Notes under the pieces: model-generated
Database searches by the model: none
What the model was told of the DNA's origin: nothing
Seen by the model: only the letters and a program-made list of their open reading frames with translations
Shown: piece by piece, positions 1 to 64,000 of the stretch
How positions within the stretch are numbered: position 1 is the stretch's first letter
Layout of the letters: each line of letters starts with the position of its first letter
Made by a program: the position numbers and the translations under genes
DNA from: Chitinophaga sancti
GTDB taxonomy: Bacteria > Bacteroidota > Bacteroidia > Chitinophagales > Chitinophagaceae
NCBI RefSeq assembly: GCF_034424315.1
Contig: NZ_CP139972.1
Coordinates: forward strand, 8,357,769 to 8,421,768
Direction: 5' to 3'
DNA: 64,000 bases

Positions 1-1534
1 CTACACCCCACTGATCAAAGCTGTAAATATTCCAGATCACACCCTGTACAAAGATCTTATGCTCGTACATGGCTACCAGTGAACCCAGGGTTCTCGGATC
101 AATCTCCTTCACCAGGAATGAATTCGTTGGCCTGTTACCAGTGAACACTTTATAAGGAGTCAATTCCGCGATCTCCGCATCCTTCAATCCCTGTTTCACC
201 AGTTCTGCTTTCACTTCTTCAGCACTCTTACCATTCATCAGTGCTTCTGTTTGTGCAAAGAAGTTAGACAGCAATTTTACATGATGATCGCCAATTGGAT
301 TGTGGCTAATAGCGGGTGCGATAAAGTCGGCCGGAATAATACGAGTACCCTGGTGGATCAGCTGATAAAATGCATGCTGTCCATTTGTACCAGGTTCACC
401 CCATACAATCGGACCGGTTTCATAAGTTACCGCCTTACCATTACGGTCTACATACTTACCATTGCTCTCCATATTGCCTTGTTGGAAATACGCTGCAAAG
501 CGATGCATGTACTGATCATAAGCGAGGATGGCTTCAGTAGCAGTGCCAAAGAAGTTGCCATACCACAAGCCGATCAGCGCCATGATAGCAGGAATATTTT
601 TCTCTAATGGAGTAGTCTGGAAATGTTTATCTACTGCATGCGCACCTTCCAGTAATTTCTTGAAATTATCAAAGCCTACAGTCAGTGCAATGCTCAGTCC
701 AATTGCGGACCACAGTGAATAACGGCCTCCTACCCAATCCCAGAACTCAAACATGTTCGCAGGATCGATACCGAATTCCTTCACCGCCTTTTCATTGGTA
801 GATAATGCCGCAAAGTGCTTCGCTACAAACTTCTCATCCTTTGCATGCTCCAGGAACCAGCTGCGTGCAGTCAATGCATTGGTCATAGTTTCCTGTGTGG
901 TAAAGGTCTTGGAAGCAACTAAGAATAATGTTTCTTCAGGAGAAACTTTCTTCAGCGTTTCAGCGATATGGGTGCCATCTACATTAGACACGAAGTAAGG
1001 CTGCATACCTTCTTTCCAGTAAGGTTTCAGCGCTTCAGTCACCATCACCGGACCTAAGTCGGAGCCACCGATACCGATGTTTACAATATAACGTATAGGC
1101 TTACCGGTATACCCTTTCCATTCACCGCTGTGAACGCGCTCGCAGAACTCTTCCATTTTCTTCTGCACAGTCAGTACATCGGGCATCACATCTTTACCAT
1201 CCAGCACAACAGGATTGCCTGAGAAATTACGCAGTGCTGTGTGCAGTACTGCTCTGTTCTCGGTAGCGTTTATTTTTTCAGCGCTGAACATGGCTTTGAT
1301 ACCTTCTTCCACACCACACTCTTTCGCCAGTGCAAACAGCTTCGTCAGGGTTTCTTCAGTAATAATGTTCTTTGAATAGTCGAACAGGATTTGTTCAAAA
1401 CGCAGATTGAATTTGTTAAATCTTTCAGCATCTTCCGCAAACAAAGTGCGCATGTGCGTTTGCTTCATCTGGTCTGCGTGTTTCAGCAGCTCCTGCCAGG
1501 CTTTTGTTGATTCAGGATTTGTCGTTGGGAACAT
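1..1534 (-). CDS. pgi: glucose-6-phosphate isomerase, 3' end outside window
   Basis: Interconverts glucose-6-phosphate and fructose-6-phosphate in cytosolic glycolysis and gluconeogenesis. Translation from the ATG at 1532-1534 begins [17 protein letters not shown] and gives about 511 residues before the window edge; the family is about 545-550 long, so only the C-terminal tail is missing. Both family signatures are visible: [14 protein letters not shown] in the middle and the start of the second one (SFDQWGV) at the very edge. The phosphosugar-binding segment [11 protein letters not shown] is also present. The gene has its own promoter-like -7 box at 1554-1561 and is separated from the next gene by 149 bp, so it is probably transcribed alone or as the first gene of a unit. 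Confidence 0.97.
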
Positions 1535-1553
1535 GAGTTGATTTTTTAGTCTC

Positions 1554-1561
1554 CAAATGTA
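1554..1561 (-). promoter_or_regulatory. candidate -7 box for pgi
   Basis: On the minus strand the sequence reads TACATTTG, an exact match to the Bacteroidota -7 consensus TAnnTTTG, 19 nt before the pgi ATG. No convincing -33 TTTG lies at the usual 19-21 nt spacing, so the call rests on the -7 box alone. Confidence 0.5.
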
Positions 1562-1683
1562 ATAAATTATTTAACGGCCATTTAGGTAGTGTTGCAGTTT
1601 GAATTTATTAAATATCTATTAAAGAAATAGCTCAAGTATAGACCTTTCCGCCGTACAATTCGCGCTATAAATTAATAACAACA

Positions 1684-2478
1684 CTACTCCTTTTTACAAA
1701 TTAGCTCTCTGATCCCCGCAACCAGCACTACGCCGATCGCCGAGAGGCAACAGATTATTACGGGTAGGGCCATGGTCGTCACTTCACTCTGCCGTTTAGC
1801 AATGATCCCGTAAAATGCCCAGATAGCCACCATGCCCGCCACGATATTGTGTCGTTTTACGACCAGCAGGGTGGCACCTGCACAGGCAACCAGGATGAGT
1901 ATAGCCGTGACAGGTACGCTCATGCCATCCCAGCCGGAATATACCAGCAGTGCAGCAATATTGGCTACCGTCGCTACACAGATCCAGCCCAGGTACAGGC
2001 TGAAAGGAATGAATACGAACCATCGCATGGCGCGGCTGGCACCCGGTGCAGCAATATTAAAATTAATATGGATAGCCAGCAATGATATTAATAAGGTAAG
2101 CATCAGTAATATTGCCAGTGGTAGCAACTCATAATGCCAGGCAAAGAGCCAGCAACTGTTGGCCATACAGCTGATTAGCCACCAGCCGCGCATCCTTTCC
2201 ATGAATTGTTCCAAAGAATCCTCATGTCCGGAAGCAAAGGCGAGCCAAAGCTGATAAATGATGAACCCTATCAGTGCCAGGTAAATGAGCCCCCAGATGG
2301 AAAAGGTAAAACCCGCTGGTACAAAGAGATTATCATACTTTTCAGAGACCTGTGCGGTGGTATTGCCGTTGATCAGGCCCAGGCCTGCAAGTGCATTCAC
2401 ACCGATGACCATCAGATACCCTATTGTATTAAAAATTGCGCTGTTCTTGTAGTAAAGGGTTTCATGAGAGGCTTTCAT
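1684..2478 (-). CDS. TspO/MBR-like tryptophan-rich membrane protein
   Basis: A 264-residue polytopic membrane protein with about seven hydrophobic segments. The segment NLFVPAGFTFSIWGLIYLAL and the Trp-rich later helices (GWWLISCMANSCWLFAWHYE) resemble the larger Bacteroidota members of the TspO/MBR tryptophan-rich sensory family. Canonical TspO has about 160 residues and five helices, so this is an extended relative. TspO proteins bind porphyrins and related ligands, but no ligand can be inferred here. It is divergent from prfB, with 89 bp between the two start codons, and stands alone on its strand. The family assignment is by sequence pattern and moderately sure; the function is unknown. 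Confidence 0.7.
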   Translation of the reverse strand: MKASHETLYYKNSAIFNTIGYLMVIGVNALAGLGLINGNTTAQVSEKYDNLFVPAGFTFSIWGLIYLALIGFIIYQLWLAFASGHEDSLEQFMERMRGWWLISCMANSCWLFAWHYELLPLAILLMLTLLISLLAIHINFNIAAPGASRAMRWFVFIPFSLYLGWICVATVANIAALLVYSGWDGMSVPVTAILILVACAGATLLVVKRHNIVAGMVAIWAFYGIIAKRQSEVTTMALPVIICCLSAIGVVLVAGIRELICKKE

Positions 2479-2551
2479 GGATAGTTGAAATTTTTAATTT
2501 AAGGGCAAAGAATAATGTCAATGTGCAACAAATATTGTTCCCCTTTTTCCT

Positions 2552-2559
2552 TACATTTG
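2552..2559 (+). promoter_or_regulatory. candidate -7 box for prfB, almost at the start codon
   Basis: TACATTTG matches TAnnTTTG exactly and ends only 8 nt before the prfB ATG at 2568. If transcription starts at the usual few nucleotides downstream of the box, the mRNA has a leader of only a few bases. No good -33 TTTG is seen at standard spacing. Confidence 0.5.
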
Positions 2560-2567
2560 CCACCATT

Positions 2568-3657
2568 ATGACAGCAGAACAACTCAAAGCTATGAGGGAC
2601 CGTCTCCATGTCCTGGGAGGTTTTCTTTAACGTCCAGGACCGCATAGCAAAAATCGAAAATGACAAACAATTATCGTTAGCCCCCGGCTTCTGGGACGAC
2701 AATGCCCGGGCTACGTCAATTCTGAAAGAGATCAAAGTCAACAAGTTCTGGGTCGATCTTTACGAGCAGGTGAAAACCTCTATTGAAGATAGCGCCGTAC
2801 TGCTGGACTTCCAGAAAGAGGGTGAAGCCTCTGAAGAAGAAGTAGCAGCAGCTTACGACGGAGCCGTGGCAGCTTTGGATGAATTGGAATTCAAGTCTAC
2901 CTTGAACGAGCCGGAAGACGAGATGCCGGCAGTACTTACCATCAACTCCGGTGCCGGTGGTACCGAGAGCCAGGATTGGGCCGAGATGCTGCTGCGTATG
3001 TATCGTATGTACGGTGAAAAACAAGGCTGGAAAGTATCTGAGATCGACGTGCAATACGGGGATGGTGCTGGTATCAAATCCGCTTCCCTGGAGTTCGACG
3101 GTAGCTTTGCCTATGGATTGCTGAAAGCTGAGAGCGGGGTACACCGTCTGGTGCGTATCTCTCCGTTCGACGCCAATGCCCGCAGGCATACCTCATTTGC
3201 TTCAGTCTATGTGTATCCGTTGGTGGACGATACCATTGAAATTGCCGTGAATCCGGCCGACCTCGAATGGGAATTCTACCGTTCCGGTGGTAAAGGTGGA
3301 CAGAACGTCAATAAGGTGGAAACAGCCGTGCGACTTAAGCACATTCCTACAGGCATCATCGTGGAATGTCAGCAGGCCCGTACACAGGGAGAAAACCGTG
3401 AGAAGGCATTGACAATGCTGAAATCACGCCTGTATGAGGAAGAGCTGCGCAAGCGCGAAGAGCTGAAAAATGCCGCTAACGCTAATAAGCGTAAAATCGA
3501 ATGGGGTTCGCAGATCCGTTCTTACGTCTTCCATCCGTACAAGATGATCAAGGATCATCGTACCGATTTTGAAGTAGGAAACGTAGGCCCCGTGATGGAC
3601 GGAGAACTGGAAGGCTTTATTAAAGCTTACCTGATGATGTCCAAAGAAAATAATTAA
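2568..3657 (+). CDS. prfB: peptide chain release factor 2 (programmed +1 frameshift)
   Basis: RF2 ends translation at UGA and UAA codons. The gene is split. Codons 1-20 run from the ATG at 2568 to CTT at 2625-2627, followed in frame by TAA (2628-2630). The rest reads in the +1 frame from AAC at 2629. The join gives about 362 residues, against 365 in E. coli. A Shine-Dalgarno-like GGAGGT (2616-2621) lies 3 nt before the slippery CTT, the classic RF2 autoregulatory layout. The stop-recognition tripeptide SPF is at about residues 198-200 and the catalytic GGQ at about 243-245. A reading that starts at 2608 in the second frame would miss the true N-terminus. Unusually, the internal stop is UAA rather than UGA. 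Confidence 0.96.
2616..2631 (+). promoter_or_regulatory. RF2 +1 recoding site
   Basis: GGAGGT, a TTT spacer, CTT, TAA, then C. The stimulator sequence, the 3-nt spacer, the CUU slippery codon and the following C all match the known prfB frameshift cassette; only the stop differs (UAA for UGA). Slipping one base forward on CUU-U puts AAC (Asn) into the A site and opens the RF2 frame. Confidence 0.9.
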
Positions 3658-3670
3658 GGTTACTTATTTA

Positions 3671-3700
3671 AAAAGGCCCCTCCTGCCGGAGGGGCTTTTT
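3671..3700 (+). terminator. intrinsic terminator after prfB
   Basis: GCCCCTCC (3676-3683), loop TGCC, GGAGGGGC (3688-3695), then a T run, with flanking A and T tracts that can extend the stem. It lies 18 nt after the prfB stop. Confidence 0.9.
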
Positions 3701-3864
3701 TCTTTTTTGCACAATGGAATGGCCTTTATAACCCACTTCCAATTTCTAAAGCCATCCGCAGGCCAGCCTGCCGGTACCGATCCTTGGGAGAAAAATTACA
3801 AATTGAATTATTACCCAAAGGCACTAATTTTATATTATCTCGTTACAACAAAAACTCTTTGAGA

Positions 3865-5496
3865 ATGCACAACGCTTATTTTCATTTTGCTGCACCGGCA
3901 AATGAACCGGTTTACAGCTATGCACCCGGATCGCCAGAAAAGGTTGCATTGAAAAAGCAACTGTCTGCCTTTAAGGCGCAACAGGCGGATATTCCTATGT
4001 ACATCAACAACCAGGAAATTCGTACCGGGAAAACTGTTGACCTGCGCCCTCCTCACGAAATCAAGCACAAACTGGGTCATTTCCACATGGGTGAAGCTGC
4101 CCATATCAATGACGCCATCGCCGCCGCACTGGCCGCCAAAGAACAATGGGCCGCTACCACCTGGGAACAACGTGCCGCCATCTTCCTGAAAGCCGCTGAG
4201 CTGATTGCAACCAAATATCGCTACCACATGAATGCTGCGACCATGCTTGGTCAAAGCAAAAACGCCTACCAGGCAGAGATCGATAGCGCCTGCGAACTGA
4301 TCGACTTCCTGCGTTACAATGTGCATTTCCTTTCAGAGATCTATAAACAACAACCTGTAAGTTCTCCAGGTGTACACAACCGTACCGAATACCGCCCCCT
4401 GGAAGGTTTCGTACTGGCCGTAACACCGTTCAACTTCACCGCGATAGCAGGTAACCTGCCTGCTTCTGCAGCTATGTGTGGCAACGTCGTGGTTTGGAAG
4501 CCAGCTGATACCCAGGTATTCGCTGCCAACATGTTTATGCAGATCATGATCGAAGCAGGGCTGCCTGCAGGTGTAATCAACCTCATTTATGTAGATGGTC
4601 CGAAACTTGGTGAGATCTGCTTCAGCCATCCTGATTTTGCAGGTATTCACTTCACCGGTTCTACCGCCGTGTTCCAGCATATGTGGCAGACGATCGGTCA
4701 GAACATCAATAAATACAAGGCTTACCCACGCATAGTAGGGGAGACCGGTGGTAAAGATTTCGTGCTGGCACACAGCTCTGCGGATGCAGATGTGACAGCC
4801 ATTGCACTGGCACGTGGTGCCTTCGAATACCAGGGTCAGAAATGTTCCGCAGCAAGCCGCGCTTACCTGCCTTCCAATATTGCGGAAGCGGTGAAAGCCC
4901 GTCTGCTGGCTGAACTGAAGACTATGAAAATGGGTACTGTGGAAGACTTCAGCAACTTTATCAATGCAGTGATCGACGAGCGTTCTTTCAATAAAATCGT
5001 AAATTATATTGAGAATGCGAAGAAAGATCCTGCGGCTAAGATCATTGCTGGTGGTAACTATAGTAAAACGGAAGGTTACTTCATTGAGCCTACGGTGATC
5101 GAAGTTTCAGATCCTAAATATGTAACCATGTGCGAGGAGATCTTCGGTCCTGTGCTGACGATCTACACGTATGAAGCAGATAAATTTGAAGAAATTATGA
5201 ATGTGGTTGATAGCAGCTCTGCGTATGCATTGACGGGGTCTATCATTGCACAGGATCGTTATGCAATTGATCTGGCGACTAAGAAGCTGGTGAATGCAGC
5301 AGGTAATTTCTATATTAATGATAAGCCGACTGGTGCGGTGGTAGGACAACAGCCTTTTGGTGGAGCGAGAGCTTCCGGTACCAATGACAAGGCAGGTTCT
5401 ATGCTGAACCTGTACAGGTGGTTGAGTGCAAGGACAATTAAAGAGACCCTGGTGCCACCTACCGAGTATGGTTATCCTTTCGTAAAAGAAGCATAA
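3865..5496 (+). CDS. pruA: L-glutamate gamma-semialdehyde dehydrogenase (1-pyrroline-5-carboxylate dehydrogenase)
   Basis: Oxidises glutamate semialdehyde (from pyrroline-5-carboxylate) to glutamate with NAD+, the second step of proline degradation. An aldehyde dehydrogenase fold of 543 residues, the typical length for stand-alone PruA. The catalytic Cys is about residue 327 (QGQKCSAAS) and the general-base Glu about residue 293 (VGETGGKDF). I chose the ATG at 3865 (MHNAYFHFAAPANEP) because the frame upstream, open from a TTG at 3784, has no family similarity and lies in A/T-rich leader-like sequence. No proline dehydrogenase (putA or prodh) is adjacent. A terminator hairpin follows at 5521. 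Confidence 0.96.
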   Translation: MHNAYFHFAAPANEPVYSYAPGSPEKVALKKQLSAFKAQQADIPMYINNQEIRTGKTVDLRPPHEIKHKLGHFHMGEAAHINDAIAAALAAKEQWAATTWEQRAAIFLKAAELIATKYRYHMNAATMLGQSKNAYQAEIDSACELIDFLRYNVHFLSEIYKQQPVSSPGVHNRTEYRPLEGFVLAVTPFNFTAIAGNLPASAAMCGNVVVWKPADTQVFAANMFMQIMIEAGLPAGVINLIYVDGPKLGEICFSHPDFAGIHFTGSTAVFQHMWQTIGQNINKYKAYPRIVGETGGKDFVLAHSSADADVTAIALARGAFEYQGQKCSAASRAYLPSNIAEAVKARLLAELKTMKMGTVEDFSNFINAVIDERSFNKIVNYIENAKKDPAAKIIAGGNYSKTEGYFIEPTVIEVSDPKYVTMCEEIFGPVLTIYTYEADKFEEIMNVVDSSSAYALTGSIIAQDRYAIDLATKKLVNAAGNFYINDKPTGAVVGQQPFGGARASGTNDKAGSMLNLYRWLSARTIKETLVPPTEYGYPFVKEA

Positions 5497-5520
5497 TGGT
5501 CTTCAAAAAAGTATGAACTT

Positions 5521-5552
5521 AAAAGGGCACTTCTTCGAAAGAGTGCCCTTTT
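5521..5552. terminator. bidirectional terminator between pruA and the peroxiredoxin gene
   Basis: AAAAGGGCACT pairs with AGTGCCCTTTT around a short TCTTCGAA-type loop. The A tract on one side and the T tract on the other suit both converging genes. Confidence 0.85.
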
Positions 5553-5621
5553 TAATTCATTTGAAGATATGTTGCTATTCAGTAAAATTCCTGTTCAATT
5601 TCCTGAATGGCCCGTTTAATG

Positions 5622-6131
5622 TTATTTAATATTCTTCAGCGCCGCCAATGCCTCCTGCACATGCTTCTCGCTATCTTTCATCGAATTGAAAGTATGCACA
5701 ATCACCCCCTGCTTATCTACCACATAAGTCACCCTTCCCGGGATCACAAACGTCTTTGGTACCCCAAATAATTTCCTTACCGTATTGGAAGTATCCGCCA
5801 GTAATGTAAATGGCAGATGATGATGCTCGGCAAACTTTTTATGCGAAGCCACCCCATCAGCACTAATTCCAATCACCTTAGCCCCATACTGGGAAAAAGA
5901 AGTATAAGCATCACGGAATGAACATGCTTCTTTCGTACATACACTGGTCTCGTCTTTTGGATAAAAATAGATGACCATGGGCTGCTTGCCCAATGCTGTA
6001 CTGATATCAAAGGTATTACCATCCTGGTCCTTTAACTGAAATGCCGGTACTTTATCGCCCACTTTCAGCTGGGATTTGGAATTGCATGCAAATAAGAGGA
6101 AAGTCAATGAGAATATAAGTATGCGCTTCAT
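5622..6131 (-). CDS. bcp: lipoprotein thiol peroxidase, BCP/PrxQ family
   Basis: A 169-residue AhpC/TSA-fold peroxiredoxin that reduces peroxides with thiols. The N-terminus MKRILIFSLTFLLFACNSK is a lipoprotein signal with a lipobox ending at Cys16, so the enzyme should be anchored in the envelope, not cytosolic like E. coli Bcp. The peroxidatic Cys is about 65 in TSVCT and a second Cys follows five residues later (about 70), the atypical 2-Cys spacing of the Bcp/PrxQ group. TSVCT replaces the more usual TPGCT, a mild deviation next to the active site. It converges on pruA and stands alone. Confidence 0.9.
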   Translation of the reverse strand: MKRILIFSLTFLLFACNSKSQLKVGDKVPAFQLKDQDGNTFDISTALGKQPMVIYFYPKDETSVCTKEACSFRDAYTSFSQYGAKVIGISADGVASHKKFAEHHHLPFTLLADTSNTVRKLFGVPKTFVIPGRVTYVVDKQGVIVHTFNSMKDSEKHVQEALAALKNIK

Positions 6132-6290
6132 ATGATAATGATTGAATTAAGTACCTGCAATATAATGATTAAAAACCTAAGCCGCTGGCAAGCCCGCCCC
6201 TGCAAATGATCGCATCTGCCGGCGGAGGATGCGATCATTTGTAATATTTCAACGCATATTCCTTATTTTTACCCCCTAAAACTGCATACT

Positions 6291-6818
6291 TTGAAGACCA
6301 TACTGAGTGGTACACAAGTGGCCATCACTGTTGACAGACTTTGTCACCAGCTTATCGAAAATCACGGAGACTTCTCCCAGACTGCCCTGATCGGACTTCA
6401 GCCAAGAGGTATTTATCTGGCTGACAGAATTTATAATACCCTGCAGAAGCTGCTGCCAGATGTAAAAATCCAATACGGAAGAATTGACATCACCTTTTAC
6501 CGTGATGATTTCAATAAAGGGAAAGCACTGCATGTGCCTAACGAAACGGCTATTGATTTTTCAATTGAAAATAAGAAGGTAGTATTGATCGATGACGTAT
6601 TATATACAGGTCGTACTACCCGTTCTGCATTAGATGCAATGCTGGATTTCGGCAGACCGTCTGCAGTGGAATTACTTGTTTTAATAGATCGTCGTTTTAC
6701 CCGTGAGCTGCCAATACAGGCGGATTATACAGGCCGTGAAATTGATGCCGTGAATTCGGAAAAGGTGAAGGTGCGCTGGAAAGATAGGGATGGGCATGAC
6801 GATGTAATTATCGAATAG
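6291..6818 (+). CDS. pyrR: PyrR bifunctional regulator / uracil phosphoribosyltransferase
   Basis: A 175-residue type I phosphoribosyltransferase. The PRPP-binding motif VVLIDDVLYTGRT and the PyrR-typical YGRIDITFYRDD and LIDRRFTRELPIQADYTGR segments are clear. In Firmicutes, PyrR binds pyr mRNA leaders and attenuates transcription; it also has UPRTase activity. The start is TTG at 6291; no in-frame ATG fits, and the N-terminus MKTILSGTQVAITVDRLCHQL aligns with the family from its first residues. pyrB follows 194 bp downstream on the same strand, but with its own strong promoter, so the link to pyrB regulation is by context only. Confidence 0.93.
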   Translation: MKTILSGTQVAITVDRLCHQLIENHGDFSQTALIGLQPRGIYLADRIYNTLQKLLPDVKIQYGRIDITFYRDDFNKGKALHVPNETAIDFSIENKKVVLIDDVLYTGRTTRSALDAMLDFGRPSAVELLVLIDRRFTRELPIQADYTGREIDAVNSEKVKVRWKDRDGHDDVIIE

Positions 6819-6971
6819 GGGCAAATTTGCGGAAGATTTTAAATTTGGAATAGTGCATTGGGATGAGTCTTTTGCAGGAAGCCTTTTTTTCAATTTTTTC
6901 TTATGAATGCCATCATTCCAGCGCTATGAGCACAACTTTTTGGTAAAAACAGGACACCGTCCGGATATTGA

Positions 6972-7004
6972 TTTTGGGTTTTGTATTCAGGTCATTTATA
7001 TTTG
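6972..7004 (+). promoter_or_regulatory. strong Bacteroidota promoter for pyrB
   Basis: A -33 element TTTTG (6972-6976), 20 nt, then TATATTTG (6997-7004), a full match to the TTTG-N19-21-TAnnTTTG consensus. It ends 8 nt before the pyrB ATG at 7013, so the transcript would be nearly leaderless. Confidence 0.8.
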
Positions 7005-7012
7005 CATCTTAA

Positions 7013-7942
7013 ATGTCATTATCAGTAAATCATCTCCTCGGAATTCGCGGTCTGAAGCGTCAGGATATAGAACTAATCTTTCAAACAGCAGATCAGTTCA
7101 AAGAGGTTTTACAAAGACCAATCAAAAAAGTTCCTACGCTCAGGGATACTACCATCGTTAATTTATTTTTTGAAAATTCCACCCGTACCCGTATCTCCTT
7201 CGAACTGGCGGAGAAACGTCTCGGCGCTGACGTGGTGAATTTTTCTGCCTCAGGTTCTTCCGTATCAAAAGGTGAAACCCTCATCGATACGGTGAACAAC
7301 ATCCTCTCCATGAAAGTGGACATGGTAGTAATGCGACACTCGGCCAGCGGCGCGCCTCACTTCTTATCCAAACACATTCAGGTACCTATCGTAAATGCCG
7401 GTGACGGGATCAATGAACACCCGACCCAGGCACTGCTCGATGCTTTCTCTATCCGGGAAAAGCTGGGTTCCGTAACAGGTAAGAAAATCGCCATCTGTGG
7501 CGATATCATGCACTCCCGCGTCGCCTTGTCAAACATCTACTGCCTGAAGCAACTGGGTGCAGAGGTTACAGTCGTAGGTCCGCCTACCCTGATCCCTAAG
7601 CACATGCAGGAAGCCCTGGGTGTAAATGTCAGCTATGACATCCGCGAAACACTGGAATGGTGCGATGTTGCAAACGTACTGCGGATTCAGCTGGAAAGAC
7701 AAAATACACCGCTCTTCTCTTCGCTGAGAGAATACTCCCTGGCTTACGGTGTAAACCGCCAGCTGCTGGATAGTCTGAAGAAAGAAATTGTAATCATGCA
7801 CCCCGGCCCGATCAATCGTGGCGTCGAGCTGAGCTCTGACGTAGCTGATTCCGGACATTCTATCATCCTGAATCAGGTGGAGAATGGGGTCGCTGTGAGA
7901 ATGGCGGTATTATACCTGCTGGCAGGGAAGAAGGAGCACTAA
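7013..7942 (+). CDS. pyrB: aspartate carbamoyltransferase, catalytic chain
   Basis: Condenses carbamoyl phosphate and aspartate in the first committed step of pyrimidine synthesis. 309 residues, normal for PyrB. The carbamoyl-phosphate motif FENSTRTR lies at residues 53-60 and the HPTQALLD motif at about 136-143. The C-terminal aspartate-binding domain ends HPGPINRGVELSSDVAD and beyond. No pyrI regulatory chain is adjacent. The ATG at 7013 is the only start that keeps the family N-terminus (NHLLGIRGLK). The upstream neighbour is pyrR. Confidence 0.96.
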   Translation: MSLSVNHLLGIRGLKRQDIELIFQTADQFKEVLQRPIKKVPTLRDTTIVNLFFENSTRTRISFELAEKRLGADVVNFSASGSSVSKGETLIDTVNNILSMKVDMVVMRHSASGAPHFLSKHIQVPIVNAGDGINEHPTQALLDAFSIREKLGSVTGKKIAICGDIMHSRVALSNIYCLKQLGAEVTVVGPPTLIPKHMQEALGVNVSYDIRETLEWCDVANVLRIQLERQNTPLFSSLREYSLAYGVNRQLLDSLKKEIVIMHPGPINRGVELSSDVADSGHSIILNQVENGVAVRMAVLYLLAGKKEH

Positions 7943-7970
7943 CAGTCAATACTAACAACCCAATAACTGT

Positions 7971-8012
7971 AAAACGTTTTTACCGTTTGGTAGGAACGTT
8001 TCTTTATTTTTA
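7971..8012 (+). terminator. terminator after pyrB
   Basis: AAACGTT (7972-7978) pairs with AACGTTT (7995-8001), with an inner TACC/GGTA stem, followed by CTTTATTTTT. Confidence 0.7.
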
Positions 8013-8140
8013 AAGAAGAGGTGATTTTTTAAACAGGAAATGTCATTTTAGAAAGTAATGACCGAAAGGGGAATTTTGAGTTAACTTTTATTGCAAACAA
8101 GTTAAAAGGTTTCATGGCCCCAGGATTCTAATTTATAAAC

Positions 8141-11100
8141 CTAAAATATCGCATTCATCCCCAATGTAAACGACCTGAAAAATGGATACTGATACCCGGT
8201 ATTCGCCGCCTGCTCCGGATCATAATACCTGATCTTCATCCTGTTAACCTCCCACAGATCCTGCCCTGAAAAATACACCCTCAAACTACTAACCAGGGGC
8301 TGTCCATGCGTAAACCTAAACGTATACCCCAGCTGCAAATTCTTCAATCGCACATACGCCGCATTCATCACCCAAAACGAGGACGGTGCCAGGTTCTGAC
8401 TATACCCATCATACAACCCCGGAAATGCCGCATACTGATTTTCCGGTGTCCAGTAATCCGTATGGATCTGCCACGGTTGTTGCCAGCCTTCCACAAACGG
8501 CATACTATACTTTGCCGGTATCATCACCTTCCGCTCCCCAATTCCCTGGAAAAACACAGAAAAATCTACTCCCTTATAAGAAAAGCCCGCATCAAATCCA
8601 TAAGAATACCTCGGCTGTGAACTACCCAGGTACACCAGGTCCCCATGATCCGCTTTCGTATAAGTACCCCCGTTAATAATTCCATCGTTATTCTGATCCA
8701 CATATTTCAAATCACCCGCCGCCGTTGCCGTACTCTGAAATGCATGGGCATTTACCTCGTCCATACTCCTGAAATACCCCTCACTCTTATATCCTAAGAT
8801 CGCATTGTAAGGCAATCCATCCAATCCCTTATTATTTCCGGCCAACCATGCCGTGTTTCCATCAGTACTCTGTATCTTATTCTGCCCGTCAAACAAATTC
8901 GCATTCACCCAATAACTAAATGCTCCCCGGTTATCTCTCCATCCCAGGTTCAACTCCCATCCCCATGAACGCATACTCCCTATAAAGAAAGAAGGATAGG
9001 CATAATTGTACGGAGGTAGTGTCTGTTCCGCTATTTGTATCCCTGGGTTATGCTTTACAAAATAATCCGCTGTAAATGTCAGCCTGCCCTTCAGGAAAGC
9101 CATGTCCAGTCCTGCATTGGTTGTATTAATCGTTTCCCAGTTATTATTACCCGGCATATACCTGTCGTTATAGTCCTCATTCAGTAAAGGATATGTCTGC
9201 GGATACATGAGCTGATCGCGATAGTTATAATCATTCAACCCGCCCCGCCAGTTGAAATTTCCCAGCAAGCCCCAGGATGCTCTCAGCTTAAACTCATCAA
9301 AGAATCGGAATGTATGCCCGAACCATTTCTCATTATTCAGGCGCCAGCCACCGGAAAATGAAGGGAAGATATGCTGACGCGTTATAGCCCCCATCCCGGT
9401 ACTGTTGTAGAACAACCGTGCTGCTACTACATTCGCTTCCAGCAGGTAACGATCATTGAAGTTATAATTCAGGCGTGTAAACAGAGAACCCTGTGAGCCG
9501 GAAGCCTTGAACCAACGCATCTCAGCATATTCCGGGTTATTGAAGGCAACATTAGCGATCTCATTATTTGTCACATTATAAAGTGAAGAGATCTTCTGAC
9601 GCTGATAATGACTTTCGTAGGCATAGCCCCCAAGTATATGAATAGTATTGAGTTTACCGGCAGGAATATCATAATCAGCAAGCAATTGCAGGCTGTGTTG
9701 AACTTCCAGCAGATCGCCTTTTTTGAGTGAATTGGGATCATTGATGCTGTTCACGTAACCATTACCGTTATAGTATCGGATGATTTGCTTGCCAAGACCA
9801 TCATAATAATGTGTGATCTGCGGACTATAGACTGCTTTCAGCGTCAAGCCTTTCACCGGGTTCTCCGCTTTCAGGCTAAATGTGGCATCTGCAAATGACG
9901 TTTGTTCGTCACGTTTACCACCATTCTGCAAAAGTGAAATCGGGTTATACCCGGCTGTGTAATTGCTTGTATTCGGCACGTAGGTAGGTAAGTATCCCGG
10001 TGCCTGGTACAGATAATTCAATAAACCATTGTATCCATCTACCCGATACCCCGGAGACTCCGTATGGCTTTTTGCATACTGCAGGCTTGTCTCCAGGCTG
10101 ATCATATCGCTGAATCGGTTATTGATATTGAATTGTACGTTGTTCCTGTTGGTATTGTCCGGCCCTGTCTTAAACAGACCCTGACGGGCAAATGTGCCTA
10201 ATGAAAGCAGGTATTGATGCGCTGAATTTCCACCACGTGCACTGACATTGAAATTGGAAACAGAGCTGTTCTGCCGGGTCACATTTTCCAGGGGATTGTT
10301 ATCATAATAATACTTGTAATCTCCGTTCAGATCCCGCACTGCACCAATAGAGGGATCTTTCATGTAGTTAATTTCCTGGTCTGACCACACAGGGGCCATA
10401 CCGGCATTGATCGCTGCTGTATTCTGCAAAGCTGCAGCCTGCCAGGAGTGCATGCGTTTGGGTAAGTTGATGGGGTGTTCCAGGCCAAAGAGGCTGTTGT
10501 ACTCTACGTTCGTCTTACCTGCTTTGCCTCTTTTGGTAGTTACGAGTACCACGCCACTGGCTCCCTGCGGGCTATAAATACTTGCGGCGGCAGCATCTTT
10601 CAGCACGGAAACGGATTCAATATCGTTGGGATTGAGTAATGCTATAGAGCCGGGGGCGCCATCTACAAGTACAAGGGGATCGCTGTTATTACCGGAGGAG
10701 AGGCCACGGATCTGCAGGTTAAATCCTTCCTTACCTGGTTGGCCATTGAGGCGGGTTACCAGTAAACCGGGAGCCGTACCCTGTAAGGCGGCCATCACGT
10801 TCGTCACCGGGCGGCTTTTCAGCCGGCGGCCTTCAATTTTGGTAATGGCTCCGTTGATGTTGGCCCTTGTCTGGATACCATAACCAATGATGACGAGGTC
10901 ATTCAGAATTTTGGTATCACCTATCAGCAGTATGTCGAGGTTTCTTCTTTGTTTGAGCGGAATTTCCTGTCCTTCGTACCCGATCAGGGAAATCTGTAAT
11001 ACGGCATCTCCATTATTTACGGTTAATTTGAAGTGGCCGGTTTCGTTGGTACTGGCGCCATTGCGGGTACCTTTTTCCCGGATGGAAACCCCGGCCAGCG

Positions 11101-11551
11101 GCTTTTCGCCGTCGGAGATCACCCCTGATATGGTGAATATTTCCGGTTCGGGTTTGACGGGAATCTTGGGCACCCCACTTACGGGAGCGGATTGCAGGAT
11201 CGGGAATACGATGATCTGGCTGTTCCTGACCTCAAAAGTGTTCCTGGTACCGGAAAATAACTGTTGCAGCACATTCGTCAATGGCTGGTGATTAGCAACA
11301 ATAGAAACGCTCCTGGAATTTTCTATGACGGTGGAGGAAATGGCGAAGGTGAGGCCGGTCTGTTTTTCGATGAGGCGTAATACCTGTCGGAGGGGGGTGC
11401 GGTATACTTTCAGGGTGACATGAATGGTGTCTGCATCCTGGGCCTTCACTTGCGGGCATGCCAAAAGAAGCCCTATACATGCACAAAAAAGTGCTATGTA
11501 ACAGCGCTTATAAAAAGCGGCCTTCCGAAGTGCCATATGAGTTTCCTGCAT
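8141..11551 (-). CDS. SusC/RagA-type TonB-dependent outer membrane protein with STN domain
   Basis: 1136 residues. Order: signal peptide (to about residue 37, ...PQVKAQ); STN (secretin/TonB short N-terminal) domain at about 45-115; a carboxypeptidase-regulatory-like beta-sandwich (ISGVISDGEKPLAGVSIREKGT) at about 140-210; a TonB plug (NVMAALQGTAPGLLVTR, IRGLSSGNNSDPLVLVDGAPG) to about 345; and a C-terminal beta-barrel ending SFTLGMNAIF. SusC proteins import glycans or peptides across the outer membrane with a SusD lid. The STN domain and the FecR/sigma genes upstream indicate surface signalling through the receptor. No susD follows: the next gene is pyrB, in the opposite direction. The start may be the ATG at 11536 (MALRKAAF), which gives a tidier signal peptide. 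The substrate is unknown. Confidence 0.93.
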   Translation of the reverse strand: MQETHMALRKAAFYKRCYIALFCACIGLLLACPQVKAQDADTIHVTLKVYRTPLRQVLRLIEKQTGLTFAISSTVIENSRSVSIVANHQPLTNVLQQLFSGTRNTFEVRNSQIIVFPILQSAPVSGVPKIPVKPEPEIFTISGVISDGEKPLAGVSIREKGTRNGASTNETGHFKLTVNNGDAVLQISLIGYEGQEIPLKQRRNLDILLIGDTKILNDLVIIGYGIQTRANINGAITKIEGRRLKSRPVTNVMAALQGTAPGLLVTRLNGQPGKEGFNLQIRGLSSGNNSDPLVLVDGAPGSIALLNPNDIESVSVLKDAAAASIYSPQGASGVVLVTTKRGKAGKTNVEYNSLFGLEHPINLPKRMHSWQAAALQNTAAINAGMAPVWSDQEINYMKDPSIGAVRDLNGDYKYYYDNNPLENVTRQNSSVSNFNVSARGGNSAHQYLLSLGTFARQGLFKTGPDNTNRNNVQFNINNRFSDMISLETSLQYAKSHTESPGYRVDGYNGLLNYLYQAPGYLPTYVPNTSNYTAGYNPISLLQNGGKRDEQTSFADATFSLKAENPVKGLTLKAVYSPQITHYYDGLGKQIIRYYNGNGYVNSINDPNSLKKGDLLEVQHSLQLLADYDIPAGKLNTIHILGGYAYESHYQRQKISSLYNVTNNEIANVAFNNPEYAEMRWFKASGSQGSLFTRLNYNFNDRYLLEANVVAARLFYNSTGMGAITRQHIFPSFSGGWRLNNEKWFGHTFRFFDEFKLRASWGLLGNFNWRGGLNDYNYRDQLMYPQTYPLLNEDYNDRYMPGNNNWETINTTNAGLDMAFLKGRLTFTADYFVKHNPGIQIAEQTLPPYNYAYPSFFIGSMRSWGWELNLGWRDNRGAFSYWVNANLFDGQNKIQSTDGNTAWLAGNNKGLDGLPYNAILGYKSEGYFRSMDEVNAHAFQSTATAAGDLKYVDQNNDGIINGGTYTKADHGDLVYLGSSQPRYSYGFDAGFSYKGVDFSVFFQGIGERKVMIPAKYSMPFVEGWQQPWQIHTDYWTPENQYAAFPGLYDGYSQNLAPSSFWVMNAAYVRLKNLQLGYTFRFTHGQPLVSSLRVYFSGQDLWEVNRMKIRYYDPEQAANTGYQYPFFRSFTLGMNAIF

Positions 11552-11568
11552 TTTTTCTCCGGAAGTAC

Positions 11569-12579
11569 TTAATAAATTTCTACGAGGCTATCTTTCTGAA
11601 TGGTATGTACCTGCAGTGTTTTTGACAGGATGTCCAGTACTTCAGAAAGGGATTCCTTATGGAAGGTTGCAATCAGCTTTTTATCGGCCACCGCATCACC
11701 TTTCAGTACGATATGTACTTTGTAATAATCTTCGAGTATATCAGCTACTTCAGACAATGGGGCATCGTCGAAGGTCAGCTGACCAGTTTTCCATGCGATG
11801 GGATTATTATTTCTATGATGACGGGTCGTGATGCTTTCTGCGGCAAGGAGCATATCTGCTTCCTGGCCGGGTGTGAGGATTACTGATTGGTGCTTGTTTT
11901 TGTAAATCGCTCTTACTTTACCGCTCTGTACGAAGACTTTTACTCCCTGTTTGGTTTCTTTTACATCGAAGGAGGTACCGAGTACTTCAATGTCCACATT
12001 TTTCAGGTGAACGGTGAATGGTTTTTCAGGCATATGCCTGACGTCTACAAATACTTCTCCCTGCTGTACATATACTTCGCGGGTATCGCCTTTGAAGTGG
12101 CGGGGATATTTGACAGAGGTATGTGCATTCAGATAGAGCCTGGTACCATCTGGTAACAGGAGACTATCTTTATTTTGTGCAGTTTGTTGGGTCGTATACA
12201 TTGGCTGACGAACCAGGAGGTAAGTTCCTGCCATCAGGAGCACAGAAGCGGCTGCTGCCCACCAGTAACGGTGAATAGGTTTCCGCGTCTGAATAATAGG
12301 AGTTGAGGTGGATGTGGCAGGAGAGAGGGGGCTGTCGCCGGAGAGGATCTCTTCCGTGGCGAACAGGGTTTCCAGTCTTTGCCATTGTTGCGTAGTATTG
12401 TAGGTCGCTGCTGATGGTATCAGGTCGTCACCTTGCCATAAGGCTTTGGTTTCGAGAAAGATATCCAAATTGGCAGCATCCTGTTGCAACCATTCATCCA
12501 GTGAACGTTTGTGCTCCTCATTTCCTGGTTCTTCCAGGTAGTGGATAACGACATCGATATCAGGTTGCTGTAGTTTCAT
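11569..12579 (-). CDS. FecR-family anti-sigma / signal transducer
   Basis: 336 residues: an N-terminal cytoplasmic sigma-binding region (1-90), one transmembrane helix at about 108-125 (YWWAAAASVLLMAGTYLLV), a periplasmic FecR domain (LLLPDGTRLYLNAHTSVKYP, QGEVFVDV, GTSFDVK) and a C-terminal DUF4974 secretin-like domain (TFDDAPLSEVADILEDYYKVHI). Such proteins hold the adjacent ECF sigma factor until the outer-membrane receptor signals through its STN domain. The order sigma, fecR, susC, with 102 and 17 bp gaps, fits this relay. No break or missing domain is seen. Confidence 0.94.
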   Translation of the reverse strand: MKLQQPDIDVVIHYLEEPGNEEHKRSLDEWLQQDAANLDIFLETKALWQGDDLIPSAATYNTTQQWQRLETLFATEEILSGDSPLSPATSTSTPIIQTRKPIHRYWWAAAASVLLMAGTYLLVRQPMYTTQQTAQNKDSLLLPDGTRLYLNAHTSVKYPRHFKGDTREVYVQQGEVFVDVRHMPEKPFTVHLKNVDIEVLGTSFDVKETKQGVKVFVQSGKVRAIYKNKHQSVILTPGQEADMLLAAESITTRHHRNNNPIAWKTGQLTFDDAPLSEVADILEDYYKVHIVLKGDAVADKKLIATFHKESLSEVLDILSKTLQVHTIQKDSLVEIY

Positions 12580-12681
12580 CTCTTACTATTAATACAATCA
12601 AAAATAAACTTACCATTAGTTCCCGGGGAAAATTTTTAACATTTTCCTGGACATCTATATATATTATATATGTATGCCCCT

Positions 12682-13224
12682 CTACTGCTGATTAAGCAGA
12701 CCCAACCTGATTTTTTTGAGTGCGGTGGTAAGGTGTGTGTATACTGTATTGATGGAAATATTTAACTGTGCCGAAATTTCTGCGGGCGACAATCCTTTTA
12801 TACGGCTCATCTCAAACACCCTCCTGCATTGTTCAGGCAGTTTTTCTAAAATGGAGAGATACTGGGCTTCCAGTTCTTTATGTTCCAGCAGGAGGTGCTC
12901 AATAGTGCCGGGTTCCTGTGTTTGTTGTTGTTCTTTGGCGTAAGCCTGCTGCCTTTGGGTCTTTTTAATACGGTTGAGGCAGGTGTTCACTGTGGCGCGG
13001 GCCAGGTAGTGCTGGATGGGTGCACGCTCGTCCAGGTTTTCGGCGGTTCGCCACAGGTTTAGGAATACATCCTGCACAATATCCTGCGCTTCTTCCTGAT
13101 CCTTCAGGTAGCGCAAGGCAATGCTGAACATGGATGGCGAAAACTGATTGAATATAATTTCAAATATTTGTTTATCCCTGTTCCGGACCCCGGTGACTAT
13201 ATCTGTATTGTTGAGCGGCAGCAT
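12682..13224 (-). CDS. ECF RNA polymerase sigma factor
   Basis: 180 residues with sigma region 2 (FNQFSPSMFSIALRYLKDQEEAQDIVQDVFLNLW) and region 4 (LPEQCRRVFEMSRIKGLSPAEISAQLNISINTVYTHLTTALKKI), separated by a Gln-rich linker. It lacks region 3, as ECF factors do. It should direct transcription of the fecR-susC unit and possibly itself, under control of the FecR protein encoded next. The ATG at 13224 lies just after a long gene-free stretch. Confidence 0.93.
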   Translation of the reverse strand: MLPLNNTDIVTGVRNRDKQIFEIIFNQFSPSMFSIALRYLKDQEEAQDIVQDVFLNLWRTAENLDERAPIQHYLARATVNTCLNRIKKTQRQQAYAKEQQQTQEPGTIEHLLLEHKELEAQYLSILEKLPEQCRRVFEMSRIKGLSPAEISAQLNISINTVYTHLTTALKKIRLGLLNQQ

Positions 13225-13569
13225 CCTGTAACTATCTTTTCATTCCATTTTTAAAAATCTAAAGTCGGCTTTCAAAAACAGAATATAGCAAAATTATGCT
13301 TATTCTATCAATTATCCGGCTAATTGGCTGGGTAGCAGCCGGGCCAAAAAAAGTAAATAAATATTTTATACTTGGGAAATAGCCACCATGGCTAGTCTTT
13401 GGCTTAAAGCGCCCTTTTTTTTAAAAAAAAGACAAGTTTTTTTAAAATGGACTAATGGTAAAGATAATAACGGTTGTATTATATATGTAGACAGTGAATA
13501 AGAAGCCGGCATTTAGCAGGCGCCTGCTAAAAATATTGAAAGAGTAACCATTCTTTATTTTAGGAAAAA
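13225..13569. other. gene-free stretch with a perfect palindrome
   Basis: No convincing gene. A/T-rich, with homopolymer tracts around 13418-13444. It contains a perfect 20-bp palindrome at 13512-13531 (half-site TTTAGCAGGC) and, at 13536-13563, a TTG-N17-TATTTTAG sequence that could serve as promoter for the RNA that follows (one mismatch in the -7 box). The leader of the sigma gene occupies the left end. Confidence 0.6.
13512..13531. repeat. perfect 20-bp palindrome
   Basis: TTTAGCAGGC followed directly by its reverse complement, with no spacer and no T run beyond it. This suits a protein-binding operator better than a terminator. It lies about 40-60 bp upstream of the candidate structured RNA. 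Confidence 0.6.
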
Positions 13570-13880
13570 CAGAGTGGTATTGACAAATTGGGGAGTTGAC
13601 CACTGCCTGAGGGCAAGCGGTCGTTTGGAAGGCATGGATTTGCCAGTGACCTAAGAGCCATCCTTATATATAATATATATAAAGGTGTATAGTCAAACCA
13701 CAGAAACCTGCAAAAGGCGGGTGCCTATACCTTAGATTATTACCAGAGGTCATTATATATGATGCAATAAGGGCAGTTTAAGCTCCCTTTGAGCACTCTG
13801 AAAACTTACAACTCCTAAGCATGATAGGAAAGTTGAGACCTGTAACAACCGGCCGGCTCTTTTGGGCCGGTTTATTTTTT
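13570..13880 (+). ncRNA. candidate structured non-coding RNA, class unknown
   Basis: About 300 nt with no ORF, dense complementarity and a textbook terminator at the end (AACCGGCC 13847-13854 with GGCCGGTT 13865-13872, then a T run). Local stems: 13598-13622; 13629-13637 with 13658-13665; 13682-13692 with 13725-13733, holding an inner CCTGC/GCGGG; 13769-13773 with 13785-13789; and 13809-13817 with 13825-13835. Two long-range perfect 7-bp pairings cross each other: 13570-13576 with 13794-13800, and 13592-13598 with 13809-13815. That is a pseudoknot, or two alternative folds. Several AAGG/CCTT segments also compete. It lacks the hallmark sequences of RNase P, tmRNA and SRP RNA. A 6S-like RNA or a new class is possible. 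The boundaries are inferred. Confidence 0.6.
13847..13880 (+). terminator. terminator ending the candidate RNA
   Basis: AACCGGCC, a 10-nt loop, GGCCGGTT, then TATTTTTTTAT. It lies 220 bp upstream of the next gene, so it ends the RNA and does not attenuate an adjacent coding region. Confidence 0.88.
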
Positions 13881-14099
13881 TATCTATTTTGCTAAAGGTA
13901 AAGATACCATACCCCCCGCTACGCTTGCCAATTTTAACGGGCGGGTATTTGGCCTCCTGATAACCTTCTATTTACAAACTGGATCCGTTCATTTTAGGGG
14001 TACGACTCTGAGATGAGCGGATTTTTCATTACGTTATTTTTTGCGCTACCCCGAACAAGGCAAAAATATTTAACCCCAAAAACGCTGTAAATTCGCAGC

Positions 14100-14429
14100 A
14101 TGCGTACCGTTATCTTTCTCATTATCTCCAACACATTCATGACCTTCGCATGGTATGGTCATCTTAAATTCACAAATGTTGCACTCTGGAAAGTCATCCT
14201 CATCAGCTGGGGGATTGCCTTCTTTGAGTATTGCTTTCAGGTGCCGGCCAACCGTCTGGGCGAGCAGGAAGGCTTCTCCGGCTTTCAGCTCAAAACTATC
14301 CAGGAAGTCATTACACTCTCTGTATTTGCCGTTTTTGCAATCTTTTACCTGAAAGAACCCATCAGGTGGAACTACCTGGTGTCCTTTGCCCTGATTCTGG
14401 GGGCGGTGTACTTTATGTTTAAAAAATAA
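14100..14429 (+). CDS. DMT-superfamily DUF486 small membrane protein
   Basis: 109 residues, four predicted transmembrane helices, with the DUF486 hallmarks TFAWYGHLKF and SWGIAFFEYCFQVPANRLG. DUF486 belongs to the drug/metabolite transporter superfamily and is half the size of two-repeat transporters, so it may work as a dimer like EmrE-type proteins. No substrate is known. The gene stands alone, 220 bp after an RNA terminator and just before an inverted-repeat element at 14461. Confidence 0.88.
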   Translation: MRTVIFLIISNTFMTFAWYGHLKFTNVALWKVILISWGIAFFEYCFQVPANRLGEQEGFSGFQLKTIQEVITLSVFAVFAIFYLKEPIRWNYLVSFALILGAVYFMFKK

Positions 14430-14460
14430 TCGGTCCGGATATAGGAAATACCGGGATGGG

Positions 14461-14585
14461 CCTATTAGATAAGTATGCCAACCCTAAACTTCAAGTACAC
14501 TAGTATATCACCTCATTATCCCTTGGATATTGAAGTGATATACTAGTGACCATTTTGTGTACTTCTGGAGAACTTATCTAATAGG
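14461..14585. repeat. nested inverted repeat, MITE-like or long hairpin
   Basis: Outer arms of 14 bp pair perfectly (CCTATTAGATAAGT, 14461-14474, with 14572-14585). Inside them, CACTAGTATATCAC (14498-14511) pairs perfectly with 14535-14548, AAGTAC (14493-14498) with GTACTT (14559-14564), and at the tip TATCC (14517-14521) with GGATA (14525-14529). The whole 125 bp folds into one long hairpin with asymmetric internal loops. No target-site duplication is evident and no transposase is near. It could be a miniature transposon remnant or an RNA hairpin. Confidence 0.7.
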
Positions 14586-14709
14586 TATTCAACAGGTATC
14601 TTCTTCCCGCCTTTCTCATAAGATTCCGATCCCCATTTCCTTTTATCACATTTTCCTCAACACCTTCTTATAATTCCTATTTTTGAGCCTGTTTAAATCC
14701 TCGAAAGAA

Positions 14710-17187
14710 ATGGTAAAGAGCATCTGTTTAGCATTCGCAACAGGCATGCTGGCGGCCATCACGGCTATGGGTCAACCCTCGCCCGTAAACAATTCTGCCA
14801 ACATTGCCCTGAAGTTGAAAAAGTTGGATACGCTGGGAAGTGTTTTATATATGGCCGCTCATCCTGATGATGAAAATACCCGCCTGCTTGGCTACCTGGC
14901 AAATGAAAAATTATATCGTACCGGCTACCTCTCCCTGACCCGTGGCGATGGCGGACAAAACCTGATCGGCAATGAACAGGGCGAACTCCTTGGCCTGATC
15001 CGTACCCAGGAACTCCTCGCTGCCCGTCGTTTGGATGGGGCTGAACAATTCTTTACCCGTGCGCTGGACTTCGGTTTTTCCAAGAACCCAGCCGAGACAT
15101 TCACCATCTGGAACCGTGAACAGATCCTCGCCGATGCCGTATGGATCATCCGTAAATTCCAGCCCGATGTCATCGTATGCCGCTTCCCTGCAGATAGCCG
15201 CGCTGGTCATGGTCACCATACCGCCTCCGCGATGATTGCAGCCGAAGCATTCGATGCTGCCGCTGATCCTAACCGATTTCCCGATCAGTTAAAATATGTG
15301 AAGCCCTGGAAGGTGAAACGCCTGCTCTGGAACACCTTTAATTTCGGTAGTGTAAATACCACCAGCGAAGACCAGTTCAAACTCGACGTAGGTGCTTTCA
15401 ATTACCTGCTTGGTAAGGGCTATGGCGAAATTGCTGCCGAAAGCCGCTCCCAGCACAAGAGCCAGGGATTTGGTGTGCCAGCTGCCCGTGGTAGCTCCCT
15501 GGAATACTTCACTACTATCAAAGGCGATACCCCGCAGAAAAGCCTGCTGGATGGTATCAATACTACCTGGTCTCGTATCGAAGGTGGTAAAGCTATTGGT
15601 GAAATGATCGACAAGGCGAGGGCGGCCTATAAACTGGAAGATCCTGCTGCTACCGTGCCTGACCTGCTAAAAATCAGGAAGGCGATCAAGGCACTCCCTG
15701 ATGGTTACTGGCGCAACCAGAAACTACAGGAAACCGAACAGCTCATTCTTGCATGCGCCGGTATCTGGGCAGAAGCTTACAGTAATAGTGAAGTTGTGGT
15801 GCCTGGCCAGCCAATGCCGGGCAGCGTACAGCTGATCTGCAACAGCAATATCCCCGTACAGATCCAGTCACTGAGTTTCGGTAGTAAGGATACCAGCTTC
15901 GCTCAAAACAAACTGGACTTCAACCAGCTGAAAAATATTCCGATCACCCTACAGGTGCCTGACAACACGCCTGTTTCAGAACCCTACTGGCTGCGTGCAC
16001 CACATACCGTTGGTGAATACGCCATCCAGGATCCACTGCTGGTAGGGCATCCGGAAAACATTCCGGGTATTCAGGCGGCTATCCGTTTAACAATCAACGG
16101 TGAGGAACTGACGATCACCCGCCCGGTGCAATTCAAACATACTGACCCTGTGAAAGGAGAAGTATATGCGCCACTTATTATCGCACCTCCTGTAGTGGCG
16201 AACCTGGCGAATAGCGTTTTTGTTTTTACCAGTACTGCGGCACAAGCCGTACAGGTGAAGCTGCACAACATGGGCAATGCCACCAATGGCAAAGTGAGAC
16301 TGCAACTGCCCGCCGGATTCTCCTGCCAGGAAGCATCCCTTCCTTTTGAACTCACGACCAGAGGGGATGAAGCGACTTTGCTATTTCATATTGCCCCTGA
16401 GAAAGTAGCCGGCAGCAACCGCACCGATACCTTTAAAGTGATCATTGAAGACGGAGGCCATTCCTATGCACAGGGCATCCAGACGATCAGTTATGATCAT
16501 ATTCCGACGATTACTCTATTCCCTGATGCAGCTGGTCGTCTCGTAACGGTAGACCTGCAACACAATGGCCGTAAACTTGGATATATTGATGGTGCGGGAG
16601 ACCTGGTGGCTCCTAGTTTGCAGCAGGTAGGTTATGAAGTGACTCACCTGACCGAAAAAGATATTATGAACGGAGACCTGAGCCAGTACGATGCAATCAT
16701 CACGGGTATAAGGGCCTATAATATTAATCCACGTATTAAATACTGGCAGCCGCGCCTGCTGGAGTATGTGAAGAATGGAGGTACCCTGCTGGTACAGTAT
16801 AACGTGAACGGGCCTTTACAGATCACTGATTTGGGGCCTTATCCGTTTTCATTGAGCCGTGACCGTGTGACGGATGAAAAAGCGGAAGTTTCTTTCCTGC
16901 GTCCGGATGATGTGATCATGAACTATCCGAATAAGATCACTCAGCATGACTTTGATGGATGGATCCAGGAGCGCGGCCTGTACTTTACGACAAACGCAGA
17001 TGCGAAGTATCAGTCGCTTTTCTCTATGCATGACAAGGAAGAGGCGCCATTACAGGGATCTACGATTGTAGCAACGTATGGTAAGGGCAGGTATGTATAT
17101 ACTTCACTGGCTTTCTTCAGGGAATTGCCTGCAGGGGTGCCTGGGGCGTACCGCATATTTGTAAACCTGATTTCAACGAAGAAGTAA
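14710..17187 (+). CDS. secreted PIG-L family deacetylase
   Basis: A zinc-dependent N-acetylglucosaminyl-type deacetylase domain fused to a large C-terminal part, 825 residues. The metal-binding AAHPDDE motif (residues 45-51) and the distal GHGHHTAS motif are intact, with RGDGGQN between them. The C-terminal half holds a beta-sandwich-like region and a segment resembling the glutamine-amidotransferase-like fold (YDAIITGIRAYN, GGTLLVQYN). I chose the ATG at 14710, not a TTG at 14683, because it begins a clean signal peptide (MVKSICLAFATGMLAAITAMG). It probably deacetylates an extracellular or periplasmic sugar derivative. Two tiny membrane proteins and a symporter follow on the same strand, which suggests uptake of the product. 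Confidence 0.9.
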   Translation: MVKSICLAFATGMLAAITAMGQPSPVNNSANIALKLKKLDTLGSVLYMAAHPDDENTRLLGYLANEKLYRTGYLSLTRGDGGQNLIGNEQGELLGLIRTQELLAARRLDGAEQFFTRALDFGFSKNPAETFTIWNREQILADAVWIIRKFQPDVIVCRFPADSRAGHGHHTASAMIAAEAFDAAADPNRFPDQLKYVKPWKVKRLLWNTFNFGSVNTTSEDQFKLDVGAFNYLLGKGYGEIAAESRSQHKSQGFGVPAARGSSLEYFTTIKGDTPQKSLLDGINTTWSRIEGGKAIGEMIDKARAAYKLEDPAATVPDLLKIRKAIKALPDGYWRNQKLQETEQLILACAGIWAEAYSNSEVVVPGQPMPGSVQLICNSNIPVQIQSLSFGSKDTSFAQNKLDFNQLKNIPITLQVPDNTPVSEPYWLRAPHTVGEYAIQDPLLVGHPENIPGIQAAIRLTINGEELTITRPVQFKHTDPVKGEVYAPLIIAPPVVANLANSVFVFTSTAAQAVQVKLHNMGNATNGKVRLQLPAGFSCQEASLPFELTTRGDEATLLFHIAPEKVAGSNRTDTFKVIIEDGGHSYAQGIQTISYDHIPTITLFPDAAGRLVTVDLQHNGRKLGYIDGAGDLVAPSLQQVGYEVTHLTEKDIMNGDLSQYDAIITGIRAYNINPRIKYWQPRLLEYVKNGGTLLVQYNVNGPLQITDLGPYPFSLSRDRVTDEKAEVSFLRPDDVIMNYPNKITQHDFDGWIQERGLYFTTNADAKYQSLFSMHDKEEAPLQGSTIVATYGKGRYVYTSLAFFRELPAGVPGAYRIFVNLISTKK

Positions 17188-17188
17188 A

Positions 17189-17356
17189 ATGGCAGAGCAG
17201 AAACAGCCGCCAAGGTCCAGGCTGACTATGACAGCGATCCTTTGTATTGTAATTGGCCTGGCCATTGGTTTTGAGATCAAGCGATTGCATATCGGCTTGC
17301 TGATAGGGCTTGCGCTTGGCTTGCTGAGTGGGAATATGCTGGCAAAGAGAAAGTAG
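17189..17356 (+). CDS. small membrane protein, 55 residues
   Basis: Begins at an ATG one base after the stop of the deacetylase and encodes MAEQKQPPRSRLTMTAILC and onward, with two hydrophobic stretches (about 13-28 and 35-50) around a short FEIKRLH turn, ending NMLAKRK. No family is recognised. The one-base spacing argues for co-translation with the deacetylase. Its last 40 bp occur again, slightly decayed, 78 bp downstream. Confidence 0.65.
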   Translation: MAEQKQPPRSRLTMTAILCIVIGLAIGFEIKRLHIGLLIGLALGLLSGNMLAKRK

Positions 17357-17434
17357 CAGAAGATTAGGATTCGGTCATTGATTGCTTTTTCGCCGGGCTT
17401 GCTGAGTGGGAATTGCTGGCAAAGAGAAAATAGC
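17318..17434 (+). repeat. direct duplication of the 3' end of the small membrane gene
   Basis: 17318-17357 (40 bp, starting GGCTTGCTGAGTGGGAAT) recurs at 17396-17434 with one base deleted and one G-to-A change. The second copy begins outside any gene, so it is a decayed tandem duplication of the gene's tail and stop codon. Confidence 0.85.
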
Positions 17435-17542
17435 TTTGCCACAACAGGATGGTTATTTTGAGCTAAAACATAACAATAAGGAGTGTTTTAGGCAAGACGC
17501 TGTCATCAAATAGCAACTAATTAAGCTAAAGGAAGTATTGTT

Positions 17543-17659
17543 ATGAAAGAAGATAAACCGCCATTACTGCCACATTGGTGGCAGTGGTACGCTCTTGTAA
17601 TCTGCTGGCTCTGCCTGCTGATCGGCGCGTTTTATTTATTCACTAAAGTTTATTCATGA
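17543..17659 (+). CDS. 38-residue membrane protein coupled to the symporter
   Basis: ATG at 17543; the product starts MKEDKPPLLPHWWQWYALV, followed by a single transmembrane helix and a short KVYS tail. Its stop TGA overlaps the ATG of the symporter (ATGA, 17656-17659), the classic arrangement for translational coupling. AGGAAG lies 10 nt upstream of its start. Small companion proteins are known for some SSS-family transporters (DUF485 and DUF4212 types), but this one is shorter and I do not recognise it. An accessory subunit of the symporter is the likeliest role. Confidence 0.7.
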   Translation: MKEDKPPLLPHWWQWYALVICWLCLLIGAFYLFTKVYS

Positions 17660-19362
17660 GCGTAGCAGACTGGATTGTACTGGGGGGTACATTAATCGGG
17701 ATTATATTATACGGGATCTGGAAGAGCCGTGGCCAGAAAGATATGGCCGGTTACTTCCTGGATAACCAGTCTATGCCGTGGTATATCGTACTGTTGTCTA
17801 TCATCGGCACACAGGCGAGTGCCGTTACCTTTCTCTCCGCACCAGGTCAGGCTTACACTGACGGGATGCGTTTTGTACAGTATTATTTTGGACTGCCACT
17901 GGCCATGGTAGTGATCTGTATTGCATTTGTACCCATTTATCATAAACTGAAAGTATTCACGGCCTATGAATACCTGGAAGGAAGGTTTGACTGCAAAACG
18001 CGTACGTTTACGGCTATATTATTTTTAGTACAGCGTGCATTGTCTACAGGGATCAGTATTTATGCCCCAGCGATAATTCTTTCTTCATTACTGGGCTGGA
18101 ATATTTACTGGACCAATGTGATCATGGGGGGCCTGCTGATTATCTACACAGTATCCGGTGGTACCAGGGCCGTGAGTTATACGCAGACCCTGCAGTTGGT
18201 CATCATTTTTGTAGGGATGTTCCTGGCTGGATGGATGGTTGTGCATTTGCTGCCGGAGGGTATTGGGTTTAATGATGCCCTGAAGGTAGCGGGCAGGATG
18301 AAAAAACTGAATGTGATTGTGACTGATTTTGACTGGAAGGATAAGTATAATATCTGGAGTGGCCTGATCGGCGGGTTCTTTTTGGCCCTCTCTTATTTTG
18401 GAACAGATCAGTCGCAGGTAGGGCGGTACCTGACTGCCAGGAGTGTGACGGAATCCAGGTTAGGCCTGCTGATGAATGGCCTGGTAAAGGTGCCGATGCA
18501 GTTCCTGATCCTGTTATTAGGTACAATGGTATTTGTGTTTTATCTGTATTTCAGGGCGCCCGTGTTTTTTAATGAAGCGCAGCTGAATAAGGTGGATGGG
18601 CCAACTTTGCAGCAAATTAAGACCGAGTACGATGGTTTCAACCAGGAGAAACAGGTGCAGGTGAGGGCCTTATCCAGTGCGATAAAAAGCAATGACAATG
18701 CGGGGATAACAAGGGCGCAGGAAAAACTGGATAAGGCAGAGGCAGATGCATTAAAAGTCCGGACTACCGCTATCGACTATATTAAAAAGGCAGATCCGGC
18801 AGCGGATACGAACGATACGAATTATATTTTCCTGCATTTTGTCGTGAACAATTTGCCCAAAGGCCTGGTGGGATTGCTGATAGCGATTATATTCCTGGCG
18901 GCATGGGGGAGTATTGCCGCAGCTTTGAATTCGCTGGCATCCACGACGGTAATTGATATCTATAAGCGGCAGTTTAAGCCAACAGCCCCTGATGAACATT
19001 ACTTTAAAGCATCGCGCTGGTGGACGTTCATCTGGGGCCTGTTTTGCATAGTGGTGGCTCAGTTTGCCAGCAAACTGGGAAGCCTGATAGAGGCGGTGAA
19101 TGTACTGGGATCACTGTTTTATGGTGTGATACTCGGTATATTCCTGGTAGCGTTTTACTGTAAGCGGATTGGCGGCACAGCTGTGTTCTGGGCGGCCATA
19201 GCAGCGGAGTGTATAGTGATCATTGTCTTTATCAGCAATATTGTATCGTTCCTGTGGCTGAATGCGATCGGCTGTATATTGGTGATCGTATTGGCCTGGA
19301 TTCTTCAATTATTACAACCTGCGCCTGGTACAGTAAAGCCAGTGCAGTCAGATTGCGCTTAA
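17656..19362 (+). CDS. sodium:solute symporter, SSS family
   Basis: 568 residues with about 13 transmembrane helices in the SSS fold (IGTQASAVTFLSAPGQAYTDG, VSGGTRAVSYTQ, ALSYFGTDQSQVGRYL). Between about residues 300 and 390 it carries a long hydrophilic, helix-prone insert (TLQQIKTEYDGFNQEKQVQ, then ITRAQEKLDKAEADALK) that most short SSS members lack. It would import an organic solute with sodium. Coupling to a 38-residue membrane protein and co-location with a secreted deacetylase suggest a sugar or sialic-acid-like substrate. That is inference only. Confidence 0.92.
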   Translation: MSVADWIVLGGTLIGIILYGIWKSRGQKDMAGYFLDNQSMPWYIVLLSIIGTQASAVTFLSAPGQAYTDGMRFVQYYFGLPLAMVVICIAFVPIYHKLKVFTAYEYLEGRFDCKTRTFTAILFLVQRALSTGISIYAPAIILSSLLGWNIYWTNVIMGGLLIIYTVSGGTRAVSYTQTLQLVIIFVGMFLAGWMVVHLLPEGIGFNDALKVAGRMKKLNVIVTDFDWKDKYNIWSGLIGGFFLALSYFGTDQSQVGRYLTARSVTESRLGLLMNGLVKVPMQFLILLLGTMVFVFYLYFRAPVFFNEAQLNKVDGPTLQQIKTEYDGFNQEKQVQVRALSSAIKSNDNAGITRAQEKLDKAEADALKVRTTAIDYIKKADPAADTNDTNYIFLHFVVNNLPKGLVGLLIAIIFLAAWGSIAAALNSLASTTVIDIYKRQFKPTAPDEHYFKASRWWTFIWGLFCIVVAQFASKLGSLIEAVNVLGSLFYGVILGIFLVAFYCKRIGGTAVFWAAIAAECIVIIVFISNIVSFLWLNAIGCILVIVLAWILQLLQPAPGTVKPVQSDCA

Positions 19363-19374
19363 TACAATGTAAAA

Positions 19375-19497
19375 TTCACATAACGAAATGAAGTAAGGGC
19401 AGTCTGCTTGGATTGCCCTTCATATAACGCACTATTCACATGACGAAGTAAGGCCTTTGCAATCTTTCATATTGCAGCCTTCACATGACAAAGTAAA
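19375..19497. repeat. three imperfect direct repeats with intervening hairpins
   Basis: TTCACATAACGAAATGAAGTAAGG (19375), TTCACATGACGAAGTAAGG (19435) and TTCACATGACAAAGTAAA (19480) are related units in the gap between the converging symporter and response-regulator genes. After unit 1, GGGCAGTC (19397-19404) pairs with GATTGCCC (19411-19418). After unit 2, AGGC and TGCAAT pair with ATTGCA and GCCT (19451-19480). They may act as tandem terminators. Confidence 0.7.
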
Positions 19498-19515
19498 TCC
19501 CTGTTTGCTTAATCC

Positions 19516-20175
19516 CTATTCAATCACTCCATTCCTGAACGCATACATGACCAGGCCTACAATGTTTTTGGCCCCTGTCTTCTCCAGTAATTTCTGTCTC
19601 AGCCCTTCCACCGTTCTCGGGCTCAAAAAAATCTTCTCTGAAATCTGCTGCGTGGTCAGCTCTTCACAAATCAAACGAAGCACTTCCAGCTCGCGGTCTG
19701 TCAACGGTACCTCGCTGCGGAATGTTGGTTTGAACTGTTGTTTCGTTTTGTGCATGACCTTCTTCAGTAAGGCCAGGTTCACATTTTCATTAAAATAAAA
19801 CCCTTTCTCGTAGGTAGTACAAATCGCCTCGTAAATCTCACCTGGTTCTGCATTTTTTAGCAGATAGGCATTTGCGCCGTTCTCAATGAGATGTACAATA
19901 AAGTTGTCATCTTCATACATGGTGAGCACGATTACTTTTACGTGCGCATATTTTTCCCTAACTCTTTTGGTAGCTTCTATGCCATCCATGTTGGGCATTT
20001 TCAGATCCATGAGAATCACATCTGGTTGCTGTTCTTCCATGATCTGTAATAAATGCACGCCATCTTCAGCTTCAAACACCACATTGATGTTTTCATAGGG
20101 TGTGAGGGTATTGATCACCCCACTCCGGAAGATTTTATGGTCATCGGCGATAGCTACCTTAATGTTGTTTGTCAT
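19516..20175 (-). CDS. response regulator, NarL/LuxR type
   Basis: 219 residues. The receiver domain (1-125) has the acidic pair DD at 11-12, phospho-acceptor Asp57 (VILMDLKMPNMDG), a Thr in VIVLTMYED and Lys in AYLLKNAEPGE. The C-terminal LuxR-type HTH (about 150-215) reads LTDRELEVLRLICEELTTQQISEKIFLSPRTVEGLRQKLLEKTGAKN. It is encoded after the HisKA_3 kinase and is its probable partner (90 bp gap). Target genes are unknown; a candidate site lies at 22348. Confidence 0.95.
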   Translation of the reverse strand: MTNNIKVAIADDHKIFRSGVINTLTPYENINVVFEAEDGVHLLQIMEEQQPDVILMDLKMPNMDGIEATKRVREKYAHVKVIVLTMYEDDNFIVHLIENGANAYLLKNAEPGEIYEAICTTYEKGFYFNENVNLALLKKVMHKTKQQFKPTFRSEVPLTDRELEVLRLICEELTTQQISEKIFLSPRTVEGLRQKLLEKTGAKNIVGLVMYAFRNGVIE

Positions 20176-20265
20176 AGAGGGAGCCGTTTATATTGGTTGC
20201 GTTAGTAGTCCCGAATAGCCTCACGTGTCTTTGCTCAGGGACAAAGCTAGAATAAAATACTATTA

Positions 20266-21066
20266 TTACTCAGCGCGCTGATAATTTTCTACTTTGATTT
20301 CGGCGATGGTACCGGCAGGTACGCCAGGTTTGTAGGAAATGGTACCGCCTATGATGTTGAGGCGGCTTTCAATATTCTTTAATCCCAGGCTGCCGGTTTT
20401 ATGACGGGCATTTTCCAGGGAGTGCAGTAGCTGACCGTTTCCATTGTCAACTACATAGATACTTAGCAGGGAAGGGGTAGTACGGTAGGTGATCTGGACC
20501 TGTGTGGCCTGTGCGTGTTTCAAGATGTTGTTGATGAGTTCCTGTACCACACGATAGATATTCAGGGCTTTTTCGGGTTCTACATCGTGGTGGTTACTGT
20601 CTTCGGTGAAGTGGATCTGCACTTGTTTATTACGATTCATCATATTACAGAAAGAATCCAGCGCCCGGCTCAGGCCCAGGTTTTCAAGTGCCTGTGGATG
20701 CAGGCTCTGGGAGATGAAGCGCAGGTGCTGGATAATTGTATCTGTAAATTCTTTGGTCTCTTTTAGCTGTTCCTGTTCGCCATTGCCTGATTTGAGTAAT
20801 GGCTGGAGCTGGTTAAGATTGAGTTTGAGCACGGAGAGCTGGGCGCCTACTTCATCATGCAGGTCTTCTGCAATGCGTTTGCGTTCCAGTTCCTGGCCCT
20901 GGAGAATGGCTACCAGTCGTTCTTTCTGCAGTTGCAGGTCTTTTTCCCCGATCAGGAGCTTGTGTTGTATAACCTGTTTTTGCTGAAATATAACGAGTAC
21001 GATGACAAATATGCCCATCACGAGCATAACGCCTGTACCAATGATAACTACTTCGTAACTATTCAT
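20266..21066 (-). CDS. sensor histidine kinase, HisKA_3 (NarX/DegS-like)
   Basis: 266 residues. One N-terminal transmembrane helix (about 6-28), a short coiled coil (about 30-60), the HisKA_3 dimerisation/phosphoacceptor segment ELERKRIAEDLHDEVGAQL with His70, and a HATPase_c domain (VVQELINNILKHAQATQVQ; DNGNGQ; GSLGLKNIESRL). It has no input domain of its own. The membrane protein encoded immediately before it, overlapping by 4 nt (21063-21066), probably supplies sensing. It should phosphorylate the LuxR-type regulator encoded next. Confidence 0.94.
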   Translation of the reverse strand: MNSYEVVIIGTGVMLVMGIFVIVLVIFQQKQVIQHKLLIGEKDLQLQKERLVAILQGQELERKRIAEDLHDEVGAQLSVLKLNLNQLQPLLKSGNGEQEQLKETKEFTDTIIQHLRFISQSLHPQALENLGLSRALDSFCNMMNRNKQVQIHFTEDSNHHDVEPEKALNIYRVVQELINNILKHAQATQVQITYRTTPSLLSIYVVDNGNGQLLHSLENARHKTGSLGLKNIESRLNIIGGTISYKPGVPAGTIAEIKVENYQRAE

Positions 21067-21728
21067 CTCCTTAATTTTTGAGCTTTGAGAAGCCCGATAA
21101 AAATCAGTACTACTTCCGCAAAGCCGCCGATAAAGGTAACAGAAAGCGTTGCATTTTGGATACTTCTGTCATATTCGGTGTGCTGTAAAAAGTTATAAGC
21201 CAGTGACAACATGAAGTTGGAGCAATGGAAAATAAACAGGCCGCTATTGAACCAGAAGTTGGGAAGGGTGTTGACAAAGATGGATTGTTTCACCAGGTCC
21301 TCGTCGCGCATGAGTTCCCAGAAATAAATGACACCGTACAGTAAGAGTAAAAAGTTCTCAATGGAGATTGCATAGGAGTTATAGGCTTTTTGCCCCTCCA
21401 GGTAAACATAATCTGTAACCGCAAAACAGGTAACGAGTCCTAAAACAATGAGTAGAATTATCTTGAATAGTTGGTTTTTAAATACCTGGTAAAAAAAGTG
21501 GGTAAGGATAACGAATTGGATGTAGCACATGATTGCAAAAAACCACATGTTATTTCCAAAAAGATATGCGAGCAGGTGTGAGCCGCCGGCAAAGACAGCG
21601 CTGCTGATAAGATAATAAAAAATCGATCTGCCACTCCTGTCGAGTATATTAAAGTTCATGATAAAGGGGATCAAAAGCAAAAATTCGATCCCCTCCATGA
21701 TGTAAAATGTAATCAAATATGAAATCAC
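21063..21728 (-). CDS. polytopic membrane protein, probable sensor partner of the kinase
   Basis: 221 residues with about seven hydrophobic helices and short charged loops, no recognised family name. It overlaps the kinase start by 4 nt (ATGA), so the two are translated together. The helix number and position before a HisKA_3 kinase recall the 7TM sensory modules normally fused to kinases; here the module is a separate polypeptide. The start may be ATG 21728 or the Met at residue 11 (MEGIEFLLLIPF). Function is inferred from context. Confidence 0.75.
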   Translation of the reverse strand: MISYLITFYIMEGIEFLLLIPFIMNFNILDRSGRSIFYYLISSAVFAGGSHLLAYLFGNNMWFFAIMCYIQFVILTHFFYQVFKNQLFKIILLIVLGLVTCFAVTDYVYLEGQKAYNSYAISIENFLLLLYGVIYFWELMRDEDLVKQSIFVNTLPNFWFNSGLFIFHCSNFMLSLAYNFLQHTEYDRSIQNATLSVTFIGGFAEVVLIFIGLLKAQKLRR

Positions 21729-21740
21729 CTGCCTTTGGGT

Positions 21741-22160
21741 TTAAACGGTTCCTTTATCAGGGCAGTTTGTCGGACAAGGTAAGCCCTGATCCAGTGCTGC
21801 GAATTCGATAGGCGCTGCAGAACCAACACGGAGCTGATTCAGTTCTTTGGCAGCTTTTGAATCTTTGTAATGTACGTTGTTGCCTTCAGTGTCAACTGCA
21901 TAAATGACCATTTTCTTGAGTTCCTTTTCAGGATGATCGTGGTCGTCACCGAAGTAGATGCGTAATCCGATAATGTCGTCCTGGCATTCAAGCAATTGTT
22001 GTAATTTTTCTTTTCCGAAAAAGTAAGCCTGAATAAAATCAGGGTTGTGTGGCTCTTTCTGGCGTTTTTTGTTGCAATAGTTGTCCCTTAAACGACGTGC
22101 TTCGTCATGGTGAATGAATCCACCTGCATCTGCGGTGAAATTAGGTTTGGTAGTACTCAT
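21741..22160 (-). CDS. hypothetical protein with C-terminal CPTNC motif
   Basis: 139 residues, soluble, rich in charged residues, no signal peptide. The product has an N-terminal HHDEARRLRDNYCNKKRQKEP region, a middle LRIYFGDDHDHPEKELKKMVIYAVD segment and a C-terminus GLPCPTNCPDKGTV with a possible metal or redox Cys pair. I do not recognise a characterised family. It lies 12 bp upstream of the membrane-sensor gene on the same strand and is probably the first gene of that four-gene unit. Confidence 0.75.
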   Translation of the reverse strand: MSTTKPNFTADAGGFIHHDEARRLRDNYCNKKRQKEPHNPDFIQAYFFGKEKLQQLLECQDDIIGLRIYFGDDHDHPEKELKKMVIYAVDTEGNNVHYKDSKAAKELNQLRVGSAAPIEFAALDQGLPCPTNCPDKGTV

Positions 22161-22347
22161 ACGAATGCTGTTGTTTTAATTGGCAGTAAAATTATTACAA
22201 ATAATCACTTTTCAAAGCTGTGCCTGGTATCCATATTTGTGCCATCAGAAAGCAGAAAATGAACTTATTCGATTTTATATCACTGAGTTATGTGTGATAA
22301 AAAGGATTTTTTTGTATTAATTCTACCGTAGGGCTCACTGAAAAATG

Positions 22348-22381
22348 CGTAGAACTACGTATTTTAAAAACAACGTACTAC
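22348..22381. promoter_or_regulatory. candidate operator: CGTAG/CTACG repeats
   Basis: CGTAGAACTACG is a dyad with a 2-nt centre. About 15 bp later CGTACTAC repeats the half-site. Two spaced dyads suit binding by a dimeric LuxR-type response regulator such as the one at 19516-20175. This is inferred from position and symmetry. Confidence 0.4.
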
Positions 22382-22416
22382 AACGCTTGTCTGCCAATTG
22401 ATACTTTTCAATCTTT

Positions 22417-22447
22417 GCATTGTGGGTAATGGCTATACCCACAATGC
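22417..22447. repeat. 12-bp perfect hairpin
   Basis: GCATTGTGGGTA, loop ATGGCTA, TACCCACAATGC. No T run follows, so it is not an obvious terminator. It lies 120 bp upstream of the ATG at 22568. Confidence 0.65.
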
Positions 22448-22567
22448 GAGCAAGCATCAACGGGCCTTTCTACCCATAGTTTGTTCATTCCTGGTAGACA
22501 TGCAGAGAGACACCACAACAGGATTAGAGGTTAACCTGGGTTGACCCCAATTTTTAAACTTACAATT

Positions 22568-23362
22568 ATGTGTTACCTACTAATTGGAAACGTTTCTGCA
22601 CTGATCTCAGCTGACTGTACTGAACCTTTGATCAACGCCAGGATCAGGGTCTATTTGCCGGACGGGCATATTTCAAATTGTTATCCCCATAAATATACAT
22701 TTAGTGGCCCCAGGCAGTTAACCCCATCAGAGGTGTTGAATAAGGAGGAACGGTTATTGGCCGAAACTGCCCTGGATCATCAAGGCAATTTCAGTCTTTG
22801 CTGGGAGCAGGTGCACTTATTCACGGAACCATTAGAGTTAGACATCTGTTTGCAGGGTATGCCCGAGGAAGCAGGCGAAAAGAAGGAAACACATTTCCAC
22901 CTGAGTACACTGGTGCCTCCATGGAAGCATTCTATGCAGCGGTATGTAGCGGCTTATGCTTATGTCTTTCCAGTTGAAAGCTGGGCACAGATCCGAGCCA
23001 GCTATGGTACATGGGTGATAGCCGGAATAGTAAGGCGCACCCACGATAATGAGGGACAATCACAATTGAGAGTAAAAGCGTACAATGCAGGTAACCACCG
23101 CATGCTGGCCTGTAGCAGCACAGATGATCGGGGGCGTTACCAGATGAGGTTTAGTAGAAAGCAACTGTCCGCCGGACAGTTGCTTGGCCCCAATGTGTAT
23201 TTTAAAGTATATAGAGATAAAAAATTATTGTGGGCGGAGCAGGCGGATGTCGCAGCTATGCCGGGAAGGAGAGCGATTGATGCATGTAGTGTAATAAATA
23301 TTACGATGCAGGGAGGAATGGTGAAGAAGGCGGCAGGGTGGTTGAGTAGGGTGGTGGGTTGA
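22568..23362 (+). CDS. hypothetical protein with two transthyretin-like repeats
   Basis: 264 residues from the ATG at 22568 (MCYLLIGNVSALISADCTEPL); a TTG at 22541 is less likely. No signal peptide. Two beta-sandwich-like parts are suggested: about 3-110 (CTEPLINARIRVYLPDG, then TALDHQGNFSLCW) and about 150-240 (WVIAGIVRRTHDNEGQ, STDDRGRYQMRFSRKQL, VYFKVYRDKKLLWAE). Their 'ornament then refine' pattern resembles transthyretin-like/carboxypeptidase-regulatory domains. Function unknown. It is the only rightward gene beside the two-component system and may be its target. Confidence 0.7.
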   Translation: MCYLLIGNVSALISADCTEPLINARIRVYLPDGHISNCYPHKYTFSGPRQLTPSEVLNKEERLLAETALDHQGNFSLCWEQVHLFTEPLELDICLQGMPEEAGEKKETHFHLSTLVPPWKHSMQRYVAAYAYVFPVESWAQIRASYGTWVIAGIVRRTHDNEGQSQLRVKAYNAGNHRMLACSSTDDRGRYQMRFSRKQLSAGQLLGPNVYFKVYRDKKLLWAEQADVAAMPGRRAIDACSVINITMQGGMVKKAAGWLSRVVG

Positions 23363-23377
23363 AAATAAAATTATTTA

Positions 23378-23411
23378 CGAGAGGTCAGCGTCTTCCGGCG
23401 CTGACCTCTCG
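23378..23411. terminator. bidirectional terminator-like hairpin
   Basis: A perfect 13-bp stem, CGAGAGGTCAGCG (23378-23390) with 23399-23411, in the gap between two converging genes. T-rich sequence follows on the minus strand; the plus side is less clear. Confidence 0.75.
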
Positions 23412-23417
23412 CTATAT

Positions 23418-24386
23418 TTAGAAGTTTGTATTTAAGATCGCTGTAGACCGCGTACTATTGGCAAAGTCCATAGGCACGATCCCGTATCTGCCTGATGTAT
23501 GAGTAGAGAAATACGTTTGTATCTGTGGGTTGATAGTTCCTGATACTGAAGTAATACCTGGAATACCAAAGATGAGGGGCTTGTACCCGCTGGTATAATT
23601 AATATACAGTGTGCTGTTGATGGAACTGCTTGACTCCGTCCACATAGCAGTGACATTATTCCATTTGGAAGAATTGTCATTTACAATGTAATTATCCTGG
23701 ATTTTCAAACTTGCGTTACCGTTATTAATAGTGAAGGTGGTGTTGTCAGCCCAGCTGGTAGCATCGATGCCTTTTGGGGTAGTGGTGGCTGAAAAGCGGC
23801 GGAGTAATACGATCTTGCCTCTTACATCTCCCAGGTTAGGCACAGTAGCAGTCAGGGAGATATTGCCGTATTTCGAGACATAAGTATCAAAGGTCTGTTC
23901 GAAGGTGCGGGTATTGTTGCTTGCATCATATTCTTCCTTTACACACATCACAATCACTTCTTTCGGATGATTGCTAAGAAAGGTTTTACAGGCGGTCAGT
24001 ACATCATCGAAGTTCAGGTTCTGATAGATAGCCCCATGGTGAATGGCGAAGGCATTGTCAATGTGTCTGCAGCGAATGTCGAGGTAACGGATACCTGCTT
24101 CCAGCTGATCTGCGATGGAGAGATCCTGGCATTTGGCGGTACCGGATACCGGTTCTACGCGGGCACCACTGTCATGGGTACCTGGAATAGAGATGGCGGC
24201 AATGTTGGTGTTGTCTGCTAATGCTGTCATCCAGCTGTTGGATGCTACAGTTACAGCAGCAGTTGTATTGGTCGCCGCTACAGTGTTTTGTAGTTGTGGC
24301 GCGGGCAGGTCCTGTTTCGAACACGAAAACAGGAACAGGGATAACAGCATGGTTGCAGGTACATGCAGAAGTGGTGATGCTTTCAT
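23418..24386 (-). CDS. phosphatidylinositol-specific phospholipase C-like lipoprotein
   Basis: 322 residues from the ATG at 24386, which opens a lipoprotein signal (MLLSLFLFSC, lipobox Cys22). The PI-PLC X domain follows: AISIPGTHDSG with a catalytic-type His71, GIRYLDIRCRHID, and a second His in AIHHG (about 116-117), then FLSNHPKEVIVMCVKEE and GKIVLLRRF. Bacterial PI-PLCs cleave phosphatidylinositol or GPI anchors by forming cyclic inositol phosphate. Being lipid-anchored, it probably acts at the cell surface. An upstream ATG at 24431 would bury the signal. It stands alone, convergent with the transthyretin-like gene. Confidence 0.92.
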   Translation of the reverse strand: MKASPLLHVPATMLLSLFLFSCSKQDLPAPQLQNTVAATNTTAAVTVASNSWMTALADNTNIAAISIPGTHDSGARVEPVSGTAKCQDLSIADQLEAGIRYLDIRCRHIDNAFAIHHGAIYQNLNFDDVLTACKTFLSNHPKEVIVMCVKEEYDASNNTRTFEQTFDTYVSKYGNISLTATVPNLGDVRGKIVLLRRFSATTTPKGIDATSWADNTTFTINNGNASLKIQDNYIVNDNSSKWNNVTAMWTESSSSINSTLYINYTSGYKPLIFGIPGITSVSGTINPQIQTYFSTHTSGRYGIVPMDFANSTRSTAILNTNF

Positions 24387-24712
24387 TGATTTTGCGTTAA
24401 TAACAGGCAATAGGAATGTTAACGCATGCATTGTACAGGTCCATAGAGAGACTGACAGTGTAAACGTGTAACAAATTGTAGGTTTTGAATTACACGTGCA
24501 AAATAATCAGCTTATTGATAGGTTGTGAATGGGAGAACGATCATTAACAAAAGGGTAATAATTGCGGGCGGAGGAAAATTGTCTGAAACTGTTTGTGTAT
24601 AAGGACTTGTGTTTTTTTGAAAAGTAAGGGTGATGAATTTTTGAGCGTTTTTTTAAGCCGTTTTTAATATTAAGCAGGCATTTTTTTCGATAAAGGAGAG
24701 ATTCTCTTTCAT
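24387..24712. other. intergenic stretch between the PI-PLC and xerD genes
   Basis: 326 bp without a gene. The left part is the PI-PLC leader and contains an 8-bp inverted repeat, ACGTGTAA (24464-24471) with TTACACGT (24490-24497). The right part is T-rich (24610-24690) and could serve xerD termination. Nothing else is evident. Confidence 0.5.
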
Positions 24713-25627
24713 TTAGTTCCGGTATTTTTTTAAAAACCCTGGATGGAATCTTTGCAAAGTATCCCTCAGGTATTCTCTGTCCAGGTGCGTATAGATCTCT
24801 GTAGTGGTAATACTTTCATGGCCCAGCATTTCCTGCACGGCGCGCAGATCTGCTCCTCCTTCTACCAGGTGTGTAGCAAATGAATGACGGAATGTATGTG
24901 GGGAAACCTGTTTCTCAATGCCTGCCGCCGCTGCCAGTTCTTTGATGACTATAAAGACCATCACCCTGGTGAGTGCACTTCCTCTCCGGTTCAGGAACAG
25001 TATATCTTCCTGGCCGGGTTTACAGGGCATATGTACACGCACTTCATCCTTATAGATATTGATGTATTTGATGGCATCGCGGCCGATGGGGATTAGTCTT
25101 TCTTTATCACCCTTGCCTATTACACGAATAAAACCTGCATCAAAATGTAATTGTGAGATCAGTAAACTGGTCACTTCACTCACGCGCAGGCCGCAGCTGT
25201 ACATTGTTTCCAGGATGGCACGGTTACGGGCACCTTCGGGAGTACCTGTCTTTATTTGTGCGATGATCAGTTCTATTTCTTCGAAACTGAGTACATCGGG
25301 CAATTGCCGTTTTGTTTTGGGTGCTTCTAATAACTGTGTGGGATCGTTTTTGACGATGTCTTCCAGGAGCAGGTATTTATAAAAGGCTTTGATACCAGAG
25401 ATGATGCGTGCCTGTGAGGTAGCTGTCATGCCCAGGGTAGCGATCCATTGTACACAGGATTGCAGCTGAGTGAGGCTGATCTGATCGGGTGGGAGGGTGA
25501 TATGGGTGGACTGGAGGTATTGCACCAGTTTTTCAACATCCCGGAGATAGGCTTCGATAGAGTTGCCGGAGAGGGAACGTTCGAGTTGTAAATAAGCTTT
25601 GAATCCTTTCAGGTAGACATCCCACAT
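24713..25627 (-). CDS. xerD: site-specific tyrosine recombinase XerC/XerD
   Basis: 304 residues, the standard length. An N-terminal SAM-like core-binding domain (1-95) and a C-terminal catalytic domain with the R-H-R-Y set: [41 protein letters not shown] and the Tyr in [10 protein letters not shown]. Resolves chromosome dimers at dif. The surroundings are housekeeping genes with no integrase-associated cargo, which favours the chromosomal Xer enzyme over a mobile-element integrase. Confidence 0.95.
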
Positions 25628-25727
25628 GGGTGCAATTTAAGGAAACCTTTCAAATCCCCTGGGCATTGCTGCAGGCAGATTCGGGGGGAAATAGCATTGG
25701 CTTAAATGAATACAAACGATGATGCAT

Positions 25728-25764
25728 AAAAAAGCGCCCTGCATTTGATGCAGGACGCTCTTTT
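25728..25764 (-). terminator. terminator after ndk
   Basis: CCTGCAT/ATGCAGG stem extended by GCG(C) and CGCT, with A and T tracts on both sides. Read on the minus strand it ends in a T run, 18 bp after the ndk stop. Confidence 0.85.
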
Positions 25765-25781
25765 GAAATATCTGAAATAGC

Positions 25782-26201
25782 TTAGAATTTTTCCAGACCA
25801 GAGAAGAAGAAGTCACCTTCGATCTGTGCATTTTCATCAGAGTCAGAACCGTGAACTGCGTTACGGCCGATAGACTCAGCATAAATTTTACGGATAGTAC
25901 CTTCTGCAGCATTAGCCGGGTTGGTAGCTCCGATCAGTTTGCGGAATTCTTCAACAGCGTTATCCTTTTCCAGGATAGCTGCTACGATATGACCACTGCT
26001 CATGAATTCAACCAGTTCACCATAGAAAGGTCTTTCTTTGTGTACTGCATAGAATTCACCAGCTTTCTGAGCAGACAGTCTGGTCATCTTCATCGCTACG
26101 ATGCGGAAACCAGCTTCGTTGATCTTGTTCAGGATACCACCGATATGACCGTTTTCTACGGCATCCGGCTTGATCATTGTAAAGGTTCTGTTGTTAGCCA
26201 T
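25782..26201 (-). CDS. ndk: nucleoside diphosphate kinase
   Basis: 139 residues. Transfers gamma phosphates between nucleoside triphosphates and diphosphates through a phospho-histidine; the active-site His117 is in NAVHGSDS and the substrate loop is intact (TMIKPDAV at the N-terminus, [20 protein letters not shown] near the end). The hexamer-forming family is about 140 residues long. A -7-like TACATTTG (26237-26244) precedes it and a terminator follows, so it is monocistronic. Confidence 0.97.
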
Positions 26202-26236
26202 AATATATTGAGTAACTAATTAGCGGATTTTGCGCG

Positions 26237-26244
26237 CAAATGTA
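26237..26244 (-). promoter_or_regulatory. candidate -7 box for ndk
   Basis: Reads TACATTTG on the minus strand, 35 nt before the ATG. No -33 element is seen at the ideal distance. Confidence 0.5.
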
Positions 26245-26464
26245 ACCAGAATTTAGGCAATCAGAAAAAAAAAGCGCCTGATACTCGGCAGAGGCAGAAA
26301 AAAAGAGCGGTTTCTGCTGCTAAAACAGGCATTTAGCCTGAAAATAGACCCTTCAGTAGGGAATTTTAAATCCTCCTCCCAAAAATTTTGTAATTCTGCG
26401 CTAAATAGAGAACTTCGCACTTCATTTTTCGGTAAAAACAGTTACATTATATTATTAATATAAA

Positions 26465-27469
26465 ATGAAGAGGATCGAGGAAATTAAGCCTTTGCTGGAA
26501 ACCCCTAAAAGAGTGGTCATAACGATGCATCAGAAACCGGATGCAGATGCAATGGGAAGTTCTCTGGCCCTGTACCATTATCTTAAGCAGAAAGGACACG
26601 ACGTAACTGTTATTTCACCTACCAATTTTCCGGATTTCCTGAATTGGATGCCGGGTTCACAGGACGTGCTGGATTTTGAGTCTTCGCAGGATAAGGCGAT
26701 GAAGGCATTGGAGGGAGTGGAATTGCTGTTTTGCCTGGATTTCAATGCGTTGTACAGGACCAAGAACATGGAGCCACACCTGGCTGCCCTGAATTGTTTG
26801 AAGGTACTGATTGACCATCATCTGGAGCCTCAGCCTGTGTTTGAATATGGCGTGAGTGATACTACAGCGGCTTCTACGGCATTATTAGTGTATGAGACTA
26901 TACACAAAATGGGAGAAGAACGTTATATTAACGATGCAATGGCGCAGTGCATTTATGCAGGTACCATGACAGACACCGGTTCTTTCCGTTTTGCCTCCAC
27001 ATCATCCCGTGTACATCGTATGGTGGCTGATTTGCTGGATCATGGTTTGAACCACGAGCTGATTCACCAGGCGATTTACGATAATTTCCTTGAAAACCGT
27101 CTCCGCTTTCTGGGCCATTGCCTGCTGAACCGGATGGAGGTATACTATGAGTACAACACCGCGATGATCGCTATTCCATATACTGATCTGAAGCGTTTCG
27201 ACCTGCAAACGGGCGATACTGAAGGTGTGGTCAACTTCCTGCTCTCTATCCAGGGCATAAAGATGGCGGCACTGATCATTGACCGTCACCAGGAGGTAAA
27301 GCTTTCGTTCCGTTCCAAAGGCGACTTTGACGTGAATACCTTTGCCCGTAAGTACTTTGACGGCGGCGGTCATTTCCACGCAGCCGGTGGTCATAGTGCA
27401 GATAACCTCGATGTGACCGTTCAACGTTTTGTTGACGCGATCGCTGAGAACGAAGAAGCATTACAATAA
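26465..27469 (+). CDS. nrnA: DHH/DHHA1 phosphoesterase, NrnA/pAp phosphatase type
   Basis: 334 residues. The DHH domain shows QKPDADAMGSS (about 23-33), a middle Asp in FCLDFN and the DHH triplet at about 117-119; the C-terminal DHHA1 domain carries GGGHFHAAGG. Members degrade 2-5-nt RNAs, dephosphorylate pAp, or hydrolyse pApA and cyclic-di-AMP. Which of these applies cannot be read from sequence. The diadenylate cyclase cdaA lies 1.1 kb away on the other strand. The next gene is 27 bp downstream and likely co-transcribed. Confidence 0.92.
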   Translation: MKRIEEIKPLLETPKRVVITMHQKPDADAMGSSLALYHYLKQKGHDVTVISPTNFPDFLNWMPGSQDVLDFESSQDKAMKALEGVELLFCLDFNALYRTKNMEPHLAALNCLKVLIDHHLEPQPVFEYGVSDTTAASTALLVYETIHKMGEERYINDAMAQCIYAGTMTDTGSFRFASTSSRVHRMVADLLDHGLNHELIHQAIYDNFLENRLRFLGHCLLNRMEVYYEYNTAMIAIPYTDLKRFDLQTGDTEGVVNFLLSIQGIKMAALIIDRHQEVKLSFRSKGDFDVNTFARKYFDGGGHFHAAGGHSADNLDVTVQRFVDAIAENEEALQ

Positions 27470-27496
27470 GTCATTCAATCCTACTAATACAGTCAA

Positions 27497-28381
27497 ATGA
27501 AAAAGAACAATCAGTTGTTAGTTGCAGCATTGGGCCTGCTGCTGGCCTCCTGCGGTGGCGGTGGTCACAAGAAGACTCCCGGTGGCGTAGATTATATCGT
27601 TCATAAATCAGGTAGCGGTGCACAGTTGAAAGAAGGTGATACCGTTCTGATGAACATTATCCAGAAACTGAACGATTCCACGCTGGCTACTTCCCGCGAA
27701 AGAAGCGGTGGAGCACCGGTTCCTGTACTGATCCAGAAGTCTCAGCAGAAATGGGATCTGATGGACGGTCTGGCAGCCCTGCACGAAGGTGATAGTGCTA
27801 CCTTTGCAATCCCTGTAGATTCCCTGCCTCAGCCACGTCCTCCTTTTGCTAAGAAAGGCGACAAGCTGAACGTTACTTTCGTAGTAGTAAGCAAATTCTC
27901 TTCTGTTAAGCAATTAGCTGAAGATCAGAAACTGATCAAGGATTATACTGCTAAGAACAATATCCAGGCGACTCCAACCCCTGAAGGTGTTTATGTTGCT
28001 ACCCAGGTAGCTGGTACAGGCGAACAGCCTCAGGCAGGTGATACTGTGGTAGTTAACTACACTGGTAAACTGCTGAATGGTAAAGTATTCGATTCTTCTG
28101 TTGATACGACTATCAATCCAGGCAGACCTCTGCAGCCAATCCGTTTCCCAATCGGTAAAGGTTTTGTAATTAAAGGTTGGGATGCTGGTATCGCTTCTCT
28201 GAAGAAAGGTACTAAAGCTACCCTGATCCTGCCTTCTACACTGGGTTATGGTCTGCAGCCAACTCCGATGATCCCTTCTAACTCCGTACTGGTGTTCGAT
28301 GTGGAACTGTTGGATATCAAGAAGCCAACTGCTGCTCCGGCTACACCGGCTGCACCAGGTGCTCCTGCAAAGAAGAAATAA
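27497..28381 (+). CDS. FKBP-type peptidyl-prolyl isomerase lipoprotein
   Basis: 294 residues. A lipobox signal peptide (LLLASCGGGG, Cys about 19) anchors it in the envelope. Two FKBP-like halves: the first (about 35-135) is divergent, the second (about 180-275) is well formed, with GDTVVVNYTGKLLNGKVFDSS, FPIGKGFVIKGWDAGI and TLGYG. An Ala/Pro-rich tail ends the chain. It catalyses cis-trans prolyl isomerisation, helping envelope proteins fold. It forms an apparent operon with nrnA and ends at a strong hairpin. Confidence 0.93.
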   Translation: MKKNNQLLVAALGLLLASCGGGGHKKTPGGVDYIVHKSGSGAQLKEGDTVLMNIIQKLNDSTLATSRERSGGAPVPVLIQKSQQKWDLMDGLAALHEGDSATFAIPVDSLPQPRPPFAKKGDKLNVTFVVVSKFSSVKQLAEDQKLIKDYTAKNNIQATPTPEGVYVATQVAGTGEQPQAGDTVVVNYTGKLLNGKVFDSSVDTTINPGRPLQPIRFPIGKGFVIKGWDAGIASLKKGTKATLILPSTLGYGLQPTPMIPSNSVLVFDVELLDIKKPTAAPATPAAPGAPAKKK

Positions 28382-28397
28382 TTAATTTCTTATAAAT

Positions 28398-28435
28398 AAA
28401 AGAGGCTGAACGTTTTGATGCGTTCAGCCTCTTTT
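28398..28435. terminator. bidirectional terminator
   Basis: AAAAGAGGCTGAACG (28398-28412) pairs with 28421-28435 around an 8-nt loop, A and T tracts on either side. It serves the FKBP gene and the leftward cdaA unit. Confidence 0.9.
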
Positions 28436-28452
28436 TCTGAAAAAGGTTTTCA

Positions 28453-28581
28453 TTACCGTTGGTGAATTCCCTCTTTCATGAGTGTTTTTATTTGTTTGTT
28501 GATGAATTCCCTTTTCGTGCTGTTAATAAATACCCAATTTTTGATATCTTCCTGTATCAGGTTTTCAGGTCTGTTGTGCAT
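28453..28581 (-). CDS. possible 42-residue protein after cdaA
   Basis: ATG at 28581, stop TAA at 28453, 18 bp after the cdaA stop and just before the shared terminator. The product (MHNRPENLIQEDIKNWVFIN, then a basic amphipathic C-terminal half ending KEGIHQR) is hydrophilic and helix-prone, with no signal or membrane segment. No family recognised. The position inside the folP-cdaA unit is its main support; it may also be chance. Confidence 0.4.
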   Translation of the reverse strand: MHNRPENLIQEDIKNWVFINSTKREFINKQIKTLMKEGIHQR

Positions 28582-28599
28582 CCCTTCTTCATGAATGTC

Positions 28600-29415
28600 T
28601 TATCCAGGATATCCTTCCACCAGCACTTCGTACAATTTACTCTTCAGATCCTCCAGGGATACATCCTGTGTCAGGGTTCCGTCTTCTGCGTAAGAGATGG
28701 TTCCTCTTTCTTCCGAGACTACAATCGCGAGATTATCGCTGTGCTCCGTGATCCCCACTGCTGAGCGGTGCCGGAGACCTACTTGTAAAGGAAGATTAGG
28801 GTTCTCAGAAACCGGCAGGATGACCTTAGCCGCCAGGATCTTGTTGCCCACGATGATCAGTGCCCCGTCATGCAGCGGACTTCCTTTGCAGAAAATACTT
28901 TCCAGCAGTTTTGCATTGATATTACTATCCAGTGAAATGCTGGAGGCAGTATCAAATTTTACACGATAAGAATTGGACAGCACAATCAATGCCCCTGTGG
29001 AGGTAGCTGCCATGTGGCTTACGGCAGTGACCACTTCGTCGATAATGTTCTCTTCTTCTTTGTAGCTTTTGAATTTATCTGGTAAGAAAAGTTTTGTGAA
29101 GAAACTGTCTTTGCTAAGCGGCGCTTTTTTCCCTAATACCAGCAGGAACTTACGGATTTCAGGCTGAAAGATGATAATAATAGCAATCAGACCGATATTG
29201 ATGAAGTTCTGAAGGATGAGCGTGAGAATCGGCATGTGCAGGAGTTCCACCATGAAATAGGCGAAGTAAACCATGAGCAGGCCAACGAATATATTGAATG
29301 CCAGACTGCCTTTGAGCAGGCGGTAGAGCTGTATTACCAGAAAGATGACGATCGCCAGGTCAAGTACATTCAACCAGTTGTAACGGAATCCGTTAAATTG
29401 AAACAAGTCTTCCAT
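28600..29415 (-). CDS. cdaA: diadenylate cyclase, CdaA type
   Basis: Makes the second messenger cyclic di-AMP from two ATP. 271 residues: three N-terminal transmembrane helices (about 17-33, 38-56, 60-83) and a DisA_N cyclase domain with DGA at 183-185 and RHR at 215-217, both intact. In many bacteria CdaA controls potassium and osmolyte balance or wall homeostasis. It lies 122 bp after folP, an order common in Bacteroidota. The usual partner CdaR is not adjacent. A DHH phosphoesterase gene is nearby. Confidence 0.96.
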   Translation of the reverse strand: MEDLFQFNGFRYNWLNVLDLAIVIFLVIQLYRLLKGSLAFNIFVGLLMVYFAYFMVELLHMPILTLILQNFINIGLIAIIIIFQPEIRKFLLVLGKKAPLSKDSFFTKLFLPDKFKSYKEEENIIDEVVTAVSHMAATSTGALIVLSNSYRVKFDTASSISLDSNINAKLLESIFCKGSPLHDGALIIVGNKILAAKVILPVSENPNLPLQVGLRHRSAVGITEHSDNLAIVVSEERGTISYAEDGTLTQDVSLEDLKSKLYEVLVEGYPG

Positions 29416-29537
29416 AGATTGTAAAAATAGTGAATATTAAATGGATATGGTTTAAATAGGATGTAGCACCCAGTTATGAGTGCAAACATCAATGTGGGTC
29501 AAAAAGTGGTTAATGTGCGCTTTTTGATCAGGAAATA

Positions 29538-30380
29538 TCAGAGACCTTTCATATACTGATGGATCTTTACTGCTTCCATCGCAGCCTTTACATCATGTAC
29601 CCTTAATATTTGTGCGCCGGCCTGTAAAGATAGTGTATTCAACACCGTTGTACCGTTCAGCGCGTCCGCTGGTGTAATTTCCAGCAATTTATAAATCATC
29701 GACTTTCGGGAGATGCCAATCAATAAAGGGCAATCCAATATATGAAAAGCATTCATATTTTTCAAAAGTGTATAATTGTGTGCGATGGTTTTACCAAAAC
29801 CAAAGCCAGGGTCAATAATGAGGTCTTTGATGCCTGCTGCCAGGCATTCCGCCTTTTTCTTTATGAAATAATCCAGCACTTCGCGGGTTACATCTTCATA
29901 ATGTGGCTGGTGTTGCATGCTGGCGGGTGTTCCCTGCATATGCATTGCGATATATGGAGCTTTGGTAGCTGCTGCTACGGCGATCATGCCCGGATCCATG
30001 TCGCCCGCGCTGATATCGTTGATGATGGCGGCTCCGGCAGAGATGCATTGCGCTGCTACCTTTGCATAGTAAGTGTCTACCGATATGATTACATCCGGGA
30101 AGCGCTCTACCAGTGCCGAGATGGCTGGTATCAGTCTGTCGATTTCTGTGTTTTCGCCCACGGTAAGGGAGCCGGGACGCGTGCTTTGTGCCCCGATGTC
30201 CAGTATCTGCGCGCCTGCTGCGAGGTGTTGCGCAGCTTTGTCCATGATCGCATCCAGTTGTTTGGTGCGACTATCAGCAAAAAAAGAATCATCAGTAATA
30301 TTGATGATCCCCATCACAACCGGTGTGGTTGACAGGTCCAGTAATTTGCCTTTACAGTTAATAGTACTCATAATTGCCAT
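29538..30380 (-). CDS. folP: dihydropteroate synthase
   Basis: Joins p-aminobenzoate to hydroxymethyl-dihydropterin pyrophosphate in folate synthesis; target of sulfonamides. 280 residues with both signatures: VVMGIINITDDSFF (the usual NxTPDSF has Asp in place of Pro) and LDIGAQSTRPGS; the GFGKTIAHN segment is also present. The ATG at 30380 is used here; the next one at 30371 is equally possible. First gene of the folP-cdaA unit, divergent from the DoxX-like gene. Confidence 0.95.
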   Translation of the reverse strand: MAIMSTINCKGKLLDLSTTPVVMGIINITDDSFFADSRTKQLDAIMDKAAQHLAAGAQILDIGAQSTRPGSLTVGENTEIDRLIPAISALVERFPDVIISVDTYYAKVAAQCISAGAAIINDISAGDMDPGMIAVAAATKAPYIAMHMQGTPASMQHQPHYEDVTREVLDYFIKKKAECLAAGIKDLIIDPGFGFGKTIAHNYTLLKNMNAFHILDCPLLIGISRKSMIYKLLEITPADALNGTTVLNTLSLQAGAQILRVHDVKAAMEAVKIHQYMKGL

Positions 30381-30492
30381 TCCTCCTTTCCGTTTATCCT
30401 GTTTGCGTATTATTGATTATTTTGCCATGCAAATTTAGCTATAATGTGTTGATGTGCCGGCAGGTAAACTGGCACAATAAATTAAATTATCC

Positions 30493-31593
30493 ATGAAATT
30501 TCTCCTTAACCTATTAAGAATCATTGTGGGGGTGTTGTTCATCTTCTCCGGTCTGGTCAAAGCGAATGATCCGCTGGGCCTGAGTTATAAGATGGATGAA
30601 TTTTTTGAAGTACTGCACCTGGGCTTTATGTCGCACTACTCGCTGGTGTACTCAGTGGCCATGAATGCATTTGAGATTGTATGTGGTGTAGCGATATTGA
30701 TCGGGTACAGGATGCGCTTGTTCACCTGGCTGATCTTATTGCTGATTGCGTTCTTTACGTTCCTGACAGCGTATGCGTTGTTTAGCGGTACGGTACGCGA
30801 GTGTGGCTGTTTTGGGGATTGTATTAAACTGTCTCCGGCAGAGACTTTCTGGAAGGATGTGGCTTTACTGGTGATGATCCTGGTGATCTTCTTTTATAAA
30901 GATAAGATCGGGCCTTTGTTTGGCACGAAAGCAAATGGAGCATTGATGCTGGTATCACTGATCTTCTCACTGGGTATTCAGTGGTATACGCTGGCGCATC
31001 TGCCCCTGGTGGATTGCCTTGGTTATAAGGTAGGTAATAATATTCCTGAGAAGATGAAACTGCCACCGGGTGCGCATCCGGATGTGTATGAGACGGTGTT
31101 GATCTATAAGAAAGATGGTAAGGCGAAGGAATTTACGACGGAGAACTTCCCATGGAATGATAGTACCTGGGTGTATGTAGATAGAAAAGACAAGTTGGTA
31201 AAAGAAGGGGATGGTGAACCGCCGGTGAAGGATTTTATTCTGACGGATTTTGATGGTGGTAACCAGACGGAGGCGATATTGACAGAGGCAACACCGGTGT
31301 ATTTGTTCCTGGTAAAAGATGTGAATGAAGCAGCGGATGGCTGGCAACGTAAAATGGCGGCATTACAGGCCCTCGCAAAACAGGGTAAATGTTATATTTA
31401 TGGGGTAACAGCATCTACAAAAGACCAGGTGGAACCTTTTGTGAAGAAGAACGGACTGGACTTTCAATTCCTGAATATGGACGGAACGGCTATTAAGACG
31501 GCAGGCAGGAGTAATCCTTGTTTGCTGTTGCTGGAGAAGGGTACCATCAAAGGAAAGTGGAGCTACCGTGATTTGCCATTTGCTATCGACTGA
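30493..31593 (+). CDS. BT_3928-type DoxX/MauE membrane protein with thioredoxin-like C-terminus
   Basis: 366 residues. The N-terminal part has four helices of the DoxX/MauE fold (LRIIVGVLFIFSGLVKANDP; AVAMNAFEIVCGVAILIGY) and the loop ECGCFGDC, whose cysteines resemble the MauE-type redox motif. After a further helix, the C-terminal half (about 180-366) is soluble and ends in a region resembling thioredoxin-like folds (FVKKNGLDFQFLNMDGTAIKTAGR). MauE relatives assist disulfide handling; here the role is not established. It overlaps closely with the ABC permease gene (2-bp gap). Confidence 0.85.
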   Translation: MKFLLNLLRIIVGVLFIFSGLVKANDPLGLSYKMDEFFEVLHLGFMSHYSLVYSVAMNAFEIVCGVAILIGYRMRLFTWLILLLIAFFTFLTAYALFSGTVRECGCFGDCIKLSPAETFWKDVALLVMILVIFFYKDKIGPLFGTKANGALMLVSLIFSLGIQWYTLAHLPLVDCLGYKVGNNIPEKMKLPPGAHPDVYETVLIYKKDGKAKEFTTENFPWNDSTWVYVDRKDKLVKEGDGEPPVKDFILTDFDGGNQTEAILTEATPVYLFLVKDVNEAADGWQRKMAALQALAKQGKCYIYGVTASTKDQVEPFVKKNGLDFQFLNMDGTAIKTAGRSNPCLLLLEKGTIKGKWSYRDLPFAID

Positions 31594-31595
31594 TT

Positions 31596-32648
31596 ATGCT
31601 GAGATTTCTCCTGCGAAAAATAAGTTACGGAATACTGGTGCTGCTCGGGGTAGTGGCACTGGTATTTTTTTTATTTAATGTATTGCCTGGCGACCCGGCG
31701 CGACTGACACTGGGGCAGCGGGCGGATGTGGCTTCGCTGGAGAATGTGCGGAAGGAATTGCATTTGGACAAGCCGGTGGCGGTGCAGTTTTTATTGTACC
31801 TGAATGATTTGTCTCCCATATCGGTACATTCGGGTGAGGAGGCAGAGCGTGTTTTGCATTTTGTGCCTTTGCTGCATTTGAGCGGAGATAGGTTGCTGGT
31901 GTTAAAGACACCTTATTTAAGAAGATCTTACCAGGGAAAGAAAGATGTGTGGGAGATGCTGACGGAGGCTTTGCCGGGAACATTGGTACTGGCGGTGGCA
32001 GCGATCCTGTTTGCAACGGTGGCGGGGATTGGATTAGGGATCTTATCGGCGGTAAAGAAAGATACCTGGATGGATACGGGGGCGGTGTTTGCGAGTGTGG
32101 TGGGAATTTCGGCGCCATCGTTCTTTATGGGGATTGTGCTGGCATATCTGTTCGGCTTTGTGCTGAGTGATTATACGGGTTTGCATATGACGGGGAGTTT
32201 GTTCGACTATGATGCGTTTTCGGGCTGGACCCTGACTTTGCGGAACCTGGTATTGCCGGCGGTGACATTGGGGATCCGGCCATTGGCGATTATTGTACAG
32301 TTGACAAGGGGGGCGATGCTGGATGTATTGCACCAGGATTATATCAGGACGGCATATGCGAAGGGGTTGCCGAAGTGGGCGGTGATATTCAGGCATGCTT
32401 TGCGGAATGCTTTGAACCCGGTGGTGACGGCGATTACAGGGTGGTTTGCAGAGTTGCTGGCAGGGGCGTTTTTCGTGGAGTATATATTTGGATGGAAAGG
32501 GATTGGGAAAATGACGGTAGATGCGTTGGAGAAGTTTGATTTTCCGGTGTTGATGGGGGCCGTGTTGTTTACGGCGGGGATATTTGTGGTGATTAATTTG
32601 CTGGCGGATTTGTTGTATAGTGTGATAGATCCGCGGATAAAGCTGTAA
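31596..32648 (+). CDS. ABC transporter permease, DppB/OppB family
   Basis: 350 residues with the DppB-type N-terminus (VFFLFNVLPGDPARLTLGQRA), six helices, a periplasmic insert (about 65-120) and the EAA loop DYIRTAYAKGLPKWAVIFRHALRN near the C-terminus. Such permeases pair with a DppC-like permease, two ATPases and a binding protein for dipeptides, oligopeptides or nickel. None of these partners lies in this window, so the subunit is orphaned or assembled with products from elsewhere. It lies 2 bp after the DoxX-like gene and ends at a terminator. Confidence 0.93.
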   Translation: MLRFLLRKISYGILVLLGVVALVFFLFNVLPGDPARLTLGQRADVASLENVRKELHLDKPVAVQFLLYLNDLSPISVHSGEEAERVLHFVPLLHLSGDRLLVLKTPYLRRSYQGKKDVWEMLTEALPGTLVLAVAAILFATVAGIGLGILSAVKKDTWMDTGAVFASVVGISAPSFFMGIVLAYLFGFVLSDYTGLHMTGSLFDYDAFSGWTLTLRNLVLPAVTLGIRPLAIIVQLTRGAMLDVLHQDYIRTAYAKGLPKWAVIFRHALRNALNPVVTAITGWFAELLAGAFFVEYIFGWKGIGKMTVDALEKFDFPVLMGAVLFTAGIFVVINLLADLLYSVIDPRIKL

Positions 32649-32675
32649 ATTGTTTGATTAATAGTATTGTAAATC

Positions 32676-32695
32676 AAAGCCCTATGGGCTTTTTT
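32676..32695 (+). terminator. terminator after the permease gene
   Basis: AAAGCCC (32676-32682), loop TAT, GGGCTTT, then TTTTT. Confidence 0.8.
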
Positions 32696-32734
32696 CGTTT
32701 TAGGCCGTTTTTTTTTAAAAAACTTTGAAACTTT

Positions 32735-32760
32735 TGTAACAAACCCTCACACGAGTCGTC
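32735..32760 (+). promoter_or_regulatory. ECF-type promoter before a sigma factor gene
   Basis: TGTAAC (32735-32740), 16 nt, CGTC (32757-32760). Motifs of this form are recognised by several ECF sigma factors, which often drive their own genes. The ATG of the sigma gene is at 32789. No TAnnTTTG box is seen here. Confidence 0.5.
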
Positions 32761-32788
32761 TTCCTTATATAAACGCCCTGGTTAATAT

Positions 32789-33304
32789 ATGTCTCTTGCA
32801 ATATTTGAAACACAAGTCATCCCGGTCAGGCAAAAGCTTTATCGCTTTGCTTACCACCTGCTGGGGAATGAGGAGGATGCGAGAGACATCACCCAGGATG
32901 CGATGGTGAAAGTGTGGCAGCAGAAAGAGCGGATGACGGAGCTGCAGAATATGGAGGCATGGTGTATGCGGATAGTGCGGAATCTTGCATTGGACAGGTT
33001 GAAATCTAAAAAGTATCGCAGATCGGAGGAATTGGATAAGGCGGTTGATATGGTTGTTACACAGCAGGATAATCCTCATGAGGCTGCGGCTAAGCAGGAT
33101 GTGATGAACAGTGTGCACCGGATCATGCGGGCATTGCCGGAAAAATACCGTACTATTATGCAATTGCGTGATATAGACGGTCATACTTACCAGGAGATTG
33201 CGGATATACTAGAAATAGACCTGAGTGATGTAAAGGTGAATTTACATCGTGCCCGTAAATCAGTACGTGAACAATTACAAAAACTGCAAGTGTATGGAGT
33301 ATAA
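32789..33304 (+). CDS. ECF RNA polymerase sigma factor
   Basis: 171 residues. Region 2 (FAYHLLGNEEDARDITQDAMVKVWQQKERM) and region 4 (ALPEKYRTIMQLRDIDGHTYQEIADILEIDLSDVKVNLHRARKSVREQL) are clear. Its stop overlaps the next ORF by 11 bp, so the regulator is co-translated. The upstream TGTAAC-N16-CGTC suggests self-activation. The two downstream DUF4252 genes are candidate members of the same regulon. Confidence 0.94.
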   Translation: MSLAIFETQVIPVRQKLYRFAYHLLGNEEDARDITQDAMVKVWQQKERMTELQNMEAWCMRIVRNLALDRLKSKKYRRSEELDKAVDMVVTQQDNPHEAAAKQDVMNSVHRIMRALPEKYRTIMQLRDIDGHTYQEIADILEIDLSDVKVNLHRARKSVREQLQKLQVYGV

Positions 33305-33887
33305 TGAGATCAGAGAATTACTGAGCCGGTATTGGGAAGGGGAAACTTCGCTGGAAGAAGAGGAATTGCTGCGCAGTTTTTTTGCTGGGAACAGGCAGGA
33401 GCTGCCGGCAGATTTGAGGGAGGCAGCGGCGTTGTTTGGGTATTTTGTGATGGAGGGGGAGCGGGAGATGGCTGGTTTGGAGGAGATGGAAGATTTAGAG
33501 AAGAGGGTTTTAGAGAGAGGGGTAGTGGGTGAGGGAGCATTAGAAGAGATTTCTTCTCAGGAGGGTAAAGAAAAAACGAAGAGAAATACAGTGCTCGTTT
33601 CCATGCCTCGTCCTTATCAGCACTGGATGAAATATGCGGCAGTATTGCTTTTGGGAGTAGGGCTGGCATATAGTGGTCGTCAGTTTAAGATCAAGCAGGA
33701 GCAGATGAATGATCGTGGTATGGCGGAGGCACTGAACAAAGTGGATACCTATGATGATCCGAAGGAGGCTTATGTGGCGACAAAGAAGGCGCTGGAGCTG
33801 TTGGCGAAGAACCTGAATAAGGGTACGGCGCAGGCGAAAAAGATCGCTTATTTTAACGAAGCGACGGAGATTATTAAAGCGGATTAA
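33294..33887 (+). CDS. membrane-anchored probable anti-sigma regulator
   Basis: 197 residues from ATG 33294 (MEYNEIRELLSRYWEGETSLEEEELL). The N-terminal helical region resembles the sigma-binding part of anti-sigma factors but has no zinc ligands. A single transmembrane helix sits at about 123-141 (WMKYAAVLLLGVGLAYS), then a small periplasmic helical tail. It overlaps the sigma gene, which fixes its role by context. A longer frame from 33249 is not supported. Confidence 0.75.
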   Translation: MEYNEIRELLSRYWEGETSLEEEELLRSFFAGNRQELPADLREAAALFGYFVMEGEREMAGLEEMEDLEKRVLERGVVGEGALEEISSQEGKEKTKRNTVLVSMPRPYQHWMKYAAVLLLGVGLAYSGRQFKIKQEQMNDRGMAEALNKVDTYDDPKEAYVATKKALELLAKNLNKGTAQAKKIAYFNEATEIIKAD

Positions 33888-34050
33888 AAGAGAAACGAGC
33901 AATCAGGAATAATGTAGAGCGAACTTGAACTGTCATTTTTTTAGGTTTTAATTTTTTAAGAAGTAAAAACAATTAAAACCATGAGCCAAACAAAACGTAA
34001 CAAAACACAAATCTGGCCATTCTAATTCCTTAAAATAAAATTGTAAAACA

Positions 34051-34581
34051 ATGAAACGCTTATGTTTATTGCTGTTGCTATTAACAGCAGCTACGGGCCT
34101 GTTTGCCCAACAGGTAAGTGTGATCGATCGTTTTTTTCAAAAGTATGAAAACGACCAGAGCTTTACTTTGGTCAGCGTCACACCTAAGATGTTCTCCATG
34201 TTCAGCAAATTTGATATTAATTCTGCTGAAGGAAAGAGCTTCATGACGATTGTCAAAAAGCTTAAAGGACTACGGATCCTTGTAAAAGAAAACACGAAAG
34301 ATGGGAATAAGCTGTACCAGGAAGCGGCCTCCCAGTTGACAAAGGAGTATGAGGAACTGATGACTGTACGGAGTGATGGGGAACTGGTGAAGTTCATGGT
34401 AAAAGAGAATAGTAAGGGGAATATTGCAGAGCTGATTATGCTGGTGGGGAGTAAGGACGAATTTGTAGCGATGAGTTTATTGGGGGATATTGATTTGAAC
34501 GAGATCAGCCAGATAGCTAATGATATGAATATTGGGGGGATGGATAGGCTGAAATCCCTGAATAAGAAAAGTACAATGTAA
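34051..34581 (+). CDS. DUF4252 secreted protein, copy 1
   Basis: 176 residues with a signal peptide (MKRLCLLLLLLTAATGLFAQ) and the DUF4252 pattern (FFQKYENDQSFTLVSVTPKMFSMF; EELMTVRSDGELVKFMVKE; ELIMLVGSKDEFVAMSLLGDIDLNEIS). The function is unknown. The gene follows the sigma / regulator pair and is paired with a diverged paralogue. 163 bp separate it from the regulator gene. Confidence 0.85.
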   Translation: MKRLCLLLLLLTAATGLFAQQVSVIDRFFQKYENDQSFTLVSVTPKMFSMFSKFDINSAEGKSFMTIVKKLKGLRILVKENTKDGNKLYQEAASQLTKEYEELMTVRSDGELVKFMVKENSKGNIAELIMLVGSKDEFVAMSLLGDIDLNEISQIANDMNIGGMDRLKSLNKKSTM

Positions 34582-34622
34582 AGAACCACAGGTTTTAAAT
34601 TGATTTAAATTAAACAAGCCTT

Positions 34623-35165
34623 ATGAAACATTGCCTCGTATTATCACTCTTTGTTTGTTTATTTTTTAACACAACGTCCACGCAAGCCCAGGATCGCCTG
34701 CTCTCACAATTTTATAATGCTCATAGAGGCGTGGCCGTAACTTTCCGAATTGGCGTAGGCAGATTGCCCATGCGCTTTATATCCGGCCTTATTCCACGTG
34801 ATAAGGTTGCTGATGGTGCAGATGCAAAGATGATTTTTTCAAAGATCCACAAAATCAAGCTCTATGCTATGGAAGGCTATGACGGGCCGATTCCTGCCGC
34901 TGATCTGCTTAGCCTGAAACGAAAGCTGATTGATAAAGATCACTTTGATGTACTTATGGAGGTAAGAGATAAGGGGAGTGTGGTGCATGTATTAAATAAA
35001 GGAGCGGATGATAACCTGGGGAATGTAGTAATGTTGATTCAGGATGAGAAGGATATACTTATAGTACATTTACATACCAGTTTGAAAGTAGATGACATTA
35101 ATATGCTGATCAGGGAGTTTAATAAAAAATCATCGTCATCAACTACATCCACGGCGAGTTTATAA
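34623..35165 (+). CDS. DUF4252-like secreted protein, copy 2
   Basis: 180 residues with a signal peptide ending near TQAQ. It shares the alternating pattern of copy 1 (FSKIHKIKLYAMEGY; FDVLMEVRDKGSVVHVLNKGADDNLGNVVMLIQDEKDILIVHLHTSLKVDDINMLI) but is more diverged, with a Ser/Thr-rich tail. 41 bp after copy 1 and followed by a terminator hairpin at 35187, so it closes the operon. Confidence 0.8.
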   Translation: MKHCLVLSLFVCLFFNTTSTQAQDRLLSQFYNAHRGVAVTFRIGVGRLPMRFISGLIPRDKVADGADAKMIFSKIHKIKLYAMEGYDGPIPAADLLSLKRKLIDKDHFDVLMEVRDKGSVVHVLNKGADDNLGNVVMLIQDEKDILIVHLHTSLKVDDINMLIREFNKKSSSSTTSTASL

Positions 35166-35186
35166 ATCCAATTTTTTCAGGTTGGG

Positions 35187-35210
35187 AACATTAGTCACAA
35201 GCTAATGTTT
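35187..35210 (+). terminator. terminator after the DUF4252 pair
   Basis: AACATTAG (35187-35194), 7-nt loop, CTAATGTT (35202-35209), followed by T-rich sequence. Confidence 0.7.
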
Positions 35211-35317
35211 TCGCCGTTTTAGAGATGTTTAAAGGAATATTGGGTTTCGGAGGCTTTCAAAAATGGAATTTGAGGTGTTAAAAATGAAGGTGCATGACAG
35301 CGCAAAAAAAATGATCC

Positions 35318-35605
35318 TTACCGGATCACTACTTCTCTTACCACCGGCTCGCCCAGCATCTCATTCACCAGCTTAATAATCTTATCTTTTGAATAAGACA
35401 ATTCTTGTTTTAAGGGTGCTACATTGGTAGAAATCAACAATTTCCCGTCAATCAACTGAATACCCTCAGTATACCTGGAGATCGTTTTACCCATGATTTG
35501 TTCCCAGTTCTCTCTGATCCGTACTTCTGTAAGCCGTGGTTTCATCCGGCTTTTATCCATAAAATCTTTGAGGGCATCTCCCATTGTCGTAATACCGTAG
35601 CGCAT
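35318..35605 (-). CDS. DUF721 protein (DciA-like)
   Basis: 95 residues, DUF721: KSRMKPRLTEVRIRENWEQIMGKTISRYTEGIQLIDGKLLIST, then LKQELSYSKDKIIKLVNEMLGEPVVREVVIR. DUF721 proteins include DciA, which helps load the replicative helicase. Located 16 bp after recF on the same strand, a frequent Bacteroidota arrangement. The start may be the Met at residue 8 (MGDALKDFM), which many relatives use. Confidence 0.88.
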   Translation of the reverse strand: MRYGITTMGDALKDFMDKSRMKPRLTEVRIRENWEQIMGKTISRYTEGIQLIDGKLLISTNVAPLKQELSYSKDKIIKLVNEMLGEPVVREVVIR

Positions 35606-35621
35606 GCCGCAAAGATAAGCA

Positions 35622-36698
35622 TTACTCCATCTCTACCAATTGAAAACCTGCTTCTTTTTCTTTAAATGCATCTACTAATCTTGTAGCATGTGTATCAGTG
35701 ATGAACACCTGCCCGTAATCAGCACCGCTTACCAGCTGTATAAGGCGTGAAACACGCTCCTGGTCCAGCTTTTCAAACACATCATCGAGCAAGAGTAATG
35801 GTGCAAAGCCTTTGTGTTTTCTGATCACTTCATACTGCGCCAGTTTCAGTGCAAACAAAAAACTTTTTCGTTGTCCCTGCGATGCACTTGATTTCATAGC
35901 ATGGTCATCCAGCAGGAACTGCAGATCATCTCTGTGAATACCACCTGTGGTACGCTGCATCATGGTATCCTTATAGCGATTGGCTTGCAGCAGTTGTGCA
36001 AATGACTGCTCATGGAGACTGCAGAGGTATTGAATATTCACTACCTCGTGCTGGCCGGCGATGTAATCATATAATGATTGCACCTGTTGTATGAAAGAAG
36101 GCAGGAAATTTCTACGCCATTCATAAATAGGTGTACCGTGTTGAATGAGCTGATCGTCAAACACGTCGAGCAACATATCCTGGCTGGTGGCAGGGGCTGC
36201 TTTGAGCAGGCTGTTGCGTTGCTGTAATACTTTCTGGTAAGTGATGAGGTGATCCAGGTAGCCGGGATGTAGCTGGCAGAGCAGGGCATCGAGCCATTTG
36301 CGGCGTTCCTCGCTTCCGCCCAGGATAATTTCGGCATCGTCGGGGGCGATCATAACAGCGGGAAATTTGCCGATATGCTGGGAAAATCGTTCGTATGATT
36401 CATCGTTGAGGGCTATATCTTTTTTGCCATCTTTGACGGTGCATACAATATGTTCTTCATGGCCTTCTTTGTCGAGGAATGCATCGATCCGGAAGCCATT
36501 GGTGTTGTACTGGGTATTTTGTGCTTCGCTGCTGGTAAAGTAGCTTTTTGTGAAGCAGAGGTAGTAAATAGCATCCAGGAGGTTGGTTTTTCCTGAGCCG
36601 TTGCGCCCGGTGATGCCAATGATCCGCCTGGAGAACCGGTGATCTGCCCGTGTATAGTTCTTAAATTGTACTAATGATATCTTTTTGAGCGACAGCAA
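35622..36698 (-). CDS. recF: DNA replication and repair protein RecF
   Basis: 358 residues of the SMC-like ATPase RecF, which loads RecA at gaps. The Walker A is GRNGSGKT (31-38), the signature is SQGQRKSFLFALKLAQ and Walker B is LLLLDDVFEKLD. It begins at a TTG at 36698 (MLSLKKISLVQFKNYT), because the family N-terminus starts exactly there and no upstream ATG fits. DUF721 follows. Upstream is the divergent pdhA, with 128 bp between the start codons. Confidence 0.95.
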   Translation of the reverse strand: MLSLKKISLVQFKNYTRADHRFSRRIIGITGRNGSGKTNLLDAIYYLCFTKSYFTSSEAQNTQYNTNGFRIDAFLDKEGHEEHIVCTVKDGKKDIALNDESYERFSQHIGKFPAVMIAPDDAEIILGGSEERRKWLDALLCQLHPGYLDHLITYQKVLQQRNSLLKAAPATSQDMLLDVFDDQLIQHGTPIYEWRRNFLPSFIQQVQSLYDYIAGQHEVVNIQYLCSLHEQSFAQLLQANRYKDTMMQRTTGGIHRDDLQFLLDDHAMKSSASQGQRKSFLFALKLAQYEVIRKHKGFAPLLLLDDVFEKLDQERVSRLIQLVSGADYGQVFITDTHATRLVDAFKEKEAGFQLVEME

Positions 36699-36800
36699 AT
36701 TGTAATTTTTTTAACCCCTGTATGGCAGGTGCCTATTATATTATTATGGTATGTATTTCCAGCAAAGTTGCAAAGTATTTAGTTTTTAGGATTTTCCTGT

Positions 36801-36808
36801 TATATTTG
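36801..36808 (+). promoter_or_regulatory. candidate -7 box for pdhA
   Basis: TATATTTG, 18 nt before the GTG start at 36827. The -33 region has only a weak TTTAG around 36778. Confidence 0.6.
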
Positions 36809-36826
36809 CGGACAAATTAAGAAACA

Positions 36827-37837
36827 GTGGCTACAAAAACAGACGTAAAGACGAAGTTCACCAAAGAGACGTATTTGTATTGGTATGAATTGATGCTCTT
36901 GCTGCGCCGCTTTGAGGAAAAAGCCGGCCAATTATATGGAATGCAGAAGATTCGTGGTTTTTGCCACCTGTACATTGGACAGGAAGCGATAGCTGCGGGT
37001 TGTATGACAGCAACTAAACCGGAGGATAAATTCATCACTGCTTATCGTGACCATGCGCTGGCTATTGCCAAGGGTATGTCTCCGGACGCTTGTATGGCTG
37101 AACTGTATGGTAAAGCTACTGGTTGTTCTAAGGGTAAGGGTGGTAGTATGCACTTTTTCTCTTTAGAGCATAACTTTTTTGGCGGACACGGTATTGTGGG
37201 CGCTCAGATTGGTACCGGTGCGGGCCTGGCATTTGCTGAGAAATACAAGGGTACTGACAATGTTGCAGTAGTCTTCTTTGGAGATGGTGCTGCCCGTCAG
37301 GGTATGCTGCATGAGACATTTAACATGGCCATGCTGTGGAAACTGCCAGTAATTTTCATTTGCGAAAACAACATGTACGCAATGGGTACTTCAGTAGAAC
37401 GTACTTCTAACGTACTGGATATCTATAAGTTAGCTAACGCCTACGATATGGCTAGCGATACTATCGACGGTATGAGCTGTGAAGCGGTACATGAAGGTAT
37501 GGATAGAGCTGTAAAGCGTGCGCGCGCCGGCGAAGGTCCATCCTTACTTGAGATCAAAACTTACCGTTATCGTGGCCACTCTATGAGTGATCCTGCTAAG
37601 TATCGTACTAAGGAAGAAGTAGAAGAATACAAAGAGAGAGATCCGCTGACTGTGGTACTGAAGACCATTCAGAAAAACAAATGGGCGACAGAAGCAGAAA
37701 TCGAAGCTATCACTGAGAAGGTTAAACAACAGGTTGAACATTGCGTAGAATTTGCAGAAAATTCTCCATGGCCTTCTGATGACGAGCTGCTGAAAGATGT
37801 ATACACACAACAGGATTATCCTTTCATTGTTGACTAA
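36827..37837 (+). CDS. pdhA: pyruvate dehydrogenase E1 component, alpha subunit
   Basis: 336 residues, starting with GTG at 36827. The thiamine-diphosphate motif is visible as GDGAARQGMLHETFNMAMLWKLPVIFICENN, with the phosphorylation-loop-like YRGHSMSDPAKYRTKEE. With a beta subunit it oxidatively decarboxylates pyruvate on E2-bound lipoate. No beta subunit gene or lipoyl transferase follows directly; the next gene is a TPR membrane protein, so the complex is encoded at several loci. A hairpin with a T run ends the unit. Confidence 0.94.
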   Translation: MATKTDVKTKFTKETYLYWYELMLLLRRFEEKAGQLYGMQKIRGFCHLYIGQEAIAAGCMTATKPEDKFITAYRDHALAIAKGMSPDACMAELYGKATGCSKGKGGSMHFFSLEHNFFGGHGIVGAQIGTGAGLAFAEKYKGTDNVAVVFFGDGAARQGMLHETFNMAMLWKLPVIFICENNMYAMGTSVERTSNVLDIYKLANAYDMASDTIDGMSCEAVHEGMDRAVKRARAGEGPSLLEIKTYRYRGHSMSDPAKYRTKEEVEEYKERDPLTVVLKTIQKNKWATEAEIEAITEKVKQQVEHCVEFAENSPWPSDDELLKDVYTQQDYPFIVD

Positions 37838-37849
37838 GTGATATTTAAT

Positions 37850-37905
37850 AGGTTAGCGGTCAGGTCCGGGCATGAATTGGCGCGGCAGATTCGCTAACCT
37901 TTTTT
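37850..37905 (+). terminator. terminator after pdhA
   Basis: AGGTTAGCG (37850-37858) pairs with CGCTAACCT (37892-37900) across a 33-nt loop and is followed by TTTTT. Its end abuts the -7 box of the next gene. Confidence 0.7.
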
Positions 37906-37912
37906 ATATTTG
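37905..37912 (+). promoter_or_regulatory. candidate -7 box for the TPR membrane protein
   Basis: TATATTTG overlapping the T run of the preceding terminator; start codon 68 nt further. TTG at 37877 is about 25 nt upstream, slightly too far for a standard -33. Confidence 0.5.
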
Positions 37913-37980
37913 CGGGAATATGGCGATCAGGCCGTACCTGTACCCTAATAAGAAATAACAATTTAACGATCACAATTACA

Positions 37981-38682
37981 ATGACCGAAACAAAAAATAA
38001 GGCCGCTGAATCTGCTCCTGTAAAGAAGGACTTCGACTTGCAAAACTCTGTACACAAGGCGGAAGACTTTTATTTCAAGAACAAGAATGTCATCAACATT
38101 GCCCTTCTCGTTATCGTTGTGGTGATAGGCGGTACATTTGCCTACAACAAATTCATCAAGGCTCCGAATGAGAAGAAAGCAGCGGACATGGTATTCCACG
38201 CACAGAAAGCTTTTGAAAAAGATTCATTTAACCTGGCACTGAACGGAGATGGTAACAACGATGGCTTCTTACAGGTAATTAAGAAGTACGGCAGCACCAA
38301 AACCGGTCAATTGTCAAAATATTATGCTGGTCTTTGCTACGTGAAGATGGGCAAGTTCCAGGAAAGTATCGATATGCTGAAAGATTTCAATGCAGGCGAT
38401 CAGCTGGTGCAGGCTATGGCTTATGGCGTAACCGGCGATGCTTACATGGAATTGAAGAATACTGAGAAAGGAATCGAGTATTATAAAAAAGCTGGTCAGT
38501 ACAGCGACAACGATTTTACTGGTCCAACCTACCTGTTCCGTGCAGGTGTAGCTTTGGAGCTTGCTGGTAAGAACGACGAAGCGATCGCTGTTTACAAGCA
38601 GATCCGCGAAAAATATCCTCAGTCCAACGAAGGCCGCGAGATGGATAAATACCTGGCCAGACTGGGTGTAGTTAGAGAATAA
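37981..38682 (+). CDS. single-pass TPR protein, YfgM-like
   Basis: 233 residues: a cytoplasmic N-terminus of about 38 residues, one transmembrane helix (about 39-56, INIALLVIVVVIGGTFAYNKF) and a periplasmic tail of about four TPR-like helix pairs (YYAGLCYVKMGKFQESIDML; MAYGVTGDAYMELKNTEKGIEYYKKAG; YLFRAGVALELAGKNDEAIAVYKQI). The layout matches YfgM-type proteins, which work with the envelope chaperone network and translocon. The family call is by layout only. ribH follows 81 bp downstream. Confidence 0.85.
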   Translation: MTETKNKAAESAPVKKDFDLQNSVHKAEDFYFKNKNVINIALLVIVVVIGGTFAYNKFIKAPNEKKAADMVFHAQKAFEKDSFNLALNGDGNNDGFLQVIKKYGSTKTGQLSKYYAGLCYVKMGKFQESIDMLKDFNAGDQLVQAMAYGVTGDAYMELKNTEKGIEYYKKAGQYSDNDFTGPTYLFRAGVALELAGKNDEAIAVYKQIREKYPQSNEGREMDKYLARLGVVRE

Positions 38683-38763
38683 TTTCGGCAGAGGGAGGAT
38701 ACTACAAATTGTGGAATATTTTCGTAATGGTGGTATGCTCACTCCCGGTAGAATATATTCAAC

Positions 38764-39267
38764 ATGTCAATACATAATCAAAGTTTATTGGACGATACTG
38801 GCATTCTCGGAATTGAGGATGCCAGTGTTGTTATAGTGTATACCGAATGGAATGATGCTGTCATCAGTGAGTTGGTGGCGGGCTGTGACAAGACGCTTGC
38901 GCAGTATAATATCACAAAGGTTGCTAAAGTGAAAGTTCCGGGTGCGTTTGAGCTCCCCTTTGCTGCGAAACAATATTGGGAGCATACCCAGGGCACAGGT
39001 GCTCAGCCTGGCGCTATTATTGCATTTGGGTGTGTGATCCGTGGGGAGACACCTCATTTTGATTACGTTTGTAAGGGTGTGACAGAGGGCCTGATGCAAT
39101 TGAACCTGGAATTGCCTGTGCCGGTTATCTTCGGGATTTTGACGGTTGATAATATGGAACAGGCGCAGGAACGGTTGGGTGGCATACATGGACATAAAGG
39201 TGAAGAAGGTGCACTGACCGCGCTGAAAATGATCAGTATGATGCGGAAGATGCAAAAGGGCAAGTAA
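38764..39267 (+). CDS. ribH: 6,7-dimethyl-8-ribityllumazine synthase
   Basis: 167 residues. Condenses 5-amino-6-ribitylaminouracil with dihydroxybutanone phosphate in riboflavin synthesis. The phosphate and substrate motif GAFELPFAAKQY and the catalytic-type His in GCVIRGETPHFDYV are visible, with IPVIFGILTVD-like (VPVIFGILTVDNMEQAQERLGG). An insertion near HTQGTGAQPG is longer than in E. coli. No FMN riboswitch was seen upstream. Confidence 0.95.
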   Translation: MSIHNQSLLDDTGILGIEDASVVIVYTEWNDAVISELVAGCDKTLAQYNITKVAKVKVPGAFELPFAAKQYWEHTQGTGAQPGAIIAFGCVIRGETPHFDYVCKGVTEGLMQLNLELPVPVIFGILTVDNMEQAQERLGGIHGHKGEEGALTALKMISMMRKMQKGK

Positions 39268-39410
39268 ATTTCTCGTATTTAAATAGGGTGGTATTTTGAT
39301 TGGCATAAAGCGAAAGCTTTATGCTATAATATTGAATGGTAAGATGCAGCGTTTGCACCAGACTATGTAATTTTCCGATAGCTTATCAGCTATTTATAAA
39401 GACTAACTCG

Positions 39411-40130
39411 ATGAACGTTCAGCTTTTTATCCCCTGCTTTGTAGATCAGTTATTCCCCGAAACAGCCTTCAATATGGTAAAAGTATTGGAGAAGCTGGGC
39501 TGTAACGTTAGTTACAATGCCAATCAAACCTGTTGTGGTCAGCCTGCTTTTAATGCCGGGTATTGGGATGAATCGAGAGCAGTGGCAACCAAGTTTCTAA
39601 AGGATTTTCACACCTTTGATTATATCGTAGCACCCAGCGGTTCCTGCACTGGGTTTGTACGTAATTATTACGGTAAGTTGTTCGACAATTCTGCCGCGCA
39701 TAATGATGTAAAACTGTTGCGTAAGCAGCTGTATGAGTTTACGGAATTTCTGACGGAGGTGCTGCATGTTTCTGATCTGGGAGCGACGCTGAATGGTGTA
39801 GCTACGTATCATGATTCCTGTGCAGCACTGAGAGAGTGTCATATCAAGCAGGGGCCCAGGAATCTCCTGAGTAAGGTGAAAGGACTGGAACTGACGGAGA
39901 TGAATGATTGTGAAACCTGCTGTGGCTTTGGTGGTACTTTCGCTGTGAAATATGAACCAATTTCTATTGGAATGGGGGAACAGAAGGTACATAATGCCAT
40001 TGCTACAGGAGCGGATTACCTGATCTCTACAGATCTTTCCTGCCTGATGCACCTGGACGGTTATATTAAAAAACACGACCTGAATATTAAGACGATGCAT
40101 ATTGCCGATGTGTTGGCGAGTGGGTGGTAG
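39411..40130 (+). CDS. CCG-domain (Fe-S)-binding protein, LutA/YkgE-like
   Basis: 239 residues from the ATG at 39411 (MNVQLFIPCFVDQLFPETA). Two cysteine-rich CCG motifs: NQTCCGQPAFNAGYWD and NDCETCCGFGGTFAVKY, which form cofactor-binding sites in heterodisulfide-reductase-like and lactate-oxidase subunits. LutA-type proteins act with LutB and LutC in lactate oxidation. Those partners are not adjacent, so the role stays open. An earlier start at 39336 has no family similarity. Confidence 0.9.
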   Translation: MNVQLFIPCFVDQLFPETAFNMVKVLEKLGCNVSYNANQTCCGQPAFNAGYWDESRAVATKFLKDFHTFDYIVAPSGSCTGFVRNYYGKLFDNSAAHNDVKLLRKQLYEFTEFLTEVLHVSDLGATLNGVATYHDSCAALRECHIKQGPRNLLSKVKGLELTEMNDCETCCGFGGTFAVKYEPISIGMGEQKVHNAIATGADYLISTDLSCLMHLDGYIKKHDLNIKTMHIADVLASGW

Positions 40131-40247
40131 TCTGGCACATTCCCTGAATACAAACTCCATGCATACGGGTGAATGAGGGCTTTGAATAAAAGATGACCTC
40201 ATGGTTACCGGCAGTATATTGGAGCGTCATTTAAAAACATTCAATTG

Positions 40248-40661
40248 ATGAATTATTGGTTAGTTAAGTCGGAGCCATTTAAATATTCCTGGGAGCAATT
40301 CATGAAGGATGGAAAGACCTTCTGGGATGGGGTGAGAAATTACCAGGCCAGGAATAATATGAAGGCGATGAAGAAGGGCGACCAGGTATTGTTTTACCAT
40401 AGCAATGAAGGTTTGGCAGTAGTAGGTATCGCGAAAGTGGCGAAGGAGTTTTATCAGGATCCGACTACGCCTGATCCGAACTGGGTGGTGATAGACCTGC
40501 AACCTGTGAAGGCTTTTAAAGAGCAGGTGACGCTGGCGCAGATGAAAGCGGAGAAGCGGCTGGAGAATTTTCAGTTGATCAGGCAGGGCCGGCTTTCAGT
40601 GTGTGCGGTGACGGAAGATGAATTTAATACCATCCTTGAAATGGGTGGGATGAAGAAATAA
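40248..40661 (+). CDS. EVE domain-containing protein
   Basis: 137 residues from the ATG at 40248 (MNYWLVKSEPFKYSWEQF), the conserved start of EVE-domain proteins. A PUA-like fold with FWDGVRNYQARNNMKAMKKGDQVLFYHSNE is typical. EVE domains bind modified bases in RNA or DNA and often occur with restriction and toxin systems; no such system is adjacent here. A 19-bp terminator hairpin follows. Confidence 0.92.
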   Translation: MNYWLVKSEPFKYSWEQFMKDGKTFWDGVRNYQARNNMKAMKKGDQVLFYHSNEGLAVVGIAKVAKEFYQDPTTPDPNWVVIDLQPVKAFKEQVTLAQMKAEKRLENFQLIRQGRLSVCAVTEDEFNTILEMGGMKK

Positions 40662-40678
40662 TTGCATTTTTGCTTGCA

Positions 40679-40719
40679 GTCAAAAAAGGCGGGTACCTAA
40701 GGTACCCGCCTTTTTTGAC
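40679..40719. terminator. strong bidirectional terminator
   Basis: A perfect 19-bp stem (40679-40697 with 40701-40719) around a 3-nt TAA loop. GGCGGGTACC lies in the GC core and six-base A and T tracts flank it. It separates the EVE and PAP2 genes. Confidence 0.95.
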
Positions 40720-40725
40720 TATTCT

Positions 40726-41604
40726 TTACATGGCTGCTGCACGGGCAGCCAATGCTTTTTTATGTTCCATTTCCCGCTGATGGCGGAAGATACTTTTTGT
40801 TACAAAATATCCCAGGGAGGCGCCTACCCAAACATCACTGCTCCAGTGCCTGATCTGGTACATTCTTGTAGCTCCTGTTGCAATTGCAATGCTATATGTG
40901 ACCCAGGGTACCCAGGGGTGCTTTTCGCCATAAATCTCTGCCAGTGCAGTCGCCACCGTAGTCACCGTATTCATATGCCCGGAAGGGAAGGAGGTATGAT
41001 ACTTATCCATGGTAAGTGGCTGGTTGTATTCAAACGGAGAATCGAAGTAAGTAGGGCGGCCGCGGCGGATAACAGATTTGGCGGTGGTATAGATCAGGGT
41101 TGAAATCAGTAATGATTTTGCTGACATCAGGCCGGCATTTTCAAGTTTCCGGTCTTTTGCAATCACACCAGCCAGGTACATACCGCCAATCAGGTAAGGT
41201 GAATAAGCATTGCCGAATGGCTCGATCTGACTAGTAACGGCATTCCATCCGCTGGTATGGTTGCGCAGCATGAATTGTTTTATTTCGTAATCCGCCGCGG
41301 TCATTAATACACCGGCGCCGCCAACTACGATGCCTAAGCGGATGACGTCGCGTTTTTGCCAGTGAGCAGGGCGTGCTGCCGTGTATTTTAAATCTGTCCA
41401 GATGCTTTTCAGATATACGCCATTGATGCGGTAGCTGATGGCGGTATCTTTCTCTGTCAACGGTTTGTTATTTTGTAAACTGTCCAGTTGTTGTTTTGCG
41501 CTGGCGCTATCTGCTGGCACATGGGTCGTATCTTTCTGGGCACTGACTGTTGTATGTAGTAAAATTATCAGCAAACAGAAAATAAGCGTAAAAGTGATCT
41601 TCAA
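40726..41604 (-). CDS. PAP2 family phosphatase, secreted or membrane-bound
   Basis: 292 residues with a signal peptide (MKITFTLIFCLLIILLHTTVSA). The three PAP2 motifs are intact: KSVIRRGRP (K-x6-RP), SFPSGH and the R-x5-H-x3-D pattern in RMYQIRHWSSDVW. About four membrane helices follow in the C-terminal half. PAP2 enzymes remove phosphate from lipids such as undecaprenyl pyrophosphate or phosphatidate, typically at the periplasmic face. An N-terminal hydrophilic insert (about 25-70) is extra. It stands alone. Confidence 0.93.
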   Translation of the reverse strand: MKITFTLIFCLLIILLHTTVSAQKDTTHVPADSASAKQQLDSLQNNKPLTEKDTAISYRINGVYLKSIWTDLKYTAARPAHWQKRDVIRLGIVVGGAGVLMTAADYEIKQFMLRNHTSGWNAVTSQIEPFGNAYSPYLIGGMYLAGVIAKDRKLENAGLMSAKSLLISTLIYTTAKSVIRRGRPTYFDSPFEYNQPLTMDKYHTSFPSGHMNTVTTVATALAEIYGEKHPWVPWVTYSIAIATGATRMYQIRHWSSDVWVGASLGYFVTKSIFRHQREMEHKKALAARAAAM

Positions 41605-41823
41605 GGCTGGTCCGTTTTGGAAATAAGATCTAAAGTTACGTTAAATGTTAAAACCAGTATATTCGAATTGGAAAATCATAGGAGTGCAGGGGATTCAATT
41701 TTTTACAGGGAATTCAATTCGGAACCAGGTAATCTTATTCGATCCGGACATTAATGGGAAGAAGAAGGTCCCGGAAGAGGAGAACGCTTTAACGCAAATT
41801 TTAGTAACACAAAATTAGTCATT

Positions 41824-42531
41824 ATGAAGAAGTTACGGATGGTTGTATTAACAGGAGCAGGTATGAGTGCTGAAAGTGGTTTGCGCACTTTCCGCGACAG
41901 CGATGGCTTGTGGGAAGGCTATAATGTATATGAAGTCGCCTCTCCTGATGGCTGGAAAAAGAACCCGCAGCTGGTGCTTGACTTTTATAATATGCGCAGG
42001 CGGGATGTGTTGAAAGCATTACCCAATGCCGCACATACGGGATTGGCTGAATTGCAGGAATATTTCGATCTGCACATCATTACACAGAATATTGACGACC
42101 TGCATGAAAGAGGCGGTGCGAAACAGGTATGGCATTTACATGGGGAGATCACTAAGATGCGAAGTGTATTGGATACGGAACGTACTTATCCTTATAACGA
42201 CGATATTAAACTCGGGGATCTGGCTGCAGATGGCGGTCAGCTAAGACCATTCATTGTTTGGTTTGGAGAAGAAGTGCCAGTGATTGAACAGGCAGTTACG
42301 CTGGTAAGGCAGGCAGATATTTTCGTGGTGATTGGTACCTCATTGCTGGTATACCCGGCAGCGGGATTGCTGGATATTGTGCCGGGGCATGTGCCGGTAT
42401 TTGTGATTGATAAGAGCCTGCCGAATGTAAAGCAGCGGCCTTATTTGCATTTGATTGAGAAGCCGGCTACCGAAGGGGTGAAGGATTTGAAAGAACTGGT
42501 GCAGACGTATATTCAAAGTCAGCATAATTGA
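41824..42531 (+). CDS. Sir2-family NAD-dependent deacylase without zinc cysteines
   Basis: 235 residues. The Rossmann-type NAD motif GAGMSAESGLRTFRD (11-25), the QNID motif and catalytic His106 in HLHGE are all present. The Y55xxR58 pair in DFYNMRRR is the acyl-binding signature of CobB/SIRT5-like desuccinylases. The protein contains no cysteine, so the usual Cys4 zinc ribbon (about 110-145) is absent. The gene lies 219 bp from the divergent PAP2 gene and ends at a strong hairpin. Confidence 0.93.
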   Translation: MKKLRMVVLTGAGMSAESGLRTFRDSDGLWEGYNVYEVASPDGWKKNPQLVLDFYNMRRRDVLKALPNAAHTGLAELQEYFDLHIITQNIDDLHERGGAKQVWHLHGEITKMRSVLDTERTYPYNDDIKLGDLAADGGQLRPFIVWFGEEVPVIEQAVTLVRQADIFVVIGTSLLVYPAAGLLDIVPGHVPVFVIDKSLPNVKQRPYLHLIEKPATEGVKDLKELVQTYIQSQHN

Positions 42532-42550
42532 GAACATCTCTTAGAATATT

Positions 42551-42576
42551 AAAGGCTGGCCATTTGGCCAGCCTTT
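42551..42576. terminator. terminator after the sirtuin gene
   Basis: AAAGGCTGGCCA (42551-42562) pairs with 42565-42576, then a T-rich run, in the gap between converging genes. Confidence 0.9.
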
Positions 42577-42617
42577 GTCTTTAAATGAGGGTCATTTACC
42601 ATAGGAAAATATCTTTT

Positions 42618-43943
42618 CTATTCGAAACTCTCCTCAAATCGAATATTATATTCTTCCAATTCTTTCAGAACAGGATTATAAATATCAGCTAAAACAGGGA
42701 TCTGCAAACCGGTAAGATTCACCTTCCCCTGCAGTATCATCTTCGCCATGATCCCCAGCGGCAGCCCCACTGTCTTTGCCATCGCTGTACGCAGGTGATC
42801 TTCCCCCTGTACGATCATGTAACTGTGTAAGCGGGTTGTGATGCCTCTGCGCTCGAATTCTATTTCATGGATCATCACGATCATATCCTTATCGGTCGGT
42901 TCCATCCCCAGTTTGTTCTCAACGACATGCTGTAATACGCCGGCATTCGTCAGCTCTCCCTGGTGAATAAGATCTCCATTCAACAAGCCCAGGAACTTCA
43001 GTTGGCGAATGATCTTTGACTTTGCAGAGATCCCCAGGTAATGCGCGATATTCTCTTCATTACTGAGGTCTTTAGCCGGTTTCAGGTGCTGACTGGCCCA
43101 TTGGTAATAAGTCAGATTATCAGTCTGTATCCGCTTGCTGTCATCTGTCAGACCCAGTTTTACCAGCGTACTCCATCCTTCACAAAAATCAGGATAGCGC
43201 AGGGTAGCGCGCATAAAGGTAGGAATATCATCCAGGTTATACGACTTCATATAGGCCAGTGAATCCCTGTTCGGATACCATGCCAGTTTGCCCAGGGTAG
43301 GGATCTGGATCGTTTTGCTCTGATCGAAAAGATGGGCGTAATCAGTTTCTTTGACCTTCCCTTTCTCTTTGTATATAGCGCCGGAGCTACCTGCCATTAC
43401 GATATTGCGGGCATTCCATGATATTTTATACTGCCAGGGGTTATCATTACTCTCCGGAGAAATGAGGCCACCGCAGTAGGATTTAAATGAGGAAATCTGT
43501 CCGCCTTTCTTTTCGATGGAGTGGATGAGTTTCATAGCGCTCATGTGATCGATACCGGGATCCAGGCCCATCTCGTACATGAACAGCAAGCCTGCATCTT
43601 CTATTTCTTTTTCCAGTGCTTTTATTTCCGGATCGATATAGGATGCTGTGAGCAGGTTTTTGCCAAATTTGAGGCAATCTCTTGCCACGATAATGTGAAG
43701 GGCTGGAGGGAGCAGGGAGATGACCAGGTCACTTTCCTGTATTAGCTGTTGTCTGGCTGCTTCATCCTGGATGTTGATAGCTGCTGGGGTTACGTAGTAA
43801 GACTTGCCGGTTTTTGACTTGATCAGCATCAGGTCATGATCCGCCACGGTCACATGCCATTTCTGCCGGGGAGCATTTACCAGCAGATAATCAATCAGGC
43901 AGGTGGCCGATTTACCGGCACCAAACAATAAAATATTCTTCAT
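42618..43943 (-). CDS. saccharopine dehydrogenase family protein
   Basis: 441 residues. An N-terminal Rossmann domain (MKNILLFGAGKSATCLIDYLL), SDLVISLLPPALHIIVARDCLKFG, the GLDPGIDHMSAM motif and a C-terminal extension match saccharopine reductase/dehydrogenase proteins (the LYS9-like group). These interconvert saccharopine and aminoadipate semialdehyde or glutamate in lysine metabolism. Bacteroidota homologues are often annotated as lysine-degradation enzymes. No adjacent lysine genes are seen, so the exact reaction is inferred only from the family. Confidence 0.9.
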   Translation of the reverse strand: MKNILLFGAGKSATCLIDYLLVNAPRQKWHVTVADHDLMLIKSKTGKSYYVTPAAINIQDEAARQQLIQESDLVISLLPPALHIIVARDCLKFGKNLLTASYIDPEIKALEKEIEDAGLLFMYEMGLDPGIDHMSAMKLIHSIEKKGGQISSFKSYCGGLISPESNDNPWQYKISWNARNIVMAGSSGAIYKEKGKVKETDYAHLFDQSKTIQIPTLGKLAWYPNRDSLAYMKSYNLDDIPTFMRATLRYPDFCEGWSTLVKLGLTDDSKRIQTDNLTYYQWASQHLKPAKDLSNEENIAHYLGISAKSKIIRQLKFLGLLNGDLIHQGELTNAGVLQHVVENKLGMEPTDKDMIVMIHEIEFERRGITTRLHSYMIVQGEDHLRTAMAKTVGLPLGIMAKMILQGKVNLTGLQIPVLADIYNPVLKELEEYNIRFEESFE

Positions 43944-44107
43944 GTTACCTTAATATAATTCTTTACTATGGTTTACGGAACAGGGATTTAACATCAGTGG
44001 TAATAGTAATGTTCAAAATTTTAGCAAATTTCGAATCGACAATTGACTCTTTTACTGCGGTTCGTCCCATGAAACTCTGATTTTCATAGGGTTAAAAACA
44101 AATTGTT

Positions 44108-44166
44108 TGCCAATATTTCATTTTCTCCATATTCTAATATTTTGTGATATAGAATAAATATTGGCA
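44108..44166. repeat. nested inverted repeat upstream of gyrA
   Basis: An 11-bp perfect outer stem and a 7-bp inner stem in one 59-bp stem-loop, 137 bp before the gyrA -7 box. It could be an operator or a cruciform-prone element; no T run follows. Confidence 0.6.
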
Positions 44167-44302
44167 GTGAGTGCAATTTAAAAGATTATTCAGACTCTGC
44201 TACAGAAAATATTTATTATCGCATTGTGTTTTAGCGCAATATGACAATTCCTTTTTTATTCACATTTAATGTCAAAATGGCCGTATTTCGCCTTGAAATG
44301 GC

Positions 44303-44310
44303 TATATTTG
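44303..44310 (+). promoter_or_regulatory. candidate -7 box for gyrA
   Basis: TATATTTG, 34 nt before the ATG at 44345. The -33 region has no clear TTTG at standard spacing. Confidence 0.55.
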
Positions 44311-44344
44311 CGCTCATTTGTTTTAAAGCAAAACAACCATCTAA

Positions 44345-46945
44345 ATGTCAGAAAATACTGAAAATTCTCAGGAAGGAAGGATTGTCCAGATTAACATTGA
44401 GGAGCAGATGAAAACGGCTTATATCGATTACTCTATGTCAGTAATCGTGGGTCGTGCGCTTCCCGATGTAAGGGACGGTTTGAAACCCGTACACCGCAGG
44501 GTGTTGTTTGGTATGAGTGAGCTGGGTAACAACAGCAATAAACCATACAAGAAATCAGCCCGTATTGTGGGGGAGGTGATGGGTAAATATCACCCGCACG
44601 GCGATGCTTCCATTTATGACACCATTGTACGTCTTGCACAACCCTGGACACTGCGCTACATTCTTGTAGACGGTCAGGGTAACTTCGGTTCTGTGGATGG
44701 TGACGCGCCAGCGGCCATGCGTTATACGGAGATCCGTCTGCAAAAAATTGCAGAAGCTATGCTGGAAGATATCGACAAAGAAACAGTGGATTTCTCCCTG
44801 AACTTTGACGATACCCTCGAAGAGCCAACTGTATTACCAACCCGCATTCCGAACCTGCTGGTGAACGGTGCATCCGGTATCGCTGTAGGTATGGCTACGA
44901 ACATCATGCCCCACAACCTGAGCGAGGTAGTGGATGGCCTGATCGCTTACATTGAAAATAGAGAGATCACCAGTGAAGAGCTGATTAAATATGTGAAAGC
45001 GCCTGACTTCCCAACCGGAGGTATCATTTACGGTTACGAAGGTGTGAAGCAGGGATTTGAAACAGGCCGTGGCCGTGTAGTAGTGCGTGGTAAAGTCAAT
45101 GTGGAAACTACCAAAGCAGGTCGTGAACGCCTGGTGATTTATGAACTGCCTTACCAGATTAACAAGGCGGTGCTGCACCAGAAGATTGCACAACTTGCAG
45201 ATGATAAAATCATTGAAGGTATTGCTGAGGTACGCGATGAGAGTGACCGTGAAGGTATGCGCCTGGTAATTGATCTGAAACGTGAAGCAATTGCAAACGT
45301 GGTGATCAACCAGCTGTATAAATATTCTGAGCTGCAGACTTCTTACGGTATCAATAACGTGGCGCTCGTAAAAGGCCGTCCGCGTGTACTGGCACTGAAA
45401 GACCTGTTAGCTGAATTCGTAGACTTCCGCCATGAAGTAGTGGTGAGAAGAACACGTTTCGACCTGCGTAAAGCAGAAGAAAAAGCGCACATCTTACAGG
45501 GTTACCTGATCGCTCTTGATCACCTGGATGAAGTGATTGCGCTGATCCGTGGTTCCCGTACACCTGAGGAAGCAAAAGAAGGGCTGATGTCTCAGTTCGG
45601 TTTGAGTGAGATTCAGTCAAAAGCCATCCTGGAACTGCGTTTACAACGTCTGACAGGTATGGAGCGTGACAAGATTAAGGAAGAATACGAAGAGATCATG
45701 AAAGTGATCGCCTACCTGAAAGATGTGTTGAACGACGAAGGTCTGCGTTTCAAAATTATCCGTGAAGAACTGGAAGATGTAAAGAAGCGTTTTGGCGACG
45801 AGCGTAAAACTGAAATTCAGTACCTGGCCAGCGAAATGAGAATGGAAGATATCATCGCAGAAGAAGATGTGGTGATCACCATTTCACACCTGGGTTATAT
45901 CAAACGTACATCCGCATACGATTACCGTCAGCAGAAACGTGGAGGTCGCGGTGCACTGGGTGGCAAAACCCGTGAGGAAGATTATATCGAGCACCTGTTC
46001 GTAGCTTCTACCCACCATACCATGTTGTTCTTTACAGAGAAAGGACGTTGTTACTGGCTGAAAGTATACGAAATTCCGGAAGGAGAGAAGAGCGGTAAGG
46101 GTAGAGCGATCCAGAACCTGATCAACCTGCCGACTGACGATAAGATCCGTGCGATCATTGATATCAAGGATCTGGGTGATAAGGACTTTATCAACAGCCA
46201 CTATATTGTACTCTGTACCAGCAATGGTACCATCAAGAAGACCCTGCTGGAAGAGTTCTCCCGTCCACGTCAGAATGGTGTGAACGCAATTACCATCAAC
46301 GAAGGTGACCAGCTGCTGGAAGCTAAACTGACAAATGGTCACAGCGAGATCATGATGGCAATCAAGAGTGGTCGTGCGATCCGCTTCCCTGAGAACACTG
46401 TGCGCGACACAGGTCGTGGTGCGATCGGTGTAAGAGGGATCGAAGTGGACAATGATAAAGACGAGGTAGTTGGTATGATTTGTGTAAACAAGGATGAAAA
46501 TCGTACGGTGCTGGTAGTATCTGAGAATGGTTTTGGTAAGCGTACAGATATAGAAGAATACCGTGTGACCAACCGTGGCGGTAAAGGTGTAAAAACCATT
46601 AACGTAACGGAAAAAACCGGTCGTCTGATTGCTATCCTGGACGTAACTGAAAAGGATGACCTGATGATCACCTGTAAGTCTGGTATCACGATCCGTATGG
46701 CAGTAGCAGATATCCGTGAAGCGGGCAGAGCTACCCAGGGTGTACGACTGATACGCCTGGATGATACAGATCAGATCGCGGCAGTAGCCCGTCTGGATGA
46801 GCAGGAAGAACATGAGGTAGACCATGACCAGGAAAACGCTGAACAGGAGATCGCTCAGCAGGAAATCAGCGATGCAGACGCTGGCAGCGGAGCTGACACA
46901 ACTGACGAAGATCAGGCTGAGACAGAAGATGCACCTACTGAATAA
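44345..46945 (+). CDS. gyrA: DNA gyrase subunit A
   Basis: 866 residues. Cuts and rejoins DNA and wraps it to introduce negative supercoils. Active-site Tyr127 is in AAMRYTE and the GyrA box is present as QKRGGRG, which distinguishes it from ParC. The quinolone region reads HPHGDASIYDT; the position matching E. coli Ser83 is Ala. A C-terminal acidic tail (about 815-866, rich in Asp, Glu and Gln) follows the beta-pinwheel. Preceded by a 401-bp A/T-rich region. gyrB is not adjacent. Confidence 0.97.
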   Translation: MSENTENSQEGRIVQINIEEQMKTAYIDYSMSVIVGRALPDVRDGLKPVHRRVLFGMSELGNNSNKPYKKSARIVGEVMGKYHPHGDASIYDTIVRLAQPWTLRYILVDGQGNFGSVDGDAPAAMRYTEIRLQKIAEAMLEDIDKETVDFSLNFDDTLEEPTVLPTRIPNLLVNGASGIAVGMATNIMPHNLSEVVDGLIAYIENREITSEELIKYVKAPDFPTGGIIYGYEGVKQGFETGRGRVVVRGKVNVETTKAGRERLVIYELPYQINKAVLHQKIAQLADDKIIEGIAEVRDESDREGMRLVIDLKREAIANVVINQLYKYSELQTSYGINNVALVKGRPRVLALKDLLAEFVDFRHEVVVRRTRFDLRKAEEKAHILQGYLIALDHLDEVIALIRGSRTPEEAKEGLMSQFGLSEIQSKAILELRLQRLTGMERDKIKEEYEEIMKVIAYLKDVLNDEGLRFKIIREELEDVKKRFGDERKTEIQYLASEMRMEDIIAEEDVVITISHLGYIKRTSAYDYRQQKRGGRGALGGKTREEDYIEHLFVASTHHTMLFFTEKGRCYWLKVYEIPEGEKSGKGRAIQNLINLPTDDKIRAIIDIKDLGDKDFINSHYIVLCTSNGTIKKTLLEEFSRPRQNGVNAITINEGDQLLEAKLTNGHSEIMMAIKSGRAIRFPENTVRDTGRGAIGVRGIEVDNDKDEVVGMICVNKDENRTVLVVSENGFGKRTDIEEYRVTNRGGKGVKTINVTEKTGRLIAILDVTEKDDLMITCKSGITIRMAVADIREAGRATQGVRLIRLDDTDQIAAVARLDEQEEHEVDHDQENAEQEIAQQEISDADAGSGADTTDEDQAETEDAPTE

Positions 46946-47072
46946 TTGATAAAATTACCGCAATTTGCCTGTGCGAACTAATGGTTAAGGGGCGATTAGT
47001 TGTATTTATTATAAATGCTGAACTCGTAAATATTAACTTAACCATACTTATAGCAAATAAAAAAAATTGATC

Positions 47073-48326
47073 ATGAAAAAACTGTTGGTATCATTTGTCT
47101 TTTGCAGTGCAGGATTAGCGGCTGTCGCTCAGCGAGCTAAAGTGAATAGTGCAGAAGAAGCCTTGAAAAGCAAAGACTACGCAAAGGCTACTGCTGATAT
47201 TCAGGCTGCCCTGGAAAATGATAAGACCAAGAATGATGCAAAGACTTATTATGTAAAAGGTAAGATCCTGGAAGCACAGGCCGCCGAGCATAAGAGCTCT
47301 GCTGAAGCACTGGAAGCATTCGAGGCATATAAGAAAGCACTGGAAATCAATCCTAAACTGCCAGATGCGCTGTTGGAACTGAATCAGCGCATGTTTAACC
47401 TGTACGCTACCGTTGGTAACGCAGGTTATGGCAATCTGAACGATCAGAAATGGGATTCTGCATATACACACTTCAAAGAAGCGTTCTCTATCGCAGAATT
47501 CTACAACAGTAAGAGCCTGGGTGGTTCTATCCCAACTGATACATCTATGACTTTCTATACTGGTTATGCAGCTAGCCAGGCGGGTCAGAAAGATGATGCG
47601 ATCACTTACCTGAGAAAAGCAGCTGATCTGCAGTTCAAAACTGAACCAGCTCTGTATGTAATCCTGGCACAGGCTTACGAAGAGAAAGGTCAGAACGACA
47701 ACTGGCTGAAAGCTATCGAAGAAGGTAAAACTGCTTTCCCTAAAGACAAGCGTTTTAACGATATGGAGATGATCTACTACTCTAAGACCGGCAAGACAAG
47801 TGAACTGCTGAGCATCCTGGAGAAGAAGATGGCAGAAAATCCAAACGACTTTAACACCGTACTGGATTACGGTATCCGTGTTGATAACGTAGCTAACCCA
47901 CGTGCAGAAGATGGTAAAGATGCTGCTAAACCAGCTAATTACGAAGAACTGATGGGTAAAGCTGAAAATGCTTATAAGAAAGCGATCGAACTGAAAGCTG
48001 ATGATGCAACTGCAAACTTCCAGCTGGGTGCACTGTACTTCAACCGTGCGGTTGGTTTCAACAAGGAACTGAACGATATGGATAGCAAGCAGCAGAATTC
48101 ACCTAAGGCGAAAGAATTGCAGACAAAAGTACAGGCGCTGATGGATCAGTCACTGCCTTATTTTGAGAAAGCTGACCTGAACTTCACTGCTAAAGCATCT
48201 TCACTGGATGCGAGCGACAAGCAGACCTACCAGAGCTGCCTGTATGCATTGCAGAAGATCTATGCGATCAAGAATGATAATGCTAAGGTAGAAGCTACTA
48301 AGAAGAAACTGGATTCACTGAACTAA
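47073..48326 (+). CDS. secreted TPR protein
   Basis: 417 residues from ATG 47073, with a signal peptide (MKKLLVSFVFCSAGLAAVAQ). The rest is a chain of TPR-like helix pairs (AEEALKSKDYAKATADIQAAL; EALEAFEAYKKALEINPKLPDALLELN; TGYAASQAGQKDDAITYLRKAADLQ; AENAYKKAIELKADDATANFQLGALYFNRA). It is probably a periplasmic scaffold. Codon use is strongly biased to preferred codons, which suggests high expression. It follows gyrA by 127 bp and ends at a strong hairpin. No function is recognised. Confidence 0.85.
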   Translation: MKKLLVSFVFCSAGLAAVAQRAKVNSAEEALKSKDYAKATADIQAALENDKTKNDAKTYYVKGKILEAQAAEHKSSAEALEAFEAYKKALEINPKLPDALLELNQRMFNLYATVGNAGYGNLNDQKWDSAYTHFKEAFSIAEFYNSKSLGGSIPTDTSMTFYTGYAASQAGQKDDAITYLRKAADLQFKTEPALYVILAQAYEEKGQNDNWLKAIEEGKTAFPKDKRFNDMEMIYYSKTGKTSELLSILEKKMAENPNDFNTVLDYGIRVDNVANPRAEDGKDAAKPANYEELMGKAENAYKKAIELKADDATANFQLGALYFNRAVGFNKELNDMDSKQQNSPKAKELQTKVQALMDQSLPYFEKADLNFTAKASSLDASDKQTYQSCLYALQKIYAIKNDNAKVEATKKKLDSLN

Positions 48327-48343
48327 GTTCAGCGATTCAAATA

Positions 48344-48385
48344 AATAAGAAAGGCCCGTCGCATTCGCGACGGGCCTTTCTTATT
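48344..48385 (+). terminator. strong terminator after the TPR gene
   Basis: A 19-bp stem (48344-48362 with 48367-48385), loop ATTC, GC core GGCCCGTCGC, A and T tracts outside. Confidence 0.95.
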
Positions 48386-48452
48386 CAGAAAAATGAAAGA
48401 CCAGCTGCCGTAATAATATTCACTATTGGCTGGCACCTGACCTGAGATAAAT

Positions 48453-48824
48453 TTATTTTGCAGGATGTGTCACAAAGTGATACGTCCAGAATGCAGCTAA
48501 TAATATAAATAGTATCACGATACAGATAATCGCCAACTGTGTATGCATCGCTATCTGATCTTTCTTTTGTTTCCTGTTTTTTAACTTGCGTAACATCTGC
48601 CACTTCATCTGTCGCAGATACACCGGAATGATCTCCTTCTTCTCAAACGCAGTTAATCCCTCTACCGCTTCACTGCACATTTCACAATCTGACAAATGCA
48701 ATTCCACATCATGCTGCTTCTCCGGCGACAACTTCCCCTGCACATAATCCAACAGCTCCTGCTGGCTCGGACACTGTGTTGTCGTGAACAAATCATTATA
48801 TGCATCTTTCATAAAATCGTCCAT
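48453..48824 (-). CDS. zinc-finger anti-sigma factor
   Basis: 123 residues from ATG 48824 (MDDFMKDAYNDL). The putative zinc-binding anti-sigma motif is in the N-terminal half (TTTQCPSQQELLDYVQ...KQHDVELHLSDCEMC): one His and the CxxC cysteines. It is followed by a coiled coil and one C-terminal transmembrane helix (LAIICIVILFILLAAFWTYHF). It should bind and inhibit the sigma factor encoded just before it (2-bp gap). Confidence 0.88.
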   Translation of the reverse strand: MDDFMKDAYNDLFTTTQCPSQQELLDYVQGKLSPEKQHDVELHLSDCEMCSEAVEGLTAFEKKEIIPVYLRQMKWQMLRKLKNRKQKKDQIAMHTQLAIICIVILFILLAAFWTYHFVTHPAK

Positions 48825-48826
48825 GA

Positions 48827-49396
48827 TTATTGCTTTCCTTGTTTGCTTAATAACAACTTCAAATTTCGTTTTCCGTTTTGGATATAGCTCTTTACCTGCA
48901 ACATCGTATAGCCGGTTTGGTCCGTGATTTCCTGATAGGAGCACTTCTCAAGATAGAACAATTTTACACAGCTGCGTTGCTCCTCATTCAACAGCTCCAG
49001 TGCCTGTTCCATATTATTAAGGAGGACTTCTTTCTCTGCTAAGGTAGTTTTTTCTTCGGGAGGGGCAGGATCATTCAGGTGCTTTTCGCTTACTTCTTCC
49101 TGTCTTAACTGGTTGCGTTGTCTGAGTTGCATGAGACAATGGTTTTTGGTAACCATGTAGATCCATGCCCTGAAAAACTGCACCTGGTGCTTGTTGATAT
49201 CTGCCAATACTTTTAAAAAGATCTGTTGAACACTGTCCCTGGCATCTTCCTCATTTTTAAGGTATTTCATGCACATACCGAGTAGTAGCAGGGCGTACCT
49301 GTCGAACAGGATGCCTACCCAGTGGCTGTTGTCATCGGATTTGTACCGTTGCAGCAGTTCTTCGTCTGTTAATTCCTGGCTATTCTTGATATTCAC
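48827..49396 (-). CDS. ECF RNA polymerase sigma factor
   Basis: 189 residues. Region 2 (FDRYALLLLGMCMKYLKNEEDARDSVQQIFLKVLADIN) and region 4 (LNEEQRSCVKLFYLEKCSYQEITDQTGYTMLQVKSYIQNGKRNLKLLL), with a charged linker. It is followed at once by a zinc-finger anti-sigma gene. The upstream 116 bp separate it from another sigma-like / anti-sigma operon and carry an imperfect hairpin around 49449. Confidence 0.93.
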   Translation of the reverse strand: MNIKNSQELTDEELLQRYKSDDNSHWVGILFDRYALLLLGMCMKYLKNEEDARDSVQQIFLKVLADINKHQVQFFRAWIYMVTKNHCLMQLRQRNQLRQEEVSEKHLNDPAPPEEKTTLAEKEVLLNNMEQALELLNEEQRSCVKLFYLEKCSYQEITDQTGYTMLQVKSYIQNGKRNLKLLLSKQGKQ

Positions 49397-49448
49397 GGGA
49401 TAAAGATAGAAACTTATAATATATAGATGCGGGGTTAATTAAATTCCA

Positions 49449-49485
49449 TAAAAAAAGGACGCCATCTAAAATGACGCCCTTTTTT
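49449..49485 (-). terminator. imperfect terminator of the upstream operon
   Basis: An A-tract/T-tract pair around GGACGCCAT and ATGACGCCC with two mismatches. On the minus strand it lies just after the stop at 49513. Confidence 0.6.
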
Positions 49486-49512
49486 ATAATAAAGTCAAAT
49501 TAATAAAGTCAG

Positions 49513-50598
49513 TTACAAACTATCCAATGCAGACTGTGCCTTCTCTTTCATCGGTCCGTTCATCCGCACCACCTCTTTAAACATTCTCCGCGCTTTACCT
49601 GTCTGCCCCTTACTACGATAGCACACGGCCAGCTGATAACGGGATAGCTCTCCATATTTGGATTTACTATCTGTCAGGTGCTTATACCTTGAAATAGCCT
49701 CATTTAAATCGCCCTGCTGGTGGTATACCATTGCTGCCTTGTACAGGAATTCATCTGTACCGCTAGGTTGTACTTCCCCTTTTTTATCATCATCATCGTC
49801 TTTTTTCTTCTCCTTTTTAGGTGGGGGAGGCGTTTCTTTTTTTTCTACTTTTTCCGCTACCGGGGCGGGTGTTTCTTTTGCCGGCTGCAAGGTTGATTTC
49901 TCCTCTTTCTGCTCTGCAGCAGGCGTTGTTTTCTTGGCAGAATCTTTTAACGGTGCCGGTTTAGGCGTAGCTGATGCTGCTTGGATGGTATCTTTCTTCA
50001 CGATAGGTACGACCTTTACTTCAGCCGGAGCGGGTCTGCGATGCAAGGTATCTGCCAGCTGGCTGGCTGCAATGACTGCTGTTGAAGGTACTGGCGCCGC
50101 GGCAGTCTCCGTTTGTGAAACTGTTGCCGGCTGACTTTGACTTGTTGGAATGGGGGTCAATATCTTATCTGCAGCTGCAATAGGCTGTGACGGATTCAAT
50201 GCCTTCAGCTTATTCTGCTGTTGTATCAGGTAAACGCCACCAGCCCCTAATGCTACGGCTGCCACTACCCAGAAATAGATGAGGAAACTTTCTTTCTTCT
50301 GTTCCAGACGCTGATACCGTTCTACCTTTTGCGTAGTCGATACCTTACGGATACTGTTACGGATATACTGAGAGATACTCACTGACAGGGGCTGATATTG
50401 TTCCCTGTACTTTGCCTGTGACAGCGTTTGCAGCGCATCAAAGCAAAGATCACAATCCACCAGGTGCTGTTCCAGCAAATGCTTTTCCAGGTCAGTGAGC
50501 CGTCCGTCTAAATAACGGGGCAACTGGTCCCTGCTCATACACCGAACCGTGCTGAAGATCTTGAGTATCTTATCGTTATTTTCCAAGTTACTGCTCAT
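49513..50598 (-). CDS. anti-sigma-like protein with proline-rich linker and TPR end
   Basis: 361 residues. N-terminal zinc-finger-like part (CMSRDQLPRYLDGRLTDLEKHLLEQHLVDCDLC), one transmembrane helix (about 105-125, FLIYFWVVAAVALGAGGVYLI), a long low-complexity segment rich in Ala, Pro, Lys and Thr (about 140-280, ending KKEKKKDDDDDKKGE), then two TPR-like helices (YKAAMVYHQQGDLNEAISRYKHL; GELSRYQLAVCYRSKGQTGKARRMFKEV). The periplasmic TPR end could sense or bind envelope proteins. It overlaps the upstream sigma-like gene by 11 bp. Confidence 0.82.
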   Translation of the reverse strand: MSSNLENNDKILKIFSTVRCMSRDQLPRYLDGRLTDLEKHLLEQHLVDCDLCFDALQTLSQAKYREQYQPLSVSISQYIRNSIRKVSTTQKVERYQRLEQKKESFLIYFWVVAAVALGAGGVYLIQQQNKLKALNPSQPIAAADKILTPIPTSQSQPATVSQTETAAAPVPSTAVIAASQLADTLHRRPAPAEVKVVPIVKKDTIQAASATPKPAPLKDSAKKTTPAAEQKEEKSTLQPAKETPAPVAEKVEKKETPPPPKKEKKKDDDDDKKGEVQPSGTDEFLYKAAMVYHQQGDLNEAISRYKHLTDSKSKYGELSRYQLAVCYRSKGQTGKARRMFKEVVRMNGPMKEKAQSALDSL

Positions 50599-51163
50599 CG
50601 GTTTGTTTCATCAGTATTGAAGCCATATGCTGTTTCGCATTTTTCAGGATCTGCCTGGTTTTATCAATAGAATAATTCTTACTCCCGGCTAGTTGAGCCA
50701 GTGGCTGTTGTTCCAGATAAAATTTGGTCAGGAAGTATTTTTCTTCTCCGGGTAACTGGCTGATCACCACATTCATCTGCGCAATGAGTTGCTGCTGTTC
50801 CTTTTGGTTCATAGCAGCATGCTCAATCCTGTTTTCGACTTGCTGGATTTCTCTGGATTCAGAAGTAGAGAAGAAGGGTAGGTTCCTGTCAGACTTATCC
50901 TGAATGGCTTTTACATTGTAATGGATCCACTCATTCACCTTGTGAATGGTTTGGGTCTTTAAAGAATTGCTCAGGCGCTGTAGTAGTGCCGGAAACACAT
51001 CATCCGCCGCCGTTTCCGGGGCGGTATTTAAGTAGGGTAGACATATAGCCACCATGAGGTGACTATACCTTTCCAAAAGAACACCTTCGGCTTCCTGGTC
51101 TTTCAACTTTCTCGCCCGGGATATTAAGTCTTTGTCCGACAAATTAGTTAACTGCTGTAGCAT
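50588..51163 (-). CDS. divergent ECF sigma-like protein
   Basis: 191 residues from ATG 51163 (MLQQLTNLSDKDLISRARKL). The layout is sigma-like: region 2-like LLERYSHLMVAICLPYLNTAPETAADDVFPALLQRL and region 4-like QLPGEEKYFLTKFYLEQQPLAQLAGSKNYSIDKTRQILKNAKQHM, but both are far from consensus, and the usual acidic region 2 hallmark is altered. It may be a real but divergent sigma factor or a degenerate one. The anti-sigma-like gene overlaps it by 11 bp. It is divergent from the NlpC gene. Confidence 0.7.
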   Translation of the reverse strand: MLQQLTNLSDKDLISRARKLKDQEAEGVLLERYSHLMVAICLPYLNTAPETAADDVFPALLQRLSNSLKTQTIHKVNEWIHYNVKAIQDKSDRNLPFFSTSESREIQQVENRIEHAAMNQKEQQQLIAQMNVVISQLPGEEKYFLTKFYLEQQPLAQLAGSKNYSIDKTRQILKNAKQHMASILMKQTDEQ

Positions 51164-51235
51164 AGTGTTACCTATATTTACATATGAAAACCTAAAAGGT
51201 TCCATTTAGACATATAAATATTTTAGACAATTAAT

Positions 51236-51997
51236 ATGCCATATGCAATAACGGTGGTGCCTGTCATGCCTTTAAGGGCAGAACCTGCCCATAGAAGTGA
51301 AATGATCTCCCAGGCCTTGTGGGGAGAGTGCGTAACTATCACAGTGACAGGACAGGATGGCTGGGTGAAGGTGAAATGTCAGTTTGATGACTATGAGGGT
51401 TGGGCTACTATTAATCACCTGGAAATCATTGACGAAGAATTGTTTAATGCACCATATACTCATTATACTGCCAAATGGGTGAATACTATCAAACAGAACG
51501 GACAGCCAGTGCAGGTTCCTTTAGGCTGCCTTGTGAAAGCCACGGAAGAGGCCATTACAGTTTGGGGAAAGTACCAGGTACAGTTTGAGGAAAACCTGCA
51601 GGTGCCATTGCTGGATGAAAAGGGTTTGCGGGAAAGGGCATTTCAGTTCCTGAATACAGCGTATTTGTGGGGAGGGAAATCTGTATACGGTGTAGATTGT
51701 TCCGGCTTTACGCAGACGGTATTTAAGACCCTGGGTATTTCATTGATGAGGGATGCTTACCAGCAGGCAACACAGGGAACAATCGTTGATTTCTTGCAGG
51801 AGGTGAAACTGGGGGACCTGGCATTTTTTGACAATGAGGCAGGGAGGATTACGCACGTAGGGATCCTGCTGAACGACCAGGAGATCATACATTCCTCTGG
51901 TAAGGTACGGGTGGATCCGATAGATAACCAGGGAATTATTAATGCGCAGACCGGGGTGAGGACACACAATCTGAGAATTATAAAACGATATTTTTAA
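51236..51997 (+). CDS. NlpC/P60 family peptidase with SH3 domains
   Basis: 253 residues. Two bacterial SH3-like domains (about 1-120) precede a C-terminal NlpC/P60 catalytic domain with the Cys in YGVDCSGFTQTVFKTLG and the His in ITHVGILLNDQEIIHSSG. Such enzymes cleave D-glutamyl-meso-diaminopimelate bonds in peptidoglycan. No signal peptide is obvious at the N-terminus, so it may act on cytosolic murein fragments. It starts 72 bp from the divergent sigma-like gene. Confidence 0.92.
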   Translation: MPYAITVVPVMPLRAEPAHRSEMISQALWGECVTITVTGQDGWVKVKCQFDDYEGWATINHLEIIDEELFNAPYTHYTAKWVNTIKQNGQPVQVPLGCLVKATEEAITVWGKYQVQFEENLQVPLLDEKGLRERAFQFLNTAYLWGGKSVYGVDCSGFTQTVFKTLGISLMRDAYQQATQGTIVDFLQEVKLGDLAFFDNEAGRITHVGILLNDQEIIHSSGKVRVDPIDNQGIINAQTGVRTHNLRIIKRYF

Positions 51998-52028
51998 AAG
52001 GACAGTGGCCGGTCCGCTGTTTCTAAGC

Positions 52029-52061
52029 AAAAAAGGGTTTGCCACTGGCAAACCCTTTTTT
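52029..52061. terminator. bidirectional terminator
   Basis: GGGTTTGCC and GGCAAACCC with six-base A and T tracts outside, in the gap between the converging NlpC and ppa genes. Confidence 0.9.
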
Positions 52062-52066
52062 GTAAA

Positions 52067-52606
52067 TTATTTATTGAACTTTTTCTTGTAGCCTTCAATG
52101 CTCTCAAGAATGATCCTTTCAGCAACTTCTTTATTCTGGAATTCAGCTACTTTCACCTCTTTGTGCTCAAGTCTCTTATATTCTTCGAAGAAGTGACGCA
52201 TTTCAGCAGTGAAATGAGGCGGTAACTCGGTAATATCGTTAATATAGTTTACGCTCATATCATTTGCAGCTACAGCGATGATCTTGTCATCAGCCTCTCC
52301 ACCATCGATCATCTGCATTACACCGATCACCTTTGCTTCCATAATACACATGGGCACTACATCCACCTGTGACAGGATGAGGATATCCAGTGGATCATGG
52401 TCATCGCAGTATGTCTGAGGAATAAAGCCATAGTTTGCAGGGTAGTATACGGAAGAATACAGCACTCTGTCCAATTTGAGCAGACCAGTTTCCTTGTCCA
52501 GCTCGTATTTAGCGCGGCAGCCTTTGGGTATTTCAATAATCGCATTTACGACTTTGGGTGATTCAGATCCTGTGCTGACTTGATGCCAGGGATTGTTCGA
52601 CGTCAT
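52067..52606 (-). CDS. ppa: inorganic pyrophosphatase
   Basis: 179 residues from ATG 52606 ([13 protein letters not shown]), the usual length for family I enzymes. Hydrolyses pyrophosphate to drive biosynthesis. The metal signature is present as [13 protein letters not shown], with [41 protein letters not shown] upstream. An upstream in-frame ATG at 52687 is not family-like. Monocistronic: terminator at 52029-52061, long leader upstream. Confidence 0.96.
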
Positions 52607-52807
52607 CTTCAAAACTATTTTATTGTTTATTATTATTTTGGTGCCGCCAGCATTGGTCAGTATTACAAAAAGAAAAAGGCTGTCCAAGTCGGTTGCGGGA
52701 CTTAGGTCAGCTATTAAACCTTAATGCAATGTGGAATTTAACTTTTGCTGGCGCGTCGCAAAAATAAGGAACTCAACTGTAAATCACAACATACAGGGAT
52801 GGTAGGA

Positions 52808-53281
52808 CTAATTTTGGTCCGGAGACGGTATACTAAGGGTATCCTGCTGCATAACGCTGGCAGAATCCATAATAGGTGTAGCCGGAGGCATATAATTAGG
52901 AATAATACTTTCTAAAGACAGCGAAATTTTCCATTGACCATTCTCCTTCACCAGTTGCAGTCTCTCCTGCTGTTTAGAGCTGGAGTTCAACACTGTTACG
53001 GTCGCTTTATCTCCATTTTCTTCCGCATTTACCACTTCAATGCCTGCCTTCTTGATTTTAGCTCTTTCGGATTCATTGCGGCGGGCATCAAAAAATGAAT
53101 ACAACTGGATCACCTGCTGCGATTCCTTCGTCGAATAGTCTCTGGCGAGGTCGAAATTAGATTCCTGAATGGCATGCATAAAATTAAGCGCTACCTCCTG
53201 TGGGGAAGCCTGTTTTTTGCAGCCGCTCAGTACAACACCGGATATTAAAACCAGGACAAAAAAGCGCAGGTATTTGGTCAT
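52808..53281 (-). CDS. DUF4878 lipoprotein
   Basis: 157 residues from ATG 53281 with a lipobox (SGVVLSGCKK, Cys about 21). The mature part has a nuclear-transport-factor-like, cystatin-like DUF4878 pattern (SPQEVALNFMHAIQESNFDLARDYS; ENGDKATVTVLNSSSKQQERLQLVKENGQWKISL). The C-terminal tail (about 125-157) is Ser/Pro/Thr rich. The function is unknown. A strong consensus promoter (53310-53340) precedes it. Confidence 0.88.
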   Translation of the reverse strand: MTKYLRFFVLVLISGVVLSGCKKQASPQEVALNFMHAIQESNFDLARDYSTKESQQVIQLYSFFDARRNESERAKIKKAGIEVVNAEENGDKATVTVLNSSSKQQERLQLVKENGQWKISLSLESIIPNYMPPATPIMDSASVMQQDTLSIPSPDQN

Positions 53282-53309
53282 GCAATTGTTCATTGTAGAT
53301 AAGAGGTAA

Positions 53310-53340
53310 CAAAAATAGGAGGAAAGTAGAAATTTACAAA
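53310..53340 (-). promoter_or_regulatory. consensus promoter for the DUF4878 gene
   Basis: On the minus strand: TTTG (53340-53337), 19 nt, TATTTTTG (53317-53310). Both elements and spacing match the Bacteroidota consensus, 28 nt before the ATG. Confidence 0.75.
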
Positions 53341-53486
53341 AAAGCGATGATGAGACTTTGGTCATGACTACAGACTTATAACCCCAAAAGGAGTAATTGT
53401 TATGTCTTGCCATTGGTACAGGTTCGTATTGTTGTTCATTTCGCATAATAAAAAGTGAACATACAATAAACGCTGTTAAGGAAGTG

Positions 53487-54515
53487 TTAATTATCTCTGC
53501 GCTCCTCTTTTTCTTTGTCTCTATCCCTGTTCCGGTAGTGCTGATTTTGATGCTGGTGGTGTTCTTCTTTTTCTTTTGCGGCATCATATGCACGTATGAT
53601 GGCTTTTACCAGGCGGTGTCTTACTACATCTTCCTCATCCAGTTCCAGGTACCCGATACCATCTACATTGCGGAGGATGCGGCTTGCTTTTGCCAGGCCT
53701 GACTGCTGATTTTTGGGCAGATCGATCTGGGTCATATCACCGGTGATGATGGCCTTTGCATTTGGACCGATACGGGTCAGGAACATTTTCATCTGGAGGT
53801 CGGTGGCGTTCTGTGCCTCATCCAGGATGATAAAAGAGTTGTCCAGGGTACGGCCACGCATGTATGCCAGCGGAGCAATTTCGATGACGCGGTTGGTCAT
53901 GTAATAGCTCAGTTTATCTGCCGGGATCATATCGTCCAGTGCATCGTAGAGTGGACGCAGGTATGGATCAATCTTTTCTTTGAGATCACCCGGGAGGAAG
54001 CCAAGGTTTTCACCAGCTTCTACGGCAGGACGGGTAAGGATGATTTTCCTGACAGCTTTATTTTTCAGTGCGCGTACAGCAAGTGCCACAGCAGTATAGG
54101 TTTTACCGGTACCTGCAGGGCCGATGGCGAAAATGATGTCATTCTTTTCGGCCATGGCTACCATCTTTTTCTGGTTGGCCGTTCTTGCTCTTACATTGCG
54201 GCCATTAGGGCCAAAGACGAGAATTTCGTTTGAATTGCGATCCTTGAAATTATCTACAGCCTCTTCGTCTCCCAAAATTTGTTCAAAGTAATTTTCACTC
54301 AGGTTACCATTGCGTTCCAGGTAAGTGATGATCTGTGTAATTTTTTCCTGTGCTGTAGCTACTTCTTCCGGTGCACCGGATATTTTAAGTTGAGTACCCC
54401 GGGAGAGAATCTTTAGCAGCGGAAATTTTTTCTTCAGCAGGTCGAGCTTTCCATTGTTGACACCAAAAAACTCGATAGGGTTAATGCTGTCTAAGTTGAT
54501 GATTGATTCTGTCAA
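53487..54515 (-). CDS. phoH: PhoH family protein (NTPase)
   Basis: 342 residues from the TTG at 54515 (MTESIINLDSINPIEFFG), since no ATG fits and the upstream part of the frame is not family-like. A KH-like N-terminal region (LLKILSRGTQLKISGAPEEVATAQEKI) precedes the PhoH ATPase domain: Walker A GPAGTGKT, PAVEAGENLGFLPGDLKEKIDPYLRPLYDAL and Walker B FIILDEAQNAT. The tail is charged (QHYRNRDRDKEKEERRDN). The family is linked to phosphate starvation and RNA metabolism; the exact role is unclear. Confidence 0.92.
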   Translation of the reverse strand: MTESIINLDSINPIEFFGVNNGKLDLLKKKFPLLKILSRGTQLKISGAPEEVATAQEKITQIITYLERNGNLSENYFEQILGDEEAVDNFKDRNSNEILVFGPNGRNVRARTANQKKMVAMAEKNDIIFAIGPAGTGKTYTAVALAVRALKNKAVRKIILTRPAVEAGENLGFLPGDLKEKIDPYLRPLYDALDDMIPADKLSYYMTNRVIEIAPLAYMRGRTLDNSFIILDEAQNATDLQMKMFLTRIGPNAKAIITGDMTQIDLPKNQQSGLAKASRILRNVDGIGYLELDEEDVVRHRLVKAIIRAYDAAKEKEEHHQHQNQHYRNRDRDKEKEERRDN

Positions 54516-54964
54516 GTGTTGTCTTATTTTAAAGTGAAAAGGGATACCACCCAGGCCGTGTGGCAGCCATACCAGCAGCGGCAATAACCACGCCAAAGCA
54601 TTTTTCCTTCAGCATTGGCATTCTTATAAGAATTTTACTGCCATTGTGTTTGTTTTTATTTCTAAAAGGTTCCTTTGATTTGGTCAAAGATATGTACCAT
54701 TTTAAATCTATGAAAAATGCGAAATCCACATTGAGTGGAAAAATTGAAATGCCAGGAAGGCTTCAGGTAGTTTTTAATTACCCCGGGTGCGCTCGGCTTA
54801 AAAAAAGAAAATTCGTCACCACCTGCTTTCTAACATGGAATATAAGCAGGAAGTTTAAAACAGTAAATGAAAAGATTGTTACGCCCGCCAGCGCCTGTAG
54901 AAAAATATCTACTAAAAAATAATAATATATTTTCTATTTTTAAGACCTTATCCTACAGAAATTT
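54516..54964. other. 450-bp region between phoH and the PAS kinase genes
   Basis: No gene supported. It is the divergent upstream region of phoH (leftward) and the PAS kinase gene (rightward). A minus-strand TATCTTTG (54685-54692) could be a phoH -7 box. The right part is A/T-rich. Short open frames here have no family similarity. Confidence 0.5.
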
Positions 54965-57145
54965 ATGAATGATGCCATTATAAACAAGGCACTCGCTTCG
55001 TTTGTACCGGCACTGTTACTAGACCTTAATGGAAACCTGTTATCGGCCAATGATCGGGCCAGGGGACTTGTGCAGTTACCGGGGGGAGATCCAGGAAAAG
55101 CCCACTATGATCACCTAATCGGGGAAAGAACCGGCATATATTGGGGAGCACTATTAGCAAGCTTTCAGAACGGACTAAAAGCCTGCGTTGAATTTGCAGG
55201 ACCGGGTGGACAATGGACAGTATGGCAACTGCTGTCTCAGGACGAATATTTTGTATTACTGGGGCAGGAAACCGCCCGGCCAGATAAACTATTTAATCAC
55301 CTTCCACTGGGCATTCAACAGTTTTCCGTGGATGGATTCCCGCTTAAAAGCAACGCCTTACAAAAAGAGATCTGGGGGCCTCATCACCCTATTTTTATCC
55401 AACCGGGGTATAACATCCTGCGGGATCCTGTTTACCGCCAGATAGGGCTAAGTCAAATGTTTGAAGAGGTCCTCGACAAAGGCCGGCCTGTTAAAAAAGA
55501 GATCCTACTCCGCTACCAGGAATATTCGGTGGGTGATGCGATCCGCTTATCCCCCTGTTTTTATGAGGCCACTGTTTTTCCGGCCTTCAACCCGCAAAGA
55601 CAGATTTCTGACCTCTTCCTTTTATTGAAGGAATGTACTGCCCAAAAGCTGCACCTGATGGGGCTGGAAAAGAGTGCCCGCCTGCTGGAAAGCGTAGTGG
55701 AGCATCTGCCTATCGGTTATGTGCAGTTTGATCACCATGGATTTTTGCGTCGTATCAATCAAACGCATCGGGAGTTTTTGAAAGTACGCCCCGGCTTCAA
55801 TGAAGACAGTTATAACATCCTGAGCGATCCATTTGCCCGGATGTATGGTTTCAATGAGATGTTCATGACGGTGGTGACAGAGAACAAAATGATGCGGAAA
55901 GAAATCGAGGTAGACTTTGGCCAGGAGACTCACTTTACAGCGCTTTCGCTGGTTCGCTGGATGGATTATACCCTGTTTCCGCTCCAGGACCCGGTAGATA
56001 AGAAAACGATCGTGGTGGCACTGATCAACGATATTACCGATACTAAGCTGGAGCATTATATGCGAACCGAGCTACAGCGGAATACAGAGCAGCTACACCT
56101 TTTCTTCGATGCGGTAGATATGGGATACGCCACCCTGGAAAGGGATGGCCGGGTAAATTTCATGAACCGGAAGGCAGCGCAAATGGCAGGTGTGGAAATT
56201 CAGCCAGGGTGTAATATCTTTGACATTATCCCTGAGTTTAGAACGCCGTCTCCATTTTTGGACAGACTGGCGCAGGCTATGAACAGTACTGTATCCAAAT
56301 CCTTCAGCAGCTATTTCTACGGAATGGATAAGTGGTACGATTTCCTGGTCACACCTATGCGTGACAACACGGTATCTGTCTTTATCCGGGATATTACCGG
56401 AAGCCGTAAACTGCAAAAAGAATTACGCAGGGCTAATAGTCAGCTGAGTAAGCTGAACCGGAATTTATTGAACCAAAACCAGCAGCTGGAAGACTTTGCG
56501 CACATCACTTCCCATAATCTACGGGCACCGATTGCCAATCTGAAAGCACTGATGCAACTGCACAACCATTCCGAGGAAGAAAAAGAGAAAACCGAATACC
56601 TGGGTATGCTCGAATCTGTGATCAATAAAACCGATGAAACTCTTAATGACCTGGTAAACGTGGTGCAGATACGAAAAGAGACAGATATACGGCAGGAACA
56701 GCTTTTGATCGAAGGCAGGCTGCAATATGTATCGCATGTGCTGCTGCTGGAAATCAACAAGAGCGGCCTTCAGATCACCACAGACTTGCAGGAAGCACCA
56801 TCGATACGGTTTCCGAGGATCTACCTTGACAGCATCCTGCAAAACCTGATCACCAATGCCATCCGTTACCGGATGCCTGAAAGGGTGCCTACCCTCCACT
56901 TCAGCAGCTGGAAAGAAAAAGGTTTGATCACACTGACTGCCGAAGACAATGGGATGGGGATCGATATGAATCGCTTTGGTAGCAAGCTGTTTGGGTTCAG
57001 GAAAACATTTCATAAAAATTCTGACGCTAAGGGAATCGGCTTATTTATTACGAAGACCCAGGTAGAAGCAATGGGAGGAAGTATAAGTGCAGAGAGTGTA
57101 CCTGGCCGGGGTACCAAATTTATTATTACCTTTAAAACCGAATAA
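54965..57145 (+). CDS. multi-PAS sensor histidine kinase
   Basis: 726 residues, no transmembrane helix, so cytosolic. Four PAS-like segments lie in tandem: about 5-115, 117-235, 240-360 and 370-480 (GIQQFSVDGFPLKSN; PIGYVQFDHHGFLRRINQT; DMGYATLERDGRVNFMNRKAA). A coiled linker leads to a HisKA-like domain with His in ITSHNLRAPIANLKALM (about 500-560) and a HATPase_c domain (ILQNLITNAIRYRM; DNGMGIDMNRFGSKLFGF; GIGLFITKTQVEAMGG). It probably phosphorylates the single-domain regulator encoded 8 bp downstream. Confidence 0.93.
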   Translation: MNDAIINKALASFVPALLLDLNGNLLSANDRARGLVQLPGGDPGKAHYDHLIGERTGIYWGALLASFQNGLKACVEFAGPGGQWTVWQLLSQDEYFVLLGQETARPDKLFNHLPLGIQQFSVDGFPLKSNALQKEIWGPHHPIFIQPGYNILRDPVYRQIGLSQMFEEVLDKGRPVKKEILLRYQEYSVGDAIRLSPCFYEATVFPAFNPQRQISDLFLLLKECTAQKLHLMGLEKSARLLESVVEHLPIGYVQFDHHGFLRRINQTHREFLKVRPGFNEDSYNILSDPFARMYGFNEMFMTVVTENKMMRKEIEVDFGQETHFTALSLVRWMDYTLFPLQDPVDKKTIVVALINDITDTKLEHYMRTELQRNTEQLHLFFDAVDMGYATLERDGRVNFMNRKAAQMAGVEIQPGCNIFDIIPEFRTPSPFLDRLAQAMNSTVSKSFSSYFYGMDKWYDFLVTPMRDNTVSVFIRDITGSRKLQKELRRANSQLSKLNRNLLNQNQQLEDFAHITSHNLRAPIANLKALMQLHNHSEEEKEKTEYLGMLESVINKTDETLNDLVNVVQIRKETDIRQEQLLIEGRLQYVSHVLLLEINKSGLQITTDLQEAPSIRFPRIYLDSILQNLITNAIRYRMPERVPTLHFSSWKEKGLITLTAEDNGMGIDMNRFGSKLFGFRKTFHKNSDAKGIGLFITKTQVEAMGGSISAESVPGRGTKFIITFKTE

Positions 57146-57153
57146 ATCCCTGT

Positions 57154-57549
57154 ATGCAATTGCTCAATATGATCTTTATCGTTGATGATGACCCGATTCA
57201 TCAGCAAATAGCAAATCTGATGATCAAACGACAAGGGATCGGGGAGAAAGTGAAGGCTTTTTCCGAAGCACAGGACGCGCTCAACTACCTGCGGGAGTAC
57301 ATTTATGAGCCGGACCTGCTGCCAGACCTGATTCTGCTGGATCTGAACATGCCCGTAATGGACGGATGGGATTTCCTGAATGACTATGCCGGATTTTATG
57401 AGCAACTACCTAAAAAGATTGGCATCTTCGTACTCACTTCTTCTATCGATGATAGCGACAGAAAGAAAGTAGATGATTATGCTTTTGTAAAAGGGTACCT
57501 CACGAAGCCTTTGTCAAGCGAGATCATTAATAAACTCCAGGGTGAGTAA
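57154..57549 (+). CDS. single-domain response regulator
   Basis: 131 residues, receiver domain only. The acidic cluster is IVDDDP (10-14), phospho-acceptor Asp63 in LILLDLNMPVMDGWDF, a Thr in VLTSSID and Lys in GYLTKPLSS. With no output domain it resembles Rcp1/CheY-type regulators that work by protein contact or a phosphorelay. The 8-bp gap to the PAS kinase gene marks a cognate pair. The start may be Met6 (MIFIVDDD). Confidence 0.94.
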   Translation: MQLLNMIFIVDDDPIHQQIANLMIKRQGIGEKVKAFSEAQDALNYLREYIYEPDLLPDLILLDLNMPVMDGWDFLNDYAGFYEQLPKKIGIFVLTSSIDDSDRKKVDDYAFVKGYLTKPLSSEIINKLQGE

Positions 57550-57557
57550 ATAAACAA

Positions 57558-57583
57558 ATCCCGCCATTCGTAAATAGCGGGAT
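57558..57583. terminator. hairpin between converging genes
   Basis: ATCCCGC (57558-57564) pairs with GCGGGAT (57577-57583) across a 12-nt loop. No long T run follows, so it is only a probable terminator. Confidence 0.55.
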
Positions 57584-57604
57584 CAAATATGTGTTTGAAC
57601 ACGA

Positions 57605-58264
57605 TTATGCTAACTTGAGTGCTTTAATGGCTGCCGCAGGATCAGGCGCATTGAATACTGAACTGCCAGCTACCAATACATCAGCTCCGGCCGCTATTAT
57701 TTCCGCAGCGTTGTCCGTGGTAATTCCTCCATCTACTTCAATTAGTGCATGTGCCTGATGTTCTTCTATCAGGGCGCGTAGCTGCTTTATTTTAATGAGT
57801 GACTGGCTGATGAAGTGCTGACCACCGAAGCCGGGGTTCACACTCATGATGAGTACCAGGTCTACATCCTTAATTACATTTTCCAGCAGGTGTACGGGGG
57901 TGTGCGGGTTCAGTGCCACGCCCGCCTGCATACCGAGGTTTTTGATCTGCTGTATATTGCGATGCAGGTGCGTACAGGCTTCGTAGTGTACGGTGAGAAT
58001 GTCGGCACCGGCTTTTTTAAAATCTTCCGCATACCTCTCCGGTTCTTCTATCATCAGGTGCACATCACAGATCTTGCGGGCTGCTTTTTTAATATGGGAA
58101 ATGACGGGTAGTCCAAAACTGATATTAGGCACAAAACGTCCGTCCATTACATCCAGGTGCAACCAATCTGCCTCACTGTTATTCAGCATATCTACTTCCT
58201 TGCCGAGCTCCAGGAAATTGGAGGCGAGGAGGGAGGGGGCAATAAGGGTGGTCTTCTTTTTCAA
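57605..58264 (-). CDS. rpe: ribulose-phosphate 3-epimerase
   Basis: 219 residues, TIM barrel. Interconverts ribulose-5-phosphate and xylulose-5-phosphate in the pentose phosphate pathway. The start is TTG at 58264 (MKKKTTLIAPSLLASNF). Metal and acid/base motifs: LHLDVMDGRFVPNISFG, DVHLMIEEP, MSVNPGFGGQHF and IEVDGGI. It is the last gene of the leftward series thrA-thrB-thrC-TPR-rpe, 33 bp after the TPR gene. A TACATTCG close to the -7 consensus precedes it within the TPR gene's 3' end. Confidence 0.96.
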   Translation of the reverse strand: MKKKTTLIAPSLLASNFLELGKEVDMLNNSEADWLHLDVMDGRFVPNISFGLPVISHIKKAARKICDVHLMIEEPERYAEDFKKAGADILTVHYEACTHLHRNIQQIKNLGMQAGVALNPHTPVHLLENVIKDVDLVLIMSVNPGFGGQHFISQSLIKIKQLRALIEEHQAHALIEVDGGITTDNAAEIIAAGADVLVAGSSVFNAPDPAAAIKALKLA

Positions 58265-58297
58265 AGGAACAACGTTTTTTTGAGCTACGAATGTAAC

Positions 58298-59302
58298 TTA
58301 TTTCTGTATGTTGGCCAGCGCCTCTTTGGCGGCTGTATAATCCTTTTTGAAGGTGATGGCCTTGCTATAATCGTCTATAGCTGCCTGTTTCCGGCCCAGT
58401 TTTTCGTTGCACCTGCCACGATAGTAATACGCTTCCCCGTCAGTCGGGCCAGACTTACAGGCCATATTAAAGTAATTGAAGGCAGACTGCCATTCCTGTT
58501 GTTTGTAATAGATGTTCCCTAATGCAAAATAGTTGTCACCATCTTCCGGATCGATATTGATCGCATTTTTGAATGCTGTGATCGCATCCCCGGGTTTATT
58601 TTCCTGCTCATAGAATTTACCGATGGAATAGATCGCATCATCGTTCGTAGAATCCATTCTGGCAGCCAGCTGGTAGTACTGCAAAGCGGCAGGTATATGA
58701 CGCTGTTTCAGCAGGTCGCCCAGTTCCATGACAGCGTCGTAGTCACTCTGTAAGCCTGCCTGGTCAATGGCGGTTCTCAGGTGTTGGATGGCAAGAGCGG
58801 TATCTTTATTCTCTTCGGCAATTTTAGCTTTGAGATAATAGGCTTTATCGTGATTGGCAGGGTCATTGGCCAGCCTGGAAGCAAGGCTGTCTGCACGTTT
58901 GTATTGTTTATCTTCAATGAGGGCTGTGGCGAGGCGGTATTGCAGGTAGGCATACTTTGGTGCCAGGTGCTGTGCTTTTTCGAAGTTGGCTACTGCCTGT
59001 TTGTATTCGCCTGTTAAGATAGCGGCTTCGCCGGCGCCTGCCCAATAATCAGGCACATTTGGCTTCAGGTTCGCTGCTTTTTCAAAGTCTTTCTGAGCCA
59101 GGCCGGGGTCTGTATTAAATAATAAAAGTGCTCTTCTGAAATGCAGGTCTGCATTGTCAGGAAATTTTTTAAGAGAGTCTGTCAAAGGCTGTATCATAGG
59201 CGCATTCAGCGCGGAATCGGCAGCTGCATCTGCTGTATGCTCCGGAGAGTTGGAGTTGCAGGCAAACAGGATTGGCAGTGCAAAAAGGGCCAGGTGTTTC
59301 AT
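58298..59302 (-). CDS. TPR lipoprotein
   Basis: 334 residues with a lipobox (ALPILFACNS, Cys about 15). About eight TPR-type repeats follow (PDNADLHFRRALLLFNTDPG; PDYWAGAGEAAILTGEYKQAVANFEKAQHLAPKYAYLQYRLATALI; DDAIYSIGKFYEQENKPGDAITAFKNAINIDPEDGDNYFALGNIYYKQQEWQSAFNYFN). It is probably an envelope scaffold. It follows thrC on the same strand but is separated by a 115-bp inverted repeat. Confidence 0.9.
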   Translation of the reverse strand: MKHLALFALPILFACNSNSPEHTADAAADSALNAPMIQPLTDSLKKFPDNADLHFRRALLLFNTDPGLAQKDFEKAANLKPNVPDYWAGAGEAAILTGEYKQAVANFEKAQHLAPKYAYLQYRLATALIEDKQYKRADSLASRLANDPANHDKAYYLKAKIAEENKDTALAIQHLRTAIDQAGLQSDYDAVMELGDLLKQRHIPAALQYYQLAARMDSTNDDAIYSIGKFYEQENKPGDAITAFKNAINIDPEDGDNYFALGNIYYKQQEWQSAFNYFNMACKSGPTDGEAYYYRGRCNEKLGRKQAAIDDYSKAITFKKDYTAAKEALANIQK

Positions 59303-59323
59303 ACAGCAATATTATAATAAAAA

Positions 59324-59438
59324 AATAGAGATTGTATCAAAAGTAATTTGAAGGCATTGAGCATTGAATAAATAAAAACTCGCTCCACCAGGGATCCGGA
59401 TTAAATCCGGGATGTTTACTTTTGATACAATCTCTATT
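59324..59438. repeat. long inverted repeat between thrC and the TPR lipoprotein gene
   Basis: Perfect 23-bp arms: 59324-59346 and 59416-59438 (the first begins AATAGAGATTGTATC). The 69-bp interior holds a second hairpin, CCGGAT-TAA-ATCCGG, and a GCATTGA direct repeat (59353-59366). Outside both arms lies the palindromic TTATAA (59312-59317, 59440-59445). On the minus strand a T run follows the second arm, so it might also act as a terminator for the thr operon. A MITE-like remnant is the alternative. Confidence 0.75.
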
Positions 59439-59450
59439 ATTATAAATCCT

Positions 59451-60740
59451 TTATTGCTTCATCAGCCAGTCTTTAAGGGCTGCGTAGTCGTTCGGGAGCT
59501 GTACGGATTGTTTTTCCAGGGAGTAGAGGTGTTGTACCCTCTCCGGGTTGACAATCTCTGCCTGCAGGCTGGATGGAGCTGCATCTGCAAATTTGATCGG
59601 GTGGGCTGTTTCCAGGAATACGCCGGTGGTGTCCGTTGCTCCAGCCAGGTATTTTTGTAAGCCCAGGTAACCTACGGCACCATGTGGATCCAGCATGTAT
59701 TGATGCTCGTTCCATACGGCTTCCATGGTGGCCACTGTGGCCTGGTCATCGAAGCTGTAAGCGGTGAGTTTTTCTTTCAGGGCCGGCAGACTGTTCGTGA
59801 ACAGTTCAAGGATCCTTACAAAGTTGCTCGGATCGGCTACGTCCATCGCATTGGACAGGGTAGGTTTCGCCTGGTTAGGCGCGTACTGCCCATTTTCCAT
59901 GAAACGGGGCACGGTATCATTCACGTTGGTGCTGGCTACGAAATGCTTTACGGGCAAGCCCATTGCAGCGGCCATCATGCCGGCGCAGATATTTCCAAAG
60001 TTGCCGCTCGGTACGGAGAAGACAACTTCTTTTTGCAGTTGTTTATATGCCAGCAGGTAGTAGAACATCTGTGGCAGCCAGCGGGCTACGTTGATAGAGT
60101 TGGCGCTGGTGAGCAGGCTGTGTGCCTGCAGTTCTGCATCGAGGAAAGCAGTTTTCACCATACGCTGACAGTCATCGAAGGTTCCGGCTATTTCCAGGGC
60201 AGTGATGTTCTTACCCAGGGTGGTCAGTTGTTTTTCCTGCAGGGTGCTCACTTTACCACTTGGGTAGAGGATCACCACTTTTACACCCGGTACGTCGTAG
60301 AAGCCGTTGGCCACAGCGCCGCCTGTATCGCCGGAGGTGGCTACCAGCACCGTTACCGGGCGGGTATCGTTCCTGCGGAAGTAACCAAGGCAGCCGGCCA
60401 TGAAGCGGGCGCCTACGTCCTTGAAGGCGAGGGTTGGACCATGCCAGAGTTCAAGGGAGTAGATATTATCGTGCACGGGTGCAACAGGGAAGGGAAAGCT
60501 GAGTGTATCGGCAATGATCTTACGCAGTACATCATCAGGAATCTCTTCGCCTACGAAAGGTTTGATGGCGGCATAGCCGATTTCCACTTCACTTTTTTCG
60601 CTGATATTGTCGAGAAAGTTTTTGTCGAATGCAGGAACCTGCTCCGGGAAATATAATCCCTTGTCCGGCGCAAGGCCAGCTACTACTGCATCTTCGAACG
60701 AAACTATATGTTCTTTATTTTGTAAACTAAAGTATTTCAT
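59451..60740 (-). CDS. thrC: threonine synthase
   Basis: 429 residues, PLP-dependent. Converts O-phosphohomoserine to threonine. The PLP-lysine region is LWHGPTLAFKDVGARFMAG, with VLVATSGDTGGAVANGF and SVPSGNFGNICAGMMAAAMGLPVK. The gene starts 1 bp after the thrB stop and completes the thrABC pathway. No attenuator could be examined because the operon start lies outside the window. Confidence 0.97.
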   Translation of the reverse strand: MKYFSLQNKEHIVSFEDAVVAGLAPDKGLYFPEQVPAFDKNFLDNISEKSEVEIGYAAIKPFVGEEIPDDVLRKIIADTLSFPFPVAPVHDNIYSLELWHGPTLAFKDVGARFMAGCLGYFRRNDTRPVTVLVATSGDTGGAVANGFYDVPGVKVVILYPSGKVSTLQEKQLTTLGKNITALEIAGTFDDCQRMVKTAFLDAELQAHSLLTSANSINVARWLPQMFYYLLAYKQLQKEVVFSVPSGNFGNICAGMMAAAMGLPVKHFVASTNVNDTVPRFMENGQYAPNQAKPTLSNAMDVADPSNFVRILELFTNSLPALKEKLTAYSFDDQATVATMEAVWNEHQYMLDPHGAVGYLGLQKYLAGATDTTGVFLETAHPIKFADAAPSSLQAEIVNPERVQHLYSLEKQSVQLPNDYAALKDWLMKQ

Positions 60741-60741
60741 T

Positions 60742-61677
60742 TTACACTTTTGATATTTTCACACCTTCCGTATTGATCTTCGATACATGGATCTTATAGT
60801 CCACGCCCAAAGGTGCATATACGGTATTCATCATCTCTGCCACATTGCGGGCATTGGCTTCGCCTTTGCTCAGCATAAATACAGACGGACCGGAGCCAGA
60901 GATCCCACCACCGAGGGCACCTGCTTCCTTACATTTTACTTTCAGTTCGTAGAATGCGGGGATGAGGATGGCACGCACGGGTTCTACAATCACATCTTCC
61001 AGTGCACGGCTGATGAGTTCATAGTTTTCCTGGTAGAGACCTGCTACGAGTGCACCGACGTTGCCCCACTGGCGGATGGCATCTGTCATGAGCACTTTTT
61101 GTTTCAGGATCTCGCGGGCATCGGAAGTTTTCACTTCGATCTGTGGATGGATAACGGTCACCCACAGTTCGCCCGGTGTATGGAGGCTTGTAATATCAAG
61201 CGGTTTATAACTTCTTACGAGTGTGAAGCCACCCAGGATGGCGGGGGCTACGTTGTCTGCGTGAGCGGCACCACTGGCCAGTCTTTCCCCTTCCATAGCA
61301 AAGCGTACGAGTTGCTTGCGGGTGAAAGGTTCACCCAGCAGGTGGTTGGCACCTACTACGGCACCTGCGCTACTGGCGGCACTGGAGCCAATGCCACTGC
61401 CTGGTGTGATATTCTTAAATAATTCCAGCTCTATACCTGCGTCCGGATTTCCCAGCTTTTGCAACAATGCCTGTATTGCCACACCGCATACATTCTGTGC
61501 AGGATCTGTAGACAGATTTGCACCATGTACTTTGGTGATCGTCACGCCCGGTTTACTGCTCCTGCGCATGATGAACTCATCGCCGGGAGCCTCCATGGCC
61601 AACCCGATCACATCAAAGCCACAGGCTACATTGGCTACCGTTGCGGGGGCAAATACTTTTATACAATCATTTTCCAT
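60742..61677 (-). CDS. thrB: homoserine kinase
   Basis: 311 residues, GHMP kinase family. Phosphorylates homoserine with ATP. The GHMP ATP loop PGSGIGSSAASSAGAVVGAN and the C-terminal GGGISGSGPSVFML motif are intact; the N-terminus starts MENDCIKVFAPATVANVACGFDVIG. Lies 37 bp after thrA and 1 bp before thrC in one operon. Confidence 0.97.
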   Translation of the reverse strand: MENDCIKVFAPATVANVACGFDVIGLAMEAPGDEFIMRRSSKPGVTITKVHGANLSTDPAQNVCGVAIQALLQKLGNPDAGIELELFKNITPGSGIGSSAASSAGAVVGANHLLGEPFTRKQLVRFAMEGERLASGAAHADNVAPAILGGFTLVRSYKPLDITSLHTPGELWVTVIHPQIEVKTSDAREILKQKVLMTDAIRQWGNVGALVAGLYQENYELISRALEDVIVEPVRAILIPAFYELKVKCKEAGALGGGISGSGPSVFMLSKGEANARNVAEMMNTVYAPLGVDYKIHVSKINTEGVKISKV

Positions 61678-61714
61678 CGGTCTTTGCTTTGTGATTGAAC
61701 ATTTAAGATAAACA

Positions 61715-64000
61715 TTATCTGGCAGAACGGATAATATCTGCGAAGATACCAGAAGCGGTTACATCTGCGCCGGCACCTGCACCTTTTACGATGAGTGGCT
61801 GGTCAGCATAGCGGTTAGTGGTATAGAGCACAATGTTATCTTTTCCAAGCAGGTTGTAGAAAGGATGATCCGGCGCTACGGATTGCAGGCCTACGGAGGC
61901 TTTGCCATTTTCATAGCGGGCCACGAATTTCAGGCGTTTACCTTCTTTGTTAGCAGCTTCGTACAGGCCTTTGAAGTGAGCTGCGTGCACATCCAGTTGC
62001 TCGTAGAAATCAGCTACGGATGCTGCATTCAATGCTTCTGCAGGCAGGAAGGAATGGTTGGTGATGTCTTCGAGTTCCATCCTGGCGCCACTTTCACGGG
62101 CCAGGATCAGGATCTTGCGCATTACGTCCACACCACTCAGATCGATGCGTGGATCTGGTTCGGTATAGCCTTCATCCTGTGCGGCTTTCACCACTTCACG
62201 GAAGCTGGCACCGTCTACAAAGTTGTTGAACACGAAGTTCAGGCTACCGCTCAGTACCGCTTCGATGCTGTTTACCTTGTCACCGCTGCGGATCAGGTCA
62301 TTGAGGGTGTTGATCACCGGCAAACCTGCGCCTACGTTGGTTTCGAAAAGGAAAGAAGCGTTGAACTTACGGGCAGTATCTTTCAGGCTTTTATAGTAAT
62401 TGTAGTCAGAAGAACAAGCGATTTTGTTACAGGTTACGACAGAGATACCATGTTGCAGGAACTCGCCGTAGATCGCTGCTACTTCAGGACTGGCAGTGTT
62501 ATCGACGAATACGCTGTTGCGCAGGTTGAGGGTTTTGATCTTTTGCGCAAAGGTTTTGATATCGGAGGCTTCGCCGTTTTCCAGCAACTGGCGCCACTCT
62601 GGCAGGTTGATGGAAGTGTGGCCGAATGCCATTTTTTTGCTGCTCGCGATACCGGCTACACGAACATGCAGCCCCAGCTCACTCATGAGGAAGTTGTGCT
62701 GCTGGTTCAGTTGTTCCAGCAGTTTGCCGCCTACGTTGCCCACACCGGCGATGAATACGTTCACCTGTTTCAGCGGGGTTTCGAAGAATGCTTCGTGGAT
62801 AACGTTCAGTGCTTTCTTAACATCGTTTTTATTGATCACCACAGAGATGTTCTTTTCAGTAGAACCCTGTGCGATAGCGCGGATGTTAACACCGTTGCGA
62901 CCCAGGGCAGCAAAGAGTTTGCCGCTGGTACCGTGGTGATTCTTCATTTTATCACCTACCACTGCCACGATGCTCATATCTCTTTCCACGACCAGTGGCT
63001 GTATGCGTTTTTCCTGTATTTCCTGTGCAAATTCGCTGTCTACCGCCTGTTTGGATTTCAGCATATCTGCTTCATGGATACCAACGGTGATGGAGTGTTC
63101 GGAAGAGCTCTGGGTGATGAGGATCACGTTGATCTTTTCCTGGAGCAGGGCTTCGAACAGGCGTTTGGAGAAGCCCGGGATCCCCACCATGCCGCTACCT
63201 TCGAGGGTAAGCAGGGCGATTTTCTGGATGCCACTGATACCGGTTACAGGATAATTGCGGCCATTGCCATCGGGGGTATGGATCAGGGTACCATAATCAT
63301 CCGGTGCAAAAGTGTTCTTGATCCAGATAGGTATCTTCTTATCCATTACCGGTTGAATGGTAGGCGGGTAGATTACTTTAGCACCGAAGTGAGACAGTTC
63401 CATGGCCTCTGCATAGCTGATGTGAGGGATTGGAATAGCCTGTGACACGAGGCGTGGATCGGCGGTCATCATACCGCTTACATCGGTCCATATATCGAGT
63501 ACGTCGGCGTTGAGGGCTGCTGCAATGATAGCAGCGGTATAGTCGGAACCACCTCTGCCCAGGGTAGTGGTCTCGCCATCGGCAGTCGCGGCTACGAAGC
63601 CCGGGAGCACCACGTAGGTAGCGCTTTCCTGCTGAAAGTATTGGTTAGTCTGGTGATTGGTAGCGAGGAAGTTGACGGCTGCGTTGCCATAGTTACCATC
63701 GGTTACGATCAGTTCGCGGCTATCTTTCCATGCGGCAGAAAGGCCGCTGACTTTGAGTTTTTCAGCGAGCAGGTAAGAAGATACCAGTTCACCGAAGCTC
63801 ATGATTTTATCCAACGATCTTGCGCTGAGTTCACCGACCTGGAAGATGCCGTCGCACAGTGTTTCCAGCACGTTTACGCGCTTTTTTACCTGGGAGATAA
63901 TGCTGCTCTGCGCAGTGATAGGGAAGAGGGTTCGGATGGTGTCGAGGTGTTTGTTTTCAATTTCCTCTAATACGCTTTTATATTGTTCCTGTCCTTGTCC
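61715..64000 (-). CDS. thrA: bifunctional aspartokinase / homoserine dehydrogenase, 5' end outside window
   Basis: About 761 residues are present; full-length ThrA is about 815-820, so some 55 N-terminal residues including the first KFGGTSV motif are missing. The frame stays open to the window end (64000). The aspartokinase part has VAATADGETTTLGRGGSDYTAA and LDIWTDVSGMMTADPRLV; two ACT-like regulatory segments follow (IQKIALLTLEGSGMVGIPG; MSIVAVVGDKMKNHHGTSG). The homoserine dehydrogenase part begins VFIAGVGNVGGKLLEQL. It makes aspartyl phosphate and, later, homoserine, probably inhibited by threonine. Confidence 0.96.
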   Translation of the reverse strand, partial: GQGQEQYKSVLEEIENKHLDTIRTLFPITAQSSIISQVKKRVNVLETLCDGIFQVGELSARSLDKIMSFGELVSSYLLAEKLKVSGLSAAWKDSRELIVTDGNYGNAAVNFLATNHQTNQYFQQESATYVVLPGFVAATADGETTTLGRGGSDYTAAIIAAALNADVLDIWTDVSGMMTADPRLVSQAIPIPHISYAEAMELSHFGAKVIYPPTIQPVMDKKIPIWIKNTFAPDDYGTLIHTPDGNGRNYPVTGISGIQKIALLTLEGSGMVGIPGFSKRLFEALLQEKINVILITQSSSEHSITVGIHEADMLKSKQAVDSEFAQEIQEKRIQPLVVERDMSIVAVVGDKMKNHHGTSGKLFAALGRNGVNIRAIAQGSTEKNISVVINKNDVKKALNVIHEAFFETPLKQVNVFIAGVGNVGGKLLEQLNQQHNFLMSELGLHVRVAGIASSKKMAFGHTSINLPEWRQLLENGEASDIKTFAQKIKTLNLRNSVFVDNTASPEVAAIYGEFLQHGISVVTCNKIACSSDYNYYKSLKDTARKFNASFLFETNVGAGLPVINTLNDLIRSGDKVNSIEAVLSGSLNFVFNNFVDGASFREVVKAAQDEGYTEPDPRIDLSGVDVMRKILILARESGARMELEDITNHSFLPAEALNAASVADFYEQLDVHAAHFKGLYEAANKEGKRLKFVARYENGKASVGLQSVAPDHPFYNLLGKDNIVLYTTNRYADQPLIVKGAGAGADVTASGIFADIIRSAR

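Follow-up and report, generated by a model that had tools for sequence, protein, structure and literature searches.

The window, by which we mean the whole 64-kb stretch of DNA analysed here from a soil bacterium of the genus Chitinophaga, harbours at 13449-13880 a probable transcription unit that is syntenic in the genus and lies beside an ECF sigma/FecR/SusC operon (Table 1). The unit opens with a promoter-like motif and a leader hairpin. Some 230 nt follow in which no reading frame is intact, then a 47-nt element that contains a hairpin, and last an intrinsic terminator. Because the conserved promoter-like motif is situated at 13449-13481, transcription is likely to begin around 13488, which puts the 5' end some 80 nt before position 13570, where a preliminary description of this DNA had placed the beginning. 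The same description recognized the terminator, with its stem at 13851-13872, and correctly saw the unit end about 220 bp before the next gene, a DUF486 gene starting at 14100. ARAGORN found no tRNA or tmRNA genes in the window, and the search for Rfam families which that description had advised gave no match at the gathering cut-off in the 64 kb. Sigma-70-like promoter matches numbered 10 as against 2.9 in shuffles and were set aside, such matches being no evidence and the motif shared with fecR lying further upstream.

A first DNA search covered 79 genomes (the window's own, 47 of the same genus and 31 of the same order), 19 of which matched: the window's own, three relatives over the full length, seven more in the 3' end at 96-100% identity, and eight with short matches that were taken for chance or terminator similarity. 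An orthologue of fecR was present in 52 of 79 genomes of the genus (E <=1e-60), and all 52 loci were fetched and are the basis of the counts over 52 given below.

Table 1. Positions of the genes, motifs and sequence elements in the window.
Feature	Position	Strand	Basis or remark
SusC/RagA TonB-dependent receptor gene	8141..11551	-	TIGR04056
FecR-type anti-sigma gene	11569..12579	-	PF04773, E 3e-19
Second copy of promoter-like motif, before fecR	12591..12620	-	perfect match
ECF sigma factor gene	12682..13224	-	TIGR02985 Sig70_bacteroi1
Predicted target, sigma start region GTTACAGG-ATG-CTGCCG-CTCAAC	13210..13232	-	complementarity
Promoter-like motif GGACTAATGGTAA (13449-13461) N12 TTGTATTA (13474-13481)	13449..13481	+	52/52 loci; putative ECF-sigma promoter
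Leader hairpin TTTAGCAG-GCGC-CTGCTAAA	13512..13531	+	predicted fold, conservation
Relic of the small secreted protein's coding sequence, frameshifted	13704..13764	+	local alignment, profile
Conserved 3' element, 47 nt	13804..13850	+	near-invariant in 21 genomes
Hairpin CAACTCCTA-AGCATGA-TAGGA-AA-GTTG inside 3' element	13809..13835	+	predicted
Segments complementary to sigma start, GTTGAG (13832-13837) and CCTGTAAC (13839-13846)	13832..13846	+	8 + 6 Watson-Crick pairs
Intrinsic terminator, stem and T-run	13851..13880	+	0/30 columns vary among five genomes
Possible third motif site	46977..47006	+	one mismatch; precedes TPR-protein gene starting 47073

The promoter-like motif GACTAATGGTAA, with at most two substitutions, precedes the divergent unit in all 52 loci and fecR in 42 of them, and perfect matches to the full motif occur in the window's genome (G000) at two places only, before the RNA unit and before fecR. 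Autoregulation by the ECF sigma factor would be the natural reading of this shared motif, and it is from the motif that we infer a dependence of the unit on that sigma factor. An ECF promoter class reported from Flavobacterium is, as far as described in that source, marked by a CGT box (PMC9723704), which the motif in the window lacks. Since the motif at the two-mismatch level is no commoner in G000 than a reversed control (7 versus 9), the case for a third site in the window is one of recurrence in relatives, motif-like sites, of which one has two mismatches, being found 32-42 kb from the locus in 6 of 13 further genomes searched. The gene behind this site (47073-48326) encodes a secreted TPR protein and is located next to gyrA; it is a possible third member of a small ECF regulon.

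The coding relic and the retained ends of the unit

In 45 of the 52 genomes the middle of the unit encodes a small secreted protein in an unbroken frame; these comprise 14 near genomes, in which the protein has 104-105 aa, and 31 others, in which it has at least 105 aa. The protein has a weak match in Pfam to CarboxypepD_reg (E 4.4e-4, below cut-off), and five pairs of intact genes gave dN values of 0.06-0.17 at dS values of 0.66-1.17. The gene is broken in seven genomes, namely the window's five-genome clade (G000, G031, G046, G100 and G014), G035 and G013. These broken copies occupy two clades in a tree of the sigma and FecR proteins, with the intact G106 between them; G106 is sister to the second broken clade (support 0.957 and 1.000), and the node uniting these with the window's clade is supported at 0.741. 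The topology indicates that the coding frame has been lost independently in two places of this tree.

A remnant of the gene is still recognizable in the window. Local alignment of the middle to the intact genes of G106 and G041 scored 42 in both cases, where the best of 300 shuffles reached 28 and 27, respectively, and the middles of four of the five clade members scored 41-52 against these same genes (300-shuffle maxima 25-31) and 27-36 against that of G092 (24-31). A profile of 13 intact transcripts, built without the promoter and the 3' element, had its best match in the whole window at 13706-13757 (E 0.0096; next 0.48), and no significant similarity to intact transcripts was detected by profile in the 5' half of the middle (E 5.5). 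The part of the middle that derives from coding sequence would appear to be this relic only. A paralogue of the lost protein is found at G000:C1:5996635, with 64% identity over residues 9-104.

Within the five-genome clade, the parts of the unit differ strongly in variability. Not one of 77 gap-free columns varies in the element and terminator, nor one of 48 in the leader (13488-13535), and the variable gap-free columns amount to 4/39 in the promoter stretch, 45/223 in the middle, 48/222 in the upstream spacer and 11/146 in the downstream spacer. Measured against the latter, itself conserved, the invariance of element and terminator has a P of 0.008 and that of the leader a P of 0.04. Relatively fewer columns vary in the relic (4/61) than in the upstream spacer (P 0.004), but not fewer than in the downstream spacer (P 0.53), for which reason selection on the relic is not established; the column comparison among the five genomes likewise revealed no selection on the middle as a whole. 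What is conserved of the unit is its promoter-like motif and leader on one side and its 3' end on the other. The spacer past the terminator (13881-14030) is itself unusually conserved in the clade, and harbours ATCCGTTCAT and ATGAGCGGAT (13983-13992/14013-14022) as an inverted repeat, with TTTTAGGGGTA between the arms and T's after the second; the sequence AGGGGTA recurs downstream of several paralogue loci.

Conservation of the 3' end reaches beyond the clade. Identical copies of the 47-nt element are carried by 17 of 21 genomes, three differing at position 46 and one at position 2, although the window disagrees with the five genomes compared from other clades at 49-57% of the fourfold sites of fecR; in four within-clade comparisons the figure is 23-24%. 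In the leader hairpin of the 21 near genomes the outer arms are lineage-specific yet still pair. In 14 of its 21 bearers the element lies downstream of an unbroken frame and is closed by the same terminator, whereas in the window the frame is lost. Both clades that independently lost the gene kept the element. A diverged copy in G008 retains the loop GCATGA and a hairpin with other stem letters. Sharing the 3' end and terminator of an mRNA and being more conserved than its surroundings, the element has two of the marks by which 3' UTR-derived sRNAs are recognized, and is a candidate for one.

A covariance model of the element matched 53 of 79 genomes of the genus at E <=0.1, with 22 strong matches (E <=1e-15), one per genome, of which seven were in the training set, the diverged G008 copy included; the other matches, at 32 bits or less, were taken for terminator noise. 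Across 298 genomes of the order the model matched 11 at E <=0.01, and all matches outside the genus scored at most 32.3 bits. The exact 26-nt core of the element was found in a genome collection in 15 stretches, of which 13 are titled Chitinophaga, one [Flexibacter] and one, a metagenome bin, Flavihumibacter. The title of this bin (L136) is probably wrong.

That the locus is a decayed gene with a strictly conserved 3' end can be stated with high confidence, and the best reading of the comparisons is that selection has preserved its promoter, leader hairpin, 3' element and terminator.

Complementarity to the start region of the sigma gene

The element reads GTTGAG-A-CCTGTAAC, where CCTGTAAC is complementary to GTTACAGG just before the ATG of the sigma gene and GTTGAG to CTCAAC just after it, the helices of 8 and 6 pairs thereby embracing the start codon. 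Complementarity to the 5' region of the sigma mRNA is a property to be expected of a feedback RNA, and makes the element a candidate for this role. All 21 genomes that carry the element have the two-part site at the sigma start, and none of the 31 others has it there. The site occurs at one place in the window's genome of 8.42 Mb and at the sigma start in all ten element-bearing genomes searched genome-wide, the nine others of which had 0-3 further two-part matches each; seven element-less genomes had none at sigma and 0-1 elsewhere. Ranked by two-helix score, the sigma start comes first of 106 mechanically called ORF starts in the window (14 bp, the next having 11), and a score of 14 is reached by 15 of 12776 slices of 50 nt, among them perhaps slices that overlap the site. 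Shuffling reached 8 + 6 pairs in 22 of 20000 cases for the element and in 12 of 20000 for the target. In an unaligned comparison, positions -9 to -1 of the sigma leader are invariant in the 21 genomes versus 4 of the next 36 positions. The start regions of fecR, susC, the TPR gene and the DUF486 gene can form 5-6 bp each with the element.

Net pairing energies were -8.5 to -15.1 kcal/mol in nine element-bearing genomes, versus a median of -4.9 and a best value of -7.7 kcal/mol at 31 sigma starts of other genomes. As an energy-based target the sigma start has unremarkable ranks (5/69 and 7/106; locus percentile 0.03-0.21 over 21 genomes). In the predicted fold of -60..+90 hardly any of the target segment is free (probability of being unpaired 0.001), the seed of the RNA is unpaired with a probability of 0.28 in the whole RNA and 0.68 in the element alone, and the second helix requires part of the RNA's own hairpin to be opened. 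Compensatory changes are absent because both partners are invariant within the 21 genomes, the joint occurrence of element and site may represent a single event on the tree, and invariant synonymous codons are also found elsewhere in the sigma gene (codons 11-14 of the aligned stretch).

In most of the 31 other genomes (L073-L103) the locus has a conserved 3' UTR of a different type, CAACCAACAAC or CATCCAACAATT, then AAATGGAAACCCATTTTGGTTTGAT and a terminator. Conservation of the 3' end at this locus is hence wider than the window's clade, with clade-specific sequence. The longest helix with the sigma leader in these genomes is 8 bp in eight, 7 bp in two, 6 bp in three and 5 bp in 18, and shuffles reach 6 bp in 28% and 7 bp in 7.6% of cases. 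No feedback is claimed for the 31, since most of the 8-bp cases belong to one related sub-clade and the margin over shuffles across all 31 is too narrow.

The paralogue of the lost protein has a 3' UTR of its own at locus L105 (G000:C1:5994000-5999000) and 19 others (L106-L124), where GTTGGTTTTCATAGGGGTTAATC stands before the terminator and is exact in 18 of the 20 loci fetched. Its reverse complement contains a start codon. A 15-nt perfect match to this 3' UTR, CCTATGAAAACCAAC, recurs in seven of eight genomes searched and spans, in all four fetched of the seven, the start of a conserved 83-aa protein (L168, G000:C1:5286500-5292500); the 3' UTRs of G004 and G043 differ by one base within the match. 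Compared with the paralogue's 3' UTR, 0.21 of shuffles did as well as the window's element and 0.04 as well as the 3' UTR type of the other genomes. The paralogue locus is a possible second dual-function mRNA, and because it has its own conserved 3' UTR with a 15-nt match, Chitinophaga may hold a small family of such transcripts.

Proposed function and origin of the retained RNA

Our best reading, to which we give moderate credence on the sequence data, is that the unit produces a sigma-induced RNA which feeds back on translation of the sigma factor and was retained after its coding part had decayed. By this reading the gene transcribed as 13488-13880 would be one that the neighbouring ECF sigma factor controls, and the coding part of this gene decayed in this Chitinophaga clade with promoter, leader hairpin, 3' element and terminator retained. 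Once released from FecR, the sigma factor would transcribe the RNA, which would act in trans either whole or, after processing, as a 3' fragment some 80 nt long. CCUGUAAC and GUUGAG would then pair with GUUACAGG and CUCAAC flanking the sigma start codon and hinder initiation of sigma translation, closing a negative feedback loop. Repression rather than activation is assumed because the position of the pairing covers the start codon, and the 3' end is probably kept unchanged because, as predicted from its sequence, it can pair with the sigma message and shut it down. The computations show that the locus is syntenic, that its frame has decayed, that its 3' end hardly varies, that it has a motif in common with fecR and that the complementarity goes with the presence of the element; transcription by this sigma factor, processing, pairing in the cell and a repressive effect are inferred. 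The further proposition that a protein-coding gene became a non-coding regulatory RNA gene twice independently, its 3' end still closing the feedback on its own ECF sigma factor, is advanced tentatively, as somewhat doubtful in this full form.

A less likely reading, though one to be taken seriously, is that the retained 3' end is a functional RNA, either a trans-acting sRNA or a stability or processing element, whose partners are other mRNAs or a protein and not the sigma mRNA. It would account for the conservation of the whole element, which covers the hairpin loop and the 5' strand and so extends beyond the sigma-complementary segments, and it accords with the unremarkable energy ranks of the sigma start and with the conservation of 3' ends at this locus also where their sequence does not clearly match sigma. 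However, the two-sided match at the sigma start is rare and tracks the presence of the element in 52 genomes. Antisense scans for other targets brought up nothing recurrent at the level of sites: the 5' part of the element had, at up to three mismatches, no antisense site in 6 of 6 genomes except the element itself, and the 3' part had scattered sites with 2-3 mismatches (nine genomes).

It is improbable that the unit represents a new class of independent, structured non-coding RNA, some 300 nt long and with functional long-range pairing, as the preliminary description had proposed. Both 7-bp helices of that proposal do exist, helix 1 at 13570-13576/13794-13800 (CAGAGTG/CACTCTG) and helix 2 at 13592-13598/13809-13815 (GGAGTTG/CAACTCC), and CAACTCC does have two possible partners. 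The RNA of the window folds moderately better than its shuffles (z -2.62; 1/100 folds as well), the arms of helix 1 are invariant with 7/7 pairs in all five non-coding-form genomes, and RNAalifold on these five shows some local hairpins persisting with one-sided changes. Helix 2, on the other hand, has 7/7 pairs in the window alone and 5, 4, 4 and 4 of 7 in the other four genomes, so that it is broken in all of these close relatives; helix 1 provides no covariation because it never varies, and RNAalifold recorded two-sided change in a single pair out of 109, while its covariation term (+1.44) was unfavourable. Three perfect long-range stems of at least 7 bp are present in the region, where dinucleotide shuffles average 1.23 and 122 of 1000 reach three, and one or more crossing pairs arise in 227 of 1000 such shuffles. 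With helix 2 broken in relatives and crossings within chance, the pseudoknot was rejected. Nor did the comparisons support a conserved structured core of about 300 nt, the middle varying like the upstream spacer and being partly a coding relic. The suggested likeness to 6S RNA fell away, as no 6S family is among the four Rfam matches at E <=10 in 13300-14150; the best weak match, Hrs13, at 18.7 bits versus a cut-off of 52, is carried by the terminator. What survives of the earlier proposal is an unclassified RNA unit with its own terminator, without an Rfam family and conserved in relatives, together with an echo of its guess of partner switching in the GTTG of the 3' hairpin, predicted to pair either within the hairpin or with the sigma mRNA.

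We consider it very unlikely that the locus is a plain pseudogene, promoter and 3' end of which have simply not decayed so far. A paralogue of the lost protein exists elsewhere, and since the relic and the downstream spacer are also rather conserved, slow change alone could explain part of the pattern; against this, the columns of the element with its terminator and of the leader are entirely invariant compared with about a fifth variable in the middle, and the element was kept in both independent loss clades. It is barely credible that translation of the unit in this clade still yields a short, diverged protein. Some relatives do have chance-length frames, such as those of 71 and 75 aa in G031 and of 82 aa with a TTG start in G035, but the window's unit lacks any + strand ORF of at least 50 aa, the relic is frameshifted and, among the frames listed, none is common to the five non-coding-form genomes. 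The absence of an intact frame holds for the window's clade, and most relatives carry the intact frame.

Systems of ECF sigma, FecR and SusC are common in Bacteroidota. If sigma-directed feedback by a retained 3' end is the true function, it would add an RNA layer to such systems in this phylum, and the locus would be a bacterial case of an mRNA turning into a regulatory RNA with the intermediates, an intact gene, a truncated gene and a relic, in living species.

Comparison with known systems

A search of open-licence literature brought up related systems and, among the papers listed, nothing on this locus. The closest precedent, and the one that works most like the proposed loop, appears to be UdsC with RpoHII of Rhodobacter. 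In Rhodobacter sphaeroides UdsC is described, in the part of the source relied on here, as an RpoHII-dependent RNA from the 3' UTR of an mRNA for a small hypothetical protein, which binds the 5' UTR of the rpoHII mRNA and for which the authors suggest a negative feedback loop (PMC9779115). If the reading proposed here holds, both cases would combine an RNA from a 3' UTR, a promoter for an alternative sigma factor and the 5' region of that sigma factor's mRNA as target. The Chitinophaga unit differs in belonging to another phylum and in its ECF/FecI-FecR type of sigma system, that of UdsC being of the RpoH type, and whereas the parent gene of UdsC is, by the account in that source, present, the coding part seen in the window has been lost in two clades.

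MicL of the Escherichia coli sigma-E response is, according to the source's passage on it, an RNA of about 300 nt over the 3' end of cutC that is processed to 80 nt (PMC9438474). It resembles the present unit as proposed here in that an ECF-type sigma factor drives the RNA, and differs in that its target, as given there, is lpp and not a sigma mRNA and its promoter lies inside the gene and not at the gene's own start. OppZ and CarZ of Vibrio cholerae are described as 3' UTR RNAs inhibiting translation in a feedback loop (PMC7398697); according to that description they pair with their own parental operon, whereas the predicted partner of the RNA in the window is the mRNA of its regulator. In the same phylum, 21 UTR-derived sRNA candidates are listed for Bacteroides thetaiotaomicron, which to the authors point to dual-function transcripts outside Proteobacteria (PMC7366714), none of these candidates being tied, in the passages concerned, to sigma feedback or to loss of a coding sequence. 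By these comparisons the kind of regulator proposed here is already known, and what would be new is the ECF/FecR type of the sigma factor, the way in which the predicted helices enclose its start codon, and the retention of the RNA's end after the coding part was lost.
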